Assembly (NCBI GenBank): GCA_947466585.1
Contig: CANIEU010000013.1
Coordinates: 1 to 63,408, forward strand
Source: Fibrobacterota bacterium
Lineage (GTDB): Bacteria; Fibrobacterota; Fibrobacteria; UBA11236
DNA length: 63,408 bases
Direction: 5' to 3'
Positions 1 to 63,408 of this stretch are shown here, in pieces (positions within the stretch are counted from its first letter, which is position 1; each line of letters starts with the position of its first letter). The position numbers and the translations under genes are program-made. The notes below the pieces were generated by a model. The model was not told the DNA's origin and ran no database searches. It was given only the letters and a program-made list of their open reading frames with translations.

Positions 1-56
1 TATTGCGGCAGGACGGACTCGTTGTTTTCAAAACCAAGGCTTGTCTTCAGATCCAT
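1..56 (-). CDS. Start of an unidentified gene, cut by the window edge
   Basis: On the minus strand an ATG at 56 opens a frame that runs off the window edge. It reads MDLKTSLGFENNESVLPQ and then continues out of view. A purine-rich ribosome binding site (GGAAAGGAGAGAGAGG on the minus strand, about 61-78) lies directly upstream, which makes a real start likely. Eighteen residues are too few to identify a family. It is divergent from the nitroreductase gene at 297. Confidence 0.5.
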   Translation of the reverse strand, partial: MDLKTSLGFENNESVLPQ

Positions 57-296
57 GTGTTTCCTCTCTCTCCTTTCCTAAAAATGCACACGGAATGGAG
101 AAAGAGGGAGGGGGAGTGGTCGATTCGGCCTTGCAGACGATTCTCTGGCGGTAATCGGTGTGAAATACGCTTTCTGCCTGCGGCGTCGGTGGTTTTACTC
201 ACCGATAAAACCGCGACATCCGAAATTTGTCAAGAAGTGCAAACGGAGCTCACCCCACATTCCACGGGATGATTATCCGGTTTGTAGCTTCCTCTC

Positions 297-899
297 ATGC
301 CCACATCGCACCTTCCCGACCCGTCGAACCGCATTTCCGACCATGTCATCGACCCGTTGTTCCTAAACCGCTGGTCTCCGCGCGCGCTCACGGGAGAAGC
401 CATTCCCATCGAAGACTTGATGCGACTCTTTGAAGCCGCGCGCTGGGCGCCCTCCAGCGGCAACGGCCAGCCGTGGCGTTTCTTGTATGCGCGCCGCGAC
501 ACGCCTGCTTGGGAATCCTTCTTCGATCTTCTCGCACCCGGCAAAAAAGTTTGGGCCTATCGTGCAGCGGCACTCGTTGTTGTGGTTTCACGCACCACGC
601 GTGAGGCGAACGGAAAGCCCGCCGCCACCCACAGCTTCGACACCGGCGCGGCGTGGATGAGCTTGGCATTGCAGGCCCATACCATGGGGATCGTCGCGCA
701 CGGCATGGAAGGGTACGACAAAGAAAAGGCCTTGCAAAGCCTCGGCATTCCTGCGGAACATGTGCCGGAGGCGATGATCGCGATCGGCTATTACGGAAAG
801 ACCGAGGATCTACCCGAAGAAAAGCGAGCCGGAGAAACGCCGAGCCAACGCAAGCCGATCGCGGAAACGGTTTTTGAAGGCGCGTGGCCGAGCGCTTAA
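297..899 (+). CDS. Nitroreductase family FMN-dependent oxidoreductase
   Basis: A 200-residue protein of the nitroreductase family, which uses FMN to transfer electrons from NAD(P)H to nitro, quinone or related substrates in the cytosol. The N-terminal FMN-binding segment is clear: RWSPRALTGEAIPIEDL followed by EAARWAPSSGNGQPWRF. Further on, GYYGKTEDLPEE matches the usual AIGYP-like segment near the end of short family members. Length is typical of the short subgroup. The exact substrate cannot be told from sequence. It is convergent with the GDT1-type gene, and the stop TAA at 897-899 opens a 13-bp repeat array that runs to the opposite gene's stop. Confidence 0.85.
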   Translation: MPTSHLPDPSNRISDHVIDPLFLNRWSPRALTGEAIPIEDLMRLFEAARWAPSSGNGQPWRFLYARRDTPAWESFFDLLAPGKKVWAYRAAALVVVVSRTTREANGKPAATHSFDTGAAWMSLALQAHTMGIVAHGMEGYDKEKALQSLGIPAEHVPEAMIAIGYYGKTEDLPEEKRAGETPSQRKPIAETVFEGAWPSA

Positions 900-928
900 G
901 GCGAGCGCTTAAGACGGTCGCTTCAGCG
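897..928 (+). repeat. Stop-anchored tandem array A, 13-bp unit, between convergent genes
   Basis: Units TAAGGCGAGCGCT (897-909) and TAAGACGGTCGCT (910-922) are followed by a diverged TCAGCGCC. The first unit begins exactly at the nitroreductase stop codon. The third lies on the stop codon of the convergent GDT1-type gene (923-925). The pattern also extends backwards into the last codons (GAGCGC from 890). Confidence 0.7.
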
Positions 929-1492
929 CCACAGCAGGGCGGCAATGCCCAGCACCAGGAACAACACCGCCGTGAGCACGTGCATGGTACGCAGCGGGAT
1001 GCGGCGGCAAAGCGCCTCGCCCAGCCACACTACGGGCGCGTTGGCCAGCAGCATTCCGACCGTGGTGCCGGCTACCACCAGCACCACATTTTCGTACCGG
1101 GCAGCTAAGGCGATGGTGGCGATCTGGGTTTTGTCACCGATCTCGGCGACGAAGAACGCTAGGGTGGTGGCGCCGAACACGCCCCACTTTCCAAAGCGTT
1201 CCGCTGCATGGGCGTCCTTGTCGTCGAGCTTGTCGGGGATGAGCGTCCATATGGCCATGGCGATAAAGGAAAGACCAAGGATCCAACGCAATGTCCCGGT
1301 GGAGAAGTAAAGACCGACGGTGTGACCGACCCAGCCCGCGAGTGCGTGGTTCAAGACCGTTGCGACGAGAATCCCGAACACGATGGGCCAGGGTTTGCGA
1401 AAGCGGGTGGCGAGCACCAAGGCCAGCAGTTGGGTTTTGTCGCCCATCTCGGCGAGAGCGACGAGTCCTGCGGAGACGAACAGGGATTCCAT
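923..1492 (-). CDS. GDT1/TMEM165 (UPF0016) family cation transporter
   Basis: A 189-residue integral membrane protein with six predicted helices in two homologous halves. Each half carries the family signature E-x-G-D-K-T: EMGDKTQ near residue 16 and EIGDKTQ near residue 117. Members of this family (yeast Gdt1, TMEM165, bacterial MneA and related proteins) export Mn2+ and/or Ca2+ across the membrane, so manganese efflux in the inner membrane is the likely role. Length and two-repeat layout fit a full bacterial member. It precedes the TspO gene on the same strand only by position (TspO is upstream, 30 bp away), so the two may share a transcript. Confidence 0.9.
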   Translation of the reverse strand: MESLFVSAGLVALAEMGDKTQLLALVLATRFRKPWPIVFGILVATVLNHALAGWVGHTVGLYFSTGTLRWILGLSFIAMAIWTLIPDKLDDKDAHAAERFGKWGVFGATTLAFFVAEIGDKTQIATIALAARYENVVLVVAGTTVGMLLANAPVVWLGEALCRRIPLRTMHVLTAVLFLVLGIAALLWR

Positions 1493-1522
1493 ACGATGTT
1501 TCCCGGAGTTGTGAACCGGAAA

Positions 1523-2020
1523 TTATAGAACGTTAGGGTTGGCTTTCCAGACCGCGTAGGTCAGTGCCGAAGCGAGCGTCACCCAGGCAAGATAGGGAAT
1601 GAGCAACGCGCCCGCCAGCGGCCTTACCCGCCAAAAGGCAAGCAGAGTGGCCAGGATGAGTACCCAAAGCAAGAGCACTTCCACGAAGGCCCACGATCCC
1701 AAATGCCATTTGAAAAAGAGCCAGCTCCACAGCGCGTTCACGACCAGTTGCACCACGAACAAGGTAAGTGCACCCGTCGTGTTGGCCCCGTTCAGTTTTC
1801 CTTCGCGCCAAACCATCCATGCCGCGATGCCCATGAGGGCGTAGAGCGTGCTCCACATCGGCCCGAACAACCAACCCGGAGGCGCCCAGCTGGGGCGAAC
1901 GAGGGCGGCGTAAAAGGCGCCCGCATTAACGGACGCGATGGCGCCCGCGGCAGCGGTCGCGAAGGCGAGAGTGAGCCACAAGATAAGGCCGAGGGCCTGT
2001 GTCGGAGCGGTCATGCGCAT
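1523..2020 (-). CDS. tspO: TspO/MBR family (tryptophan-rich sensory) membrane protein
   Basis: A 165-residue membrane protein with five hydrophobic helices and the conserved TspO/PBR pattern: P-S-W-A-P-P-G-W-L-F-G-P-M-W around residue 43, then YALMGIAAWMVW, and a later N-x-L-W-S-W-L-F-F motif. The family binds porphyrins and, in eukaryotes, cholesterol, and acts in tetrapyrrole or stress signalling in the outer or inner membrane. The start at 2020 is favoured because GAGGAG lies about 5 nt upstream; a second ATG two codons in is possible. The GDT1-type gene follows 30 bp downstream on the same strand. Confidence 0.9.
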   Translation of the reverse strand: MRMTAPTQALGLILWLTLAFATAAAGAIASVNAGAFYAALVRPSWAPPGWLFGPMWSTLYALMGIAAWMVWREGKLNGANTTGALTLFVVQLVVNALWSWLFFKWHLGSWAFVEVLLLWVLILATLLAFWRVRPLAGALLIPYLAWVTLASALTYAVWKANPNVL

Positions 2021-2055
2021 GGGAACTCCTCAGGATGGGGCGATGCCCCAAAGAT

Positions 2056-2525
2056 TTATCGACCCAGAACAATTCTTTGCAGACGAATGTCGCTGCTGGA
2101 TTGGAATTTAGAGATATAAAGTCCGCGGGGCAAACGGCTCGTCTTGAAACGCACCAGGTTGGTTATGCCTGCTTCGGCTTGTGCGTTGAACAGGGTCGCA
2201 ACCTGACGGCCACTGCTATTGAAAAGTTTCAGGGTGGTTTTGCCGCTTGCGGGAACCGCAAAGGCGGCGTTCAGGTATTGCATGGATTGGGAAATCGTAA
2301 AGGGTCGCGCGGAGGGCATACGTGTTCTGCCGGCGATCGAGACCACCAGATCGGGCCGGGTCACCGTGTTGGACGCCATCGTTACGGCTCCGATGCGCGC
2401 GAGTGCACGGCCGTCGAGGCTGCCTCCGGTGGCCATGGTGATGGACTGATCCGCCATGATGGTGCCTTTCATGACCGAATTGGTGCCCAGTGCGGCCTAA
2501 GAGCCGACCTGCCAAAAAATGTTGG
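2056..2525 (-). pseudogene. Remnant of a secreted DUF3494 (ice-binding-like) protein with a type IX sorting domain
   Basis: In the frame ending at 2056 the translation contains NIFWQVGS, then an in-frame TAG at 2497-2499, then AALGTNSVMKGTIMADQSIT and SLDGRALARIGAVT. This is the C-terminal signature of DUF3494 ice-binding/adhesin proteins, where the stop replaces a usual serine or alanine. It continues into a type IX secretion (Por) sorting domain: LKLFNSSGRQVATLF, then LPRGLYISKF, ending in IVLGR. The N-terminal part of the gene is missing; sequence upstream of about 2525 belongs to a PAS gene. An ATG at 2472 could still produce 138 residues, but without a signal peptide it could not be exported. 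Confidence 0.7.
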
Positions 2526-3157
2526 GAGAAGTTGGCGCTGTTAAAGATGGCGTTTTGCAAGGCGCCGGCCTTGAGAAGGGTCTCTTCGGCTTTTTTACGG
2601 GCGGTATTGTCCGTACCGATCAGCAGGTACCCGATGATCGCATTTTCATCATCACGGAGGTCGGTGATGGAAACCACTGCGGGAAAGCGGCTGCCATCCT
2701 TGCGGATGTAGGTCAGGTCGTAAATGTCTTCGATGCTGCGGGAAGCCTTCAACACCAAGGCCTCGAACCCCGGTGTGATCTGCGTTCCGAGCTCGATGCT
2801 GAGCGCGGTGACTGGCGCGGTGACTTCTTGCGGGTCGGAGATGTCGGCGGGGGTGATCTGGTCGGTGACTTCCGCGGCGGTGTAACCGAGCATGCGCTCC
2901 GCACCCACGTTGAAAATCTGGATGACTCCCTTGGCGTCGGTGGCGATGCTGAAGAAGTTGGCACTGTTGAAAATGGCGCTTTGCAGCGCGCCTGCCTTGA
3001 GGAGCGCCTCTTCGCCGATTTCGTTATGGGGTTCCGTGACGGAAGCGGATCGCGCCCCATCCGGTGTTCCCTCCGGCGCTGCATTCAATAGCTCTTCCCG
3101 GGTCTTTTCCTGAGATCCCTGCGGTAAGTCTTCGCCGATCACCGCACTGTTTTCCAA
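2216..3157 (-). pseudogene. Truncated PAS-domain sensor gene fused out of frame to the ice-binding remnant
   Basis: The ORF starts at a TTG (3157) preceded by GGGAGG, with an in-frame stop just upstream. Residues about 50-190 are a PAS domain with PAC-like end: FSIATDAKGVIQIFNVGAER, GYTAAEVTDQITPADI, TYIRKDGSRFPAVVSITDL, GYLLIGTDNTARKKAEE. A second copy of the linker then starts (LLKAGALQNAIFNSANF, compared with LLKAGALQSAIFNSANF before the first PAS). It ends abruptly at about 2525-2530, and the rest of the ORF is DUF3494 DNA read in the wrong frame (His/Arg-rich nonsense). No kinase or output domain remains. The intact ancestor was probably a multi-PAS histidine kinase or diguanylate cyclase. 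Confidence 0.65.
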
Positions 3158-3295
3158 GAGCCTCCCTTAGAGCACCCCAGATGCAATGCGGGGTGATCGG
3201 GTCATACAGGTTATGCAGGTGGATTTAAGTGCTGGGTAACCGAAACGGCATGGGGTATTCCCCGCATACCGTTCGAATTTTCAACCTCGAAATGA

Positions 3296-3345
3296 GACCT
3301 AGTCAGACCTAGTTAGACCTTATCAGGCCTAATCGGCCCTTATCA
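3296..3345 (-). repeat. Stop-anchored tandem array B, 10-bp unit, five copies
   Basis: Read on the minus strand the units are TGATAAGGGC, CGATTAGGCC, TGATAAGGTC, TAACTAGGTC and TGACTAGGTC, in exact 10-bp register from 3345 down to 3296. The first TGA (3343-3345) is the stop codon of the His-rich frame at the end of the upstream lipoprotein gene, not of the frame that is open from its start. Confidence 0.8.
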
Positions 3346-3974
3346 GGCTTTGTGGGTCTTCACGGCATGGTCGGCGGTGTCGCCACCGTCACCTTCGGCC
3401 TCGATTGAAGCGCCGGGGTGGGCATTTTGTTCTTTGGCCGAAACCCGACCTTCACTCTGGGCGGGGTTGCCGTTGTGACCCATGTTGTGGGCGTCGGAGG
3501 ATCCGTCGGCTTTCGGAGTGTGATTTTCCGCATGCGTTTCAGCATGCTTGATTTCATGAGACAGGTCATGCTTTTTATCATGCGTATCGGCATGCTTCTC
3601 GGGGGTGTGGGGTGCGGCTGATCGTGCAGTGGTGACGTCTTGGCTAATCGCGCCGTAGGCGAGCTGTGGACCAAACTGAACCCGCGTTTGCCCAGATCCA
3701 CGCAGGGTTGGGGAAAGACGTCGCCGTGGATCGTGTCACCCGTCGTGGTCTCGATCACGAAAACCGTGGTGGTGTCCACCGTACTGGTGTCGATCGGTTC
3801 TTCGAACACGAAGATGATGGTGTCGTCAACGTGGAAATCCGTGCTGCCGTTTTTCGTGACGGTTTCGATGATGTCGGGCGGGGCGCAGCTGCGAATGACG
3901 CCTTCGGGTTCCTGAACACAGCTGTTGAGGCACAGGCTCATCCCGATCAACAGCATCGAAAGGCCTGAAAACAA
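3343..3974 (-). pseudogene. Small lipoprotein gene with a probable frameshift before a His-rich tail
   Basis: The frame opening at TTG 3974 (or ATG 3956) encodes a lipoprotein signal peptide ending in LCLNSC, then an acidic Thr-rich region (VDDTIIFVFEEP, TVDTTTVFVIE) to about VDLGKRGF. After that the open frame turns into low-complexity Met/Pro/Thr sequence. The alternative frame from about 3690 is the more sensible one: VQFGPQLAYGAIS, a His-rich stretch (KHADTHDKKHDLSHEIKHAE), and a stop TGA at 3343-3345, where array B starts. A one-base loss near the GGG at about 3690 would explain this. The tail could bind metal. Function unknown; a sequencing error is possible. Confidence 0.5.
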
Positions 3975-4065
3975 AGGTTTCGGCGTAAGGATTCTTATTA
4001 AAAATGCCTAGGCGATCCGCATGGGCAGAAAGTACATCCGGCGGAAGGGTTGTGGATCAGGCCGT

Positions 4066-4716
4066 TTACAGGTGGTTGCTGCGGAGGGTATGGAGAAGAT
4101 GCGGGTCGGTGACCACCCCGACGAGACCGTTTACGACGAATTGCACCCCGATGCAAAGGAGAAAAAAGCCCATCACGCGGGTCATGGCGTGCAGTCCGGT
4201 CACGCCGAGGTAGCCGACCATTCGGGTGGAAAGGCGAAGGGTGACCAATACGATCACGGCTACGATCAAAATGCCGATCACGATGGCCCCGTATTGCCAG
4301 CCCGTGTCGGCAATGGAGGCGAGGCCGATGGTGACGGAAATTGCGCCGGGGCCAGCGATGCTGGGCATCGCCAATGGGGTAAAGGAGATATCGGCTTTTT
4401 GCCGGGCTTCGTGGTGTTCGGCCTGGGTTTGTTCGGCCTCGTCCTTGGGGTACAGCATGCGCATGCCTGCCACGGCGACCAAGATTCCGCCCGCGATGCG
4501 GATACCCGGCAAGGAAAGTCCGAAGAATTTCATGATAAAGGATCCGGCCAGTAGAAACGCAATGAGGATGGCCACCATGTAGACCACGGCTTTGCGGGCC
4601 TGTTCGTTGCGCTCTGCGTCGGTATCGCCTTCGGTGATGGCGAGGAAAAGAGGTGCGGTGCTGAACGGGTTGATGATCGGCAGCAGCGAGACGATGGTGG
4701 CGATGATCAGTTCCAT
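4066..4716 (-). CDS. MarC family (UPF0056) integral membrane protein
   Basis: About 216 residues with six hydrophobic segments. The N-terminal MELIIATIVSLLPIINPFST and the later SFTPLAMPSIAGPGAISVTI are the two conserved MarC signatures, NP-F in the first half and P-x-x-x-G-P-G-A in the second. The biochemical role of MarC proteins is unsettled; the old link to multiple antibiotic resistance has been withdrawn. I use ATG 4716 because the family starts there; the longer frame to 4770 adds unrelated residues. An acidic loop (KDEAEQTQAEHHEARQKAD) separates the two halves. Confidence 0.85.
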   Translation of the reverse strand: MELIIATIVSLLPIINPFSTAPLFLAITEGDTDAERNEQARKAVVYMVAILIAFLLAGSFIMKFFGLSLPGIRIAGGILVAVAGMRMLYPKDEAEQTQAEHHEARQKADISFTPLAMPSIAGPGAISVTIGLASIADTGWQYGAIVIGILIVAVIVLVTLRLSTRMVGYLGVTGLHAMTRVMGFFLLCIGVQFVVNGLVGVVTDPHLLHTLRSNHL

Positions 4717-4791
4717 GTGGTGGAATCTATGTAACCGCAAAAAGGGGAGGGGGGGCGGATTGCTTCCCAACCGCGAAATTGAAAAAGGCGC

Positions 4792-4824
4792 AAAACAAGG
4801 AGCGATCCGAAGACCGCTCCTTGT
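4792..4824 (-). terminator. Rho-independent terminator after parEC
   Basis: On the minus strand ACAAGGAGCG (4824-4815) pairs with CGCTCCTTGT (4804-4795). The stem is extended inward around a TTCG loop and followed by TTTT and then a second T-run. It lies about 50 nt after the parC stop. Confidence 0.7.
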
Positions 4825-4875
4825 TCCTGACTCTGGATACCGAATCGCTGGCAGCTAATAACTGCGAGCGATCCG

Positions 4876-6831
4876 CTACTTCTTCAACCGCTCCACCTTC
4901 TTGACCGCATGCTTGGTCACGATGATTCCCTGCGTGCCGCGAGGGCGCACGGGGATATCTTCGAAGTTGAGCGGCACTTCGGTCTTGATGCGCGGCTGCG
5001 GAACCAAATGGACGACCACCTTGTCGGCCTTGTTCGCCGGCTGAACTTCCAAGTACAACACCTTCGACATGGCCGCGCCCTTGGTGAGGTCGTACTGCTT
5101 GTCGCGTGAGATGCCGCCGATCTGAAAGCGCTTTGCCATGGCGGCCCCGCCGCGTCCGTCACGGTAAATGAAGTTGTACACCGTCGAGTCGTCGCTGCGG
5201 TCGAACTTGGTCACCGACAGGATCTTTTGACCCACGAAGGCTTTGTCCGTAACCTTGACCACCGCGAAGGTGCCGTCTTCCTTGAATGCGATCAGCTCGT
5301 CGAGCGCGGAGAACTCGCCCTCGATCTGTTCGCATCCGCGCAGCGCGGTACCCACGAAGCCGCCCTCGCGGTCGATATAGACCTTGAGATTGCTCAGGAT
5401 CACGTCGGAGGCGTCGATGGCGGTGAAGCGCTTGAGTTTGGTCTTGCGTTCGCGGCCTTTGCCGTACTTCTCCAACAGGCCTTCGTACCAAGCGATGGCG
5501 TAGGGCGTTAGCGCCTTCAGGTGCTTTTCGGTTTCCTTGACGGCCTTGTCGAGCGCCATCATTTCTTCATCGGCCTTTTTCGCGTCGTAACGCGAGATGC
5601 GGCGGATGGGGATTTCGATCAGGCGCTTCACGTCTTCGTCGGTCACGTCGCGGAGGAACTTGCTCCGGAAGGGCGCGAGACCCTTGTGTACCACAGTGTA
5701 AATGGCCTCGGAGGTTTCCGCGGTCTCGAGTTTGCGGTAGATCTTCTCTTCGATGAAGATCTGTTCGAGCGACTTGAAATGCCACTTCTCGCGCAGGTCG
5801 CCGCGCCGGATTTCCAGCTCTTTGCGGAGCAGGGCCACGGTGTGCTGCACGCTGAGTTCGAGCATTTCCGAGACGCCGATGAATACCGGCTTGTTCTCGA
5901 AAATCACGCAGCAGTTGGGCGAGATCGAGACCTCGCAACTGGTGAAGGCGTAGAGTGCGTCGAGGGACTTCTGCGGATCGGCACCCTGCGGAAGATGCAC
6001 GAGGATCTCCACCTTGGCAGCGGTCTTGTCCTCGATCTTCTTGATCTTGATCTTGCCCTTTTCATTGGCCGTCACAATGGATTCGATGAGCGAGGCCGTG
6101 GTCACGCCGAAAGGAACTTCCGTGATCGCGAGTGTGCGATTGTCGTCCACCGAAATCTTCGCACGCACCTTGATCTTACCGCCGCTCTGCCCGTCGTTGT
6201 AGCCCGAGCAATCCGCCTGACCACCGGTGGGGAAGTCGGGGAGGAGGGTGAACTTCTCCTTTTTCAGCACGGCGATGCAAGCTTTGAGCAACTCGCAGAA
6301 ATTATGCGGAAGGATCTTGGTGGCCAGGCCCACAGCGATGCCTTCGGTACCCTGCGCGAGCACCAAGGGGAATTTCATCGGTAGCGTGACCGGTTCCAGA
6401 TTACGACCGTCGTACGAGCGCTGCCAGACCGTGGTGGCGGCATTAAAGGCGACGTCGAGTGCGAACTTGGAGAGCTTGGTCTCGATGTAACGTGGCGCGG
6501 CGGCGCTGTCGCCCGTGACCGGGTCGCCCCAGTTGCCCTGCGTGTCTACCAGCAGGTCGCGCTGGCCCATGCCCACGAGAGCTTCGCCGATGGCGGCGTC
6601 GCCGTGGGGGTGGTACTTCATCGTTTGACCGATGATGTTGGCGACCTTGTGGAAACGGCCGTCCTCTTGCTCACGTAGGGCGTGGAGGATACGGCGCTGC
6701 ACAGGCTTCAGGCCGTCGTGCAAATGGGGGACGGCGCGGTCGGTGATGACGTACGAGGCGTACTCCAGGAAGTACTCGCGGTACATGTCCTGGACGTGCG
6801 GGATGTGATCTTTAAGGATGTTGGAAGCCAT
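4876..6831 (-). CDS. parC: DNA topoisomerase IV subunit A (GyrA/ParC family)
   Basis: The breakage-reunion subunit of a type IIA topoisomerase that decatenates sister chromosomes. It has 651 residues. The catalytic tyrosine is Tyr115 in SAAAPRYIETKL. The quinolone-region helix KYHPHGDAAIGEALVGMGQ precedes it, and the QRRILHAL motif is near residue 45. The C-terminal part is shorter than that of gyrase A and lacks a visible GyrA box (QRRGGKG), which favours ParC over GyrA. It starts 3 bp after the parE stop with GGAGG inside the end of parE, so the two subunits are translationally coupled. A terminator follows at 4792-4824. Confidence 0.92.
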   Translation of the reverse strand: MASNILKDHIPHVQDMYREYFLEYASYVITDRAVPHLHDGLKPVQRRILHALREQEDGRFHKVANIIGQTMKYHPHGDAAIGEALVGMGQRDLLVDTQGNWGDPVTGDSAAAPRYIETKLSKFALDVAFNAATTVWQRSYDGRNLEPVTLPMKFPLVLAQGTEGIAVGLATKILPHNFCELLKACIAVLKKEKFTLLPDFPTGGQADCSGYNDGQSGGKIKVRAKISVDDNRTLAITEVPFGVTTASLIESIVTANEKGKIKIKKIEDKTAAKVEILVHLPQGADPQKSLDALYAFTSCEVSISPNCCVIFENKPVFIGVSEMLELSVQHTVALLRKELEIRRGDLREKWHFKSLEQIFIEEKIYRKLETAETSEAIYTVVHKGLAPFRSKFLRDVTDEDVKRLIEIPIRRISRYDAKKADEEMMALDKAVKETEKHLKALTPYAIAWYEGLLEKYGKGRERKTKLKRFTAIDASDVILSNLKVYIDREGGFVGTALRGCEQIEGEFSALDELIAFKEDGTFAVVKVTDKAFVGQKILSVTKFDRSDDSTVYNFIYRDGRGGAAMAKRFQIGGISRDKQYDLTKGAAMSKVLYLEVQPANKADKVVVHLVPQPRIKTEVPLNFEDIPVRPRGTQGIIVTKHAVKKVERLKK

Positions 6832-6834
6832 GGT

Positions 6835-8784
6835 TTATCCCGCCTCCGCCAGCAGTTTGTCCGCGGCTTTGTCCGAGGCAAAGTCTTCGGGATTCTCGTC
6901 CACCACCTCTTCTTCCACCTTCAGATTATCGATGATGAAATCCCGGCGTGCCGGGGTGTTCTTGCCCATGTAGTACTCGAGGATTTTCTCGATTTTGCCG
7001 TCCGCCTTGGCGTCGCGTTGCGAGATCACGGTTTCCAAGCGAATGTCCTTGCCGATGAAGGCCGCAAATTCGTCCGGCGAGATTTCGCCGAGGCCTTTGA
7101 AGCGCGTGATTTCCGCATTCTTGCCCAGCTTGCCCAGCGCTGCGGTCTTTTCGGTGTCATCGTAGCAGTAAATCGTCTCTTTCTTGTTCCGCACGCGGAA
7201 CAGAGGCGTCTGCAAAATGTGCACATGTCCTTTGTCTACCAGTTCGGGGAAGAACTGCAGAAAGAACGTCAGCAGCAACAGACGAATATGGGCGCCGTCG
7301 ACGTCGGCATCGGTGGCGACTACGATGTTGTTGTAGCGCAGCTCCTCGAGGCCTTCCTCGATGTTGAGAGCGTGCTGGAGCAGGTTGAACTCTTCGTTCT
7401 CGTACACGACTTTCTTGGTCATTCCGTAGCAGTTCAAGGGTTTGCCCTTGAGCGAAAATACTGCCTGGGTGGCCACGTCGCGCGCCTTGGTGATCGAGCC
7501 CGAAGCGGAGTCGCCCTCGGTGATGAAGATCGTGCTCTCGTTGCGGCGCTTGTGCTTATCGTCGTAATGCACGTTGCAATCGCGCAGCTTACGGTTGTGC
7601 AGGTTGGCTTTTTTCGCCCGCTCGTTGGCCAGCTTGCGGATGCCGGCCATATCCTTGCGTTCGCGCTCGCTTTGCTGGATCTTGTCGAGCAGCGCCTTGG
7701 CCGTCTCGGGGTTCTTGTGGAGGAAAAGCTCCAGGTTCTTGCGCGTGAATTCGACGATCCAAGAGCGCAGGGAGTCGCCGCTCTCGTTATAGTTCGTCGA
7801 GCCCAGCTTGGTCTTGGTCTGCGACTCGAACACCGGCTCGTGCATGCGGATGGCGATGGCGCCCACGATAGAGGCGCGCACGTCCGAGGAGTCGATGTCC
7901 TTTTTATAAAAGTCCTTGCACGCGCGCACCATGCCTTCTTTAAAGGCCGCCAGGTGGGTTCCACCCTCGGTGGTGTACTGCCCGTTCACGAACGAGAAAT
8001 AGTGCTCGCCGTAGCTGTTGTCGTGCGTCAGCGCCAGCTCGATGTCCGGTTCCTTCGGGTCCTTCAGATGCACGATCGGATAGCGGATCGTTTCATCCGT
8101 ATGGCGCTCCAGCAGGTCGCGCAGACCGTTCTTCGAGGTGTACGATTCGCCGTTGAAGCGGATCGTGAGCCCCGCGTTCAGGTAGCTGTAGTAGTGGATG
8201 CGTTCGATCAGGAATTCCGCGACCCATTTGAACTTGGGAAACAGGTTCGCGTCGGGCAGGAACCGCATCAGCGTGCCGTTCGCCTCCTTCGTCGCTTGTT
8301 CCTTTTCGTCCTTTGCCAGCTTGCCTTTAACGAATTCGGCCGCCTTGGTTTTGCCGTCGCGGAAGGATTGGACCCGGAAGCGCTCGGACAGGGCGTTGAC
8401 CGCCTTGGAACCGACCCCGTTCAAACCCACCGATTTCTTGAAGGCGTCGCCTTCGTACTTGCCGCCGGTGTTGATTTTGGAGACGCAATCGATCACTTTA
8501 CCCAGCGGAATGCCACGCCCGTAATCGCGCACGGCCATGGTGCCGTCTTCTTCGAGCGAAATGTCGATGACCTTGCCCGCTCCCATGACGAATTCGTCGA
8601 TGGAGTTGTCGACGATTTCCTTAAACAGCACGTAAATGCCGTCATCGGGGGCCGAGCCGTTGCCCAGCTTGCCGATGTACATGCCCGGACGCAGGCGGAT
8701 ATGTTCGACCCAATCCAGCGATTTGATGCTGTCTTCGTCGTAGGAACCGGGGATTTTGGTCGATTTTTGCGGTTTTTCAGCCAT
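6835..8784 (-). CDS. parE: DNA topoisomerase IV subunit B (ATPase, GyrB/ParE family)
   Basis: The ATPase and metal-binding subunit partnering ParC, 649 residues. The GHKL ATP site is visible as EIVDNSIDE (56-64), [10 protein letters not shown] (86-95) and [12 protein letters not shown] (119-130). The Toprim domain carries EGDSASGS (423-430) and [10 protein letters not shown] (near 500). The length and the [19 protein letters not shown] start are typical of ParE from the Bacteroidota/Chlorobi side. It is the first gene of a parE-parC operon. A plausible promoter with a perfect TTGACA lies at 8886-8915. Confidence 0.93.
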
Positions 8785-9118
8785 TTTTTCGAGACGCTTC
8801 GGGGGCTAACGCGGTGGTGGGGGGCCTCCGGATCGGGTCGATCCGGGCCGCTCTACGGGACGGGTTCGGTCTTAGTGTGGGCCACAAGGTATGCGGAAAC
8901 AGGGTGGCGTGTCAAACGGAAAGAAGTGAAAGCGCGGTGACCGTGGCGCCCTAAGTCCTTGATTTAATAAGAGATATCCGAGCAGGAAATTTTGTTTTGA
9001 CGAGAGGGGAAGGCATTCGAACCATCGAATTTTCCTGCAAACCGTTTGTAAAACACCACAATTCTGTGATTATTGTTTTGGAGCGGTGTTGATTTCCACT
9101 GCTTTTCAGGAGTTTTCC
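8785..9118. other. Intergenic region between divergent parE and TMEM175-type gene
   Basis: There is no credible gene in these 334 bp. The region holds the parEC promoter, a palindrome GGATCG-GGT-CGATCC near 8830, and a nested inverted repeat. In the latter, GCAGGAAA at 8982-8989 pairs with TTTCCTGC at 9031-9038, enclosing ATTCGA-ACCA-TCGAAT, and it could fold in the leader of the rightward gene. No clear promoter was found for the rightward gene. Confidence 0.5.
8886..8915 (-). promoter_or_regulatory. Probable sigma-70-type promoter of parEC
   Basis: On the minus strand TTGACA (8915-8910) and TACCTT (8891-8886) are separated by 18 nt, about 100 nt upstream of the parE start. Confidence 0.5.
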
Positions 9119-9715
9119 ATGACCAAGGGTCGCCTCGAAGCCTTCACCAATGCGGTGATCGCCATCATCATGACCATTATGGTTTTGGAATTAAAGGTGC
9201 CGCACGGAATTTCGCTTCAAGCTCTGCTGCCCTTGATCCCGGTGTTCTTGAGCTATGTGCTCAGCTTCGTCTACCTCGGCATTTACTGGAACAACCACCA
9301 TCACCTGTGGCAGGCGGTGCGCCATGTGAACGGAGTGGTGCTCTGGGCCAACCTGCATCTGCTGTTCTGGCTTTCGCTGATTCCCTTTGCAACCGGTTGG
9401 ATGGGGGAAAACCATTTCGCGGCGCTTCCGGTGGCCTTGTACGGGTTTGTTTTGCTCATGGCCGCTGTGGCCTATTTCGTGATGACGATCGTCCTGGTCC
9501 GCTTGCATGGGAAGGATTCGGTGGTGGCCCGAGCCCTGGCCAGCGTGTTCAAGGAACGGATCTCCACGGTAGCCTATGTGATGGCGATTCCGATAGCGTT
9601 CTTCAACACTTGGATCTCGTGTGGACTGTATCTCATGGTGGCCCTGATTTGGCTCGTGCCCGACCCGCGTTTTGAAAAAGCGGTGATGGTGAAGGAGCAG
9701 GGGACGGAGCAATAG
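9119..9715 (+). CDS. TMEM175-like (DUF1211) potassium channel family protein
   Basis: A 198-residue membrane protein. The first helix carries the family signature R-x-x-A-F-x-[ND]-A (RLEAFTNAVIAIIMTIMVLE), which in characterised TMEM175 proteins forms the K+-selective pore. Five further hydrophobic helices follow, including YLGIYWNNHHHLW, a conserved segment in bacterial members. Bacterial TMEM175 channels are tetramers of single repeats, and the length fits. ATG 9119 is chosen because CAGGAG lies just upstream. The stop TAG opens repeat array C. Confidence 0.85.
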   Translation: MTKGRLEAFTNAVIAIIMTIMVLELKVPHGISLQALLPLIPVFLSYVLSFVYLGIYWNNHHHLWQAVRHVNGVVLWANLHLLFWLSLIPFATGWMGENHFAALPVALYGFVLLMAAVAYFVMTIVLVRLHGKDSVVARALASVFKERISTVAYVMAIPIAFFNTWISCGLYLMVALIWLVPDPRFEKAVMVKEQGTEQ

Positions 9716-9744
9716 AGCAATAGGGCAATAGAGCAATGAGACAA
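9713..9744 (+). repeat. Stop-anchored tandem array C, left arm, 8-bp unit
   Basis: Units TAGAGCAA (9713), TAGGGCAA (9721), TAGAGCAA (9729) and TGAGACAA (9737) are in exact register. The first TAG is the stop codon of the channel gene. An extra copy, GAGCAA, forms its last two codons. Confidence 0.8.
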
Positions 9745-9782
9745 TGGCGCTCAATCTAGAGGCATAGAGGAGTTTTCGAAAC

Positions 9783-9856
9783 TTTATTGTGTTTATTGCT
9801 GTGATGCTGTGTTGTTGTGCTGTCTTTTCGTTCATTGTCCCATTGTCCCATTGTCG
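9783..9856 (+). repeat. Array C, right (inverted) arm, 8-bp unit
   Basis: CATTGTCC, CATTGTCC and CATTGTCG (9833-9856) are the inverted complement of the left-arm unit (GGACAATG on the minus strand). More diverged copies extend leftward to about 9783 (TTATTGTG, TTTATTGC, TGTGATGC and so on). The two arms could pair in RNA across a loop of about 40-90 nt. The SIMPL gene's ribosome binding site follows directly. Confidence 0.6.
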
Positions 9857-9871
9857 CTTTCAGGAGCCTTC

Positions 9872-10600
9872 ATGCAAAACCGCAACCTTATCATCTCGTC
9901 CATTTTCGTCGCCGTGGGCCTGACCCTCGCCGGCTGGTTCGCCGGTCAGGGCGTATTGCGCGCCCGCACGGCCGAGCGCTACGTCACGGTCAAGGGCGTT
10001 GCGGAGCGCCCCGCCCGGGCGGAATTGGCCTTGTGGCCTCTGCGCCTCGCGGTGTCGGAGAACGATCTCGCCCGCGGGCATGCGAAAATGGCCGCCGACG
10101 TGCATCAGATTCGCTTGTTTTTAACGCGTCATGGCATCGATACGGCGGGCATCGCCTTGCAGGATTTCGCCGTGAACGATGCGTTCTCGAACCAATACCA
10201 GACCGATCGCATCGCCAGCCGTTACGTGATTCGTCAAACCGTGATGGTACGCTCCACCGAACCGGAAAAAGTCCTCGCAGCCAGTCAGAGCATCGGCGAA
10301 CTGGTCGAGGTGGGCGTGGTGTTCTCGTCGGGAAACGAGTACGGCGGGGGAGGCCCGACCTTTTTGTTCAAGGGATTGAGCGATTTGAAACCGAAGATGA
10401 TCGCGGAGGCGACCGCCGAAGCACGCGCGGCCGCGGAACAATTCGCCCGCGACTCCAAAAGCCACATTGCCGGTATCCGCCGTGCCAATCAGGGCCTGTT
10501 CGAGATCCGCGCGCGCGACGAGGCCCAAGGTGTCCGCGAAGAGAATCAGATCGATAAGACGGTTCGGGTTGTGACCACGGTGGAGTATTTGCTGAAATGA
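9872..10600 (+). CDS. SIMPL (DUF541) domain periplasmic protein
   Basis: 242 residues with an N-terminal membrane anchor or uncleaved signal (LIISSIFVAVGLTLAGWFAG). A SIMPL/DUF541 domain follows, starting RYVTVKGVAERPARAELALW. Members form multimeric barrel- or channel-like assemblies and are exported; their cellular role is poorly defined, with links to oxidative stress (E. coli YggE). The start at 9872 is supported by CAGGAG at 9861-9866; a longer frame would read through the repeat arm. The stop TGA opens repeat array D. Confidence 0.85.
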   Translation: MQNRNLIISSIFVAVGLTLAGWFAGQGVLRARTAERYVTVKGVAERPARAELALWPLRLAVSENDLARGHAKMAADVHQIRLFLTRHGIDTAGIALQDFAVNDAFSNQYQTDRIASRYVIRQTVMVRSTEPEKVLAASQSIGELVEVGVVFSSGNEYGGGGPTFLFKGLSDLKPKMIAEATAEARAAAEQFARDSKSHIAGIRRANQGLFEIRARDEAQGVREENQIDKTVRVVTTVEYLLK

Positions 10601-10632
10601 GAAATGGGAAATGGGAAATCGGAAACGGGAAA
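10598..10632 (+). repeat. Stop-anchored tandem array D, left arm, 7-bp unit
   Basis: Units TGAGAAA, TGGGAAA, TGGGAAA, TCGGAAA and CGGGAAA run from 10598 in strict 7-bp register. The first TGA is the stop codon of the SIMPL-domain gene. Confidence 0.8.
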
Positions 10633-10674
10633 GATTGAAATCAGGGATTTAAAATCGATTTTGGGATTCGTTAT

Positions 10675-10695
10675 TTTCTCATTTCTCATTGTTGA
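10675..10695 (-). repeat. Array D, right (inverted) arm
   Basis: TTTCTCA at 10675-10681 and at 10682-10688, then a diverged TTGTTGA, are inverted copies of TGAGAAA. On the minus strand they come just downstream of the acylphosphatase stop, so both convergent genes are followed by the same stop-bearing unit. Confidence 0.7.
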
Positions 10696-10705
10696 TTAAA
10701 CGCCT

Positions 10706-10984
10706 CTAGTAGGTAATCGTAAAGCCTTTCCCGCCCTCCGCCCTCATTTCTTCCAGCTTGACATCCTCCACCCGCGCGTTCTCCGGTCCGCGGCGGCACC
10801 AGCGGATGAAGGCGCCCACAGCCGTTTCGGAACCTTCGGCGTCGGCATATACGGATCCGTCTTCTTCATTGCGGACGAAGCCGGAGAGGCCGAGCTTGAC
10901 CGCTTCGCGATGGGCTTCGCGACGGTAAAAAACCCCCTGAACCCGACCGGTGATATGAATCGAAACGCGTCGTGCTGAAGTCAT
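10706..10984 (-). CDS. acyP: Acylphosphatase
   Basis: A 92-residue ferredoxin-like fold enzyme that hydrolyses the carboxyl-phosphate bond of acyl phosphates in the cytosol. The signature GRVQGVFYRREA carries the catalytic Arg21, and GFVRNEEDGSV carries the catalytic Asn39. The length and the C-terminal FTITY strand are normal for the family. It lies downstream of gpsA on the same strand, about 100 bp away, separated by a repeat array and an inverted repeat. Confidence 0.93.
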   Translation of the reverse strand: MTSARRVSIHITGRVQGVFYRREAHREAVKLGLSGFVRNEEDGSVYADAEGSETAVGAFIRWCRRGPENARVEDVKLEEMRAEGGKGFTITY

Positions 10985-11015
10985 GGGATCAAATTCATTT
11001 CAGGGATTCCGTACT

Positions 11016-11057
11016 CGTACTCGATGTGTTCGTTTCAAATCCCTGTTTTCGAGTACG
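11016..11057 (-). other. Inverted repeat between gpsA and acylphosphatase
   Basis: CGTACTCGA (11016-11024) and TCGAGTACG (11049-11057) are a perfect 9-bp inverted repeat with a 24-nt loop. There is no T-run on the minus strand, so it is a possible RNA processing hairpin rather than an intrinsic terminator. Confidence 0.45.
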
Positions 11058-11062
11058 ATTCG

Positions 11063-11090
11063 CTCACTACCTACTACCTGCTACTTCTTA
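11063..11090 (-). repeat. Stop-anchored tandem array E, 7-bp unit
   Basis: On the minus strand TAAGAAG, TAGCAGG, TAGTAGG and TAGTGAG follow each other in 7-bp register from 11090. The first TAA is the stop codon of gpsA, and every unit begins with a stop triplet. Confidence 0.8.
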
Positions 11091-12122
11091 CTTCCCCGCG
11101 AACTCAACATCTTCCATCTGCGGTTCGCTCATCAGGCCGCCAACAACTTCGCGCACCGGGCGTCCTTCAAAGAGCAAGGTATGTAGGCCTTCTAGAATGC
11201 GCATGCGGATGCTCATATCGGCCAAGCGTCCGTATACAGTCCGCACGGTATGGACGCCTTCCGCGACCTCGCCGATTTCTTTAACGGCCTGGTCGAGCGT
11301 TTTGCCCTGACCGATGAGGCGACCCACGCGGAAGTTGCGGCTTTGCGGCGAGGTACAGGTGGTGATGAGATCGCCCACCCCTGCGAGGCCGAGGAAGGTC
11401 AGCGGGTCCGCGCCCGACTTCACCGCGAAGCGGCTCATTTCGGCGAGGGCGCGCGTGAGGATCAAACCGCGGGCGTTGTCACCCAGTTCGAGTGCATCGG
11501 CGAGGCCGGTGGCGATGGCATAGACGTTCTTAAGCACGCCGCCCAGCTCCACGCCGCGCACGTCGGGATTGCTGTACACACGGAAATAAGGGCACGACAA
11601 CCATTCCTGCACGATCGCCACCAAGCCGGCATCGGAGCTGGCGATCACGGTGCCGCTGAGTTTGTGGGCCGCGATTTCCTTCGCGAGGTTGGGGCCGCTG
11701 AGGGCGCCGATGCGCGTGCAGGGGGTTTCCTCCCCGAGGATTTCCGTCATCAGTTTGAAGGTGCCGGTCTCAATACCCTTGGTGGTGCTGACGAGCATCT
11801 GTTCCGCATTCAGTGCGGGGGCCATGGCACGGACGGTTTCGCGGAACCAGGGGCTCGGTACGCACACCAAAACGAGCGTGGCGCCGTGCACCGCTTCTGC
11901 CAGATCGGCGGTGGCGGTGATGTTGGCGCTCAAGGTGATACCGGGCAGGTATTTGGCATTGATGTGTGAAGCGTTGAATGCCGCCGCAGCTTCGGCGGTG
12001 CGGAACTGGAGCGCTACGCGGTGTCCGTTGTGCCCGAGAATATCGGCCAGGGCGCTGCCGAAGCTGCCACCCCCGATCACCGCCACCTTGGCGGACTTTT
12101 CCGTCGATCCCGATGTGTTCAT
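11088..12122 (-). CDS. gpsA: Glycerol-3-phosphate dehydrogenase [NAD(P)+]
   Basis: 344 residues. It reduces dihydroxyacetone phosphate to sn-glycerol 3-phosphate, the first step towards phospholipid head-group backbones. The NAD-binding Rossmann motif is VIGGGSFGSALADIL near residue 15. The catalytic Lys lies in LGGVLKNVYAIATGLADAL, and the substrate-binding GLAGVGDLITTC is near residue 255. ATG 12122 overlaps the stop of the HAD gene by 4 nt (ATGA), and AAGGA precedes it, so the two genes are translationally coupled. Confidence 0.95.
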   Translation of the reverse strand: MNTSGSTEKSAKVAVIGGGSFGSALADILGHNGHRVALQFRTAEAAAAFNASHINAKYLPGITLSANITATADLAEAVHGATLVLVCVPSPWFRETVRAMAPALNAEQMLVSTTKGIETGTFKLMTEILGEETPCTRIGALSGPNLAKEIAAHKLSGTVIASSDAGLVAIVQEWLSCPYFRVYSNPDVRGVELGGVLKNVYAIATGLADALELGDNARGLILTRALAEMSRFAVKSGADPLTFLGLAGVGDLITTCTSPQSRNFRVGRLIGQGKTLDQAVKEIGEVAEGVHTVRTVYGRLADMSIRMRILEGLHTLLFEGRPVREVVGGLMSEPQMEDVEFAGK

Positions 12123-12859
12123 GAGGATTCCTTGCTCCCTTCCTTATTCCAAAGTGCGGCCACTTCGGCCACGGTGAGTTCGTCCAGGCGCGACACGATG
12201 CGGTGGGGACCGGGTTTTCCCGGAGCGGCCGCGAGCATCTCTCGCGGGTGTGTACCGGCCACCCCGATGACACGCATGCCTGCAAGGAGTCCCGCCTCGA
12301 TGCCGACCGGAGCGTCCTCGAACACCACACAACGTGCGGGTTCGATTCCGGTTTTCTTCGAGGCTTTCAAGAACACATCCGGCTCGGGTTTGCCCCTGTT
12401 CACGTCCTCAGCGGTCACGATGCCTTGAAAGAAGTGCGTGAACCCGAAGGCCTTGAGGCACGTGTCGATGTTCTCGCGATGGGTCGAGGACCCGATTGCG
12501 CAGGGGATGCCGGCGGCCTGCAGGCGTTCGAGCCAGGTGCGCACGCCGGGCAGCGGCTCGATTCCTTCGGCGCGGATGATGTCACGGTACAGTTCTTCTT
12601 TGCGTAACGACAGGCGGCGGATTTCGGCGGGATCGTGCGTCCACCCGAGAATATTGGGCAGGATCGCCTCGTTCTTCATGCCGAAGCTGCGTTTGAAGTG
12701 GCCTTCGGGCAAGACGCGGCCGGTTTCTGCGGCAAGCATTTCCCAGCTGCGCTCATGCTGCGACGAGGAATCGAGCACCACGCCGTCCCAATCGAATAAT
12801 GCTGCGAATGGCGCCGCAAATGCAGGAAACAATCCCTGTTCAAAAAGCGAATCGTACAT
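12119..12859 (-). CDS. HAD-superfamily phosphatase, beta-phosphoglucomutase-like
   Basis: 246 residues, HAD subfamily I. Motif I is LFDWDGVVLDSS (nucleophile Asp and acid/base Asp). Motif II is AIGSSTHRENI, motif III is RGKPEPDVFL, and motif IV is VVFEDAPVGIEAG. The helical cap domain occupies about residues 25-100. Members dephosphorylate or isomerise sugar phosphates. As it is coupled to gpsA, a glycerol- or sugar-phosphate substrate is a reasonable but unproven guess. The start is taken at ATG 12859; the longer frame to 12955 would translate a 9-bp repeat as ATP-ATP-AT and is unlikely. Confidence 0.85.
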   Translation of the reverse strand: MYDSLFEQGLFPAFAAPFAALFDWDGVVLDSSSQHERSWEMLAAETGRVLPEGHFKRSFGMKNEAILPNILGWTHDPAEIRRLSLRKEELYRDIIRAEGIEPLPGVRTWLERLQAAGIPCAIGSSTHRENIDTCLKAFGFTHFFQGIVTAEDVNRGKPEPDVFLKASKKTGIEPARCVVFEDAPVGIEAGLLAGMRVIGVAGTHPREMLAAAPGKPGPHRIVSRLDELTVAEVAALWNKEGSKESS

Positions 12860-12869
12860 GGCATCAAAA

Positions 12870-12896
12870 GTAGCAGGGGTAGCAGGGGTAGCGGGG
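12870..12896 (+). repeat. Three-copy 9-bp tandem repeat upstream of the HAD gene
   Basis: GTAGCAGGG, GTAGCAGGG and GTAGCGGGG are in exact register, in the divergent promoter region of the HAD and transglycosylase genes. Units contain TAG on the plus strand, but I find no gene that ends there. Confidence 0.7.
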
Positions 12897-12972
12897 AATT
12901 CGGCGATACGGATTCCGCATTCCTGGGCTGAAATCCGGATGGGAACGCTCCGCAATTCGTAATTTGGCTCGC

Positions 12973-15222
12973 ATGTCCCTTGTCCACCCCTTCCGATGGA
13001 TGCGCTGCACCCTGTTCACCGCTGCGTCCACTCACCTTTTCGTTGCCTTGATGGCCCTGGTCTTCGTTCTCGATACGGGAACTGCCGAGGCGCGGAAATC
13101 CCTCAAGGGAAACAAGGGTGGGGCGAAGCCGGTTTTTACGACGTTGCAACTTCCGCCGTCGCCTCACGCGTTGCGCGCCTACAATCAGGCATGGGAGCTT
13201 AGCCTCAAAGAGTATCGTCAGGGCGAGAACGCGAAGGCCGCGGTCGACTTCGAGGCGATCGAGGGGGGCGATTCCCTGTCGACCTTCTACCGTTCGGTTC
13301 TCTTGGCGCAGACTAGGCTGCGTGCGCGGGACACCGCCCGCGCCGATGCCCTGCTCGCAGCCCTGCAATCAGGGCGCGCGCTCGATCCGGTTTGGCAAAG
13401 ATCCTTGCACCGGTTGCGTTTGCAGACCTTCGTGATTCTGCCGCCCACGGCGCAACGCGAATATCTGTTGAATGCCGCCCGCGCCCCGCTCGACAACAAT
13501 GACAAGGCCGATGCGTTTTACCGGCTGCTTGCACTCGACACGCCGATCGTCGCACGAAGCGAACGCATCGGGTACGCGCGTCAGTTGGTCCCATTGGCCT
13601 TGCCCGGGCCGCGCCTTGATCGGGAATACCGGCGCTGGATCGCGACGCTCGATGCGGCGGACTCCACACGGGAGTCCCAGCGCCTGCTGCTCGATTGGGA
13701 AGAAAAGCTCGGATTGTGGACCGAAGCCATCGCCCGTGCGGAGGCATTGGCGAGCCGGGATACGGCCGCGGAGGGGGTGCGCGGACTTCGTGCTAGAATT
13801 GCGCAAGCGTATTACAATAAAGGAAGTTACGGAGAATCGATCCAGCAATACACGCAGATGTTGAACCGGGTCGGAGAGTCCCCGGAAATTCTCATCCAGC
13901 TGGCGCGCGCGCATCGCTCCCTCTCCCAAGAAGTGCCGGCCCAAGCCTGGTATTCCCGTCTGGTGGAGCGCTTTCCCAACGATGGCCGGTCCGCCGAAAC
14001 GCTCTGGATGCGCGCCTTCGATGCCGAGATGCTCGGCAATGCCGATACCGCGCTGGCCTTGTATGCCCGCATCGCCTCGGAGTTTCCCTTGCATACGCGT
14101 GGGAACGAGGCGCTGTTTCGCACCGGGTTGATGCTCTACCGCCGCGCCGATTATGCCGGAGCACAGCGCGCCTTTGCCGAACTGCATCAAGGGCGCATCA
14201 ATCCGGGATTGGGAGGCGGCGCCCCCGGACGTTTGCGCGGCGCGGCGCGCTATTGGGAAGGCAAGGCGCTCGCCGCCGATTCGGATACGGTCGGCTCTCG
14301 TGCCACGTGGATTGCCTTGGCGCGGGAATACCCCTTCGGGCATTACGGGCACATGGCCCGGCAGGAACTCGTGCGGCGCAACGCGTTGCCCGACTCTTTG
14401 GAGTGGCGCCGACTGTTGAACCCCGCCTCCGGCGAGGCGATCCGATCGTGGTTCGGAGACTCCTCCGTCTCCGGTTCAACCCCGGCCATCGCCACCACCC
14501 TTTTTGCCGGCGAGAGCCAATGGATGCCGATCGCACGCCTGTTCGAGTTGCAACTTGACTCCTTGGCCGTGCTCACCTTGCAGGCCCGGGCCAACTCCCA
14601 GCCCACCAATCTCTGGTTGCTTTACGATGCGGCCGTGCGTTGCCGCAATGCTGGATTTGGCTATGAGGCCTACCGGTTCGCCGTGCGTCTTTCCGAAAAA
14701 CTTCCCGTCGAGCGCTGGCCCCGGGCACCCGTCGAAGTGCTGCGTTTGTTCTATCCACCTTCGTATGCCGAACTCGTGCGCCCCGAAGCGGCGCGCGCCG
14801 GCATGCCCCCCGGACTCGCCTTGGCACTCATCAAACAGGAGAGCGGCTTCGATCCGGGGGCGGTGTCGCGCGTCGGCGCGCGCGGGCTGATGCAACTCAT
14901 GCCGCAGACCGGCACCGAGCAGGCGCGGAAGGAGGGCTTGAAAGGATTCCACCCCGACTCGCTGTTCGTGCCGGCCGTCAACATCCGTCTCGGGGTGGCC
15001 TACCTCCGGGACGTGCTCCGCCGCAATCACGGCAGCATCGAATTCGCGCTCGCGCAATACAATGCCGGGCCCACGGCGCTCGATCGTTGGATGCCGCGGC
15101 TCGAGGGGCGTCCACCCGAAGAGGCGGTGGAGGATATCGGGTTCGCAGAAACCCGGGAATACGTGAAACGTGTTTCTGCTAACTGGCGGACTTATCAGGT
15201 GTTGTGGGGCGAAGGCGAATGA
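12973..15222 (+). CDS. Soluble lytic murein transglycosylase (Slt family)
   Basis: About 749 residues, exported to the periplasm, where it cleaves peptidoglycan to 1,6-anhydro products. The signal peptide contains HLFVALMALVFVLDTGTAEA. A long alpha-helical TPR-like superhelix follows (for example AQAYYNKGSYGESIQQYTQM). The C-terminal SLT domain has its catalytic Glu623 in LIKQESGFDPGA, followed by VGARGLMQLMPQT and ALAQYNAGP. The layout matches E. coli Slt70 but is longer. The start could be TTG 12964 or ATG 12973; neither has a clear ribosome binding site. The stop TGA opens repeat array G. Confidence 0.9.
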   Translation: MSLVHPFRWMRCTLFTAASTHLFVALMALVFVLDTGTAEARKSLKGNKGGAKPVFTTLQLPPSPHALRAYNQAWELSLKEYRQGENAKAAVDFEAIEGGDSLSTFYRSVLLAQTRLRARDTARADALLAALQSGRALDPVWQRSLHRLRLQTFVILPPTAQREYLLNAARAPLDNNDKADAFYRLLALDTPIVARSERIGYARQLVPLALPGPRLDREYRRWIATLDAADSTRESQRLLLDWEEKLGLWTEAIARAEALASRDTAAEGVRGLRARIAQAYYNKGSYGESIQQYTQMLNRVGESPEILIQLARAHRSLSQEVPAQAWYSRLVERFPNDGRSAETLWMRAFDAEMLGNADTALALYARIASEFPLHTRGNEALFRTGLMLYRRADYAGAQRAFAELHQGRINPGLGGGAPGRLRGAARYWEGKALAADSDTVGSRATWIALAREYPFGHYGHMARQELVRRNALPDSLEWRRLLNPASGEAIRSWFGDSSVSGSTPAIATTLFAGESQWMPIARLFELQLDSLAVLTLQARANSQPTNLWLLYDAAVRCRNAGFGYEAYRFAVRLSEKLPVERWPRAPVEVLRLFYPPSYAELVRPEAARAGMPPGLALALIKQESGFDPGAVSRVGARGLMQLMPQTGTEQARKEGLKGFHPDSLFVPAVNIRLGVAYLRDVLRRNHGSIEFALAQYNAGPTALDRWMPRLEGRPPEEAVEDIGFAETREYVKRVSANWRTYQVLWGEGE

Positions 15223-15254
15223 GAAGTGAGAAATGAGAAATGAGAAATGAGAAA
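15220..15254 (+). repeat. Stop-anchored tandem array G, left arm, 7-bp unit, five copies
   Basis: TGAGAAG followed by four copies of TGAGAAA runs from 15220. The first TGA is the stop codon of the transglycosylase. Bases 15221-15248 are an exact inverted match to 15359-15386. Confidence 0.9.
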
Positions 15255-15311
15255 ATCCATCTTGTCGGCATGCGTTTGGGGGAACTTGATCGTCCCGGGA
15301 CGGGGCAATTG

Positions 15312-16067
15312 ATGCATCCGGTTCTGAAACTCAGGTTTCCCATTTGTTTCTGGAGTTTATTTCTCATTTCTCATTTCTCACTTCTCATTCTCGCATCGCT
15401 CTTTCTCAGCGTTCCGGCATTCGCGGCTCCATCCTCCGTTACCATATCCTCCGGCTCCTCTCCCTGCTTTCCCCTGGCGCGCCTCAAGTATTCCGGTGGG
15501 GGAGACTGGTACACCGGACCCAGCATGCTTCCGAACCTAGCCAAGCGTTTGCGCGCCGACCTCGGGATGAACGTATGCCCGGCCGAGCGAGTGGTGGAAC
15601 CGTTGTCGGGGTCCTTGTTCGAAACACCCGTGCTCTTCATGACCGGCCACGGTCGCGTGTCCTTCAGCGAAGAGGAGCGCGTCGCCCTCCGGGACTATCT
15701 CGCGCGCGGCGGCCTGCTTTTTGCCGACGACAACTACGGCCTCGCCGAATCCTTCCGCGCCGAAATGGACACGCTCTTCCCGCGTCATCCGCTGCGCCCG
15801 TTGCCCTCCGGGCATCCCGTGTTCTGCAGCCACTACCGTTTCCCCGCCGGGCTTCCCAAAATCCACCAGCACGACGGCAAGCCCGCCACCGCCTACGGCA
15901 TCGAACTGGACGGCCGCATCGCCGTGCTTTTCACATACGAATCCGACCTCGGCAACGGTTGGGAAGATGCCGAGGTACACGGCGACCCGCCTGCGCTTCA
16001 TGAATCCGCCCTGCGAATGGGCGTGAACATCTTCTCCTGGTTCTTCGAAGGGGCCAGAGCTCGATGA
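15312..16067 (+). CDS. DUF4159 domain protein, exported
   Basis: About 251 residues. A signal peptide (start MHPVLKLRF, core LISHFSLLILASLFLSVPAF, then AAPSS) is followed by a DUF4159 domain: DWYTGPSMLPNLAKRLRADL, VLFMTGHGRVSFSEEE, LRDYLARGGLLFADDN and a C-terminal GVNIFSWFFEGA. DUF4159 has a class I glutamine-amidotransferase-like fold and is usually found near von Willebrand A / MoxR (aerotolerance) clusters; its function is unknown. The start at 15312 is chosen because it gives a proper signal peptide. Longer starts in the loop or left repeat arm are possible. It overlaps the next gene by 4 nt (ATGA). Confidence 0.8.
   Translation: MHPVLKLRFPICFWSLFLISHFSLLILASLFLSVPAFAAPSSVTISSGSSPCFPLARLKYSGGGDWYTGPSMLPNLAKRLRADLGMNVCPAERVVEPLSGSLFETPVLFMTGHGRVSFSEEERVALRDYLARGGLLFADDNYGLAESFRAEMDTLFPRHPLRPLPSGHPVFCSHYRFPAGLPKIHQHDGKPATAYGIELDGRIAVLFTYESDLGNGWEDAEVHGDPPALHESALRMGVNIFSWFFEGARAR
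15359..15386 (+). repeat. Array G, right (inverted) arm, perfect 28-nt complement
   Basis: ATTTCTC three times and then ACTTCTC is the exact reverse complement of 15221-15248, across a 110-nt loop. In the frame of the downstream gene it encodes LISHFSLLI, the hydrophobic core of the signal peptide. Confidence 0.9.
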
Positions 16068-19000
16068 GCACGGTGAACTCCGGCCCGATGATCAACGGCG
16101 CCGCGCGCCCCGTGCTTGCACGTCTGGCTCTCGTTCCCGCGGCGCTCCTGAAGGCGCGCCAGAGAACGGTGCTGCGCCAATCCATCGCCACTGCGCTTTG
16201 CGTGCAGCTGGTACTGCTTCCGACAGGCGCTCTGGTCGCGTCGGCGCGGCCTTACGATCCGATGTGGTTGCAACTTGCGCTGGCGACTTGGTTGGTGTGG
16301 CTGTGGCCTTTGTTGCGGTACCCGCTGGTCACCGATATGTGGATGTCCCGCACCCGACGCGCCCGGATTTACGCCCGAGCGATCGCGGAGGTCTCCACCG
16401 AGCTCGATCATCTGAATCCTTCCGCGCCCGACGTCTTTCGCACGGTGCTGCACCCCGACAATCACTCCGCCGCCACGCTCGATGCACTCGAATCCCTGTA
16501 CGCATCCTGGGAGCCGCGCCTTCGGATTCCTTCTGCACCCGCCGTTCCGCGGCTGCTGGCGCCTGCGTGCAAGGTCGGGTTCGCGTTTGCCCTCTTCGCC
16601 GCGGCCGCTCCGGTGGTTCTTCCGCACCTTTTCGGTTCTCCAGGGAGCGTGCTTTACCGCATGGTGCTGCCGCTGCGTGTTTGGCACGAGATGCCTTTGC
16701 CGCGCTTGCAGCCTCTGAACGTGCATACCCGCATCGTGCGGGGCGACACGCTCGAAGTCGTCGTGCTTACGGACCACGTGCCCTTGGGGCGGCCGGTGCA
16801 TGCCCGCTTGCGTCCCGATTTGAAAACCGGCACCGAGGTGCGCTATTCCCTGATCCGCAACGCCACCGGCGATACCGCCTGGTTCCGCTTCGGGCCTGTC
16901 ACCGCCGATCTTGAGTTGCGTTTCACCGCCATGAACGCGCAGACCCGTGTTTATAAGGTGCAGGCCATCACTCCGCCACGTCTCCAGACGCTCTCCGCTT
17001 TGGTCACGCCTCCCGCATACACGCGCCTTCCCTCCGAGACCTTTCAAGAATTCCCTTCCGCCCTTGCTGTTCTCCCGGGCAGCCGCATCGTGTGGAAAGG
17101 CGAAGCCGATCGCGAACTGGCCGCATGGGAGGTGGTCTGGAATACGGAAGCGACGGGAACCGTTGGAGCGGAGCGAGGGGAGAACGCAGGAAAAAAGAAT
17201 CGAGGTGCGGTGCCGGTCGCGCGGGGTTCGGGTGATCGTCTGGGCTTTTCCCGCGGTATTCGAGAAGCTGCGGATTTGCGGGTGTTGCTCACCGATTTCG
17301 AAGAAGAGGGCGGCGGACGGGCGACGGAAGGGCCCTGGCGTATCGAGCTCAAGTCGGATGCCCTGCCCGAAATCGCACTGCTCGCGCCCGTAGAGGATGG
17401 CGAACTCGCGCGTTCGCTCAAGGTTGCGTTGCTGTTCCGCGCCACGGACGATTTCGGCGTGTCGCGCGTGACCTTGCATTACGTCGTGCTCGCGGGTGAA
17501 CAAGGGGCGGAATCTGCACCGCGATCCGAGGGCACCCGCGATCTTACTACGTGGCGCGATGCCCGCGACGGAACCGGGGGAGGGGTATGGGATGCCTCGG
17601 TGGTGCATCCGGAACCCGGCGAGGTGGTGGAGGTCTACCTTGAAGCCGAGGACAATGATGCGGTGTCGGGACACAATCGGGCGCGGTCGGCCACGGTGCG
17701 CCTGCGTCTGCCCTCCGCCGAAGAGGCGCGCGCCGCCGTCGAGGTTCAGGAGCGCGGTGCGGCTACCAGCCTCGCAAGTGCATTGGAGCGCGAACGGCGC
17801 GTGCGGCTGGAAGAAAGCAAGGCCGAACGTCCCGACCGCGCCACCACCCTCGAGGCGCCTCCGATCGCCGGGGAAGGGGAGGTCCGCCGTATTCTCAGTG
17901 ACCAACCCCGGGAACATTTGCAGGAGGTGCGCGCCCAGATCGAGGCGGAACTTCGCGCCTTGAAAGCCTCACCCGTTCGGCCGTCCCCAGGGTCGGACAA
18001 GGAGAAAGCGGGAGCGAACTCGTCCACTAAAATCCCGGAAGAACAAAAAAAGCGCGAGAAGGCGCTCGAGGAGTTGAAGAAAGAAACCGGCGAAATGCAG
18101 AAACGTTTGCCCGAACCCGGAGTGGCGCGCGCACCGATTGCCGAGCAAAAGAAAAGCCTTGAGGCCTTGAACCGCGATCAAAAGGCGCTGGAAAAGAAGC
18201 TTGCCGAAACACGTCCGTCGGCTTCGCCCTCGGCTTCTCCCTCGCCTTCGCCTTCGACCCCGAAAAAGGAGCCGGGCAGTGCGCAGGCTCGAGAACAAGA
18301 ACGGCAAAATCACGCGCGCCTCGAAGAAGAGCTTCAGCGCAACCTTCAAGAACAGAGGGACTTGCAAAAATGGCTTGAAGAAAAGGATCGGGCCAGTTCC
18401 GCGCAGCAAAAGCGCTTCGAGGAGGCGACGCGCAATGAGGAACGCATGCGGCAGGATGTGGAAAAGGCCCTCGATCAGGTCAAGGAAGCCATGGAGAAAG
18501 GGCTTGAAAACGGCAACCTGACGCCTGATGTTCTCGAGAAAATGGACCGCGTGCGCGAGTTGCTCGAAGAGGTCCTGGACGACAGCGAGAAAGAGCGGTT
18601 GCGTAACGAAGGCGGTGATCAGAAGCCCGATGCGCAGGACATGCAACGCGCCGTGCGAAATCTGCTCGAGAAAAAGGACGGGATCCGGCAGGATTTGGCG
18701 CGCGCCATCCGCATGCTCGAATCCATGCGCGAAATGCGAGCCCTCAAGGAAGTCGCGGGCACGGTACGCGCACTCGAAAAAGAGCAGAGCGCTCTCGCCG
18801 CCGCTTTGGACAAGGAACCTCCAACGGGTAACTCTCCGGCCGCGCAGGAGGCGCGGGGGGGCGAGTTGGACGAGCGCGCTGAAGAGCAAAAGATGTTGGC
18901 CAAGCGTCTTGACGCAGCGATGCAGGAAATGGACCGCCTTTCCAAAACACCGTCCTTGCGTTCGCTTAAAAAGGAGGAAGCCCGTAAGGCCCGCGAGGCC

Positions 19001-20302
19001 ATGGCGAAAACCTCCGACAAGCTGAAGGAGAAAAAGCCCGACCGCAAAGCCTCCCAGGAGGGCGCCGACCTCGCCGCCAAACATTTGCAGAAGGCCGCCG
19101 AGGAAATGGAAAAGATGGCCGCGCAGGGCGAGGGTGGTCCGGCGCAGGGCGAGGTCCGCGCGGTGCTCGAAGAAACCCTCGAATTCGCGCGCTGGCTGAA
19201 CCCGGCAGGCGGCCTCGCGGTGCCGGCCCCGCCCTCGTGGAGCACGGAGGCGGGGCCGGGCGCGGCCCGTGTGGCCAAATGGTTGGCCGCGCGCATGCAG
19301 CGCCTCGTGGAAAAGCAACCCTTCAATACCGAGGTGCTGCGCCGCGAGGCCGGTGCTCTTTCAGCTGTGGCGGATGCGTTGAGTACCTCAGATGCAACAG
19401 GTGGTGTCGCATTGATGGCGCATGCGCGCGGCGCGGCGCGCGAACTTCTGAAACTCCTGAAGCAAGATGAGAACGGCGGAGGAAGCGAAGAGGGAGATGG
19501 CGAAGGCGACAGCGATCTCGGGGGCGGCGAATCTGGGGAGTCGGGACAGGAAGGACTCTCGGGCCGCATGCGTGGAATTTCGGGCAAGCAAATGGCCGCG
19601 AATCAATTGACGCAGGAACTGTTGCGCGAGTTGTTGCAACAGCGTCAGGATCCGGGTTCTCCGGGAGGCAAGGATCCTTCGGGATCGTCCGGCTCCTCCG
19701 GTTCCTCTGGTTCCTCTGATGGGGGTGGCAAGCCGCGCAAACCCGGTACCGGCCAAGCCGGGGGCCAAGGGGGAAATCAGGCGGACGGTTCGGGAAGCAG
19801 GGGATCTGAAGGCTCCGGAGATTCGCAGGGTTCGCAAGGTGGCGACAAGAGCGGGGGATCTTCGGGCAAAAACGGAAAAACCGGCGCGGCTGCCAACGCG
19901 CAGCAAAAAATCGCCGAAGCCCTCGAATCCTTGGCCGAGTCGGCAGACGATGCCGGAGGCGCGGCGCGCAAACTGCGTCAACTGGCCGCCGAGGCGCGGG
20001 CCTTGGAGCGGGAATTACGTGGCGAGCGCCTCGATCCCGAAACCGTGCGCAAACGTCAGGAACAATTCCGCAGCCGCCTCCTGGAGGCCACGGATGCCAT
20101 GGAGGAGCGCGGTCAACGGCAGGAGCGCCGCGCTGAGGCTTGGACCGGAGGCGTGCGGATTCCAGAGCGTATCGGTTCCCTCGGTATGGACAGCCTCGCG
20201 GTCGAACTGAAGCGTCGTCGTGCGGAAGCCCGCAAGCTACCGCTTACCCCCGCGCAAAAGCAGCGGGTGGAATGGTATTATGACAGGCTGTTGGGCCCGT
20301 GA
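16064..20302 (+). CDS. Giant DUF4175-like membrane protein with coiled coil and Gly/Ser-rich tail
   Basis: 1,412 residues. Three N-terminal hydrophobic segments lie at about 38-60, 68-88 and 168-190. A beta-rich periplasmic region reaches about residue 545. A long charged coiled coil (Lys/Glu/Gln-rich) covers roughly 560-1040, a Gly/Ser-rich linker about 1150-1280, and a final helical segment closes the protein. The layout matches DUF4175 proteins of Bacteroidota, Gemmatimonadota and relatives, which sit beside DUF4159 genes. Its role is unknown; a link to cell-envelope stress or a Bat-like complex is inference from neighbours. It is coupled to the DUF4159 gene by a 4-nt overlap. No catalytic motif was recognised. 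Confidence 0.7.
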   Translation: MSTVNSGPMINGAARPVLARLALVPAALLKARQRTVLRQSIATALCVQLVLLPTGALVASARPYDPMWLQLALATWLVWLWPLLRYPLVTDMWMSRTRRARIYARAIAEVSTELDHLNPSAPDVFRTVLHPDNHSAATLDALESLYASWEPRLRIPSAPAVPRLLAPACKVGFAFALFAAAAPVVLPHLFGSPGSVLYRMVLPLRVWHEMPLPRLQPLNVHTRIVRGDTLEVVVLTDHVPLGRPVHARLRPDLKTGTEVRYSLIRNATGDTAWFRFGPVTADLELRFTAMNAQTRVYKVQAITPPRLQTLSALVTPPAYTRLPSETFQEFPSALAVLPGSRIVWKGEADRELAAWEVVWNTEATGTVGAERGENAGKKNRGAVPVARGSGDRLGFSRGIREAADLRVLLTDFEEEGGGRATEGPWRIELKSDALPEIALLAPVEDGELARSLKVALLFRATDDFGVSRVTLHYVVLAGEQGAESAPRSEGTRDLTTWRDARDGTGGGVWDASVVHPEPGEVVEVYLEAEDNDAVSGHNRARSATVRLRLPSAEEARAAVEVQERGAATSLASALERERRVRLEESKAERPDRATTLEAPPIAGEGEVRRILSDQPREHLQEVRAQIEAELRALKASPVRPSPGSDKEKAGANSSTKIPEEQKKREKALEELKKETGEMQKRLPEPGVARAPIAEQKKSLEALNRDQKALEKKLAETRPSASPSASPSPSPSTPKKEPGSAQAREQERQNHARLEEELQRNLQEQRDLQKWLEEKDRASSAQQKRFEEATRNEERMRQDVEKALDQVKEAMEKGLENGNLTPDVLEKMDRVRELLEEVLDDSEKERLRNEGGDQKPDAQDMQRAVRNLLEKKDGIRQDLARAIRMLESMREMRALKEVAGTVRALEKEQSALAAALDKEPPTGNSPAAQEARGGELDERAEEQKMLAKRLDAAMQEMDRLSKTPSLRSLKKEEARKAREAMAKTSDKLKEKKPDRKASQEGADLAAKHLQKAAEEMEKMAAQGEGGPAQGEVRAVLEETLEFARWLNPAGGLAVPAPPSWSTEAGPGAARVAKWLAARMQRLVEKQPFNTEVLRREAGALSAVADALSTSDATGGVALMAHARGAARELLKLLKQDENGGGSEEGDGEGDSDLGGGESGESGQEGLSGRMRGISGKQMAANQLTQELLRELLQQRQDPGSPGGKDPSGSSGSSGSSGSSDGGGKPRKPGTGQAGGQGGNQADGSGSRGSEGSGDSQGSQGGDKSGGSSGKNGKTGAAANAQQKIAEALESLAESADDAGGAARKLRQLAAEARALERELRGERLDPETVRKRQEQFRSRLLEATDAMEERGQRQERRAEAWTGGVRIPERIGSLGMDSLAVELKRRRAEARKLPLTPAQKQRVEWYYDRLLGP

Positions 20303-20354
20303 TGGAATTCCCTGAAATTCGCTCCGCCCAGCCCCGAAAGGATTTTTAACACCC

Positions 20355-21158
20355 ATGCGCATGCTGACCGCACTCGACGCCCGCATGATCACGCTGGGTC
20401 TGCGCGCGCAAAAGGTGCTCGACAAGGCCTTTGTAGAAACGTGGCGATTTTTGCGCTTTTGCGTTTCCGTTGGGGTCGCATTGCCCTCCTCCGTGCGGCA
20501 TCCGCGATCGATGCTCGAGCAATTGATGTGGATCGGAGCCAGCTCGTTGCCTCTGGTGGCATTCATATCGCTATTCTCCGGTGCGGTCGCCGCGTGGCAG
20601 GCGGCGCACAACTTCGCCGACTACGTGCCCCTGCGCTATGTCGGATCGGCGGTGGGGAAGTCGGTGATGCTCGAACTGGGGCCCGTGCTGACCGCCATCG
20701 TGGTGGCCGGGCGCGCGGGGGCGGCGATGGCCGCGGAACTTGGCACCATGACGGTGACGGAACAGATCGACGCCATGCGGGCGCTGGGCCTCCATCCGGT
20801 GCGCATTCTAATCGCACCGCGATTTTTGGCTTCGCTGATCGCGCTTCCCTTGCTCACCATTTGGTCGGCGCTGGTGGCATTGCTCGGGGCGCTGGCCGTG
20901 GTCACGCTTTTCAACGGGCTTACGCCCGAAACATTCTTTTTCGGTGTGCGGCTTTTTTACGCCGACCGCGACTTGTTCGTCGGGTTGTTGAAAGCAGCGG
21001 TATTCGGAGGGTGGATCGCCCTGTTCGGCTGCTGGTTCGGGATTTCGAGCGGGCGGGGTGCCGAAGGCGTGGGGCGCGCGGCCATGTCGGCCGTGGTGTG
21101 GTCGAACACCGCGATCCTCGTGAGCGGTTTCGTTCTGTCTAAATTACTTCTCCCATGA
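20355..21158 (+). CDS. mlaE: MlaE-family ABC transporter permease
   Basis: 267 residues, the integral inner-membrane permease of the Mla/Mce-type phospholipid transport system. The core is typical: SLPLVAFISLFSGAVAAWQ, then VMLELGPVLTAIVVAGRAGA and AAELGTMTVTEQIDAMRALG, with several helices after. The partner ATPase (MlaF) and MCE protein (MlaD) are not in this window, so the genes must be elsewhere. The C-terminus overlaps the glnD start by 4 nt, so the two are co-translated. AAGGA lies 12 nt before the start. Confidence 0.88.
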   Translation: MRMLTALDARMITLGLRAQKVLDKAFVETWRFLRFCVSVGVALPSSVRHPRSMLEQLMWIGASSLPLVAFISLFSGAVAAWQAAHNFADYVPLRYVGSAVGKSVMLELGPVLTAIVVAGRAGAAMAAELGTMTVTEQIDAMRALGLHPVRILIAPRFLASLIALPLLTIWSALVALLGALAVVTLFNGLTPETFFFGVRLFYADRDLFVGLLKAAVFGGWIALFGCWFGISSGRGAEGVGRAAMSAVVWSNTAILVSGFVLSKLLLP

Positions 21159-23830
21159 TCCAACGCTCCCTCTCTCGCATGGAACAACGCGGAGACTTCG
21201 TGCAGGCACTGCGCGACGCCTTCGGCCAAACCGACTCCGCCGCCCGCAATCGCGAGGTCAAGGACGTGCTGCAACGGCAGCGCGACAAGATCCGCCGCCT
21301 CAACCGCGACGGTTCCTCGGGTGCCGATACCGTACGCTTCATCAGCGAGATGGTGGATACCCTGCTGCGTGTGCTGTGGGAGCACTTGGAAAACGCCATT
21401 CCTGAAGATGCCCGCTGCATCGCCGTCATTGCGGTGGGGGGGTATGGTCGAATGGAGCTGTGTCCGCAAAGCGACATCGACCTGCTGGTGCTGACATCTC
21501 CTTCCCCCGACGGTTACGAGCGGGAACAGGCCGAGACCATGATCCGCAGCCTGTGGGATTTCGGATTCAGCGTGGGCTCTTCGGTGCGGTCGCTTGCCCA
21601 GTGCAAGGAGGCCTCGGCCAAGGATCCGGAAACCTGGACCTCCTTCCTCAACGAGCGGTTCATCGCGGGGGATTACCCGTTGTATCGCAGCTTCGCCGAC
21701 CTGATGCGCAAGAAGCTGTTCCCGTGGCGGATTTCGGCGCTGGTGCGTGCGAAAATCGACGAGCATGAGGCGCGGCGTGAGCGCATGGGGTCGCTGGTGC
21801 AGATGCTGGAACCCAACATCAAGGAGGGCAGCGGTTGTCTCCGCGACGTGCACTCGATGATGTGGATCGCCAAGGTGCGGCACGATTGCGCGAATTTCGA
21901 CGATCTGGTGCGTGAAGGCCTGATTTCGCCGCAAGAACAGGAAGATATCCGTGCGGCCTACGATTTTTTGCTGCAGGTGCGCTGCACAATTCATTTCATC
22001 ACGCAAAAGAAGGATGATCGCCTGAACTTCCATCTTCAGCCCGAAGTGGCGGCGGAGCTGGGATTCGTGGACGAGGGCACCTTCAAGGCGGTGGAGATTT
22101 TCCTCAAGGTCTTTTACCACCACACCAAGACGGTGAACCGCGTGACCGAGGCGGTGATTTCACGCTGGGTGCCACCGGCCAATGGAGCGCGGCGCGGTTC
22201 CGAAACGGTGCGCAAGCATCCGACCTTCGCCGCCGTGGACGGCGCGCTCGAGCTGCGCGTTAAAACAGGGAATCCGTTCCGGGGAAATCTCGACCTCATC
22301 CTCGATTATTTCGATCTCGCCAACGACGAGAGATTGACCTATGGGCATCAGGCGATCTTGCGGCTGAAGCAGGCGGTGGCCCAGCTCGCCTTGCAGGACG
22401 ATCTTGACGTGAAGGGCCCTCTCCACCGTTTTCTGGCGCTGAGCCAACGCCCCGGGCGCGTGGGTCGCATGCTGCGCAGCATGAACGACGTGGGCCTGAT
22501 CGGCCTGCTGATTCCGGATTTCAATTACATCTACTGCCACAGCCACCACGACATCTATCACATCTACACCACCGATGAACACACCATCACGGTAGTGCGG
22601 CAGTTGGCCTACCTTTCTGACACGCAATCGCAAGAACTGGCTTCGTTGCGTAGCGCGCTGGCGCGCATCACCGATCGTGAAGCGCTGGTACTCGCCTGCC
22701 TGTATCACGATCTCGGCAAAGGCCTCGGCCCGGGACACTCCGTCACCGGGGCGCGCCTTTCCTTCGCCTTTATGGAAAGCGCGGGGTTTTCTCCTTCGCG
22801 CTGTCAGACCGTTTCGAATCTCGTGCTGCATCACTTGCTGATGAACGACGTGATCCAGCGGCGCGATCTCGATGATCCCAAAACCATCCGTGATTTTCTC
22901 ACCAAGGTCGAGACGCCCGCCCTCCTCCACAACTTGTACGTGCTCACCTATTGCGATACGTCTTCGGTGCACCCCGATGCTTGGTCGGCCTGGAAGGCGA
23001 CCTTGCTGCAGAAGTTGTACGAGTCCGCGCTGGAAACTTTGCAGCAACCCTACCGCGAGGCCCAGGCGCGCCGTCTGCCCGCCGAGGATGAACTGCGCAC
23101 CGCGTTGGCGCGCGTGCTGCCTCCGGAGGAAATCGGCTCCCATATCCAGACCTTGGGGGAGAATTACCTGGCCGCACATTCGGCGGAAGAAATCGCCTTG
23201 CACGCTGGTTTGCTGCGAGAAACCGCCGGGGGCGGGTTCGGGGTGCATGTGCGGGCCCGCTCGACACACTGGGAAATTACCATCGCCGCGCGTGACGAAA
23301 AAGCCCTGCTTTGCCGCATCGCGGGCAGTTTGGCCCATTTGAACCTCTCCATTCTGACCGCCAAGATCTATACGCTCGGGGGAGAAAAGGTGGTGGACCG
23401 CTTCTGGGTTGCGATTCCGCAAGAGGAAGCGCCTTCAGCCGACGGTTTGCGGGCCCATCTGCTCCGGGAACTGGCGTCGACCTTCCGACTCGATCGCGAC
23501 GAGCTGCGCGCATTGCGCGCCCGCTTCCGCATGACGCATCGCACCACCGTCGATACCGGCGCTGCGCCCAAGGCATTGATTTCCAACGATCTATCCGATG
23601 CATTTTCAGTTTTGGAAGTGACGTGCCGTGATCAGATCGGCATCCTCTTCCAGGTTGCATTGGTGTTGAGTGAAATCGGGCTCGATGTGCATGGCGCGGT
23701 TCTGACAACGGAAGCCGACAAGGCTATGGATTCGTTTTACGTGACCACGGAAACCGGTGAAAAGATTACCGATACGGCGCGTTGCATCGAAATCACCCGC
23801 GCACTCGAGCAGGAACTCGCATCGGTTTGA
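21155..23830 (+). CDS. glnD: [Protein-PII] uridylyltransferase / uridylyl-removing enzyme
   Basis: 891 residues with the standard GlnD layout. The nucleotidyltransferase motif GGYGRMELCPQSDIDLL (residues 95-111, with Asp107 and Asp109) comes first. An HD hydrolase domain with YHDLGKGLGPGHS lies near 515. Two ACT domains start near 705 (ITIAARDEKALLCRIAGSLA) and 818 (VTCRDQIGILFQVALVLSEI). It senses glutamine and modifies PII to control nitrogen assimilation. No glnB or glnA lies nearby. The unusual feature is its coupling to an orphan mlaE by an ATGA overlap. Confidence 0.95.
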   Translation: MIQRSLSRMEQRGDFVQALRDAFGQTDSAARNREVKDVLQRQRDKIRRLNRDGSSGADTVRFISEMVDTLLRVLWEHLENAIPEDARCIAVIAVGGYGRMELCPQSDIDLLVLTSPSPDGYEREQAETMIRSLWDFGFSVGSSVRSLAQCKEASAKDPETWTSFLNERFIAGDYPLYRSFADLMRKKLFPWRISALVRAKIDEHEARRERMGSLVQMLEPNIKEGSGCLRDVHSMMWIAKVRHDCANFDDLVREGLISPQEQEDIRAAYDFLLQVRCTIHFITQKKDDRLNFHLQPEVAAELGFVDEGTFKAVEIFLKVFYHHTKTVNRVTEAVISRWVPPANGARRGSETVRKHPTFAAVDGALELRVKTGNPFRGNLDLILDYFDLANDERLTYGHQAILRLKQAVAQLALQDDLDVKGPLHRFLALSQRPGRVGRMLRSMNDVGLIGLLIPDFNYIYCHSHHDIYHIYTTDEHTITVVRQLAYLSDTQSQELASLRSALARITDREALVLACLYHDLGKGLGPGHSVTGARLSFAFMESAGFSPSRCQTVSNLVLHHLLMNDVIQRRDLDDPKTIRDFLTKVETPALLHNLYVLTYCDTSSVHPDAWSAWKATLLQKLYESALETLQQPYREAQARRLPAEDELRTALARVLPPEEIGSHIQTLGENYLAAHSAEEIALHAGLLRETAGGGFGVHVRARSTHWEITIAARDEKALLCRIAGSLAHLNLSILTAKIYTLGGEKVVDRFWVAIPQEEAPSADGLRAHLLRELASTFRLDRDELRALRARFRMTHRTTVDTGAAPKALISNDLSDAFSVLEVTCRDQIGILFQVALVLSEIGLDVHGAVLTTEADKAMDSFYVTTETGEKITDTARCIEITRALEQELASV

Positions 23831-23863
23831 TCCGTGAGCGGCCCGAACTTTTTTTCTAAATCG

Positions 23864-23913
23864 AAAAAAAAAATCAATAATCGATTGACTTCTTCTGTCA
23901 AGTGCCTTATCAT
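23864..23913 (+). promoter_or_regulatory. Strong promoter with upstream A-tract
   Basis: TTGACT (23885-23890) and TATCAT (23908-23913) are spaced by exactly 17 nt. A ten-A run (23864-23873) and further A/T bases precede the -35, like an UP element. It is the best promoter I see in the window and faces the Lys/Ala-rich peptide gene at 24273. Confidence 0.65.
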
Positions 23914-23946
23914 TTATCTATAGACAAACAGTTTAGGAGAATCTTT

Positions 23947-24231
23947 TTGGATTCACGTCTGTTGAAATTCGAGAGCGCCTCGCCTTTCTCAACGCCAACG
24001 GCGGCTGCACTTCTTCGTGCAGATAACCGTTCAGCTGATCCTACAGGCCGTCTTTCTGCTCTCTCTTCCGCACTTCCTGCGAATCACATGGATCGCACGA
24101 ACGCCAATAAATACGGCCCTTTCCACACGTCTGCACATTCATCTACTTTCGGTTCGCGCTCGCGTCATCACGCCGGCACCGGCTCCCCATCCAAAATTTC
24201 CCAAGCACTTTTTCAAGATTGTTTTGTTTAA
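23947..24231 (+). CDS. Candidate leader ORF of unknown function
   Basis: TTG 23947 follows AGGAG (23935-23939) at 7 nt and opens a 94-residue frame starting MDSRLLKFESASPF, ending QALFQDCFV. It is Ser/Ala/His/Arg-rich with no recognised domain. The good spacing from both promoter and ribosome binding site argues for translation. The lack of any family signal and the rather random composition argue against a conserved protein. It may be a leader peptide or nothing. Confidence 0.25.
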   Translation: MDSRLLKFESASPFSTPTAAALLRADNRSADPTGRLSALSSALPANHMDRTNANKYGPFHTSAHSSTFGSRSRHHAGTGSPSKISQALFQDCFV

Positions 24232-24252
24232 CGTTCCTAATCTGAACCCATC

Positions 24253-24265
24253 CGGAGGGAGGTGA
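24253..24265 (+). promoter_or_regulatory. Near-perfect Shine-Dalgarno sequence
   Basis: GGAGGGAGGTGATC (from 24253) contains the full complement of the 16S rRNA 3' end (GGAGGTGATC), ending about 7 nt before the ATG at 24273. It is stronger than any other ribosome binding site in the window. Confidence 0.75.
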
Positions 24266-24272
24266 TCCACAC

Positions 24273-24359
24273 ATGGCCACCAAGAAAAAAGCCGCCAAGA
24301 AGGCGCCGAAGAAGGCAGCGAAGAAGGCTGTCAAGAAAGCTGCTAAGAAGAAGAAGTAA
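24273..24359 (+). CDS. 28-residue Lys/Ala-rich histone-H1-like peptide
   Basis: The ORF begins MATKKKAAKKAPKKAAKK and ends in KKKK, with only Lys, Ala, Pro, Val, Thr and Met. It resembles the C-terminal tails of bacterial H1-like proteins (AlgP, HctB, Lys-rich HU tails), so binding of DNA or RNA is likely but inferred. Support for a real gene: the strong promoter at 23885, the near-perfect Shine-Dalgarno, and a classical terminator 43 nt after the stop. The same composition recurs as the N-terminal half of the RsfS fusion at 26256-27392. Confidence 0.7.
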   Translation: MATKKKAAKKAPKKAAKKAVKKAAKKKK

Positions 24360-24365
24360 TTCTTC

Positions 24366-24392
24366 TTTGATTTCAATTCTTTTGAAATCAAA
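24366..24392 (+). other. Perfect 11-bp hairpin after the Lys/Ala peptide gene
   Basis: TTTGATTTCAA (24366-24376) and TTGAAATCAAA (24382-24392) pair perfectly around a 5-nt loop. It lies between the stop codon and the terminator, so it may protect the short mRNA's 3' end. Confidence 0.55.
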
Positions 24393-24401
24393 AGCTTAAG
24401 G

Positions 24402-24432
24402 GGAAGCCGGGTTCGCTCGGCTTCCTTTTTTT
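24402..24432 (+). terminator. Rho-independent terminator with UUCG loop
   Basis: GGAAGCCGGG (24402-24411), TTCG loop, CTCGGCTTCC-type return strand (24416-24425, one G-T pair), then seven T. It ends the Lys/Ala peptide transcript. Confidence 0.85.
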
Positions 24433-24529
24433 ATGCGTTTTTCAAAAAATTCGGGTACTAAGTCATTGATGCCGAAGAAGATGAGTTGGGGATGCGAGGG
24501 CCATCCCTATCGGTAACATCCGCCTTGAG

Positions 24530-26269
24530 CTACATCCGTTCAATAGCAGGGACGCCCACGAGCTCCAGCGCCTGAGCAAGCACCGAACGGGCGGCGCGCA
24601 CCAACAACAACCGCTCGCGTTCCTCATCGGATCCCAAAACACGGCTCCCGTGCAGAAAACGGTGGGTCGCATCGGCGAGGGAGAGGGCGTACTGCGCCAG
24701 CGTGCACGGGTCACGCGAAATCGCAGCGGCGCCCACACGGTCCGGGAATTGCGACAGCAACTCCGCGACCGCGAAGGACGCCGGTTCCTCGTAGATACCC
24801 CAGCGAACCCCGTCCAAATCCTTCGGATAAAAAGAGTTGAGCTGAATTCCGGCCTTCCGCAAAATGCTGCAAAGGCGCACATGGGCGTTTTGAACGTACG
24901 GCCCCGAATCGCCTTCGAAGCTGAGTGCCTGTTCCCACTCAAAACGGATGTCATTGAGGCGGCGATTCTTCATTTCGCTGAAAACCAGTGCTCCCACGGC
25001 GATACGCAGGGCGAGGTCGACATCCTTACCTGCATCGGGGTTCTTCTCGGCCATGATCGCGGCAATTTTCTCGCGCGCTCCCTCGAGCACGTCCTTGAGC
25101 AAGCTGGAGTGGCCGCTGCGGGTTTTGCCCTTTTCCCAGTTGCCCTCTTCGCTTTTGTGGAGCACGAGGCCGAAGGGGATGTGCTCGCAGCGCGAAGCCC
25201 AGTCGCAGCCCAGTAGTTCGAGCACCTTGAAGAGCTGCTGAAAATGCAGGCTTTGGCCGTTGTCGACCACGTAGAAGCTGCGGTCAAACGCGTATTCTGC
25301 CTGCCGGTAAAGGGCCGCGGCGAGGTCGCGGGTGATGTAGAGCGTGGAGCCATCGGTTTTGCGGATCAACGCGGGCGGCATTCCCGTCGCACCGAACGCT
25401 TCCAGGTCGACGACTTCGGCGCCTTGGCTGGTGGTGAGGAGTTTCTTCTCCTCGAGTAAGGCCAGCACGGGCTGCAACCGGTTGGCGAAAAAGGCTTCGC
25501 CCACCCAGGAGTCGAAATCCACATTCAGAATCGCGTAGAGCCGGCGCAGCTCCACCAAGGTGACTTCGCGGAAGGCATTCCACAGCACGTGGAAATAGGC
25601 GTCACCGGCTTCGAGCTTGGCGAAGGCTTCGCGTGCTGCGTTTTCGAGTTCGGGTTCTTTTTCGGCGGCCTGGGAGAAGGCCTTGTACAGCCGGTTGAGG
25701 TGCTCGAGCGTCAGAGTCGGCAAATCTTTTTCGCCCAATCCTTCGCGCACGAACATCACGATCAACTTGCCGTAGGATGTGCCCCAGTCGCCGAGATGGT
25801 TCACCCGCGTCACGGGGTGGCCGCGCTTGGCGTACACCCGGCTCAGGCTGTTGCCGATCATGGTGCCGCGCAAGTGGTGGAAGGCCAGTTCCTTGCCCAT
25901 GTTGGGCGAGGAGAAGTCGATCACCACCGGTTTGCCGGCGCCTTCGGTGGAGTTTCCGTAGGCGGCGCCTTGGGTCAGCACTTCGCCCAGCACGCGCTGC
26001 GCGAACAGGGCTTTGTCAACGAAGAAATTCAGGTACCCGGCAAGCGCTTCAATTTTGGAGAAACCCTGGGGCGGAATCAACGACCGCGCGAGTTCATCCG
26101 CGATCAGGGCGGGAGACTTGCGCAGGGTTTTCGCCAGCGGAAAACAAGGGAACGAGAAGTCCCCGTGGCCGTCGTGCTGGGGAAGGGTGATGGCGGCTTC
26201 GATGGCCTCCGCGTCGAGCCCGGTGGCGGGCGCGATCACGGCGGCAATGGTTTGCTTAAAGGTCGCCAT
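24530..26269 (-). CDS. argS: Arginyl-tRNA synthetase
   Basis: 579 residues. It charges tRNA-Arg in the cytosol. The N-terminal Add-1 domain is followed by the class I core with FSSPNMGKELAFHHLRGTMI, RVNHLGDWGTSYGKLI and the C-terminal DALR anticodon-binding domain ending VPAIERM. The usual HxGH signature is altered to A-F-H-H here. The KMSKS region is only a weak KTRSGHSS, as in many ArgRS that lack a clear KMSKS. It overlaps the upstream rsfS fusion gene by 14 nt, so translation is probably coupled. Confidence 0.93.
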   Translation of the reverse strand: MATFKQTIAAVIAPATGLDAEAIEAAITLPQHDGHGDFSFPCFPLAKTLRKSPALIADELARSLIPPQGFSKIEALAGYLNFFVDKALFAQRVLGEVLTQGAAYGNSTEGAGKPVVIDFSSPNMGKELAFHHLRGTMIGNSLSRVYAKRGHPVTRVNHLGDWGTSYGKLIVMFVREGLGEKDLPTLTLEHLNRLYKAFSQAAEKEPELENAAREAFAKLEAGDAYFHVLWNAFREVTLVELRRLYAILNVDFDSWVGEAFFANRLQPVLALLEEKKLLTTSQGAEVVDLEAFGATGMPPALIRKTDGSTLYITRDLAAALYRQAEYAFDRSFYVVDNGQSLHFQQLFKVLELLGCDWASRCEHIPFGLVLHKSEEGNWEKGKTRSGHSSLLKDVLEGAREKIAAIMAEKNPDAGKDVDLALRIAVGALVFSEMKNRRLNDIRFEWEQALSFEGDSGPYVQNAHVRLCSILRKAGIQLNSFYPKDLDGVRWGIYEEPASFAVAELLSQFPDRVGAAAISRDPCTLAQYALSLADATHRFLHGSRVLGSDEERERLLLVRAARSVLAQALELVGVPAIERM

Positions 26270-27392
26270 CTTCGTCCGCGTCCACTTCCGTATCTTCGGG
26301 GAGGGCGTAGTCTTCGGCCTTCAGGGTGGTGGCGGGCGCATCGGCCCACAGACGCTCGAGCGAGTAGTACCCGCGCGTTTGTTTTTCAAAGAGGTGCACG
26401 ATCAGATCGCCATAGTCGATCACGGCCCAGCGTGCGCCCGTCATGTATTCGGAACGCAGCGATTTGATGCCTTCCCGGCTCAGCGCGCGTTGCACGGTGC
26501 CGATGATGGAGCGCATCTGCGGCTCGTTGGTGCAGGTGGCGATCAAATAATAGTCCGCCACCGTGCTGAGATTGCGCAGATCCATCAGCACCACATCTTC
26601 CGCCTTCTTCGAAAAGAGCACAGCGGCGGCTTTGTGCGCAGCTACTAGGGCCTCGCTCGACGCCTGGGCCGAGGGGACCAACGTATCGGTGCCGGCAACG
26701 TGGGAAACCGCCACGGGAATGGGTGCGACTTCAACGACGGGCTCGGTGACCTTGAGTAAAAAGGACTCGGCCACGATCTGCGCGATACGGGCGGCCTTCG
26801 CACCGGAGATGCCGCGCAAACCCTTCAACGAGATCGGAGGGGCCACCGGACGAAGGGCCGGCGTCGGAACAATCTTTGCCACCGGAGCAATGACCGGAGT
26901 CGGAGCCGCCACCGGCGCTGCGGGGGCTTTCGCGACCAGCACCGGTTTTTTAACCGGGGGCTTCGCGACAAGGACCTTCTTCGCAACCGGCTTCTTGGCC
27001 GCCGCTTTCTTCACGACGGGCTTCTTGGCCGCCGCTTTCTTGATCGCGGCCTTCTTCACAACAGCTTTCCCCGCCTGCGCGGGGACTGAAGTTTTAACGA
27101 CTGCTTTTTTCTGGACAGGCTTTTTGACGACGACCTTTTTGGCAACGGTCTTTTTAGCGGCAGCTTTCTTCGCGGCCTTCTTCGGCGCCTTTTTGGGCGC
27201 CGTTTTTGGGGCGCCTTTTTTGGCCACCGTTTTACTTACGACTTTTTTCGCCGCTTTTTTCGCGGGGCTTTTCTTCGGAGCGGATTTTTTCAAGGCGGCT
27301 TTTTTCACTGCAGGACTCTCTTTGGTTTTCAACGTGCTCTTACCAGTGGGTGCGGCGATCTTCGCCTTCAATTTGTTTGGTTTTGCGGCCAT
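26256..27392 (-). CDS. rsfS: Ribosomal silencing factor RsfS fused to a long Lys/Ala/Pro-rich N-terminal tail
   Basis: 378 residues. About 1-150 are near-repetitive K-K-A-A-A-K-K motifs (H1-like), and about 150-185 are Ala/Pro/Val-rich. A short helical segment follows (LKGLRGISGAKAARIAQIVA). The last 120 or so residues are a clear RsfS/Iojap domain: AEDVVLMDLRNLSTVADYYL, ATCTNEPQMRSIIGTVQRAL, WAVIDYGDLIVHLFEKQTRG, YYSLERLW. RsfS binds uL14 on the large subunit and blocks subunit joining when nutrients are short. A standard RsfS has 105-130 residues, so the tail more than doubles it. AAGGAG precedes ATG 27392. It overlaps the LytR_C gene upstream and argS downstream. Confidence 0.88.
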   Translation of the reverse strand: MAAKPNKLKAKIAAPTGKSTLKTKESPAVKKAALKKSAPKKSPAKKAAKKVVSKTVAKKGAPKTAPKKAPKKAAKKAAAKKTVAKKVVVKKPVQKKAVVKTSVPAQAGKAVVKKAAIKKAAAKKPVVKKAAAKKPVAKKVLVAKPPVKKPVLVAKAPAAPVAAPTPVIAPVAKIVPTPALRPVAPPISLKGLRGISGAKAARIAQIVAESFLLKVTEPVVEVAPIPVAVSHVAGTDTLVPSAQASSEALVAAHKAAAVLFSKKAEDVVLMDLRNLSTVADYYLIATCTNEPQMRSIIGTVQRALSREGIKSLRSEYMTGARWAVIDYGDLIVHLFEKQTRGYYSLERLWADAPATTLKAEDYALPEDTEVDADEDGDL

Positions 27393-27826
27393 GTTCGCAT
27401 CAGCTCCTTGTAATCTTTACCAATAATAACGGTTGCTTCCACTAAGGAAGCGGGATGTTGCAAATGCACTACCCGGTCGGTTCCCAGCACCTTCGCCAGA
27501 TCGCGTGCGATCGTGTCGGAAGGCGTGCGGGCCAGCACCAAGGTGTGCTCGTAATTCCAGTTGCGCGCGTTTCCCGATTCGATGACGTCGAATCCCCGTT
27601 CGATCAGGTAATCGCGGAACACGTCGGCTTGGCCGGGGCGTCCGCTGCCGTTGAGCACCTGGATTTGACCGGTGTTGGGTTTGAATGCCGCAGCCTTGGT
27701 TTCGTGCTTGCAGCCGGTGAATCCCAGCACGACGGTCGATAGCGCCAGTAGGGAAAGCGCGGTGCGGAGATCGAGAAAGCGGGGGAGGCGGGCCCGGATC
27801 GGGCGAAGGGATTGAGGGAAACGCAA
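27368..27826 (-). CDS. LytR C-terminal-domain lipoprotein
   Basis: 152 residues starting at TTG 27826, immediately after the stop of the preceding gene. The signal peptide ends in a lipobox, GFTGC (Cys39). The rest is a LytR_C domain: IQVLNGSGRPGQADVFRDYL, RGFDVIESGNARNW, DLAKVLG and a late VIIGKDY. LytR_C domains occur in or near LytR-CpsA-Psr wall ligases and in stand-alone envelope proteins. Here it stands alone, anchored to a membrane. The end overlaps the start of the rsfS fusion by 25 nt. Confidence 0.75.
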   Translation of the reverse strand: MRFPQSLRPIRARLPRFLDLRTALSLLALSTVVLGFTGCKHETKAAAFKPNTGQIQVLNGSGRPGQADVFRDYLIERGFDVIESGNARNWNYEHTLVLARTPSDTIARDLAKVLGTDRVVHLQHPASLVEATVIIGKDYKELMRTWPQNQTN

Positions 27827-28402
27827 TTAGGGACCAAAGCTCCCCGGTGAAACGTGGGAAGACCACGGCATGCCACCGTAGGCTTTCGCGGCATCCGGTC
27901 CGTTCACCAGTTCCAGATTCATGGTGAGGCGTTCGGTAGGTTTGTACTCCAGGCCCATGCGCGGCAACACAAGCGACCCGGGGCCGCCTTCCTGTTGCGT
28001 GCCAGGCACGGTGGTCGAGTGGAGCTGCGAGTAAAATCCGACATCCGCAAACACCGTCAGCGGTGCCGAAAGGCGGTACATCAAGGTGTTCAGATAAATT
28101 CCCGCCGAGGTCGACCCTGCAGGGCCTGTTGCGGCAGTGAGTGCGTAACTCTGGTGCATCGAAAAGCGACCGGGTTCCGCAAAGGAAAGCGAGGAGGCTG
28201 ACGGGGTAGACGGGGCAGAGAAGGGGAGCGAGCCCGAACGTGTCAGGCTGCGTGCGTCGAAGTCGCGTGTCGAAGTCAGGAAGCTGGTGGGGTTCGCGTT
28301 TGCGGCAGGAACGGTTCCAAGAACGAGCACGAGCGATGCGCTCAAGCACACGAAAGAGCGGAATGAAGGATTGAAGAGGTTGATGAAGCGCCGAACTCGC
28401 AT
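27827..28402 (-). CDS. Exported protein, possible outer-membrane beta-barrel fragment
   Basis: 191 residues from ATG 28402. The signal peptide is FVCLSASLVLVLGTVPAANA. Alternating hydrophobic strands follow, such as AGIYLNTLMYRLSAPLTVFA, VGFYSQLHSTTV and GLEYKPTERLTMNLELVNG. This fits a small surface or barrel protein of the kind common in FCB bacteria, but I cannot name a family. It is the first gene of the unit leading into the LytR_C gene (0-nt gap) and lies just downstream of panD on the same strand. Confidence 0.65.
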   Translation of the reverse strand: MRVRRFINLFNPSFRSFVCLSASLVLVLGTVPAANANPTSFLTSTRDFDARSLTRSGSLPFSAPSTPSASSLSFAEPGRFSMHQSYALTAATGPAGSTSAGIYLNTLMYRLSAPLTVFADVGFYSQLHSTTVPGTQQEGGPGSLVLPRMGLEYKPTERLTMNLELVNGPDAAKAYGGMPWSSHVSPGSFGP

Positions 28403-28463
28403 GGATTTCCCGGTGATCACGTTCGCTACGCCCAATATAGACAACCTGAAAAACGCGTCGAGA

Positions 28464-28817
28464 TCACTCCCGGGGGCTGTTTTCGGGGGTCACCTTGACG
28501 ATTTTTTGGGAGAAATTTTCGAGTTCGTCATCCGACAGCCAGGTGAACGCCATGATGATCACGAGGTCACCGATTTGAACCAGACGGGAGGCCGCCCCGT
28601 TCACACAGATTTCGCCGTTTCCGGGTTTTTTGCCGCGAATACAATAGGTCTCGAACCGGGCGCCGTTGTTCAGGTCCACGACCTGAACTTTCTCGAATTC
28701 CTTGATATCCGATAAGGCCATGAGCGTCGGATCGATCGTGATCGACCCTTCGTAGGCCAAATTCGCGTCCGTTACCGTGGCGCGATGGATTTTGGATTTG
28801 AGAATTTCGCGAAGCAT
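28464..28817 (-). CDS. panD: Aspartate 1-decarboxylase (pyruvoyl enzyme)
   Basis: 117 residues. It makes beta-alanine for pantothenate and coenzyme A. The self-cleavage site is intact: AYEGSITID, with Gly24-Ser25, Ser25 becoming the pyruvoyl group. KSKIHRATVTDANL at the N-terminus, NGARFETYCIRGKKPG and the C-terminal VIIMAF are as in the family, and length is normal. It lies between the tRNA-Leu gene and the exported-protein gene, all on the minus strand. Confidence 0.95.
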   Translation of the reverse strand: MLREILKSKIHRATVTDANLAYEGSITIDPTLMALSDIKEFEKVQVVDLNNGARFETYCIRGKKPGNGEICVNGAASRLVQIGDLVIIMAFTWLSDDELENFSQKIVKVTPENSPRE

Positions 28818-28865
28818 GCGGTCTCAGGTTCTCGCAGTTTATTCAAAGAATTGAATCAGAAAGAG

Positions 28866-28952
28866 TGGTGCCGGGACCGAGAATCGAACTCGGACGGGAA
28901 TTACCCCACCGGATTTTGAGTCCGGCGCGTCTACCAATTTCACCATCCCGGC
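28866..28952 (-). tRNA. tRNA-Leu (anticodon CAA)
   Basis: 87 nt including an encoded CCA. The acceptor is GCCGGGA pairing with TCCCGGC. The anticodon stem-loop is CCGGA-CTCAAAA-TCCGG, giving anticodon CAA. A class II variable arm (TGGGGTAATTCCCG region) and a T arm with GTTCGATTC are present. All features fit leucine, reading UUG. Confidence 0.95.
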
Positions 28953-28990
28953 TAGTAGGAGGGGAAATATAGCTAAAAAGGGGCGGAATC

Positions 28991-29034
28991 AGATGTGCTT
29001 ATGGCGCGGTTATGGAACGCTTATGGCGCACTTA
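28991..29034 (-). repeat. Stop-anchored tandem array H, 11-bp unit, four copies
   Basis: On the minus strand TAAGTGCGCCA, TAAGCGTTCCA, TAACCGCGCCA and TAAGCACATCT run from 29034 in 11-bp register, each starting with TAA. The first TAA closes a 20-codon frame that begins 7 nt after the SPOR gene. Confidence 0.8.
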
Positions 29035-29094
29035 TGCCAGTAGGTCGAGATCCCGCAGGCGGCCCGGCTTCGTCCGATTTTCGGTGTTTTCCAT
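29032..29094 (-). CDS. Candidate 20-residue micro-ORF after the SPOR gene
   Basis: ATG 29094 opens MENTENRTKPGRLRDLDLLA, ending at TAA 29032-29034. AAGAGG sits about 4 nt upstream, overlapping the SPOR gene's stop region. Its stop codon starts array H, as happens at real gene ends elsewhere in the window, which is the main reason to list it. It could also be a remnant of a longer gene. Confidence 0.35.
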   Translation of the reverse strand: MENTENRTKPGRLRDLDLLA

Positions 29095-29101
29095 CGGCCT
29101 C

Positions 29102-30292
29102 TTATTTCTGCTCAACCACGCGGTAGGCATAGCCCAAGGGAGCAAAGATCTTTTTGCCTTCTTGTTGCGCCGTCGCGGCATCGGGATAATTGCCTGCGAG
29201 CACGCGGAAAAGGGTTCGGTTTCCCGAGCGCAAAGGTTCCACCCGCGCGGGGATTCTCTTTGTAGCGAGCTCGGCGCGCAAACGCTCGGCATTCTCGGGC
29301 TGGGAGAAAGCGCCGAGCTGGAGGGTATGTGACCCGTGTGCGCGCGCGCTGGGCGTGGCGGGAGCGGGGGGTGTGGAATGCGCAGGAATGTGGGGCACCG
29401 GGATGGGCACCGTTACAGGTACAGGTACGGCAGCGCTTGCGGGAGGCTCTGTCGGAGCGTCGGTTGCACCCGTCGCGCCTCGGGCCAACAAGCCGGCCTC
29501 GGGCGAAAGGGGATAGTTCCACCGCAGCGAATCCTCCCACGCGCCCGCCTCGGGGGAGTGGGGCTCGGCCTGGAGCGAGAGCAAAAACACGCTAGGGCGC
29601 TCCTCGGCGGGTGCGCGGGAGCGGGCATCGCGCAGGGCGCGGGCGGCCGCCACGGTATCGCCGCGCAGCAGGTAAATGCGGGCCTGGGCGGCGCGCGCCA
29701 GCGGCCAGTAATAGACCGCGCGCCCTTTCGCCTCCAGCGCGTGCAGATAGGTCAACGCTGTGTCGAGATAGGCTTCCCGATCGGAGCGCTGCTGCGCAAG
29801 GCGCACGCAGGCGTGGGCCATCCAGTAAGCGGATTCCTGGGACCATCCGCCTTCGGGAAAGCGGGCGAGGTAAGCGCGGAACTGCGGAATCGCGAGGTGA
29901 TAGCGCCCGGCGGCGTAGTGGTATTGGCCGAGGCGGTAGATCGCTTCGCCGCGCATCTGTTCGGGCGCGGAGTCGGCGGAAGCGCCCAGATACCCGCGCG
30001 CCGCGGATTCGCCGTCGATTTCGAGCTTGCCGGCGAACATGGCCGCCCACACCGCCGGCAAGTCCGCGGCGCGGCGATCCACGAGGTCGAGGGCCTGATC
30101 CAGTTTGCCTTGGCCGGCGAGCCGGGCCGCCTCATGTCGCAGGGAATCGGCCGTGCGGCCTGCGGCGAGGGTCGCGGGAGCGTTGGAAGTTTTGGAATTG
30201 CCGGGAGCGGCGGATACGGGTCTCGACAGGATCGCCCCGCAGAAAAGGGAGAATACGAAGACCGCTCTGCGGAAGAAGAAGCCGGATCTCAT
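29102..30292 (-). CDS. Exported TPR-like protein with C-terminal SPOR domain
   Basis: 396 residues from ATG 30292. The signal peptide is FFFRRAVFVFSLFCGAILSR with PVSAAPG after. A helical repeat region follows (GEAIYRLGQYHYAAGRYHLA, PQFRAYLARFPEGG), then a Pro/Val/Ala linker. The final 75 residues are a SPOR domain (SHTLQLGAFSQPENAERLRA, FRVLAGNYPDAATAQ), which binds denuded peptidoglycan, often at division sites. A role in envelope assembly or division is likely. It is coupled to the LapA-like gene by an ATGA overlap. Confidence 0.82.
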   Translation of the reverse strand: MRSGFFFRRAVFVFSLFCGAILSRPVSAAPGNSKTSNAPATLAAGRTADSLRHEAARLAGQGKLDQALDLVDRRAADLPAVWAAMFAGKLEIDGESAARGYLGASADSAPEQMRGEAIYRLGQYHYAAGRYHLAIPQFRAYLARFPEGGWSQESAYWMAHACVRLAQQRSDREAYLDTALTYLHALEAKGRAVYYWPLARAAQARIYLLRGDTVAAARALRDARSRAPAEERPSVFLLSLQAEPHSPEAGAWEDSLRWNYPLSPEAGLLARGATGATDAPTEPPASAAVPVPVTVPIPVPHIPAHSTPPAPATPSARAHGSHTLQLGAFSQPENAERLRAELATKRIPARVEPLRSGNRTLFRVLAGNYPDAATAQQEGKKIFAPLGYAYRVVEQK

Positions 30293-30594
30293 TCTGCGGT
30301 TGAGTCCCGGTGTGCGTTGGATTTTGTTTTCAGTTCGATCTTCAGATCGGCGATCTCGCGATCTTTGCGACGCATCTCGAGGCGGAGCATCAGTCCGCGC
30401 CACGCGTCAAACAGTGCGAAAAGTGCGACGCCCGTGAGAAAAGTAAAGAGGATCCAGAATCCGAGCACCAAGGAAAAACTCCAGCGCAGAAACGAGAATT
30501 CCACCGGCATGCCGAAGGCTTTCTGGTTCTGAAACACCAGCACGGCCAAGACGAGCAGGAAGGCGATCAGCAGAATGCGACGGAACAGTTTCAT
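30289..30594 (-). CDS. LapA-like (DUF1049) small membrane protein
   Basis: 101 residues with two N-terminal membrane helices (LFRRILLIAFLLVLAVLVFQ and WSFSLVLGFWILFTFLTGVA) joined by a short NQKAFGMPVEFSF loop. A basic amphipathic helix (LMLRLEMRRKDREIADLKIE) follows. This is the LapA/YciS layout; E. coli LapA helps regulate LPS synthesis with LapB. It lies 17 bp after miaB and overlaps the SPOR gene by 4 nt. The SPOR/TPR partner next door might play a LapB-like part, which is inference only. Confidence 0.75.
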   Translation of the reverse strand: MKLFRRILLIAFLLVLAVLVFQNQKAFGMPVEFSFLRWSFSLVLGFWILFTFLTGVALFALFDAWRGLMLRLEMRRKDREIADLKIELKTKSNAHRDSTAE

Positions 30595-30611
30595 GGGAGT
30601 CTCCGACGTTT

Positions 30612-32006
30612 TCAGCCTTGTAGGATCAGTGGTTCGACGATCCCGCGCAAGGTGAGACCGCGGCGTTCGCGGATGCGCGCGTTCACCAAGGCGCCTTTTT
30701 CCACGCCGGGTGCGTACGGCACGATCACCTTTTTGAAGTCGCCGGTTTTGCCTACCCATTCGGTCGCATCACGGCTCGAGGGGGACTCGATCAGAATTTC
30801 TTCGGTGCGGCCCACGAGCGCGTCCAGCCGCTCTTCAGTGTGGGTCATCTGCAATTCGATCACGCGTTCGAGACGCAACTGTTTGTCTGCGGCCGAAAGC
30901 GTTTCCACCTCGTCGAAGGAGGGCGTGCCTTCGCGGGGCGAGTACGAAAACATGTAGGCGTGATCGAAACGCACCGCGCGCATCAGCGAAAGAGTGTCTT
31001 CGAAATCCTCTTCCGTCTCACCCACGAATCCCGCGATGATGTCGGTGGTGATGGCCACGCCGGGAAGGGTCGCGCGCAACTCTTCGACGATTTCGAGATA
31101 GCGTTCCCGCGTATATTGGCGCCGCATTTTCTTGAGCAGGGAATTCGAGCCCGACTGCAGCGGCATGTGCACGTGGTTGCAAACCTTGTCGCACTCCGCG
31201 ATGGCGCGGATGGTATCGCTGTCGAAGTGGCGCGGGTGCGGTGAGGTGAAGCGGATGCGGCGCAGGCCGTCCACTTCCTGCAGACGGCGCAGCAGGTCGG
31301 CGAAGCTGACCTTTCCATCAGGTCCATCGTCGCGGTACGAGTTTACGGTTTGCCCGAGCAAACAGATTTCGCGCACGCCCTGCGACACGATGTGGCGCGT
31401 TTCGGCGATCACTTCGGCCGCCGAACGGCTGCGCTCCACGCCGCGTACCGTGGGCACGATGCAGTAGGTGCAGCGCTTGTTGCAGCCGCGCATGATGGTG
31501 ATGTGGGCCGAGGTCGATCCGTCGAGGCGCGCCATCATGCCTTCGTAGTTCTCGAAGTCGTTCTGCGCGGTCCACACCTGCGCGCCGTTGCCATTGCCAA
31601 GCCCATTGCGCGTGTCTTCGCCGAAGATCATGCCTTCGAGCTCGCCGTAACCGTCTGGGCCCACCACGTAGTCGACATGCTCCAGCGCTACGGGAATTTT
31701 TTCGCCGTGGTTTTGCGCCATGCATCCGATCACCGCGATGCGCACGCCGGGGCGGTGTCGCTTGTGGTAGCGTAAGGCTGCCACCCGCGCGTAGGCTTTA
31801 TCTTCCGCCCCGCCGCGGATGCTGCAGGTATTCACCACGAAGAGGTTTGCTTCGTCGGGGTTTTCGGTGATCTCCATCCCGCGCTTCTCGAGCATGGCGC
31901 CCACGAGATTGGAGTCGTATTCATTCATCTGGCAGCCGAAGGTGGCCAGCAGGTATTTTTGGCCGGAGGTCGAGTCTCCCGAAGTCATTGCGCTGCTCGG
32001 GATCAT
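30612..32006 (-). CDS. miaB: tRNA-2-methylthio-N6-dimethylallyladenosine synthase
   Basis: 464 residues, a radical-SAM methylthiotransferase acting on A37 of tRNAs that read UNN codons. The N-terminal UPF0004 cluster has cysteines in TFGCQMNEYDSN, NTCSIRGGAEDKA and VIGCMAQ. The radical-SAM motif is RGCNKRCTYCIVPTVRG, and a C-terminal TRAM domain ends the protein. The family member is MiaB rather than RimO because of the QMNEYDS and GxEDKAY-like segments. It overlaps the HAD gene by 4 nt at its start. Confidence 0.93.
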   Translation of the reverse strand: MIPSSAMTSGDSTSGQKYLLATFGCQMNEYDSNLVGAMLEKRGMEITENPDEANLFVVNTCSIRGGAEDKAYARVAALRYHKRHRPGVRIAVIGCMAQNHGEKIPVALEHVDYVVGPDGYGELEGMIFGEDTRNGLGNGNGAQVWTAQNDFENYEGMMARLDGSTSAHITIMRGCNKRCTYCIVPTVRGVERSRSAAEVIAETRHIVSQGVREICLLGQTVNSYRDDGPDGKVSFADLLRRLQEVDGLRRIRFTSPHPRHFDSDTIRAIAECDKVCNHVHMPLQSGSNSLLKKMRRQYTRERYLEIVEELRATLPGVAITTDIIAGFVGETEEDFEDTLSLMRAVRFDHAYMFSYSPREGTPSFDEVETLSAADKQLRLERVIELQMTHTEERLDALVGRTEEILIESPSSRDATEWVGKTGDFKKVIVPYAPGVEKGALVNARIRERRGLTLRGIVEPLILQG

Positions 32007-32743
32007 GGGCGAGTCGCAGTCGGTTCGAGGAGCGCGGTGATTTCCGACAAGTGGGTCACCTCGACATCGGGTGTGGCGGCTGCGATCGCCTCGGAATCGC
32101 CCAAGCCGCCCAAAAAGGCAATGAAGGACACCCCCGCGTTGCGGGCGGTTTGCAGGTCCTGGAGGCTGTCGCCTACAAGCACGGATTCGTGGGGCAAGGT
32201 GTTCACAGCCTTTAAAATGTAGGCCATTCCGGTAGGGTCGGGTTTTTTGCCGAGCGGCCCATCACCGGGGATCACGTGTGAAAACCGTTCCAGAATTCCC
32301 AAATGTGCGAGGATTTTGAGGGCGGGTTTTTCGGGCTTGTTGGTAAGCACGGCCATGCCGTGGCCGCGGGCGGCAACGGTATCGAGCAGCTCGAGGGCGC
32401 CAGGGTAGGGCACCGTGCGGTCGAGGCAGTGCTCGCCGTAATAATCGAGGAACCACGCCATCGTTTCAGAAAAGAGCCCGCAGATTACGGGGGTGGGCAT
32501 GCCGGCCGACTCCAGCGAGCGGCGGATCAAATCCTCGGCGCCGTCGCCGATATAGGAGACGATGGTGGCTTCGGGCAGCGGGGAGAGCCCCAAGTTGTCG
32601 AGGGTGGCGTTGACGGCGGTGACGAGGTCGTACCGGCTGTCGATCAGGGTGCCGTCGAGGTCAAAGACCCAGAGCTTGAACGAGGAGAGGGGGGAGGCGG
32701 AGGGCATCCCCTCAAAGGTAGAAGGAGAGGGAAGGGCTGGCAC
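32003..32743 (-). CDS. HAD-superfamily phosphatase, phosphoglycolate-phosphatase-like
   Basis: Up to 246 residues. Motif I is VFDLDGTLIDSR, motif II is AVLTNKPEK, motif III is LGKKPDPTGMAYI, and motif IV is VLVGDSLQDLQTARNAG. This matches Gph-type enzymes that remove 2-phosphoglycolate, although other small phosphoesters are possible. The frame opens with GTG 32743; ATG 32707 is an alternative start closer to motif I, and neither has a clear ribosome binding site. It is coupled to miaB by an ATGA overlap. Confidence 0.87.
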   Translation of the reverse strand: MPALPSPSTFEGMPSASPLSSFKLWVFDLDGTLIDSRYDLVTAVNATLDNLGLSPLPEATIVSYIGDGAEDLIRRSLESAGMPTPVICGLFSETMAWFLDYYGEHCLDRTVPYPGALELLDTVAARGHGMAVLTNKPEKPALKILAHLGILERFSHVIPGDGPLGKKPDPTGMAYILKAVNTLPHESVLVGDSLQDLQTARNAGVSFIAFLGGLGDSEAIAAATPDVEVTHLSEITALLEPTATRP

Positions 32744-32749
32744 GCTTGA

Positions 32750-33466
32750 CTAACGTGCGCGCCGCACCAGGTACACCGCATCCGTATGGAAATAGGCGGT
32801 GTCGATCGCATTGACGAACGCGGCATATTCCGGGGCAAGCTGCGGGTCGAGGAAGTCCTTCGGTGACAAGCCGGCGCGCTTCATCAGGGCCGCACGGGGC
32901 ACCCGGCCGTTGTTCAAAAAGCCGTTCTCCACTGTAAAGTCGAGAGCACGCGGAGGTCCCGCCTTCACCTCGGGCAAACCTTCCATGCGCGCGTTCAACC
33001 AGCCGTCTTTCATTTGAGCGATGCGCTTGAAGATCCAGGCGAATTTGCCGTTCAGGGCGGTCACCGGCTGCGAACTCTCCACAGTCAGCAAGGTGTCCTT
33101 GTTGCGGGTCACCGTGCTGCCGAAACGGAAGCGCATATGCTCACTTGCCGTCACATGGCTGGAAGCGACCAGTACGGTCAGGTCGTCCGGGGTAAAGCGC
33201 AGGGTATCCGCATCGGCCTTGGAGGCGGTATCCGTGGCGGTTTCAGAGAAGGATCGGATCGAGGCCAGGAGGGTTTCGAGGCGCTGGCGGGACTCTGGCG
33301 TCCACGCGAATTCTGCCACGGTCGTGGCGGGGGCGACCATGGCCTGAAACTGCTTGTACTGCAGCGTCAGCACGATAGCCACAACGGCCAACACACACGC
33401 TGGTGCCAGCAGAATAAAGAAGATGAAGGAGCGTTTGGAGAAGACGGAGGGAGGGATTTCACTCAT
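32750..33466 (-). CDS. Membrane-anchored protein of unknown function
   Basis: 238 residues with one N-terminal membrane helix (FIFFILLAPACVLAVVAIVL) and a periplasmic part. The latter has an LRFTPDDLTVLVASS segment, beta-rich middle (MRFRFGSTVTRNKDTLLTVE) and a late DFLDPQLAPEYAAFV. I do not recognise a family. It ends 6 bp before the HAD gene, so it probably heads the HAD-miaB-lapA-SPOR unit. Confidence 0.6.
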   Translation of the reverse strand: MSEIPPSVFSKRSFIFFILLAPACVLAVVAIVLTLQYKQFQAMVAPATTVAEFAWTPESRQRLETLLASIRSFSETATDTASKADADTLRFTPDDLTVLVASSHVTASEHMRFRFGSTVTRNKDTLLTVESSQPVTALNGKFAWIFKRIAQMKDGWLNARMEGLPEVKAGPPRALDFTVENGFLNNGRVPRAALMKRAGLSPKDFLDPQLAPEYAAFVNAIDTAYFHTDAVYLVRRAR

Positions 33467-33516
33467 CGGAGGGGTACCTGCGGTAGAAGACCGAACCTGA
33501 AGAGACCCGGGTAGGC

Positions 33517-33542
33517 GCGGAGCTGAAAAATCAGGGCTCCGC
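33517..33542 (-). terminator. Hairpin between the oxidase genes and the downstream unit
   Basis: GCGGAGC (33517-33523) pairs with GCTCCGC (33536-33542), with inner CTGA-AAAA-TCAG pairing. There is no T-run on the minus strand, so it is at best a weak or Rho-assisted terminator. Confidence 0.35.
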
Positions 33543-33551
33543 CCCGTTCCC

Positions 33552-33604
33552 TATAGATCTAAAGCGATCTGACTCGATCTCAAACGATCCGAATCAGGAT
33601 TTCA
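33552..33604 (-). repeat. Stop-anchored tandem array I, 10-bp unit
   Basis: On the minus strand, after the oxidase subunit IV stop TGA (33602-33604), come TGATTCGGAT, CGTTTGAGAT, CGAGTCAGAT and CGCTTTAGAT in 10-bp register. Stop triplets recur (TGA, TGA, TAG, TAG), though their position in the unit drifts. Confidence 0.7.
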
Positions 33605-34012
33605 CTCTCCGTGGTGTTCAGCGGCGGGGTTTTCGTTCGCTTTGATGACCGGGGATTCCCAGTTCAGCTGCTTCGTAAACGACGGATCGAGCAGACCGCG
33701 GAAGTTGACATCGGCCCAAGTGAAGGTAATGAACAACGCGAGAAATGCGAAGTTCGCCAAAAACACCAAGGAATTCAGGCGCGAGGTCTCGTAACGCAGT
33801 CCCATCAAGAAACCCGCCACGATGGAGCCCATGACCAAAGAGATACCGAGAATGACCAGGCCTTTGAGCACATGCAAGTCGATCCACTCCAAGCCGATGG
33901 CTTCGAGCGGAACGCGCGAGATCAGAATCATGCCGCCCGCGAGCACGAGCAACGAGATGTACACGCGGAGGAGAACTTTGGCGTCGTAGGTGTGTCCGGG
34001 CATGTTTTCCAT
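33602..34012 (-). CDS. ctaF: Cytochrome c oxidase subunit IV (prokaryotic type)
   Basis: 136 residues with three membrane helices (VLLRVYISLLVLAGGMILIS, VLKGLVILGISLVMGSIVAG, LVFLANFAFLALFITFTWAD). This is the usual small subunit IV of caa3-type oxidases encoded after subunit III. The acidic and His-rich tail (NPAAEHHGE) faces the solvent. It has a 3-bp gap to subunit III and ends the respiratory operon. Confidence 0.85.
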   Translation of the reverse strand: MENMPGHTYDAKVLLRVYISLLVLAGGMILISRVPLEAIGLEWIDLHVLKGLVILGISLVMGSIVAGFLMGLRYETSRLNSLVFLANFAFLALFITFTWADVNFRGLLDPSFTKQLNWESPVIKANENPAAEHHGE

Positions 34013-34015
34013 GGC

Positions 34016-34666
34016 TTAGCCCACCAGATAGAGGAGAGGGAAGAGAATGAACCAGACCAAGTCGATGAGGGCCCAGTACAAGCCGCTCATTTCGACAGGG
34101 GTGATATAAGCGCGAGTGAACTTCACCTTGCGCGACACGAAAAGGCACCACACCATAAGGCCCATACCGATGAGCACGTGCAGCACGTGCAGGCCGGTGG
34201 CCACGAAGTAGAAGCCGAAGAACACGTGTGCGTGGGGGTCACTGAAGCCGGCGGCTGTGAAGTATTTACCCGGCAACGTGCCATGGTGGAACTTCGCGGA
34301 GTACTCGAAGAACTTGACCACGAGGAAGCCGGCGGCGAACAGAAGGCTCAGCCACAGATTGCGGCGGACGGCCGACTGGTTACCACGCTGACCATGCATG
34401 GCTGCGAGTGCCATGGTATAGCCGCTGGTGAGCAGGAAGAAGGTGTTGATTGTGCCAAGGCGCCAATCAAGATGCGCACGCCCTTCGGCGAACGCGCCCG
34501 GAAAGCGGTACATCAGGATGAATCCGCCGACCAACAGGGCTCCGAACATCATGATTTCGGACGCGAGGAACAGCCACATGCCCATTCGATGCGACTGGAA
34601 CTCTTGTTCGAGGTCGTCGAAGTGGTGGGCGACTTCGTGCTCTTGGGGAACGATTGTCTCGGCCAT
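34016..34666 (-). CDS. ctaE: Cytochrome c oxidase subunit III
   Basis: 216 residues with five membrane helices, the short form without the first two helices. Signatures are KMG-like RMGMWLFLASEIMMFGALL, FFGFYFVATGLHVLHVLIGM and the C-terminal YWALIDLVWFILFPLLYLVG. It supports proton-pump stability of the aa3-type core. Its start overlaps the subunit I stop by one base. Confidence 0.92.
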   Translation of the reverse strand: MAETIVPQEHEVAHHFDDLEQEFQSHRMGMWLFLASEIMMFGALLVGGFILMYRFPGAFAEGRAHLDWRLGTINTFFLLTSGYTMALAAMHGQRGNQSAVRRNLWLSLLFAAGFLVVKFFEYSAKFHHGTLPGKYFTAAGFSDPHAHVFFGFYFVATGLHVLHVLIGMGLMVWCLFVSRKVKFTRAYITPVEMSGLYWALIDLVWFILFPLLYLVG

Positions 34667-36267
34667 CAGACTTTCTCCACGGGGTAGTCGTAGGGGCCCT
34701 CGGTGACGATGGGCGTTTCAGTGAAGTTATACAAGACGGGCGGAGTCGCCGCGTGGGTCCACTCGAGCGTACGCGCACCCCAGGGGTTTTGCGGAGCGGT
34801 GGCTCCGGTGCGCAGCGAAATCAACAAGTTGAACAGGGCGGTGAACAGGCCGAGGGCCAAGATCACAACGCCGACCGTCGAGATCTGGTGGTAGATCTGG
34901 AACTGGTCGAGGTAGTGGTAATAGCGGCGCGGGCTTCCCTGCGAACCCATGATGAGTTGCACGAAGAAGGTGACGTTGAAGCCGATGAACACGAGCACGG
35001 CGCCGATGCGGCCCCAGGTCTCGTTGAACATTTTGCCGGTCATCTTGGGCCACCAGTAGTAGATGCCGCCGATGAAGGCGATCATGGTACTGCCCATGGC
35101 CACGTAGTGGAAGTGGGAAACGACGAAGTAGGTGTCGTGCAGGTGGATGTCCACTGACAGGATGCCGAGAATGATGCCGGTGAGTCCGCCGATGGTGAAG
35201 TTGAACAGGAACTGCAGCGCGTAGAGCATCGGGGTGGTCAGCTTGATCGAACCCTGATACAGCGTCGTCGTCCAGTTGAACACCTTGATGGCCGAGGGCA
35301 CCGCGGTGAAGAAGGTCAGGAAGGAGAATATGGTCACGGCCACATCGGATTGACCTGCCACGAACATGTGGTGACCCCAAACGAGGAACCCGATGATGGT
35401 GATGGCCACCGACGAGAAGGCGATGAACTTGTATCCGAAGATGGTCTTGCGGGAGAAGGTCGCGATCAATTCGGAAACCACGCCGAACGCGGGCACCACG
35501 ATGATGTAGACAGCCGGGTGGGAATAGAACCAGAAGAAGTGCTGCATCATGATCGGGTCACCACCAAGGGCGGGATCGAAAATACCGATGTGGAGGAAGT
35601 TCTCGACCAAAAGCAGTACAAGCGTGATGGCGAGCACCGGTGTGGCGAATACCTGCATGATACCGGTAGCGTACAGAGCCCACACGAACAGCGGAAGGCG
35701 GAACCAGGTCATGCCCGGTGCGCGCATCTTGTGGATGGTGACGATGAAGTTCAGGCCGGTCAGGATCGACGAGAAGCCGAGGATGAACGCGGCGGTCAGC
35801 ATCCAGAGCACGGCGGGATTCTGCGACAGGGAGTAGGGCGCGTAGAACGTCCAACCCGAATCGGCGCGACCTTGCGTCAGGGAGAACAGGGCCAGTGTAG
35901 CACCGCCCCAGTAAAGATAGAGGCTGGTGATGTTCAATTTGGGGAACGCAAGGTCCTTGGCGCCAAGCTGAATCGGAAGCAAGAAGTTGCCCAGTGCACC
36001 CGGAATGCCGGGAACGACGACCAGGAACACCATAATCACACCGTGCATGGTAAACAGGTGGTTGTAGGTATCCGAGGTCATGAACCCCTGCAGCGGGCTC
36101 CACAACTCCATACGGAACAAGAACGCGTAGGTTCCTCCCGCGATGAAGAAGAAAATGATGGATGCCAGATACATCAGGCCGATCCGTTTATGGTCGACCG
36201 TGACGATCCAGTTCAGGAAGCCTTTTCTGGCTTTGAGATAATTGATGTTTTCTTGATGTGCGCTCAT
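34666..36267 (-). CDS. ctaD: Cytochrome c oxidase subunit I (heme-copper oxidase, caa3 type)
   Basis: 533 residues with twelve predicted helices. The heme a ligand is in [14 protein letters not shown]. The CuB ligand and cross-linked Tyr are in [21 protein letters not shown] His pair lies in [10 protein letters not shown], and heme a3 and a ligands in [15 protein letters not shown]. The YSHPAVY-type helix VI (Tyr in a YSHPxVY context) indicates an A2-type proton channel, usual for caa3 oxidases. It follows subunit II by 24 bp. Confidence 0.95.
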
Positions 36268-36291
36268 GATCGGGTCCGTTCCGCTGTTGCG

Positions 36292-37245
36292 TTATTTCAG
36301 GGTCTGGATGTATGCTGTGACGGCTTCGATTTCCCGATCGCTCAGGATGCCCTTGTATGACGGCATGATCGGCGGGAAACCCTCGACCACTTGAGAAGTC
36401 GGATCCTGCACGGATTGCTTGATGTAGGCGGCATTGACCTCAACCGTACTGCCGTCTGCGAGCTTCACGTGATGGTCCCAAATACCCTTCCACGTCGGGC
36501 CGATGCCTGCGGAACCGTCGACGGTATGGCAGGCGTTGCAACCGCGCTTGGAATAAACCGTGGCGCCGAAGGCATCGGGTGCCACGTCGCCGCCCGAAGC
36601 GGAAGCCGCATCGGAAAGCCAGGTATCATACTCCGCACGTTCCACCACCTTGACGGCGGTGATCATGTAGGAGTGACTGGTGCCGCAATACTGGGTGCAA
36701 AGCACTGGGAAGACGCCGGTCTTGGTGGCTTCGAACCACAGGGCCTGATAACGACCCGGAACCGCGTCCACCTTGGTGCGGAAATTCGGGATGTAGAAGC
36801 TGTGGATCACGTCGGTGCTCGTAATGCGAAGGCGCACCGGCTGGTGAACCGGAACCACGAGGGTGTCGTTGCTGAAACCCTGCATGTAATTGAAGGTCCA
36901 CTTCCACTTCATGCCGACCACATCGATCGCGATGGAGTTGGACGGCGCGATGCGCATATGCCACCAACCGCGCATGCCGATGAAGAACAGCCCCATCACG
37001 ATGAGAAGGGGCACCACCGTCCAGGTGGTTTCCAGCATCGTGTTGTGGGCCATTTGGCCGGAGGCCATTTGGTCGGGACGACGACGACGGTGCTTGATCA
37101 CGAACAGGGCGATAAGCCCCACGACCAGCACAAAGAAAAACGTCGAGATCCAGAGGAACAGGTCGAAAGCCCAGTCCACTCTTCCTGCGAAGGTGGAGGC
37201 TTGGTCGGGGAGCCAGAAGGTCTTGGTTGTTTCCATAGAGTTCAT
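36292..37245 (-). CDS. ctaC: Cytochrome c oxidase subunit II with fused cytochrome c (caa3)
   Basis: 317 residues. Two N-terminal helices precede the cupredoxin domain with CuA ligands (VIHSFYIPNFRTK and CTQYCGTSHSYM). A C-terminal cytochrome c domain has CNACH (about residue 236) and the distal Met in PPIMPSYKG. Such a fusion takes electrons directly from a membrane complex, here probably ACIII. MNSMETT has two possible starts. A 194-bp gap separates it from the SCO gene. Confidence 0.93.
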   Translation of the reverse strand: MNSMETTKTFWLPDQASTFAGRVDWAFDLFLWISTFFFVLVVGLIALFVIKHRRRRPDQMASGQMAHNTMLETTWTVVPLLIVMGLFFIGMRGWWHMRIAPSNSIAIDVVGMKWKWTFNYMQGFSNDTLVVPVHQPVRLRITSTDVIHSFYIPNFRTKVDAVPGRYQALWFEATKTGVFPVLCTQYCGTSHSYMITAVKVVERAEYDTWLSDAASASGGDVAPDAFGATVYSKRGCNACHTVDGSAGIGPTWKGIWDHHVKLADGSTVEVNAAYIKQSVQDPTSQVVEGFPPIMPSYKGILSDREIEAVTAYIQTLK

Positions 37246-37439
37246 CCATTATCCTCGGCGAAGGAGTTCAGGCTTCCTTTCCCATCGGTTGGCGATGGTC
37301 CGGGACCCCTGAAGGCCGTTCCACCGTGGGGGTTTGAGCGATATAAAAGAAGTTTCTTGGCAGATCGCGAATCGAAGTGATCCGCTTTCCTGAAGTTTCG
37401 GGGGAAATGTACTAAAACAGCCACAAAATGAGGAACGGA

Positions 37440-38249
37440 TCAACGCGCTTTTTGGTTCCGCGCTTCTTTCATCCACAAGGGGATTAGCAACAAGAGCAGG
37501 AACAGCAGTACGACGAGTCCGCCGATCTTCATGAAGTTGCGGGCGAAGAGCACGTACCCCTGGGCATGGGCATCGTACTTGAAACACATCATGGTGATTT
37601 TTTCACCGATCGATAGGCTTTTGCCTTCGGAAGCATCGAGCAGGGCCAGGCGCATATCGCGCGGGGCGAATTCGATGCCGTAGAGATAGCGCGAAACCAC
37701 GCCGTCTTGACTCAAAAAAATCAGGCCGGCCTGGTGGGCGAAATCGTTTTGGCCGGGAACGTAGTTGTAGTTGAACCCGACGGACCGGGCGAAGGTGCGC
37801 ACCGACTTGTATTCGCCCGTGAGAAAATGCCAGCTTGAATCCGCGCCGGGCTTGTCGAGAAGGGAGAGGAGGCGCTTTTTGACGGGGAGCGCCTCAGCCG
37901 GGCCTTCTCGCCAGTCCATGCCCACCGTGAGAATCACATAGTCCTTGCCGGGGGCGCGATCGAGCGACTTGAGGGCTTTGACCATGCCATCCTGAACAAG
38001 ACCGCACAGCATGGGGCAATGGAAATACGCGAAGTTGAGGAGAATGGGGCCGTGGCCGAGATACTCCTGTAGATGAACGGCTTTTCCGGTTTCATCCAGG
38101 AACGAGAGGGTAGGATCGATGCGCTCCCCAAGCCGCTCTTCGATACCGGCCCCGATGGTGGCTTGCAGGGCACCGCCGGTGGTATCCACTGGCGGACCCA
38201 TGTCGGGATATGCGGCGAGTGCGACGGCGAGGAGTGTTGCGGATAGCAC
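37440..38249 (-). CDS. SCO1/SenC-family copper chaperone, C-terminally anchored
   Basis: 269 residues. A thioredoxin-like domain has the copper-binding FHCPMLCGLVQ and the distal His in NDFAHQAGLIFL. The C-terminus has a membrane helix (MKIGGLVVLLFLLLLLIPLW), and the N-terminus a short signal (ATLLAVALAA). SCO proteins deliver copper to the CuA centre of subunit II, which is encoded next. Start is GTG 38249. Confidence 0.88.
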   Translation of the reverse strand: MLSATLLAVALAAYPDMGPPVDTTGGALQATIGAGIEERLGERIDPTLSFLDETGKAVHLQEYLGHGPILLNFAYFHCPMLCGLVQDGMVKALKSLDRAPGKDYVILTVGMDWREGPAEALPVKKRLLSLLDKPGADSSWHFLTGEYKSVRTFARSVGFNYNYVPGQNDFAHQAGLIFLSQDGVVSRYLYGIEFAPRDMRLALLDASEGKSLSIGEKITMMCFKYDAHAQGYVLFARNFMKIGGLVVLLFLLLLLIPLWMKEARNQKAR

Positions 38250-38276
38250 GGAAAAGCCCGGTGGATGGACCGGGAA

Positions 38277-38588
38277 TTAAGGCGTCTGGTTCGCGCGCTG
38301 ACGTACCACGGCGGCCATGGCCTGATCCACCGCAATGCGGTCGGAACCGGCGGCCAATGCTTCGGCCTGCTGGGCGCGATGCTCAAGCAAAGGGGCGCGA
38401 GAAACCTCGGCCCCCTGAATGTCTTTGTTCTTCAGTTCGTTGCTGACCGCAGCAGGTACCCACTGGGCAATGATGAAGACGAAGACCAACAACATGGCGA
38501 TGCTGAAGGGCACGGACCAAATGGCGTAGGTCCCTTCGAAATCTTGCATTTCGTGGCCGCCTGGGGCGGCGTGATCGTGTGCGTTCAT
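38277..38588 (-). CDS. Small membrane protein of the ACIII-caa3 locus
   Basis: 103 residues from ATG 38588, which overlaps the actF stop by 4 nt. A His-rich start (NAHDHAAPGGHEMQDFEGTY) is followed by one helix (WSVPFSIAMLLVFVFIIAQW) and a charged Ala/Arg/Gln tail. I do not recognise it. Its tight coupling to actF and place before the SCO gene suggest an accessory subunit or assembly factor. Confidence 0.65.
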   Translation of the reverse strand: MNAHDHAAPGGHEMQDFEGTYAIWSVPFSIAMLLVFVFIIAQWVPAAVSNELKNKDIQGAEVSRAPLLEHRAQQAEALAAGSDRIAVDQAMAAVVRQRANQTP

Positions 38589-39781
38589 TCTGGAATTCCG
38601 TTGTCGTAGGACAGACAGTCGTTCAGGCGCGGATCGCCGACCGGAATGAGGGGTGCCTGGCGCAGATTGTGAATGAGGAAGAACAGATAGAAACCTCCAA
38701 CCGCAAGCAGCGAACCCACATCGGAAATGCCGAAATGAGGGCCATTCTGATGGAAGTTCGGCTGAATAAGCCAGTAGATGTCGACATAGCACATGGTGAG
38801 CAATAGGGCGGCACCGGTGGCCAGCAAGGCCGGGCGGCGCTTGATGTTGTGCGACATGAGGAACAGGAACGGAGCCACGAAGTGCAGCCAGGGGAGAGAG
38901 AGGCTGATGGTTTTCCAGAGACCTTCCCCGCGATGCAGAAAGAACAGGGTTTCTTCGGGAATGTTCGCATACCAGATCAGCATGAACTGGCTGAAGGCGA
39001 TGTACGTCCAGAAGATGTTGTGGCCGAACAGGAGCTTGCCCATGTCATGGAAGTGCTCGGTGTTCACGGAAGTCTTAAGATGCCCGGTGCTTTTCAGCCA
39101 CGTGACCACGAGGATGAGGGTGCAGTAAAATGCCACCACGGCACCGGCGAAGAAATAAACGCCGAACATGGTGGAGAACCAATGCGCATCGATCGACATG
39201 ATCCAGTCGATGGCGTAGAAGGTCGAGGTGAGGCCGAACAGGATCAGGCCGAAGGTGGCGACCTTGCCCATGCGCGTCGAAAGCGCAGGGTCCTTGGTTT
39301 CGTCCTGCAGACGCGAAGTCCGGAGGAACCACCAGCCCAAAACCGACCAGACAGTGAAGTACACGGCGGTACGGATGAAGAAGAACGGGAGGTTCAGGTA
39401 GGCGGCCTTGGACTGGATCAAATGATCCACGAGGCGGACGTCTTCATGCGACCACTGAAACAGCTCGTGCACGCCCAGAAGCAGGGGCAGAAACAGCACC
39501 GCCAGAATCAGCAGATTGTTGGCCAGCGTTTCGGCGGTACGACGCACGGTGACGCTCCAGCCTACGCGGGCGAGGTGCTGCACCATCACGAAAAAGATCG
39601 CGCCGAGCGAAATGGCGAGGAAGAAGCTGAAAGCCGTCAGATAGGAGGCGAAAAAGGTCTGGGCGTCCTGAAAGTAGGAGACGGCGCAGAGCAGCACGCC
39701 CAGTACACCGGCTCCGAGGAACCAGGAGGTGCTTTTTGCCAGCTTGCTGTTGAGCTGGATAGTGTCGCGGGAGTCAACCAT
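38585..39781 (-). CDS. actF: Alternative complex III, membrane subunit ActF
   Basis: 398 residues with about ten helices, a paralogue of the NrfD-type subunit ActC but shorter. Typical segments are FSQFMLIWYANIPEETLFFL, LPWLHFVAPFLFLMSHNIKR and a middle GVHELFQWSHEDV. Together with ActC it forms the membrane core of ACIII, which oxidises quinol and passes electrons to cytochrome c or the oxidase. It follows actE by 30 bp. Confidence 0.9.
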   Translation of the reverse strand: MVDSRDTIQLNSKLAKSTSWFLGAGVLGVLLCAVSYFQDAQTFFASYLTAFSFFLAISLGAIFFVMVQHLARVGWSVTVRRTAETLANNLLILAVLFLPLLLGVHELFQWSHEDVRLVDHLIQSKAAYLNLPFFFIRTAVYFTVWSVLGWWFLRTSRLQDETKDPALSTRMGKVATFGLILFGLTSTFYAIDWIMSIDAHWFSTMFGVYFFAGAVVAFYCTLILVVTWLKSTGHLKTSVNTEHFHDMGKLLFGHNIFWTYIAFSQFMLIWYANIPEETLFFLHRGEGLWKTISLSLPWLHFVAPFLFLMSHNIKRRPALLATGAALLLTMCYVDIYWLIQPNFHQNGPHFGISDVGSLLAVGGFYLFFLIHNLRQAPLIPVGDPRLNDCLSYDNGIPE

Positions 39782-39811
39782 GTCGATGCACCTCTAAACG
39801 ATTGTGCGCGG

Positions 39812-40384
39812 CTACTGAGCGCCGGCGCTGTGGCTGTATTGCAATGCGCGGATGTAGGCGACGATGGCCCAACGATCCGACTCCGGAATCTGCTTGCCGT
39901 AGGAGGGCATGTTGCGGATTCCCTTGGAAATCACCTGGAAGAAATGACCGTCGGGCATTTCCACCAAACGGGCGTCGTGCAGGTCGGGCGGCGGAAGGAA
40001 GCCGCGTTGTACGACCATGCCGTTTCCCGAACCCGATGCCGAGTGACAGGGCGTGCAGTAAATGTTGAACCGAGCCTGGCCGCGCGCCATCAATTCGGCC
40101 GTGACCGGTACGGGAATTTTGGCAACGGGAGTCGCGGAGTCGCCGCCGCGATAGAAGGCGTCATCTTCTTTCAACAGACCGCGCGCCACGGTGCCCTCGG
40201 GGGGCTGCCGCATGTTGCGGCCGTCGGCGAAGAACGGATTGCCTTCGAAGGCGTTGTAGCGCGGCTGGTACTCCATGCCATGCATGGTCCATAAGGGGGG
40301 CTTGCGCGAGGTTTGGCCCCGGCATCCGGAGAGCAGGACGGCGGCGCCCAAGAGCGCGAATCCCATCAAGGTTGCGGGTTTCAA
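39812..40384 (-). CDS. actE: Alternative complex III, monoheme cytochrome c lipoprotein ActE
   Basis: 190 residues. The lipoprotein signal ends LLSGC (Cys21). The N-terminal RNMRQPPEGTVARG segment is typical of ActE. The heme c site is CTPCHSASGSGNGM, with a distal Met in IRNMPSYGKQIPESDRWAIV. It carries electrons from the ActA/ActB arm towards the oxidase. A 1-bp gap separates it from actD. Confidence 0.9.
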   Translation of the reverse strand: MKPATLMGFALLGAAVLLSGCRGQTSRKPPLWTMHGMEYQPRYNAFEGNPFFADGRNMRQPPEGTVARGLLKEDDAFYRGGDSATPVAKIPVPVTAELMARGQARFNIYCTPCHSASGSGNGMVVQRGFLPPPDLHDARLVEMPDGHFFQVISKGIRNMPSYGKQIPESDRWAIVAYIRALQYSHSAGAQ

Positions 40385-40385
40385 A

Positions 40386-40955
40386 TCAGTCCTCCAGAAC
40401 TTCGATGTGAGTGCCGCCGATGGAGCTCAAAAAGTCGCGAGTCGCGGCGAGATCGAAGCGGGGGTCGCGCGCTTCGATGCTGATGAAGAATCCGTCATCG
40501 GTGGCTTTTTTGAAGTTCTCGCTGCGGAACAGGGCGTGGTACAGGCGGGGCAGGCCGTTCAGGGCGAGCATACCCAACAGGCAGCCGAACGCCGTGAACA
40601 GAATTCCGGGCTCGAACGTCACGGGGATATAGGCCGGATAGGCGATCAAGGGCTTGCCGCCGATCAGCAGGGGATAGGCGAAGCGGTGGATCCAGAACTG
40701 CAGGCTGAAGCCGCCGAAAGCGCCGGCCATTGCGCAAAAAATCGCGATCCAACCCAGCTTGGAATCTCCGAGGCCCATCGCGCGTTCGATGCCGTGAATC
40801 GGAAAGGGCGAATGAACATCCCACTTCTTGTAACCGGCATCGCGCACTTTCTCAGCGGCGTGGTAAACGTCTGCGGGATTCTTGAATTCGGCCAACACCC
40901 CGAAAACCCGGGGTGCACGCGCTGCGGCGGTGGGGGTATGTGCGGTACTGGACAT
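40386..40955 (-). CDS. actD: Alternative complex III subunit ActD (DUF3341)
   Basis: About 189 residues with two helices (LGWIAIFCAMAGAFGGFSLQ and EPGILFTAFGCLLGMLALNG). The N-terminal soluble GVLAEFKNPADVYHAAEKVR and the P-F-P-I-H-G motif in HSPFPIHGIERAMGL are signatures of the family. ATG 40955 is preferred because it follows the actC stop directly; the frame is open to 40991 inside actC. Confidence 0.88.
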   Translation of the reverse strand: MSSTAHTPTAAARAPRVFGVLAEFKNPADVYHAAEKVRDAGYKKWDVHSPFPIHGIERAMGLGDSKLGWIAIFCAMAGAFGGFSLQFWIHRFAYPLLIGGKPLIAYPAYIPVTFEPGILFTAFGCLLGMLALNGLPRLYHALFRSENFKKATDDGFFISIEARDPRFDLAATRDFLSSIGGTHIEVLED

Positions 40956-40956
40956 C

Positions 40957-42357
<1,401 letters not shown>

Positions 42358-42362
42358 GGTGT

Positions 42363-45300
42363 TTATGCTTTTTCCTGCGCGGCGAGTGCGGGGTTAGGGT
42401 TGCGCACCCGCGCCAGATAGCTCGTGCGGGGCTTCAGGTTGAGTTCCTTGAGCAGGCCGTAGTTGCGCGGATGCGATTTGAGCTTCGCAACACGGCTGGC
42501 CGGGTCGTTGATGTTACCGAAAACGATCGAGTTGCTGGGGCAGGACTGACCGCAAGCCGGCGTGATCGCGCCGTCTGCGATGATCTCACGACCGGCGTTC
42601 TTCGCCTCGATGCGGGCGCGCTGAACGCGTTGCACGCAGTACGTGCATTTTTCCATGACGCCGCGGAACCGGACGGTCACGTCGGGGTTCATGCGCATCT
42701 GCTCGGTCTCGGTGTACTTGTTGTTGTAATTGAAGAAGTTGAAGCGGCGCACCTTGAACGGGCAGTTGTTGGAGCAATACCGCGTGCCGATGCAGCGATT
42801 GTAAACCATGTCGTTCAGGCCTTCGTGCGAATGAACGGTCGCGCCAACCGGGCAAACTTCTTCGCACGGCGCGTTTTCGCACTGCTGACAGCCCATGGGT
42901 TGAAACTCGAGCTGCGGATCTTCCACGTTGCCCGTGAAATAGCGGTCGAGCCGGAGCCAGTGCATTTCGCGACCACGTAGAACCTGTTCCTTGCCGACGG
43001 TCGGAATGTTGTTTTCGGCCTGACAGGCGATGAGACAGGCGTTACAGCCTGTGCAGCTGTTCAGGTCGATGACCATGCCCCACTGCATTCCCTGCGTGAA
43101 ATCGTAGGTGCCGCGCGCCTTGTCGCTCCAGAGACTCTGTTCGTTCGGGTGCTCGTTCCAGCGTTCTTCGGAGGCATACTCCTTGGGGTCGTGGAGATAC
43201 TCCTCGAGATCGCCCGTGCGGACGATGGGGCGGCCCATCAGCGACCAGTGGTCCTGCGTGCACGCCAAGGAGTACAAGCGGTCGATCTTCTCGATCTTCA
43301 CGCCCGTCGCGTGGAACGGACTTGCGGAAGACATGAGCGTGTAGGCGTTGAAACCGGCCTCGTCGCCGACCTTGCCGACCTGCACACGGCCGAAGCCGAG
43401 GTGCAGCAGCGCGGTCTCGTCGGCCATGCCGGGCATCACCCAAGCCGCCACTTCGAGCGAATGTCCGTTGACGGTGACCCGCACCATCGGACGCTTGCGA
43501 TAGTCGGCCAGCGTGGTTCCGGTGGAATCCTTGTTGAGCAACATTTCGGACACGCCCAGCTTTTTCGCGAGCACGGGGCCGATGAGCAGGGCGTTGTCCC
43601 AAGTCAGCTTGGTGACCGGATCAGGAAGTTCCTGCAGCCAGGCATTGTTGGCGAAACGCCCGTCGAGAATGCGTGCATCCCCGCGGAAAATAAGCTCGAT
43701 GTCCTGCGTCGGGGCGGACAGCGTACGTGCGAGAGCGGCCACACCCGCTGCATTCGAGAAAGACGCATTGGATGCGCCGCCGACGGTCACAATGCCGTCG
43801 TGCAGCCACTGGCGCCAGCTCTTTTCGAACGCAAGACCGGAGTTGCGCGAAGCCCAGTAGGTCTTCACGATTTCGTGTCCCGTCGTGACCGAGTATCCCG
43901 ATAGTTTCGCCAGGAATTCCCCAGCGTCGAGGGTATCGTACAGCGGGGCGATCAGCGGCTGCGCTATCGAGGTCGTTCCATCGAGGGCGACACCGTCGCT
44001 CCAAGTCTCGAGGAAGTGGCTCATCGGCACATGCCAGGTGCAGACCGCACCGGTTTCATCCAAATCGCCACCGAGGCTGACGCTAAAAGTCGCCTTGGGC
44101 ACCTTCGCGCCGAACGCGAGGTCGGCCGTCGAAGCATAGGCAGGGTTCGTGTCGAGCACCACCAGAGCGGTGACGCGACCGGCTTCCAGATCGGCGGCCA
44201 AGCCGCGCAGGCTTTCCAAACCGTTCTCGGGAGCGGCAGCAAGGTCCGATGCATTCAGCGCATGAAGCGGAGAAACCTTCCAGTCGACCGTCGTACCGAG
44301 ATTGCCGAGCGCAGCGTTAAGCGACTGTCCGATCGCATGCACGGCGGGGGGCTGATAACGGCCCACAGCGATCACGGAGGTGCCGCGATGCTTGAGCAGA
44401 TCATCGGCCAAGGCCTGGATCCATGCTGCGGAAATGCCTTCGGCGTTGCCGGGAATCGCACCCAGATCGGTGCCGAAGTCGGGAACGTTCAGGCCCTTCG
44501 CCTTCAGTGCGCGGGCAACGAGCAACAGAACTTGGGCCACCGAACCGGGCTTGACGCGCAGGCGATGATCGGCGGCGCCGCCGGTCACGGTGAAACCGGA
44601 TTCGACGACGTACAACCGGCTCATCGACTCGGCACCGCCGTCGGGATTGCGCTTGGAGGCGAAATCGCGTGCGTAGGCGAGATGGAAGGGCTCGGATTCG
44701 AGGAAGTCGCAGTCGATTGAGAGAATGCGCGAGGCTTTGTCGAAGTGATAGAGCGGTTCCGCCGCCTGGCCGGTGATCGCATGCAATGCGGTCGCAGCGT
44801 TATCACGGGGGATCGATTCGTAGGTGACCCACTTGGCCTTCGGGTACACGGTCATCGCATGGTCGCGTACCGCGCGGAAGGACGGGGAAGCGTTCGCACC
44901 CGACAGGAAACGGAGGCCTTCACCGCCGCTCTGACGCAGGTTTTCGAAAACGGGATTGGCTTCGCCCCAATAGGCGTCCCATGAGGAAACCGCACCGCCC
45001 TTGGTCGGGATTTGGGCACGTTCGGGGTTGTAGAGATCCAGAATGGTGGCTTGATGCTGCTTCGAGGTACCGCCGCGGCTGGCCGGGTGCGAAGGGTTGC
45101 CTTCCACCTTGGTGGGGCGGCCTTCATGGGCTTCGACCAACAGGCCGACAGCTTCGCCGGCGAGCACGTGCGTGGTCGCATAAAACTGCGGCACGCCCGG
45201 AACCATGCTCTCGGGCATCTTGTTGTAGGGGAGAATATTCTGTTCAGGACGGCGAATGCCCTTGCAGCCGGAAAGACCGGTCACACCGGCGAAGGCCATT

Positions 45301-45476
45301 CCCGCGCCCATAACCTGCAGAAAGCGACGGCGCGAAATATCGGCACCGAGCGTGTCTGCGCCTTCGGGAAACTCGTGGGAGGCGAAGTCCTGAAACTCCG
45401 GAGAACCGGAGAGTTCTTCGAGGCTCTTCCAGGGAGACTTTTTCGGTTGTTTCGGATCGAGATTTAGCGGTGACAT
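42363..45476 (-). CDS. actB: Alternative complex III, molybdopterin-like iron-sulfur protein ActB
   Basis: About 1,037 residues, a fusion of a molybdopterin-oxidoreductase-like domain (without expected cofactor) and a ferredoxin-like domain. A Tat signal ([19 protein letters not shown], residues 48-66) exports it folded. The Fe-S part has [50 protein letters not shown] and [15 protein letters not shown] 45476 lies inside the last heme motif codons of actA (13-nt overlap). The frame continues upstream to 45689 but only as an actA shadow. Confidence 0.93.
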
Positions 45477-46117
45477 GCGGAGCAATCCGTTCTGGGCTGA
45501 ACGTTGTACAACTTCATGAAGGTGCGACCCAGTTCCGCGGGGTCCCCTTCGGGTTTCCAAGCGAGGTCGGTGATTTTGGCACGGTCGCGGATGTGCGAGG
45601 CCGGATTGCGATGGCAATCCAGGCACCAGCTCATGCTCAGGGGCTTTTCGGCGCGGACTTCGGTCATCTGGTCGATGCGACCGTGACATTCCACGCAGCT
45701 CACACCTTTGTTGACGTGCGCGCTATGGTCGAAGTACGCGAAGTCGGGGAGCTTGTGCACCCGTACCCAATGCACGGGAACGCCCTTGTCGTGGGCATCG
45801 TGGATCTTTTGGATTTCTGCCGTACCGGTTTTGGAACCGACCTTGATCAGGTTGTGGCAGTTGAGACAAGTCTCGGTGGGGGGGACCCCTGCATGACGGC
45901 CCTTCTCCACGTTGTAGTGGCAATAGCGGCAGTCCATACCCAATTCACCGGCGTGCAGCTTGTGGCTGAACGCGATGGGCTGAACCGGCTGATAGCCGAC
46001 TACATAATTCTTGGGGGAGCCCCAGTACGTGAAGGCGAAGACAATGATGCAGAGAAGAGAGACGACGGAGGCCAACAAGATGAGAGGAATCTTATTGGTC
46101 CACTTCGGGAATACCAT
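45464..46117 (-). CDS. actA: Alternative complex III, pentaheme cytochrome c ActA
   Basis: 217 residues with one N-terminal helix (IPLILLASVVSLLCIIVFAF) and five heme c motifs: CRYCH, CLNCH, CVECH, CLDCH and CSACH. The last CSACHR ends the protein, and its codons overlap the actB start. It receives electrons from the Fe-S arm of ActB. As first gene of the operon it sits about 160 nt after a Fur-type palindrome. Confidence 0.93.
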   Translation of the reverse strand: MVFPKWTNKIPLILLASVVSLLCIIVFAFTYWGSPKNYVVGYQPVQPIAFSHKLHAGELGMDCRYCHYNVEKGRHAGVPPTETCLNCHNLIKVGSKTGTAEIQKIHDAHDKGVPVHWVRVHKLPDFAYFDHSAHVNKGVSCVECHGRIDQMTEVRAEKPLSMSWCLDCHRNPASHIRDRAKITDLAWKPEGDPAELGRTFMKLYNVQPRTDCSACHR

Positions 46118-46203
46118 TCGGCTTTTCTCCAGCGGCGCGGTTTTTACGGAGTGCGGCGCGCGCGCGATCTTGTTTTAGGCGCAGTCGCTTCCGGTGTTTG
46201 TTT

Positions 46204-46232
46204 TGGGCGAGGCAAAGTTAAATCGCTGGTGT
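46204..46232 (-). promoter_or_regulatory. Possible promoter of the ACIII operon
   Basis: On the minus strand TTGAAC and TAACTT are separated by 17 nt, roughly 90-115 nt before the actA start. The -35 is good (TTGAAC), the -10 weak. Confidence 0.4.
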
Positions 46233-46277
46233 TTCACGTTCAAGCGCATAGAGGCGAAAAATGTTCAAAAAAAATCT

Positions 46278-46292
46278 TGAGAATTAGTCTCA
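46278..46292. promoter_or_regulatory. Fur/PerR-type 7-1-7 palindrome upstream of actA
   Basis: TGAGAAT-T-AGTCTCA is a 7-1-7 inverted repeat with six of seven pairs. It matches the palindrome before the peroxiredoxin gene (48341-48355) at 11 of 15 positions. It lies about 50-60 nt upstream of the possible actA promoter. Confidence 0.4.
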
Positions 46293-46647
46293 TAAAATTC
46301 TGCCCCAAGCGTCGCATGCCGATGCTGCATCCTCTGATGGCAACGGCGACTGTAACACTCCAAGGGTCAGGTTTCCCGATTCGTAGGCGTTCGACTAAGT
46401 GCTTGTCCCTCCGGGCGATAGTCGGAATCGGGGGTGGATTCGGTATCCTCGAAGGCTACCGAAAAGGTGTGGGTCCACAGAGAGACCTCGACTAGCGGAC
46501 CCTTGGTCTTTTCTAGTGTTCCATTGAAAAATTCGCTGCCCCAAGGGGCTTGCCGACGGTCGGATCCCGATTTTTTTACGGCCGGTAGGGGTGTTTACGG
46601 TGACGAGCCGAAGATTTTCCGAAAGTTATCGGAAAATTGGCAGCGGT

Positions 46648-47565
46648 TTACCCGAAGAAAAAGTGGTGTTTGTCGATTGCCATCGCCAACAACAGAATCG
46701 GCAGATAAGCCAACGAGCACAGAAACACATGCACGGCCGCTTTGCGGGTTTTGGTTTTGCGCAGACGGTGCGCCAATACCAGCAACATGGCTCCTGCGAG
46801 CAGCGCCGTGACCATATAATAGCCGCCTGCCATAGGGGGATGAGCAACGGCGGGCAGCAAGGAAACCAGCAACAGCAGGAGACTTTGGATCCAGATCTGG
46901 CGGAAACACGTTTCCCCCGACTCGTCCACCAGGCTCAGCATGCGAAAGCCACCTCGGCGATAATCGTCTTTATACATCCAGGCCAAGGCGAGGAAGTGGG
47001 GGAGCTGCCAGAAGAACAGCAGCACGAACAGCAGCAGGCCGCCCATGCCGATATCGTTCTGTGCGGCGGTCCAACCCATCAGCGGCGGCAGCGCGCCGGG
47101 AATGCCTCCCACCAAGGTGTTGAAGGTGGTGACGCGCTTGAGCGGCGTATAGACGGCGGCGTACAGAACGACGGTGATCACGCCCAGTGCGGCGGTAAGA
47201 AGGTTCACATGCGTGAGCAGCAGCGCAGTTCCGAGCGCGCAGGTCAGGGCGCCGGCGATATAGGCCGCGGAGAGTCCGAGACGCTCCGAAGGCAAGGGGC
47301 GTTTTTGAGTGCGCTCCATCACGGCGTCGTGCTTTTTCTCGATGGCCTGATTGAAACAGAATGCCGACACGGCTAGCAACCCCGTTCCGAGCCACGTCCA
47401 GCCGAGCAGCGCCCAGTCGAAGACATCGCCCGAAGCCATGTAAAACCCCGCCACGGTGGTGGTCAGGATATGGAAGGTCATCCGTAGCTTGAACAGCTCC
47501 AGCAGGGCGCGGGTACTCCCGGCGAAGTTATTGCGGTCTTTACGGAGAACGATGGGTTCGTGCAT
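46648..47565 (-). CDS. ctaB: Protoheme IX farnesyltransferase (heme O synthase)
   Basis: 305 residues with about nine helices, UbiA prenyltransferase superfamily. The first Asp-rich motif region is NQAIEKKHDAVMERTQKRPL, and the second has YKDDYRRGGFRML. It makes heme O from protoheme, the precursor of heme A for the caa3 oxidase encoded downstream. ATG 47565 is chosen because LFKLRMTFHILTTT then falls at the usual distance. A heme A synthase (CtaA) is not in the window. Confidence 0.9.
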   Translation of the reverse strand: MHEPIVLRKDRNNFAGSTRALLELFKLRMTFHILTTTVAGFYMASGDVFDWALLGWTWLGTGLLAVSAFCFNQAIEKKHDAVMERTQKRPLPSERLGLSAAYIAGALTCALGTALLLTHVNLLTAALGVITVVLYAAVYTPLKRVTTFNTLVGGIPGALPPLMGWTAAQNDIGMGGLLLFVLLFFWQLPHFLALAWMYKDDYRRGGFRMLSLVDESGETCFRQIWIQSLLLLLVSLLPAVAHPPMAGGYYMVTALLAGAMLLVLAHRLRKTKTRKAAVHVFLCSLAYLPILLLAMAIDKHHFFFG

Positions 47566-47654
47566 GGGGTTCCGTAAGTTAGAAACCGCTGCAGTCTTTC
47601 GGATTCGTTGATTCCTGAGCTTAAAATCCCGAGGAAACATGAGGGAATCGACAT

Positions 47655-47686
47655 AAAAAAAGCCCGCCTCCTTAGGAGACGGGCTT
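47655..47686 (-). terminator. Rho-independent terminator after the peroxiredoxin gene
   Basis: On the minus strand AGCCCGTCTCC-TAA-GGAGGCGGGCT (one G-T pair) is followed by seven T. It lies 24 nt after the peroxiredoxin stop. Confidence 0.85.
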
Positions 47687-47709
47687 CGATTCTAAACTGT
47701 GTGCAGAGT

Positions 47710-48297
47710 TTAGTGTTTGGCCAAATAACCGCTCACGCCGTCGCGCGTGGCCTTCATTGCGTCCTTGCCCTTGGTCCAGTTCGCCGGGCACACTTCGCCG
47801 TGCTCTTCGCTGTACTGGAGTGCGTCGAGGAGGCGCAGCACTTCGTCGACGTTGCGGCCGATGGGGCGATGATGCACAACCTGGGCCTGCACCACGCCGT
47901 TCTTGTCAATCACGAACGAGGCGCGGTAGGTGATGCCTGCATCTTCATCGAGCACATCGTAGGCACGGGCCACGCGCTTGTGAATGTCGCCGAGAATCGG
48001 GTAGGTCACGCCTTCGATGCCGCCGTCGTTTTTGGGCGTGCGCAGCCAGGCCATGTGCGAATGCGTCGAATCGACCGAGGCGCCGATCACCACAGCACCA
48101 CGGCTCTCAAACTCCTTGAGCGCTTCCTGAAACGCATGCAGCTCGGTTGGGCACACGAAGGTGAAGTCGAGAGGGTAGAAGAACAGGATGACGTAGTTCT
48201 TGCCCTTGTAATCCGAGAGGGAAATCTTTTTGGTGGTCTGCCCGATCGCCGCGTCTTCGGTGAATTCGGGAGCCGGTTTGCCGACGAGTACTGCCAT
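47710..48297 (-). CDS. Typical 2-Cys peroxiredoxin (AhpC/Prx1 type)
   Basis: 195 residues. The peroxidatic cysteine is Cys49 in DFTFVCPTELHAF, and the resolving cysteine is Cys170 in HGEVCPANWTKG. It reduces hydrogen peroxide and organic peroxides in the cytosol, usually recycled by thioredoxin or AhpF. GASVDSTHSHMAW and the C-terminal YLAKH match the Prx1/AhpC group. It has its own terminator and a PerR-like operator at 48341-48355, so it is probably a single-gene, peroxide-inducible unit. Confidence 0.93.
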   Translation of the reverse strand: MAVLVGKPAPEFTEDAAIGQTTKKISLSDYKGKNYVILFFYPLDFTFVCPTELHAFQEALKEFESRGAVVIGASVDSTHSHMAWLRTPKNDGGIEGVTYPILGDIHKRVARAYDVLDEDAGITYRASFVIDKNGVVQAQVVHHRPIGRNVDEVLRLLDALQYSEEHGEVCPANWTKGKDAMKATRDGVSGYLAKH

Positions 48298-48340
48298 GGT
48301 GTGATCCTTTGAGGAGGGGGTGTGGTGAAGGAAATAGGAT

Positions 48341-48355
48341 TTAGAATCAATCTAA
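48341..48355. promoter_or_regulatory. PerR-box-like 7-1-7 palindrome upstream of the peroxiredoxin gene
   Basis: TTAGAAT-C-AATCTAA is close to the PerR consensus TTATAAT-N-ATTATAA; six of seven pairs hold. It lies 44 nt before the start codon, where it would overlap the promoter. Confidence 0.55.
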
Positions 48356-48370
48356 TTCAGGAGAGGAGTT

Positions 48371-48394
48371 GGGGCAATGGGGGAATGGGGAAAT
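48371..48394 (+). repeat. Three-copy 8-bp degenerate repeat
   Basis: GGGGCAAT, GGGGGAAT and GGGGAAAT are in exact register upstream of the peroxiredoxin gene. It does not touch a stop codon and may be unrelated to the stop-anchored arrays. Confidence 0.55.
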
Positions 48395-48467
48395 AGGGGG
48401 CGCATGGGTCAACGGCAGGGCGTATACACGCGCCACCGAATCGGGTCCATCTTAAATCCCGCGTCAA

Positions 48468-49202
48468 TCAGCCCTGTTGTTGCAGCCGCAGCCCCCACAC
48501 CGGTGCGGGGCCCAAAACTTCGACCTGCCAATCTGCGGTTTCCAGAACTGCGGCCGCGCCGCGCCAAAAGTGGGCCTGCGTCACGGGTTCGAACAACAAT
48601 ACCGTGCCTTGCGGTGCAAGCCAGGTTTTAAGATCGGCCAGCTTGTGGGCAAAGCCGTACCGGGCCTCCAACTCCCCGCCAAAGCCGTCATCGACAGCGT
48701 TTTCGGGGTCGGACAGCCAATCGTCCTCATCAGCGTGGATTTCGCCGAGGCTGTCGGCGCAGAGCAGCACGTCGAAGGTTTCCCCTGCTAGCGGTGGTGA
48801 AAAGCCTTTGGCCGCAAGGCCAGCCGATACTGCGGGGGAGAGGTCGAGCGCGGAAATCGAGGCCTGTTTTGTTTCGCGAAGCCATTGCGCAAGCACGCCG
48901 CCACCCGCTCCGTAATCGAGCACCCTTGCACCGGAAGGGACGTTCATTTCCAGGGATGCGGCCAAAAGCACCATGCGGTCAAATCGGTGGCAACCTAGCA
49001 GGTCGAGAAGTTGATGCCGGGCGACAAAGTCGTAAAACGCCTTGCAGGTATGCTCCACGGGGTAGGCGACGAAGGCGCGGTGCAGGCGCGCGAACACGGG
49101 TGCGAATTCGGGTCCGAGTTGTCGTTCGATGCGTTGCAGCACTTCTTCCCAAGGCAGCGGGGCAAACCCGCGCAAACGGAGGAAGGATTCGGGAGTGGGC
49201 AT
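48468..49202 (-). CDS. Class I SAM-dependent methyltransferase-like protein
   Basis: 244 residues. The Rossmann motif I is GARVLDYGAGGGVLAQWL near residue 92, followed by SALDLSP, DVLLCADSLGEIHADE and GTVLLFEPVTQAHF, which fit motifs II to IV. An N-terminal helical part (about 1-85) may bind substrate. RNA and small-molecule methylases share this layout, so the substrate is unknown. It is the gene upstream of the peroxiredoxin, 170 bp away. Confidence 0.7.
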   Translation of the reverse strand: MPTPESFLRLRGFAPLPWEEVLQRIERQLGPEFAPVFARLHRAFVAYPVEHTCKAFYDFVARHQLLDLLGCHRFDRMVLLAASLEMNVPSGARVLDYGAGGGVLAQWLRETKQASISALDLSPAVSAGLAAKGFSPPLAGETFDVLLCADSLGEIHADEDDWLSDPENAVDDGFGGELEARYGFAHKLADLKTWLAPQGTVLLFEPVTQAHFWRGAAAVLETADWQVEVLGPAPVWGLRLQQQG

Positions 49203-49314
49203 GGTGTGAGAAGATAACTGGGCCGGCTAAAAACAAAAACGCCGAAATTCGCGTAATTACTATGCTTCAGACAGCCGCCGCCCCCCTTGTCTATCCGCCA
49301 GCCCGGAGTTCCCC

Positions 49315-51906
49315 ATGCCTGCCTCCGCCAAGTCTTCTTCTTCCGGATCCCCGAAGCAGTCCAAGTCAGCCTCTTCTACACCTTCTAAACCTTCCGCACC
49401 GTCCGCACACACTGCCACCGAGACTACGTCGCACCCGGCTCTGGGTTCGGAGGTCGAAACCACAGGCCGTCACGAATTACAGGCGGCATTTTTTCGCCAC
49501 CTCGAAGTGACGCTGGGTAAAGATAAATATTCCGCCACATCGTACGACAAATATCTCGCGCTGGCCTACGCCTCGCGCGACCAATTGATCGCACGTTGGA
49601 TCCGCACGCAGCAGACCTACTATCGCCAAGACGCGCGCCGCGTGTATTACTTGTCGATGGAGTTTTTGATGGGCCGCTCGCTCGGCAACGCGCTGATCAA
49701 TCTCGGCATCGATGAGAGCGCGCGCGAAGCGATGTACGATCTCGGCATGAGCCTCGAAGATCTGCGCGCCCAGGAACTGGAGGCCGGTCTCGGCAACGGC
49801 GGTCTCGGCCGCCTCGCCGCGTGCTTCCTCGATTCGATGGCCACGCTCGAGTTGCCGGCCTACGGCTATGGCATCCGCTACGACTATGGAATGTTCCATC
49901 AGAAGATCGTGGATGGTTTCCAGAACGAGCATCCCGACAACTGGTTGCGCCTGCCGAACCCGTGGGAGATTTCGCGCCCCGAATACACCGTGCCCATTCA
50001 CTTCAAAGGCCGCGTGGTATCTCGCAAGAATGCGCAGGGCGTCACGGTGTACGATTGGGTCGACACCGAAACCGTGCTCGCCGCCCCGTACGATTCCCCC
50101 ATCCCCGGCTACGGCTGCGAAACGGTGAACACGCTGCGCCTGTGGTCGGCGAAATCCTCCGATGAATTCGGACTGCATTATTTTAACAGCGGCGATTACG
50201 TGGAAGCCAGCAAGGATATCGCGTTGGCCGAGAGCATCTCGAAGGTGTTGTACCCCAACGACAATTCGATGAACGGCAAGGAGCTGCGCCTCAAGCAGCA
50301 GTACTTTCTCTGCGCCGCTACCTTGCGCGACATTCTGCGTCGTCACAAGAAGTATCACACCGATTGCAGCGAACTCGCCGAAAAGGCCTGCGTCCAGCTC
50401 AACGACACGCACCCGGCCATTTCTATTCCGGAGATGATGCGCCTGCTGGTCGATGAAGAAGGCCTTTCGTGGGAGCATGCATGGGACATCACCACGCGCG
50501 TGTTCGCATACACGAACCACACCTTGCTGCCAGAAGCATTGGAAAAGTGGGGCGTCGATCTCCTTACCAAGTTGCTTCCGCGCCACATGCAGATCATCTT
50601 CGAGATCAACTACCGCTTTCTCAAGCAGGTGTCTTGGAAGTATCCCGGCGACACGGAGCGCCTCGCACGCATGTCGCTTGTCGAAGAGGGCGGCTACCGT
50701 CAGGTGCGCATGGCCTACCTTGCAGTGGTCGGTTCGCATGCTGTGAACGGTGTGGCGGCTTTGCACACCGAATTGCTGCAGACCCGCGTGCTGCGCGATT
50801 TTAGCGAGATGACGCCCGAAAAGTTCCACAACAAAACCAACGGGGTGACGCCGCGCCGTTGGTTGTACAAGTCCAACCCGAGCCTGTCCGCATTGATCAC
50901 CGAAAAGATCGGTGACGGTTGGATTCGCGATCTTTCGCGCATTCGCGAACTCGAACGCTGGGCCGACGATACGGAATTCCGCGATCGGTGGAATGCGATC
51001 AAGCTCCGCAATAAAACCCGTTTGGCCGATCATATCCGGTTCGCTATGGACATCGAATGTGATGCGAATTCGCTTTTCGATGTGCAGGTCAAGCGCATCC
51101 ACGAATACAAGCGTCAAGCGCTCAATGCGCTGCACATCGTGCACCTGTACGCCGAGATCAAGGCAGGTCGAGGCGCGGGCATGACGCCGCGCACCTTCTT
51201 ATTCGGCGGCAAGGCGGCCCCGGGGTATCACACCGCCAAGCTCATCATCAAGATGATCAATGCGATTGCATCGGTCGTGAATGCCGATCCCGATTCGAGC
51301 GGCCTGTTGCGCGTGGTGTTCCTCGAAGACTACCGGGTATCGCTCGCGGAAAAGATCTTCCCGGCCAGCGATTTGTCGGAACAGATTTCCACGGCGGGCA
51401 CCGAAGCGAGCGGCACCGGCAACATGAAGTTTGCCCTCAACGGCGCGCTCACGATCGGCACTCTCGACGGCGCCAACATCGAGATCCGCGAAGAGGTGGG
51501 CGAGGAGAACTTCTTCCTGTTCGGCCTCACGGCCGAAGAGGTGCAGCAGCGCAAGGCTTCCGGATACGCTCCGGCTGCGGTGGTAGCGGGCAACCCGGCG
51601 CTGGCAATGGCGCTCGAACTGATTCGCTCGGGGCATTTCTGCCCCGAAGATCCGGGCCTGTTCCGCGGTTACCTCGACAGCTTGCTGCAACACGACGAGT
51701 ACATGATTTTCGCGGATTTCGCGGCCTACGTCGATTGCCAGCGCCGCGTGTCGGAGCGCTTCCGTGACACGGAATGGTGGACCCGCGCCGCGATCCTCAA
51801 TCTCGCGCGCATGGGCAAGTTCTCTTCGGACCGCACCATTGCGGAATACAACCGCGATGTTTGGAAGGCTACGCCCATTGCGGTTGCTGCCGCAGGTCAA
51901 GAGTAA
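49315..51906 (+). CDS. glgP: Glycogen/starch/alpha-glucan phosphorylase
   Basis: 863 residues, GT35 family. It releases glucose 1-phosphate from glycogen. The PLP lysine is Lys705 in EASGTGNMKFALNGALTIGT. GLGNGGLGRLAACFLDSMAT, NDTHPAISIPEMM and NGVTPRRWL are present, and length is typical. The first 45 residues are Ser/Pro/Ala-rich and unrelated to the core. GGAG precedes the ATG. The PRPP synthetase gene follows 32 bp later, so glucose 1-phosphate and ribose-phosphate metabolism may be co-regulated. Confidence 0.93.
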   Translation: MPASAKSSSSGSPKQSKSASSTPSKPSAPSAHTATETTSHPALGSEVETTGRHELQAAFFRHLEVTLGKDKYSATSYDKYLALAYASRDQLIARWIRTQQTYYRQDARRVYYLSMEFLMGRSLGNALINLGIDESAREAMYDLGMSLEDLRAQELEAGLGNGGLGRLAACFLDSMATLELPAYGYGIRYDYGMFHQKIVDGFQNEHPDNWLRLPNPWEISRPEYTVPIHFKGRVVSRKNAQGVTVYDWVDTETVLAAPYDSPIPGYGCETVNTLRLWSAKSSDEFGLHYFNSGDYVEASKDIALAESISKVLYPNDNSMNGKELRLKQQYFLCAATLRDILRRHKKYHTDCSELAEKACVQLNDTHPAISIPEMMRLLVDEEGLSWEHAWDITTRVFAYTNHTLLPEALEKWGVDLLTKLLPRHMQIIFEINYRFLKQVSWKYPGDTERLARMSLVEEGGYRQVRMAYLAVVGSHAVNGVAALHTELLQTRVLRDFSEMTPEKFHNKTNGVTPRRWLYKSNPSLSALITEKIGDGWIRDLSRIRELERWADDTEFRDRWNAIKLRNKTRLADHIRFAMDIECDANSLFDVQVKRIHEYKRQALNALHIVHLYAEIKAGRGAGMTPRTFLFGGKAAPGYHTAKLIIKMINAIASVVNADPDSSGLLRVVFLEDYRVSLAEKIFPASDLSEQISTAGTEASGTGNMKFALNGALTIGTLDGANIEIREEVGEENFFLFGLTAEEVQQRKASGYAPAAVVAGNPALAMALELIRSGHFCPEDPGLFRGYLDSLLQHDEYMIFADFAAYVDCQRRVSERFRDTEWWTRAAILNLARMGKFSSDRTIAEYNRDVWKATPIAVAAAGQE

Positions 51907-51938
51907 AGGGATTCGTGAAGGACAAGGAAACGCGCATC

Positions 51939-53108
51939 ATGCACAACGGCGATACTCTGATCATTTCAAACGTCTCGGACGATCCGTTCGCGATTGACTT
52001 GGCCCACATGTGCGGACAGGTCGGGGAAATCGCCGATCTCATCTCGCTCAAGGTTTACGCCAACACCGAGTTTTGTCCGCGCTACATCAGCGACGAGGGT
52101 GATCTGGCCCGCGTGGGGCGTTCGCTCGAAGGCAAGACCGTGGTGATCTGTTCCGCGGCCACCAGCGATACGCGCGGCTCTCTAGCCATGCGTACCATGA
52201 TGCTGGCGCGCGGCGCCAAGGATAACGGCGCGAGCAAGGTCATCCTGGTCGAGCCTGATCTCTTTTTCTCAGCGCAAGATCGCGGACCGCACCGCGCAGA
52301 GGGGGAAGAGAACCGACCCCTGGAAGACCTGAAAAAATTCGACGGCCAGCCCTTCACCGCCAGCCTCTATGCCGACCTGCTCAAGCTCTCCGGTGTAGAT
52401 GCGGTGATCACCGTGCACAATCACAGCTCCAAGGTGCAGCGTCTTTTCGGCCGCGCGTTCGGCGGCGGGTTCTACAACCTGATTCCCGATGCCGTGTATG
52501 CCGACTACTTGCGCTATTCCGATATGGTCGTGCCCGGCCAAGACGGCAGCAATCTCGTGCTGTGCGCCCCCGATGCGGGCGCCTTGCCCTTCGTGCGGCA
52601 AGTGCGTGACTCGCTCAAGCTGCCTGGCGCGGCCTGTATCGTGATGGAAAAGTCTCGCACCGGCGAACGTCAGGTGCGCATGGCGGTGAGCGCCCAGTCC
52701 GATGTGAGCCTCGAGCAACTTGCGGGCAAGGACGTGATCATCCTCGACGATATGGTGCGCACCGGTTCGACCGTGGTCGAGTGTTGCCGCCTTTTGCGCG
52801 AAGGTAGCCCGCGAAAGATCGTGTTCGGCGTCACGCACTTCTACTCTTCGCCCGAAGGGCGCGAGAACCTCAACTCGCCCGCGCTCGACGAAATCCTCGC
52901 GCTCAACACCATACCCTCGATCTTGAATCGCGATAGCCAGGGACGTCTGCGCAAAAAAATGGTCGTCCTCAAAATCGAAAAATGGATTGCCCGGTTTCTA
53001 CTCGATCATTTGGGGAAGGACACTTCGAAGTTCGACGACGATTTTTATTCGGTCGACATGTCCACCAAGAATCCGCGCTGGCGTCCGAACCTGCATATCG
53101 AGCGCTAA
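51939..53108 (+). CDS. prs: Ribose-phosphate pyrophosphokinase (PRPP synthetase), long form
   Basis: About 389 residues, against 310-320 for usual bacterial Prs. The PRPP-binding loop is DVIILDDMVRTGSTVVECC. The ribose-5-phosphate region has VITVHNHSSKVQRLFG, and the N-terminal ATP site is altered: RGSLAMRTMMLARGAKDNGA and FFSAQDRGPHRAEGEENRP. The extra length lies mostly after the PRPP loop and in a C-terminal extension (KIEKWIARFLLDHLGKD). It may be a divergent PRPP synthetase or a related type I phosphoribosyl enzyme. GTG 51915 is an alternative start. Confidence 0.8.
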   Translation: MHNGDTLIISNVSDDPFAIDLAHMCGQVGEIADLISLKVYANTEFCPRYISDEGDLARVGRSLEGKTVVICSAATSDTRGSLAMRTMMLARGAKDNGASKVILVEPDLFFSAQDRGPHRAEGEENRPLEDLKKFDGQPFTASLYADLLKLSGVDAVITVHNHSSKVQRLFGRAFGGGFYNLIPDAVYADYLRYSDMVVPGQDGSNLVLCAPDAGALPFVRQVRDSLKLPGAACIVMEKSRTGERQVRMAVSAQSDVSLEQLAGKDVIILDDMVRTGSTVVECCRLLREGSPRKIVFGVTHFYSSPEGRENLNSPALDEILALNTIPSILNRDSQGRLRKKMVVLKIEKWIARFLLDHLGKDTSKFDDDFYSVDMSTKNPRWRPNLHIER

Positions 53109-53231
53109 TTCCGGCAACACTCCCGGTGCAATTCCCTACGCCTCACCGGCGCCGATCCCGACGTTGCATTCCGCAACGACACGGCGTTTTTTGCTGAGGA
53201 TTGCGCACCCCTGAGTTGCTAGTTTGAGGGT

Positions 53232-54119
53232 ATGGATTTTTCCGCCCTGCGTTCCGAGTTGAAGAAGGGCGACCCGTTGCATTTGCGCGGCCGTCTCATC
53301 GCCTATGTGCGCTATGCGCGACCGGACGACGAGCCGCCGGCCCCCGGTGAAGACACCTCCCCGCTCGAAGCCTTGGTGACCAACGGTATTCTTGCCGTGT
53401 CGGCCAATTACGTGGACCAAAAAAACATCCGTGACTTCTTCCGCAAGGAGTTCGGCATCTCGCTCGAGAAGGGTATCGAAGAGGTCATCGAGCAGGCGCG
53501 GGAATCCGGCGGCCTCGAGGGCGCGCTCGATCCTGAGGCCGTCAAGGAACGCCTCGACTCCATGAAGAACGCCGACTTCATCCCCATCCCCGCGAAGGTC
53601 GCGCACTTCAATACCGAAGCCGAGATGCTGGAGCAGGATGCGGACGTGTATTACCTCGGCGAGTTCACGGTGCTGCCCCACGCGCACCTGTGCGTGAACT
53701 CTTTCCCGATCCTCTACCAAGCCTATTACCGCGAGCAGGAAAACCGCACGGTGGAGCGCGAGATCTCGCAACTGCTCAAAACCATCGAGACTCCCAAGGT
53801 CGGCAAGGGTGAGCCCGCACTTCTTCCCGAGAATTGGAAGCAGCATTTACTCACGGTGTTGATTCCCCGCATCATTTATACGCGCGGGCAGGGCGGTTCC
53901 GACCACGACAAATCCGTGTCCGATTTCCGTGCCTTCATGGATGATTTCGGGTACCCCGAAGATGCCGAGACTGTTCTCACGCTGATTCAAAACACCACCG
54001 ACTTCAACGCGCCCACATTGCGAAAGTTGGAATTGATGGTGTCGAAGGTCGAAGCGCTGCAGGGTGAAGATTACGAGCGGCTCGAGGCGATCCGCCGTGA
54101 ATTGGCCGGAATGGGTTAG
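53232..54119 (+). CDS. Conserved-looking protein of unknown function
   Basis: 295 residues, soluble, no signal peptide, rich in acidic residues and helices. Segments are LRSELKKGDPLHLRGRLIAY, NGILAVSANYVDQKNIRDFF, LYQAYYREQENRTVEREIS and a C-terminal VSKVEALQGEDYERLEAIRR. I do not recognise a family. Codon use resembles its neighbours, so it is a real gene. The stop TAG opens array K. Confidence 0.6.
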   Translation: MDFSALRSELKKGDPLHLRGRLIAYVRYARPDDEPPAPGEDTSPLEALVTNGILAVSANYVDQKNIRDFFRKEFGISLEKGIEEVIEQARESGGLEGALDPEAVKERLDSMKNADFIPIPAKVAHFNTEAEMLEQDADVYYLGEFTVLPHAHLCVNSFPILYQAYYREQENRTVEREISQLLKTIETPKVGKGEPALLPENWKQHLLTVLIPRIIYTRGQGGSDHDKSVSDFRAFMDDFGYPEDAETVLTLIQNTTDFNAPTLRKLELMVSKVEALQGEDYERLEAIRRELAGMG

Positions 54120-54161
54120 CTGCCGTAGCTGCTGTCGTTGCCTTAGCTGTGGTAGCTAGGC
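54117..54161 (+). repeat. Stop-anchored tandem array K, 9-bp unit, five copies
   Basis: TAGCTGCCG, TAGCTGCTG, TCGTTGCCT, TAGCTGTGG and TAGCTAGGC run from 54117 in exact register. The first TAG ends the plus-strand gene, and the last units cover the stop of the convergent lpxH gene (54156-54158). Because the unit is 9 bp, the repeated stops are in frame. Confidence 0.8.
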
Positions 54162-54884
54162 CGCGTAGGTCCGCAGGGAGCACACCCCGTCGGTCATCTC
54201 CACGTACTCCAGCCGTTTCAGCCATTCGCCCGTGTTGACGTAGATGCCTTCGGGCAGGGCTTTCACAAAGCCCGCATGCACATGGCCGTGCATCACGATG
54301 TCATACCCCTGTTTCAGCAGCGTGCGGGCTTCCGCCTCATACCGGTTGAGATCGCGCGGTTCGCCATGATGCTGGTCGCGCGAGGTCTTGCCGACCCCGA
54401 GCGCGATCTTCATCCCGAAATCTGGATGGAGCAGCTTCCAAGCCCAGTTCGATAAGGGATGCCGCAGGATCTTCTGCACAATGCGGTACTTCCAGTCGGC
54501 GGGGTTCATGCCGTCGCCGTGCAGCAAAAGAAGGCGCTTGCCCTGCAGGTGTGCTTCGAAGGGCCCGTCATGCGTGACGATGTCGAGCGATTTCTCGAAG
54601 AAGGTGCCGAGGTTGAAGTCGTGGTTGCCGCCGGCGTAGTGGATCTCCATCCCGGATTTGCGGAGACGGTGAAGTGCGGCAAGGACACCGATGTGGTGCT
54701 TGGGGATGAAATGCCGGTACTCCATCCAAAACTCGAATACGTCGCCGAGCAAGTAGAGCTGTGTGACCGTGCCTTCGAGCCCGAGCAGAAAACGCTCGAA
54801 CAGGGCTTCGCGATCCCCGCGGGCTCCGGCGTAGGCCGTGCCCAGGTGCAGGTCCGAAACGAAAATGGCGCGTGGGGTATTCAT
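54156..54884 (-). CDS. lpxH: UDP-2,3-diacylglucosamine diphosphatase (LpxH-like)
   Basis: About 242 residues, calcineurin-like metallophosphoesterase. Metal-binding motifs are AIFVSDLHLG, YLLGDVFEFW, YAGGNHDFN, LLLHGDGMN and VMHGHVHAGF. These match LpxH/YbbF, which cleaves UDP-2,3-diacylglucosamine to lipid X in lipid A synthesis, at the cytosolic face of the inner membrane. A related phosphoesterase role cannot be excluded. ATG 54884 is preferred over GTG 54890. Confidence 0.83.
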   Translation of the reverse strand: MNTPRAIFVSDLHLGTAYAGARGDREALFERFLLGLEGTVTQLYLLGDVFEFWMEYRHFIPKHHIGVLAALHRLRKSGMEIHYAGGNHDFNLGTFFEKSLDIVTHDGPFEAHLQGKRLLLLHGDGMNPADWKYRIVQKILRHPLSNWAWKLLHPDFGMKIALGVGKTSRDQHHGEPRDLNRYEAEARTLLKQGYDIVMHGHVHAGFVKALPEGIYVNTGEWLKRLEYVEMTDGVCSLRTYAA

Positions 54885-54910
54885 CAGCACGGGTAATCTA
54901 ATTTATCAGC

Positions 54911-55228
54911 ATGCTTGAAACCGCTTCGCCCCATAAACTTCATGTCCTCATCTGCACCAACGCCCGCCACGACGGCACACCCTCCTGCGGTGATTCGGGC
55001 GAGGCGCAGAAGATTTTCGAGACGCTGAAAATGGATCTGAAGGAAGCCAAGCTGCCGGTGCGGGTGTCGCGGACGGGCTGCCTGGGGCCGTGCGCTCAGG
55101 GCCCCAACGTAATGTGCTACGGGCAGCAGGGCGCTCCCGGCGTGTGGTTTCAGGCGGTTGGGGAGGGCGATGTGCCGGTTATCGAGGCACGGGTGAAGGA
55201 ATGGGTCGATGCCGTATTCAGACCGTGA
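54911..55228 (+). CDS. Thioredoxin-like [2Fe-2S] ferredoxin
   Basis: 105 residues of the thioredoxin-fold ferredoxin family (also seen in NuoE C-termini). The cluster cysteines are in LICTNARHD, PSCGDSG, and the pair in RTGCLGPCAQGPNVMCY. VWFQAVGEGDV is the usual C-terminal strand. It transfers electrons in the cytosol; the partner is unknown. Its end overlaps the YoaK-type gene by 20 nt. Confidence 0.85.
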   Translation: MLETASPHKLHVLICTNARHDGTPSCGDSGEAQKIFETLKMDLKEAKLPVRVSRTGCLGPCAQGPNVMCYGQQGAPGVWFQAVGEGDVPVIEARVKEWVDAVFRP

Positions 55229-55901
55229 TCGTATTCGGGAATCCGCCTCCGCGGATCCGCTAATCCTGTTAGGGGGCGCTTACCTCGCCTTCATCGCAGG
55301 CTACGTCAATACGGTTTCGCTCGGATACTTTCACGTTCCGGTCAGCCACATGACCGGCGCGATCACACGGCTCGGCATGGACACGGCCGCCCTCAACTTT
55401 CATGATTTCCGGAATATCTTCTACATCTTCTTCGGGTTTCTGGTCGGCGCGACTGTTTCGGGCACGATCATCGGCTCCAACAATCTGCGCCCTGCGCGGG
55501 AATACTTGTGGATACTGTTGCTCGAGAGTGCCGCTTTGGGGCTCTGTTTTTATCTGTTTCGTTACGGATTGAACGGAGGGTTGTTCTTTGCGGCTCTGGC
55601 CTGCGGCCTTCAAAACGCCATGGCCAGCACCTATCTCGGCCTCATCATTCGCACGACGCATATGACCGGCATTGTGACCGATCTGGGCATTTTGATCGGG
55701 CATGCGCTGCGGCATCGGCACATTCGTCTCTGGAAGATTTCATTTCTGATGTTGGTTTTGGTCGGCTTCTTCGCCGGGGGAGTTTCGGCGTTCCTAGCGT
55801 TCCGCATGGTCCGGTTTACTGCGCTGCTCGTCCCGGCTGGCATGTGCCTCGCGGCTGCGGTCGGGTTTTACACGCTGCGGGTGAGGAAGCGGTTCATCTA
55901 G
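55209..55901 (+). CDS. YoaK family (DUF1275) membrane protein
   Basis: 230 residues with six helices. The start of the first helix block is LLGGAYLAFIAGYVNTVSLG, then VSHMTGAITRLGMDTAA and CGLQNAMASTYLGLIIRTTH, MTGIVTDLG. These are hallmarks of DUF1275, a family of unknown function possibly in small-molecule transport. It overlaps the ferredoxin gene, so co-expression is likely. Confidence 0.85.
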   Translation: MPYSDRDRIRESASADPLILLGGAYLAFIAGYVNTVSLGYFHVPVSHMTGAITRLGMDTAALNFHDFRNIFYIFFGFLVGATVSGTIIGSNNLRPAREYLWILLLESAALGLCFYLFRYGLNGGLFFAALACGLQNAMASTYLGLIIRTTHMTGIVTDLGILIGHALRHRHIRLWKISFLMLVLVGFFAGGVSAFLAFRMVRFTALLVPAGMCLAAAVGFYTLRVRKRFI

Positions 55902-55933
55902 CCGTCTCCTCGCATCCTAAGTGTGACTGCTGC

Positions 55934-56356
55934 TCAAGCCTTCCCCGTCTCCACGACCTTCTTCATCCCCTCCAGAACCATCGCCCAGTTCTTTACCGCC
56001 TGTGCATTGGCCTCCTCGGACGCATTGTTGTCTTGCGACACCTTGACCTTGGTCTGGCCGTCTTCACGACTCAAATCCGTCGTGATCACGTGATGGTTCT
56101 CCGGTGTATCAGGGCCGGACATCGGGCTGTAGTAGTCGTACTGTAGCTGCGTCTCTGGGTCGAAGTTCAGAAGAATTCCCGTGTCCTCGTACGGTTTACC
56201 TTCCCACTCTCCCTTCCAAGTGATCGACCCGCCTTCACGCCAGTTGGAGATCAAGGTCGCGCCGAACATATACTGCTTGACCTTGTCCGGGTTCACCAGT
56301 GCATCCCAAACTTTTTCGGGCGAGGCGTTGATGAGAATCGAAGCGGTGGCGATCAT
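55934..56356 (-). CDS. SRPBCC (AHSA1-like START) domain protein
   Basis: 140 residues. IATASILINASPEKVWDALV opens the SRPBCC fold, followed by GGSITWKGEWEGKPYEDTGI, YDYYSPMSG and a C-terminal long helix (AVKNWAMVLEGMKKVVETG). These proteins form a hydrophobic cavity for ligands; this group is related to the C-terminus of Hsp90 activator Aha1. It is coupled to the FMN reductase gene by a 4-nt overlap. Confidence 0.85.
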   Translation of the reverse strand: MIATASILINASPEKVWDALVNPDKVKQYMFGATLISNWREGGSITWKGEWEGKPYEDTGILLNFDPETQLQYDYYSPMSGPDTPENHHVITTDLSREDGQTKVKVSQDNNASEEANAQAVKNWAMVLEGMKKVVETGKA

Positions 56357-56889
56357 GTGTTTACTCCGGTTGAATGTTGTTCCAAAGCCGCGAACATCCG
56401 ACGGATGCTCGGGGAAAATTCAGGGTGCGCGGCGATTCCGGCGGCGTCGAGTTTGCTGCCGCGCAGCGGAACTTCGATGGAAACCGTCTTCAAGTGTTTT
56501 CCACCCATGATGCGCAATGTCTCGATGAGGGAGGCCTGTGCATATTCTCCCGGCGGCGTGGCATTGAGAAGGGCAAAGGGCTTATCCGTCATCTCCATGC
56601 CGCCTACGAGCCAGTCGAGGGCGTTCTTCATCACGCCGGGCACACCGTGTGCGTATTCCGGGCTCGAGATCAGGAGGACGTCGCATGCATCCACTGCCGC
56701 ACGCCACTGTGCCGCAACATCGGGTAATCCGGCCTCTTCAATATCTGGATTGAAATGGAGGAGGTCATCCAGCGGGCCGCGGACCGTGACGAAAAACCCC
56801 GCAGGTGCGAGCAGGCGTACGGCTTCGAGTAGCCGGAGGTTGGAGGAGCCGGTGCGAAGGCTTCCCGATACGGCGAGCAGATTCATCAA
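56353..56889 (-). CDS. NADPH-dependent FMN reductase family protein
   Basis: 178 residues with a flavodoxin-like fold. The phosphate loop is AVSGSLRTGSSNLRLL and the flavin site has LLISSPEYAHGVPGVMKNAL. Family members reduce FMN, quinones or azo dyes. MM at the N-terminus leaves the start at 56889 or 56886. A tautomerase remnant lies 9 nt upstream on the same strand, so this was probably a three-gene unit. Confidence 0.88.
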   Translation of the reverse strand: MMNLLAVSGSLRTGSSNLRLLEAVRLLAPAGFFVTVRGPLDDLLHFNPDIEEAGLPDVAAQWRAAVDACDVLLISSPEYAHGVPGVMKNALDWLVGGMEMTDKPFALLNATPPGEYAQASLIETLRIMGGKHLKTVSIEVPLRGSKLDAAGIAAHPEFSPSIRRMFAALEQHSTGVNT

Positions 56890-56898
56890 TGCTGTCTC

Positions 56899-57012
56899 TC
56901 AGACGTTGATCTTGTGGTTCAGGGCGATCTCGTCGCCGTGCTTGCCGCGGAAGCGGTTGTCTCGAATAGTGAGGAGCCGTTCCTTGATCCCGAATATTTT
57001 GACCTGTGCCAT
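56899..57012 (-). pseudogene. Internally deleted tautomerase (4-oxalocrotonate tautomerase family)
   Basis: A 37-codon frame from ATG 57012, with GGAG about 10 nt upstream. The first half, MAQVKIFGIKERLLTIRD, matches the N-terminus, and the second half, NRFRGKHGDEIALNHKINV, matches the C-terminus of tautomerase proteins about 125-130 residues long. Roughly 90 middle residues are missing, and the join is in frame. The family's usual catalytic residue is an N-terminal Pro1; here residue 2 is Ala. It is either a fresh deletion or a mini-protein. Confidence 0.55.
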
Positions 57013-57066
57013 CGAACGGAATCTCCGGAAAGAAAGAGCGGATTCTCGATCAAACCATTTGGAAAT

Positions 57067-57891
57067 CTAGGCAAACAGCGGCTTGATTTTTTCCTCGAAT
57101 ATCGCGTGTCCCGACATGCCATTCAATTGCAGATCGGTCATTTCTTCAAGCGGTTGGTCGAGCACGCCCACGGCCACGGGAATGAATTTATGCGCGGCAC
57201 CCGCGTGAGTTACCACCGCACGGGGAAAGGTCTTGAAAAAGGCTTCGAAATGAGGGTGGGTGGAGAACAATCCCTTCAAATCCCATGTCAGGCCCTGCGC
57301 ATCCATTTCCATCAGGATCGACGAAGAGCAGATGTCTTCGATGAGAACGGGCACATCTGAAACTTCACGCGAGTAAACGGCATCGGGATGATACGCTTCC
57401 ACGCCCGGGTTAAAATACTGGCGGCCGAAGGTGAGGTCGATGACCGTAAACGGCGGTGCGAACAGCCAAGCGTGGCCGGCGTCGATCGCGCCATGATCCA
57501 CGGGCCAATAAAACCCGCGCGGGATTTCCGTGTGCTCGGGGTAGGTGGTGGTCAAGGCGCCGAGCACGGGAAAGTTCCACACCCCCAGCTTGTCGAGCAT
57601 GCGGGAGAGGGCGAGGGACATGTCGATGCAGGCGCCGAGTCGGCCATCCTCGATCAATTCCTGATGCAGAATATCGCATACGGTTTGCAGGGTCTTTTCC
57701 GCGTAGGCGAGGTATTCAGGAGTGTAGGGGCGCTCCTTGACGAAGCGGGCGTACAGATTTCGATAGTCGGGGTCGCCAGCGAGCCGTTCGGCAAAAGCCG
57801 GGTGGTCGAAGAATCCGGGGGCATCCACCGGGATGCCGGCCTCCTCAAATTCCCGCACGATGTCTTCGAAGCGGTCTGTATAGGAAGGCAT
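57067..57891 (-). CDS. Unknown protein with a transglutaminase-like Cys-His-Asp arrangement
   Basis: 274 residues, soluble, no signal peptide. A possible triad is Cys in RLGACIDMSLALSRMLDKLG (about residue 87), His in IDAGHAWLFAPP (about 139) and Asp in FTVIDLTFGRQ (about 147). The spacing and the helix after Cys match the transglutaminase/papain-like fold, but overall I recognise no named family. The C-terminus is helical and acidic. It stands alone between the tautomerase remnant and the pseudouridine synthase. Confidence 0.6.
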   Translation of the reverse strand: MPSYTDRFEDIVREFEEAGIPVDAPGFFDHPAFAERLAGDPDYRNLYARFVKERPYTPEYLAYAEKTLQTVCDILHQELIEDGRLGACIDMSLALSRMLDKLGVWNFPVLGALTTTYPEHTEIPRGFYWPVDHGAIDAGHAWLFAPPFTVIDLTFGRQYFNPGVEAYHPDAVYSREVSDVPVLIEDICSSSILMEMDAQGLTWDLKGLFSTHPHFEAFFKTFPRAVVTHAGAAHKFIPVAVGVLDQPLEEMTDLQLNGMSGHAIFEEKIKPLFA

Positions 57892-57938
57892 CGGGACAAC
57901 TTAGCTCCATGAAGGGCCGGAGCGGTCTCCGGCGTATT

Positions 57939-58976
57939 TCAAGCGCGCGGAAACTCCATCCCCAAGGCGTTTCGGAGCAAGGATTCATCCGCCTCGGGAA
58001 AATAGCGGCGGAAGTCTTCGGGTAGATCGAAGTCGTTGGCGGCAATGCCCGTGCCGTCTTCCGCGCGAATCTCCAGACTCACCGCGTGCAACAGCTGACG
58101 GGGAGAACCGAGCCGCCCGATATCTTCGTCGGTCAATTCGCCTTCAAGGCGCTTCAGGTAGTAGTAGCCGTCGTGCGCATAGACCTTGTCCCCCACGATC
58201 GGAAAGCCGAGGTCGACCAGGTGGGTACGAATCTGATGTTTACGCCCTGTCACGGGACGCGCAATGACCAAGGTCTTGTTGCCTGAGGTGAGCAAAGGTT
58301 GGAAGAGCGTGGAAGCCGCCTTTCCCTCGGGATGCACCCACATGCGGCTGCGGATGGGGTGTTCCGGTCCCGGGGGAACTTCTGCCAAGGGGCCGTCGTG
58401 GCGCGTCTCCTGCGTCATCACGCCGTGAACCACCGCGAGGTAGGCTTTCGTCCACACCATGCCCGGCGCGGTGGGGGCGAAGCGACGCAGCGCCTCGCGG
58501 CCGCGTGCGAAGGCCACGATCCCGCTGGTTTCCACATCGAGCCGGTTCAGGGGAGACCAAGCCTCGTCCTGCTTGAAAGAACGGTACAGGTTGGCCAAAA
58601 CGTGCACGAACACCTTGCCGGTTTTGTGGACGGGCAGGCCGGATGGCTTGTGTACGAGCGCCACATCGCCGATCGCCGTGATCTCATGGAAATCGATGGG
58701 AACGGCGGGCTCCTCGTAATCCTCGACCCGATACTCCAGACGCATGCCGCGCGTCACCGGTTGCTCCGGTGTGCCCGCAGCACCCTCCAGCGTGACGCGA
58801 CCGTCCCGGATGCGAGCGGTCCATTCCTCCGTCGTGTGGTAGGGGAACCGCTTGAGCAACAGGTCCAAAAAAGAAACGCCGCCCCCGGCGATGTCGTCGG
58901 GAGCGGCGATATGGGAAAAGGTTTTTTGAACGCGCCGTGTGCTGCCGGTCGACGGGACTTTGCCCGGGGTCGGCAT
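57939..58976 (-). CDS. RluA/RluD-family pseudouridine synthase
   Basis: 345 residues. The catalytic Asp is in LNRLDVETSGIVAFARG. LVHKPSGLPVHKTG and TGRKHQIRTHLVDLGFPIVG are the other family blocks. The N-terminal region (FLDLLLKRFPYHTTEEWTAR) looks like an S4-type RNA-binding domain. It probably modifies rRNA or tRNA uridines; the exact site cannot be told. The TlpA-like gene ends 6 bp upstream on the same strand. Confidence 0.9.
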   Translation of the reverse strand: MPTPGKVPSTGSTRRVQKTFSHIAAPDDIAGGGVSFLDLLLKRFPYHTTEEWTARIRDGRVTLEGAAGTPEQPVTRGMRLEYRVEDYEEPAVPIDFHEITAIGDVALVHKPSGLPVHKTGKVFVHVLANLYRSFKQDEAWSPLNRLDVETSGIVAFARGREALRRFAPTAPGMVWTKAYLAVVHGVMTQETRHDGPLAEVPPGPEHPIRSRMWVHPEGKAASTLFQPLLTSGNKTLVIARPVTGRKHQIRTHLVDLGFPIVGDKVYAHDGYYYLKRLEGELTDEDIGRLGSPRQLLHAVSLEIRAEDGTGIAANDFDLPEDFRRYFPEADESLLRNALGMEFPRA

Positions 58977-58982
58977 GCGGGA

Positions 58983-59534
58983 TTACTTCTTTTTGAGGGC
59001 CGGCCAGCTGGCGGCGGCCATGCGCACTTCCAGCGGGGTGTTTTCTTCGTTGAAGCTCGTCCAGCGGATGTACTCGCCCTTTTCGTTGATCAGGTAGATC
59101 ACCGGGATGGTGCCCACGCCGAAGTTCTCGCCGAAGGTGCGGTCGGCATCCTGCATCATCGGCATGCGTACGCCGAAGTCGCGGATGAAGCCGCGAATGT
59201 CGTCTTCGCTGTTATAGGCGATAGCCATGGCCAACGAGGCGTATCCCTTGGCACCCAGTTCGTCGGCCATGCGCTGCACGTACGGCGCGGCGTGCTGGCA
59301 GTGGGGGCACTTCGCCGAGAAATAGAACAGCAACATGCGGCGACCTTCAAACTGCGAAAAAGTCAGCTTCGGGTTCGAGAGGGGCTTGATGTCGAGTTTG
59401 AAGTTGATGCGGTCGCGCTTGCCCTTTTTGTCGAGTTCGAAGGTTTTCGGCGCTTCGGGGCCTTGAACCTGGGCAGGGGCGAGGGAGATACCGAGGAGCA
59501 GAGCGGCGGTGGTGACGACGGTCGAAATACGCAT
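58983..59534 (-). CDS. Periplasmic thioredoxin-like (TlpA/ResA-type) protein
   Basis: 183 residues from ATG 59534. The signal peptide is STVVTTAALLLGISLAPAQ. The redox motif is CPHC in LFYFSAKCPHCQHAAPY, with a cis-Pro in GTIPVIYLINEKGEYI. TlpA-like proteins reduce disulfides in the periplasm, often for cytochrome maturation. AAGGA lies about 11 nt before the start. It is divergent from galE. Confidence 0.82.
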   Translation of the reverse strand: MRISTVVTTAALLLGISLAPAQVQGPEAPKTFELDKKGKRDRINFKLDIKPLSNPKLTFSQFEGRRMLLFYFSAKCPHCQHAAPYVQRMADELGAKGYASLAMAIAYNSEDDIRGFIRDFGVRMPMMQDADRTFGENFGVGTIPVIYLINEKGEYIRWTSFNEENTPLEVRMAAASWPALKKK

Positions 59535-59665
59535 GGCCAAAGTGTCCTTCCGGGCGAGTTCAGGTACAAGATACAAGGCCCGGGCGGTGGGAACAAGACG
59601 GTGGGGCCGTCCATCTGGTGGCTGCTCTTCTTATATTGCCCGGGGCAATTCACTCCGGGGGTTTC

Positions 59666-60655
59666 GTGAAAATATGGGTCGTGGGCGGGGCCGGATACAT
59701 CGGTTCCCATGTCTGCAAGGCGTTGCTCCAAGCGGGGCACGTGCCCGTCGTTTTCGACAACCTTTCCACCGGTTCGCGCGCCAACATTTTGCCCGGATCG
59801 ACGCTCCAAGTAGGCGATATTCTGGATCGAGACGCCCTGCGGGCTGCCGCCTCCGGCCAAGGCTTCGACGGCGTCATCCACCTTGCCGCACTTAAGGCGG
59901 CGGGGGAGAGCATGACCGACCCCGAGACCTACAGCCGGGTCAATATTACCGGGTCCCTCAATTTATTGGAAGCGGTCGTGGAGGCGAAGATTCCGACGCT
60001 GGTGTTTTCCTCCACCGCCGCTGTGTACGGCGCTCCACAATATCTTCCACTCGACGAAGCGCACCCCACCCGTCCCGAGAACTATTACGGTCACACCAAG
60101 CTCGCCATCGAGGGTTTCCTCGATTGGTACGGACGCCTTAAAGGTTTGCGGCATGTGGCTTTGCGCTACTTCAACGCCGCCGGCTACGATCCTGCGGGCG
60201 AGTTGACCGGTCTGGAACAAAACCCGGCCAACCTGCTTCCGGTGGTGATGGAAACCGCGATGGGTTGGCGCAAAGGGATGCAGGTGTTCGGGGACGACTA
60301 CGCGACCCCCGACGGAAGCTGCGTGCGGGACTACATCCATGTCAGCGACCTGGCCGCCGCGCACGTGGCCGCGTTCGAACATTTGCAACGCGGCGGAGAA
60401 AACCTCACCGTCAATCTGGGCACCGGCGCGGGCGTGACGGTTCTCGAAATGATCCGCCGAGCGCGCGAAATTACCGGGCGGGAAATTCCGTACTCGGTGG
60501 TGGCGCGGCGCGCGGGAGACCCTGCCACGGTGTTGGCCTCGTCGGAGCAAGCCGAAAAAATTCTTGGATGGAAAGCGCAACACAGCGATCTCGATACATT
60601 GCTGAAAACCACATGGACTGCATACGAGAAAAACGCAACGACGCGTCCGCTGTAA
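59666..60655 (+). CDS. galE: UDP-glucose 4-epimerase
   Basis: 329 residues, short-chain dehydrogenase superfamily, interconverts UDP-glucose and UDP-galactose. The NAD site is VVGGAGYIGSHVCKALL, the catalytic pair is Tyr141 and Lys145 (YYGHTK), and VFSSTAAVYG and LRYFNAAGYDPAGELTG are diagnostic. GTG 59666 follows a GGGGG ribosome binding site. It is the first gene of a run through ddl, tsaB and rimI. Confidence 0.92.
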   Translation: MKIWVVGGAGYIGSHVCKALLQAGHVPVVFDNLSTGSRANILPGSTLQVGDILDRDALRAAASGQGFDGVIHLAALKAAGESMTDPETYSRVNITGSLNLLEAVVEAKIPTLVFSSTAAVYGAPQYLPLDEAHPTRPENYYGHTKLAIEGFLDWYGRLKGLRHVALRYFNAAGYDPAGELTGLEQNPANLLPVVMETAMGWRKGMQVFGDDYATPDGSCVRDYIHVSDLAAAHVAAFEHLQRGGENLTVNLGTGAGVTVLEMIRRAREITGREIPYSVVARRAGDPATVLASSEQAEKILGWKAQHSDLDTLLKTTWTAYEKNATTRPL

Positions 60656-60669
60656 GCTAATTTTCCCCC

Positions 60670-60879
60670 ATGCCCCGATACGCCATTTCTTTCGTCACCG
60701 CGAAACCCGCGCTCATCCACCAGTTTGTGGAAATGGATTCGCGCGAGACCGCGCTGCGCGCCTTTTTTCGGGACTACGCCGTCTCGCACGGATACACCGA
60801 CGATACCGAAGGGTACGCCTACTTTCTGGAGGATTTTAATAATCCCGAGGAACCGATGGGCAGTATTCTCGAGGTTTGA
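60670..60879 (+). CDS. Small protein of unknown function
   Basis: 69 residues: starts MPRYAISFVTAKPALIHQFV and ends MGSILEV. It is acidic in its second half (TDDTEGYAYFLEDFNNPEEP). I do not recognise a family. Position is 14 bp after galE with ddl starting 2 bp after its stop, so it is likely translated within that operon. Confidence 0.6.
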   Translation: MPRYAISFVTAKPALIHQFVEMDSRETALRAFFRDYAVSHGYTDDTEGYAYFLEDFNNPEEPMGSILEV

Positions 60880-60881
60880 TC

Positions 60882-61967
60882 GTGGCATCAGCCGAACTCC
60901 GCATTGCGGTTTTGATGGGAGGCATTTCTCCCGAACATCCGGTTTCTCTGGCCTCTGGTTGCGGAATCCTCTCGCAACTCGACCCGCAGCGCTTCCGCGG
61001 ATTTCCGGTTTTGATATCATGCGAGAACGTGTGGATCTGGCCCACGAATCCCGCACTGTTTCCCAAAGAAATGACGGTGGCGCAGGCCGAAGCCTGGTTG
61101 CAGCACCCGCCGGAGGGTTGGGCCCGCGCACGCTTCGACGCGCGCTCCGATAAAACCGGTGAACCGGGATCAATGTTGCTCTTTCCGCAAGCGGACGTTT
61201 TCTTTCTCGCGCTGCACGGTGTGGGTGGGGAAGATGGCACCTTGCAAACATTTCTGGAAGCTGCGGGGCAAACGTTTACGGGTAGCGGAAGTGCGGGTTC
61301 GAAAACCGCGATGGATAAAATCCTGTCGAAGGAAAAATACCGGGAGCAAGGAATTCCCACTGCGCCCTGGATCGTGATCGCACAGGACGATCCGGTTTCC
61401 TTCGCCGCTGACTGCGTCGAGAAGGAATTGGGGTTGCCCGCGGTGGTCAAACATCCCACGGGCGGCTCCAGTATCGGCGTCGCCGTCGTGAAGACCCGTG
61501 CGGAGTTGGAAGCGGCACTTGTCGAAATCGGGGCCGACACCGAACGCATCCTTGTGGAGGCCTTCATTCCCGGCCGTGAGGCCACCTGCGGGGTTCTCGA
61601 AGGCTACCGGACAGCGCTGCCTCCCACCGAGATCCGACCTAAAAAAGACGCCTTCTTTTCCTTTGAAGAGAAATACAAGCAGGATGGTGCCGAAGAAATC
61701 ACGCCCGCCGCCTTTCCTGCGGAAGTGAATGCGGAGATGCAACGCTTGGCGGCCAAGGCGCACGCAGCGCTCGGCTTGTCGGCCTACAGCCGCACCGATT
61801 TTATTTGGACCGGCCACGCACTCAATGCGCTGGAGACCAACAATCTGCCGGGTTTTACGCCGAAATCGATTCTGCCGCAACAGGCCGCGTGCATCGGTTT
61901 GTCGTATCGGGATCTCGTGACGCAAATCATCGAACGTGCTCTGGCGCGTTCCCAAAATCAGGACTGA
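60882..61967 (+). CDS. ddl: D-alanine--D-alanine ligase
   Basis: 361 residues, ATP-grasp enzyme that makes D-Ala-D-Ala for peptidoglycan. IAVLMGGISPEHPVSLASG opens the protein. FLALHGVGGEDGTLQTFLEA, TGSGSAGSKTAMDKILSKEK and AVVKHPTGGSSIGVAVV mark the central domain. The C-terminal region with YSRTDFIWTGHALNALETNN matches the metal-binding site. GTG 60882 is chosen because GAGG lies 7 nt upstream. TTG 60876, overlapping the previous stop, is also possible. Confidence 0.92.
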   Translation: MASAELRIAVLMGGISPEHPVSLASGCGILSQLDPQRFRGFPVLISCENVWIWPTNPALFPKEMTVAQAEAWLQHPPEGWARARFDARSDKTGEPGSMLLFPQADVFFLALHGVGGEDGTLQTFLEAAGQTFTGSGSAGSKTAMDKILSKEKYREQGIPTAPWIVIAQDDPVSFAADCVEKELGLPAVVKHPTGGSSIGVAVVKTRAELEAALVEIGADTERILVEAFIPGREATCGVLEGYRTALPPTEIRPKKDAFFSFEEKYKQDGAEEITPAAFPAEVNAEMQRLAAKAHAALGLSAYSRTDFIWTGHALNALETNNLPGFTPKSILPQQAACIGLSYRDLVTQIIERALARSQNQD

Positions 61968-61968
61968 C

Positions 61969-62649
61969 TTGAAACAGGTCGGCATGGTTCTCGATTTGTC
62001 GCACGCGGGTTTCGCCGCCGTGCTGGATGCCGACGGCGCACAGGTGCTGGCACAGTCCGCTCGTCCTGCCGGCACGCGTCACGATGATGTGGCCGATTGG
62101 ACGGAATCCTTATTGCGCGAAACCGGCGCGGGCTTTGCAGACCTCGCCTGGATCGCCGTGGGGGTGGGCCCGGGTAGTTTTACAGGGATCCGCATCGCGA
62201 TGGCATTTGTTCAAGGAATTTCGCTTCCCTCCGCAATTCCGTTGCATGGCTTTACCAGCTTCGAGGCGCTGCATCTTTCATTCGACCGTTCTGCGGGCGC
62301 ATCCGGAACGGGTGACTCGATCGCAGTGGTTCCGGCCAACGCGGGGCGCTTCTACGTGTCGCGCGGGCTCGAAGACTCCGGCGCGCTGATTGCCGGGGAA
62401 GATCTCGCCGCGCTGACAGATGCCGGGGTTACCGTCGTCGCGCCGGAATCCACACCGGCTTTGCTGGAGCGCTGCGCGGGCTTCGCTTCGATCTGGACCC
62501 CGGGTGAAAATTGGGATGCGGTGGCCCTGGCGCAACGCGCGCGTGCGTCGGGTCGTGATGCGCAACGTCCTTTATATTTGCAACTCTCCGCTGCCGAAGA
62601 AAAATTCGGGGCGGCCACTCATTCTTCTTTCGAGCCGGGCCAACCATGA
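61969..62649 (+). CDS. tsaB: tRNA threonylcarbamoyladenosine biosynthesis protein TsaB
   Basis: 226 residues, ASKHA fold. VGMVLDLSHAGFAAVLD opens the protein. AVGVGPGSFTGIRIAMAFVQ is the family signature, and VVPANAGRFYVSRGL follows. TsaB is the non-catalytic partner of TsaD in making t6A37 in ANN-reading tRNAs. TTG 61969 is preferred since it places the first beta strand as in other TsaB proteins; ATG 61984 would cut into it. It overlaps rimI by 4 nt. Confidence 0.87.
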   Translation: MKQVGMVLDLSHAGFAAVLDADGAQVLAQSARPAGTRHDDVADWTESLLRETGAGFADLAWIAVGVGPGSFTGIRIAMAFVQGISLPSAIPLHGFTSFEALHLSFDRSAGASGTGDSIAVVPANAGRFYVSRGLEDSGALIAGEDLAALTDAGVTVVAPESTPALLERCAGFASIWTPGENWDAVALAQRARASGRDAQRPLYLQLSAAEEKFGAATHSSFEPGQP

Positions 62650-63161
62650 AGATGATATTTCCCGGGTTTGAATCGCCAGAGTCTGCCGCTCCGGCGCCTG
62701 CATGGGGCGGTACGCTGCGCTCGATTGCGGCGCGCGATCTCGATGCGGTGGCCGCGCTCGAAGTGTTGTGCAACACGCAGCCGTGGTCCCGCGAGGCCCT
62801 GAAAACCTGCGTGGCGACCGAGGGCCGGATCGCGAATGTGGCCGAACGTGAGGGAAAGGTGATCGGCTATGCCGTCGCCAGTAATGTGGCCGACGAAGGC
62901 GAAATCCTGATTCTCGGGATCCATCCCGACGCCCGCCGCCAAGGTGCCGGTCGGGCCCTGTTGACGGGTGTTTTGGCCGATCTGGCCCAGGCTGGTGCGT
63001 CTTCCGTCTTCCTCGAAGTTCGCTACCGCAATGCGGCCGCCATCGCGCTTTACAACGCACTGGGCTTCGGAGAAGCAGGGGTCCGCAAGGGCTATTATGC
63101 CGATACGGGCGAAGATGCCGTGCTGATGCACGTTTTTCTGAACCGGGGAAAGAAGGCTTAG
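62646..63161 (+). CDS. rimI: Ribosomal protein alanine N-acetyltransferase-like (RimI) GNAT protein
   Basis: 171 residues. A GNAT domain follows a 20-residue leader. The acetyl-CoA loop is [15 protein letters not shown], preceded by [11 protein letters not shown]. The C-terminal [35 protein letters not shown] is typical of RimI. The neighbouring tsaB fits the common tsaB-rimI pair. The target may be S18 or another N-terminus. Confidence 0.88.
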
Positions 63162-63208
63162 TCCGGCGGCACGGCCCCTGGACGGAAGTCCTACTATCTT
63201 TCCCCTCC

Positions 63209-63408
63209 ATGACACAAGCCATCCTCACTACCCGTCACGGCGACATCACCATCGAATTCCTCCCCGAGGTCGCCCCCAACCACGTCCAGAACTTCCTCGA
63301 CCTCGCGCGCGCAGGGTTCTACGACAACACCAAATTCCATCGCGTCATTCCTGGATTCATGATCCAGGGCGGTGACCCGAACAGCAAGCAGGACGACCGC
63401 CGCCTCCA
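63209..63408 (+). CDS. Peptidyl-prolyl cis-trans isomerase (cyclophilin type), N-terminal part
   Basis: The frame begins [20 protein letters not shown] and continues [37 protein letters not shown] before the window ends. This is the cyclophilin fold with catalytic Arg in [15 protein letters not shown]. No signal peptide is seen, so it is cytosolic. The rest of the gene lies beyond the window. Confidence 0.9.

Follow-up and report, generated by a model that had tools for sequence, protein, structure and literature searches.

Two short tandem arrays that are reverse complements of each other lie between a lytic transglycosylase gene and a DUF4159 gene of a Fibrobacterota bacterium. A reading of this junction from its letters alone proposed a locus-specific hairpin, which would hide or cut the leader of the downstream gene. 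Is the repeat such a dedicated switch, or one case of something wider? Our analysis places it in the second group: the repeat at 15217–15390 is not a one-off and belongs to many opposed-array pairs between genes of this genome.

The inverted repeat at the transglycosylase–DUF4159 junction

In the window, by which we mean the whole stretch of 63,408 nucleotides analysed, positions 15217–15248 and 15359–15390 are exact reverse complements over 32 nt, with 110 nt between them. The perfect 28-nt inverted repeat claimed earlier is thus real, and its length was conservative. Its 7-bp units are likewise confirmed, as the arms are built of TGAGAAR heptamers. A search for (TGAGAAA)3 with at most three mismatches returned seven matches in the window, against 0.01 expected. 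The features of this junction, and of a second heptamer pair in the same window, are listed below.

12964–15222, plus strand: lytic transglycosylase with an SLT domain (PF01464)
15217–15254, plus strand: left arm, purine-rich, five TGAGAAR heptamers; 15217–15248 pairs exactly with the right arm
15220–15222, plus strand: stop codon TGA of the transglycosylase, supplied by the array
15249–15358, no strand: spacer of 110 nt between the pairing arms, not common to other pairs
15312–16067, plus strand: DUF4159 protein (PF13709), favoured start 15312, with in-frame ATG also at 15240 and 15270
15359–15390, minus strand: right arm, pyrimidine-rich on the plus strand, exact reverse complement of 15217–15248
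10594–10632, plus strand: left arm of the second, degenerate heptamer pair, holding the stop of the SIMPL-domain gene (10598–10600)
10675–10690, minus strand: right arm of the second pair, adjoining the 3' end of the minus-strand acylphosphatase gene

Both arms touch a coding sequence. The stop codon of the transglycosylase is the first TGA of the left array; the sequence-only reading had the left arm begin on this stop. The right arm reads FLISHFSLLIL in the frame of the DUF4159 gene, containing the LISHFSLLI of the sequence-only reading. With the start at 15312, the leader would be MHPVLKLRFPICFWSLFLISHFSLLILASLFLSVPAFA/APSS, a start choice and cleavage site that we infer. Starts in this frame lie 151, 121, 115, 82 and 79 nt before the arm end and the next lies 134 nt after it; in-frame ATG, GTG or TTG codons are thus confined to positions at least 47 nt before the arm or at least 134 nt past its end. 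The latter start falls past the conserved CFPLARLKY, where the conserved domain has already begun. As canonical starts are missing between the arm and this domain, translation of the leader must run through the right arm in frame, and the arm now codes part of the hydrophobic core.

At the RNA level, the locus folds better than 200 of 200 dinucleotide-preserving shuffles (z = −7.0), and a transcript of 15217–15390 is predicted to form a stem of about 32 bp. The locus showed no promoter- or terminator-like site, and the interval 15100–15500 holds no intrinsic terminator, that is, no short G+C-rich hairpin followed by a T-run. Rfam gave no match above threshold at the locus. At other pairs, Rfam returned weak, sub-threshold matches to microRNA precursors, which we take as chance hairpin matches.

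Heptamer arrays across the genome

The exact pattern (TGAGAAR)3 occurs 18 times across the 2.24-Mb genome, and its reversed control has zero matches. At most of these sites, a purine-rich array is followed by a unique spacer and then by a reverse-complement array. A de novo survey of 802 kb, or 36% of the genome, revealed 52 inverted repeats versus 3 in a Markov control. Period-7 pairs whose loops span tens of nucleotides make up most of the 52. By a strict count, this sample holds 98 period-7 arrays (122 per Mb) versus 0 in the Markov control. Counted by score, there are 121 arrays in the 802 kb, of which 114 are intergenic, and Markov controls give zero to four.

At least six unit families can be distinguished: AATGAGA, GGTAGAC/GGTAGTA, GAAATNN, CAATGNN, ACAGCNN and TAGTGNN. 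Four or five units make up 73 of 93 arrays, and only seven arrays have three. Identical arm stretches of up to 38 nt recur at different loci, so the arms, unlike the spacers, are dispersed copies. Counting of 6-mers gave no shared spacer motif, the top 6-mers lying within the shuffle range, and by inspection the spacers differ.

Adjacent arrays within 220 nt of each other form 37 convergent purine-pyrimidine pairs with spacers of 17–126 nt, and the reverse, pyrimidine-purine arrangement does not occur among them. In 36 of the 37 pairs both arms come from the same family, versus a permutation mean of 8.6 and a maximum of 20. Purine-rich arrays are the ones nearer to the left gene (50 versus 4), and pyrimidine-rich arrays those nearer to the right gene (46 versus 8). 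This polarity is the same between co-directional, convergent and divergent genes, and the arrays usually lie some 20 nt or less from the gene edge as placed by a home-made gene caller, whose start positions are approximate.

We then compare the two arms of a pair. The rare unit GAAGTGAG is found in both arms of the 15217–15390 repeat and in one other array, and the rare unit GAATTGAG is confined to the two arms of one other pair. In family F1, an arm resembles its own partner more closely than it does the other arms of the family (p = 0.001); the same excess, tested in F2, F3 and F6, is not significant. Copying between arms is thus supported for F1 only. At the inner edge of the arms, AACG lies 1–2 nt inside at 15 of 93 junctions, where about 1 is expected from the deeper rate, and this holds in several families. 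One example with AACG(C) directly inside the array edge is seen at locus L022, 1536–1540.

Other short repeats are present as well. At 9707–9745 and 9797–9855 of the window, arrays of 8-bp units (GAGCAATA... and ...CATTGTCC) flank the gap before the SIMPL gene; the first contains the TAG stop of the upstream gene (9713–9715), and the layout is that of the heptamer pairs with a different unit length. An imperfect inverted 18-mer, GAAATCAGGGATTTAAAA, locates at 10637–10654 and 11033–11050, in both gaps around the acylphosphatase gene. A 9-bp tandem array, (GTAGCAGGG)3, occupies 12870–12896 near the 5' end of the minus-strand gene 12119–12955. In G080, a genome of the same phylum, a direct array of about 200 nt (L139, 1447–1640) is composed of GAAGTGT, GAAGAGA and GAAGTGA heptamers, so that a further member of the phylum carries heptamer arrays of its own.

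Gain of the arms and their effects on gene ends

Comparing the junction with its counterparts in two genomes of the same genus, G002 and G003, revealed the same transglycosylase–DUF4159 gene order, no arms, and leaders in unrelated codons. The distance between conserved residues of the two proteins is 269 nt here, 146 nt in G003 and 101 nt in G002. The sequence-only reading held that the repeat either was inserted into a signal sequence or supplied its hydrophobic core. Our comparison upholds a gain at the junction and does not support the creation of a signal peptide, since the relatives already carry a leader there. Relatives with a leader in unrelated codons and no arms had been named as what would speak against the earlier proposal, and G002 and G003 are exactly so. 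The pre-existing leader suggests that the arm replaced or extended it.

Beyond this locus, F1 and F2 arms are absent from the same-genus genomes G001–G003. The strict count, which gave 98 arrays in 802 kb here, gives 3 in 1.2 Mb of G001. At 12 paired loci with a syntenic counterpart in G001, the gap is larger here by a median of 105 nt, compared with 51 nt where no array is present (p = 0.013). Same-genus intergenic gaps are too diverged to align. Some G001 gaps syntenic to paired junctions measure only 5–9 nt. Judged from the arm-less relatives and their shorter gaps, the arms are gains of this lineage, and the spacer was probably gained too.

The arrays also reach into the genes beside them. 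A sense purine array lies no more than 60 nt from 52 gene 3' ends, and in 26 of these cases it contains the gene's stop codon, that of the transglycosylase included. The earlier label of stop arrays fits well: all three frames are closed on the purine strand in 66 of 97 arrays, and no frame is closed on the pyrimidine strand, likewise in 66 of 97. In tandem random heptamers matched for composition these shares are 49% and 84%, respectively, so the stop content of the arrays is only partly above what composition provides.

For a DacB-like gene on contig C10, one start precedes the array end by 92 nt and the next follows it by 91 nt. Barring a non-canonical start, the reading frames indicate that the array must be translated in both the DUF4159 and the DacB-like leaders. 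Two further leaders, at C5:120977 and C5:125494, likely read an array as well, where a downstream GTG would allow otherwise. We notice that a heptamer array also underlies the DacB-like leader, MFPLLIERRTTKSLTPVAILFSLLISHFSFLQSTAFSA, where no left arm is present (L025, 1721–1812; C10, 40020–40111).

Origin of the arrays and related repeat systems

The closest description is that of the GGGAATC repeats of Xanthomonas and the GGGGA(C/T)T repeats of Nostoc, heptamers with fixed and variable unit positions (Rehm et al., 2015, PMC4692102). In Xanthomonas, 89–93% are intergenic, 70 and 75 convergent pairs occur per genome, and the repeats lie near the 5' neighbouring ORF whatever its direction, with the fewest between divergent ORFs. 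Most have four units, a preference read as a sign of quadruplex formation (PMC4692102). The arrays described here share the tandem heptamers, about four units, the fixed and variable positions, the intergenic placement, the scarcity between divergent ORFs, and the convergent pairs with polarity towards the gap in all gene orientations. Unlike them, units such as TGAGAAA, GGTAGAC, GAAATCA and ACAGCGG have no regular GGG tracts, several families coexist in one genome, and the arms supply stops and parts of leaders. Our arrays thus have the same layout without being a member of the quadruplex family, and without G-tracts the preference for unit number here is not due to quadruplexes.

Two other systems are less alike. 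The TAACTGA repeats of Beggiatoaceae are direct arrays of one unit, mostly in 2–4 copies, which precede start codons, only one case being inverted (MacGregor, 2015, PMC4679880). They resemble the present arrays as intergenic heptamer arrays with related split units that adjoin or overlap gene ends, whereas ours form convergent pairs and comprise several unit families. Borg tandem repeats are perfect, direct and extrachromosomal, of various unit lengths, with coding units divisible by three (PMC9879509). They too are fast-evolving, recently formed, partly at gene ends and partly translated, in contrast to which the present arrays keep a period of 7 and are paired in inverted orientation.

We favour, with a probability of roughly 60%, a dispersed junction repeat specific to this lineage. 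It builds on the observed number, polarity and same-family pairing of the arrays, their absence from the genus, the longer gaps, the supply of stops and the in-frame arm in two leaders. A pair would consist of two arrays of about four heptamers from one family, convergent around a unique spacer of 17–126 nt; in each array the purine-rich strand would run from the gene edge towards the gap. The arms may arise as inverted copies of each other, fold-back template switching being one conceivable route; heptamer slippage may alter them, and they may spread from one gene junction to another. Coding neighbours may then filter orientation, since a strand with stops terminates the gene upstream and a strand free of stops can be read through into the gene downstream. 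Some observations count against this explanation. Matching to the own partner is not significant in F2, F3 and F6, the explanation does not account for the AACG junction motif, and the Xanthomonas GGGAATC unit, with no stop on either strand, has the same polarity, which an orientation filter does not obviously explain. As for an enzyme of spread, neither a Y1/RAYT transposase (PF01797, searched in G000–G003 and found in 5 control genomes) nor a reverse transcriptase was found.

The alternative nearest to the original proposal is an element that works as RNA, in which RNA copied from either strand would form a stem-loop with the purine arm first; this structure would be cleaved, or would shield neighbouring messages or keep them apart. 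The strong predicted fold at our locus agrees with it, and since an inverted repeat reads identically whichever way it is transcribed, it would suit genes in any orientation. However, stem mismatches at co-directional loci comprise 9 G-U and 12 A-C on the transcript strand, own-arm matching appears in only one of the four families tested, and no Rfam family covers the locus. The occurrence of the same opposed pairs between co-directional, convergent and divergent genes, the lack of G-U bias and the lack of a promoter- or terminator-like site also tell against a hairpin specific to this leader. We consider an RNA element unlikely; the missing G-U excess and the constant layout between convergent and divergent genes favour the dispersed junction repeat. 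A regulatory or RNase III role for the hairpin is unsupported, and the hairpin at 15217–15390 is probably a by-product rather than a dedicated switch.

Arrays that bind a protein or adopt a DNA structure could instead mark gene borders, which would suit their position a few nucleotides from the gene edge in all orientations, the strong peak at 4–5 units and the excess of AACG. Yet at least six unrelated unit families would each need binding partners, and same-genus genomes do without arrays, so that we regard border marks as quite improbable. REPs are palindromes with an unpaired tag, many of them linked to RAYT transposases (Di Nocera et al., 2013, PMC3733652). A transposable repeat of the REP/BIME or MITE kind would account for dispersed extragenic copies, often opposed and able to form larger structures, and family F2 carries a GTAG core. 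It is nonetheless very unlikely: a single arm is a direct array without palindrome or GTAG/CGTC tag, pairing needs a partner 17–126 nt away, the transposase is absent from G000–G003, and the differing spacers offer no interior shared between terminal inverted repeats as in a MITE. An origin by chance is ruled out by the Markov and shuffle controls. The genome is a draft of 28 contigs, and the start of C1 and the end of C6 fall in or near F2 arrays, but arrays lie inside contigs and adjoin intact genes, leaving artefact or chance a negligible probability.

Whatever function the arrays may have, we infer it. Since G-tract-less arrays here show much the same unit number, polarity and pairing, a cause common to them and the Xanthomonas repeats is probably not the quadruplex. 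A tentative extension, which we hold as possible without expecting it, is a general bacterial class: convergent heptamer-array pairs would be a gene-junction element independent of unit sequence and quadruplex, produced by a process that copies both arms at once, with GAACGC at the inner edge, and donating stops and signal-peptide cores. In the present genome, an array provides the stop at half of the 3' ends that adjoin one, and the leaders of at least two genes include a translated arm. Short repeats gained at junctions can thus rewrite the ends of genes.
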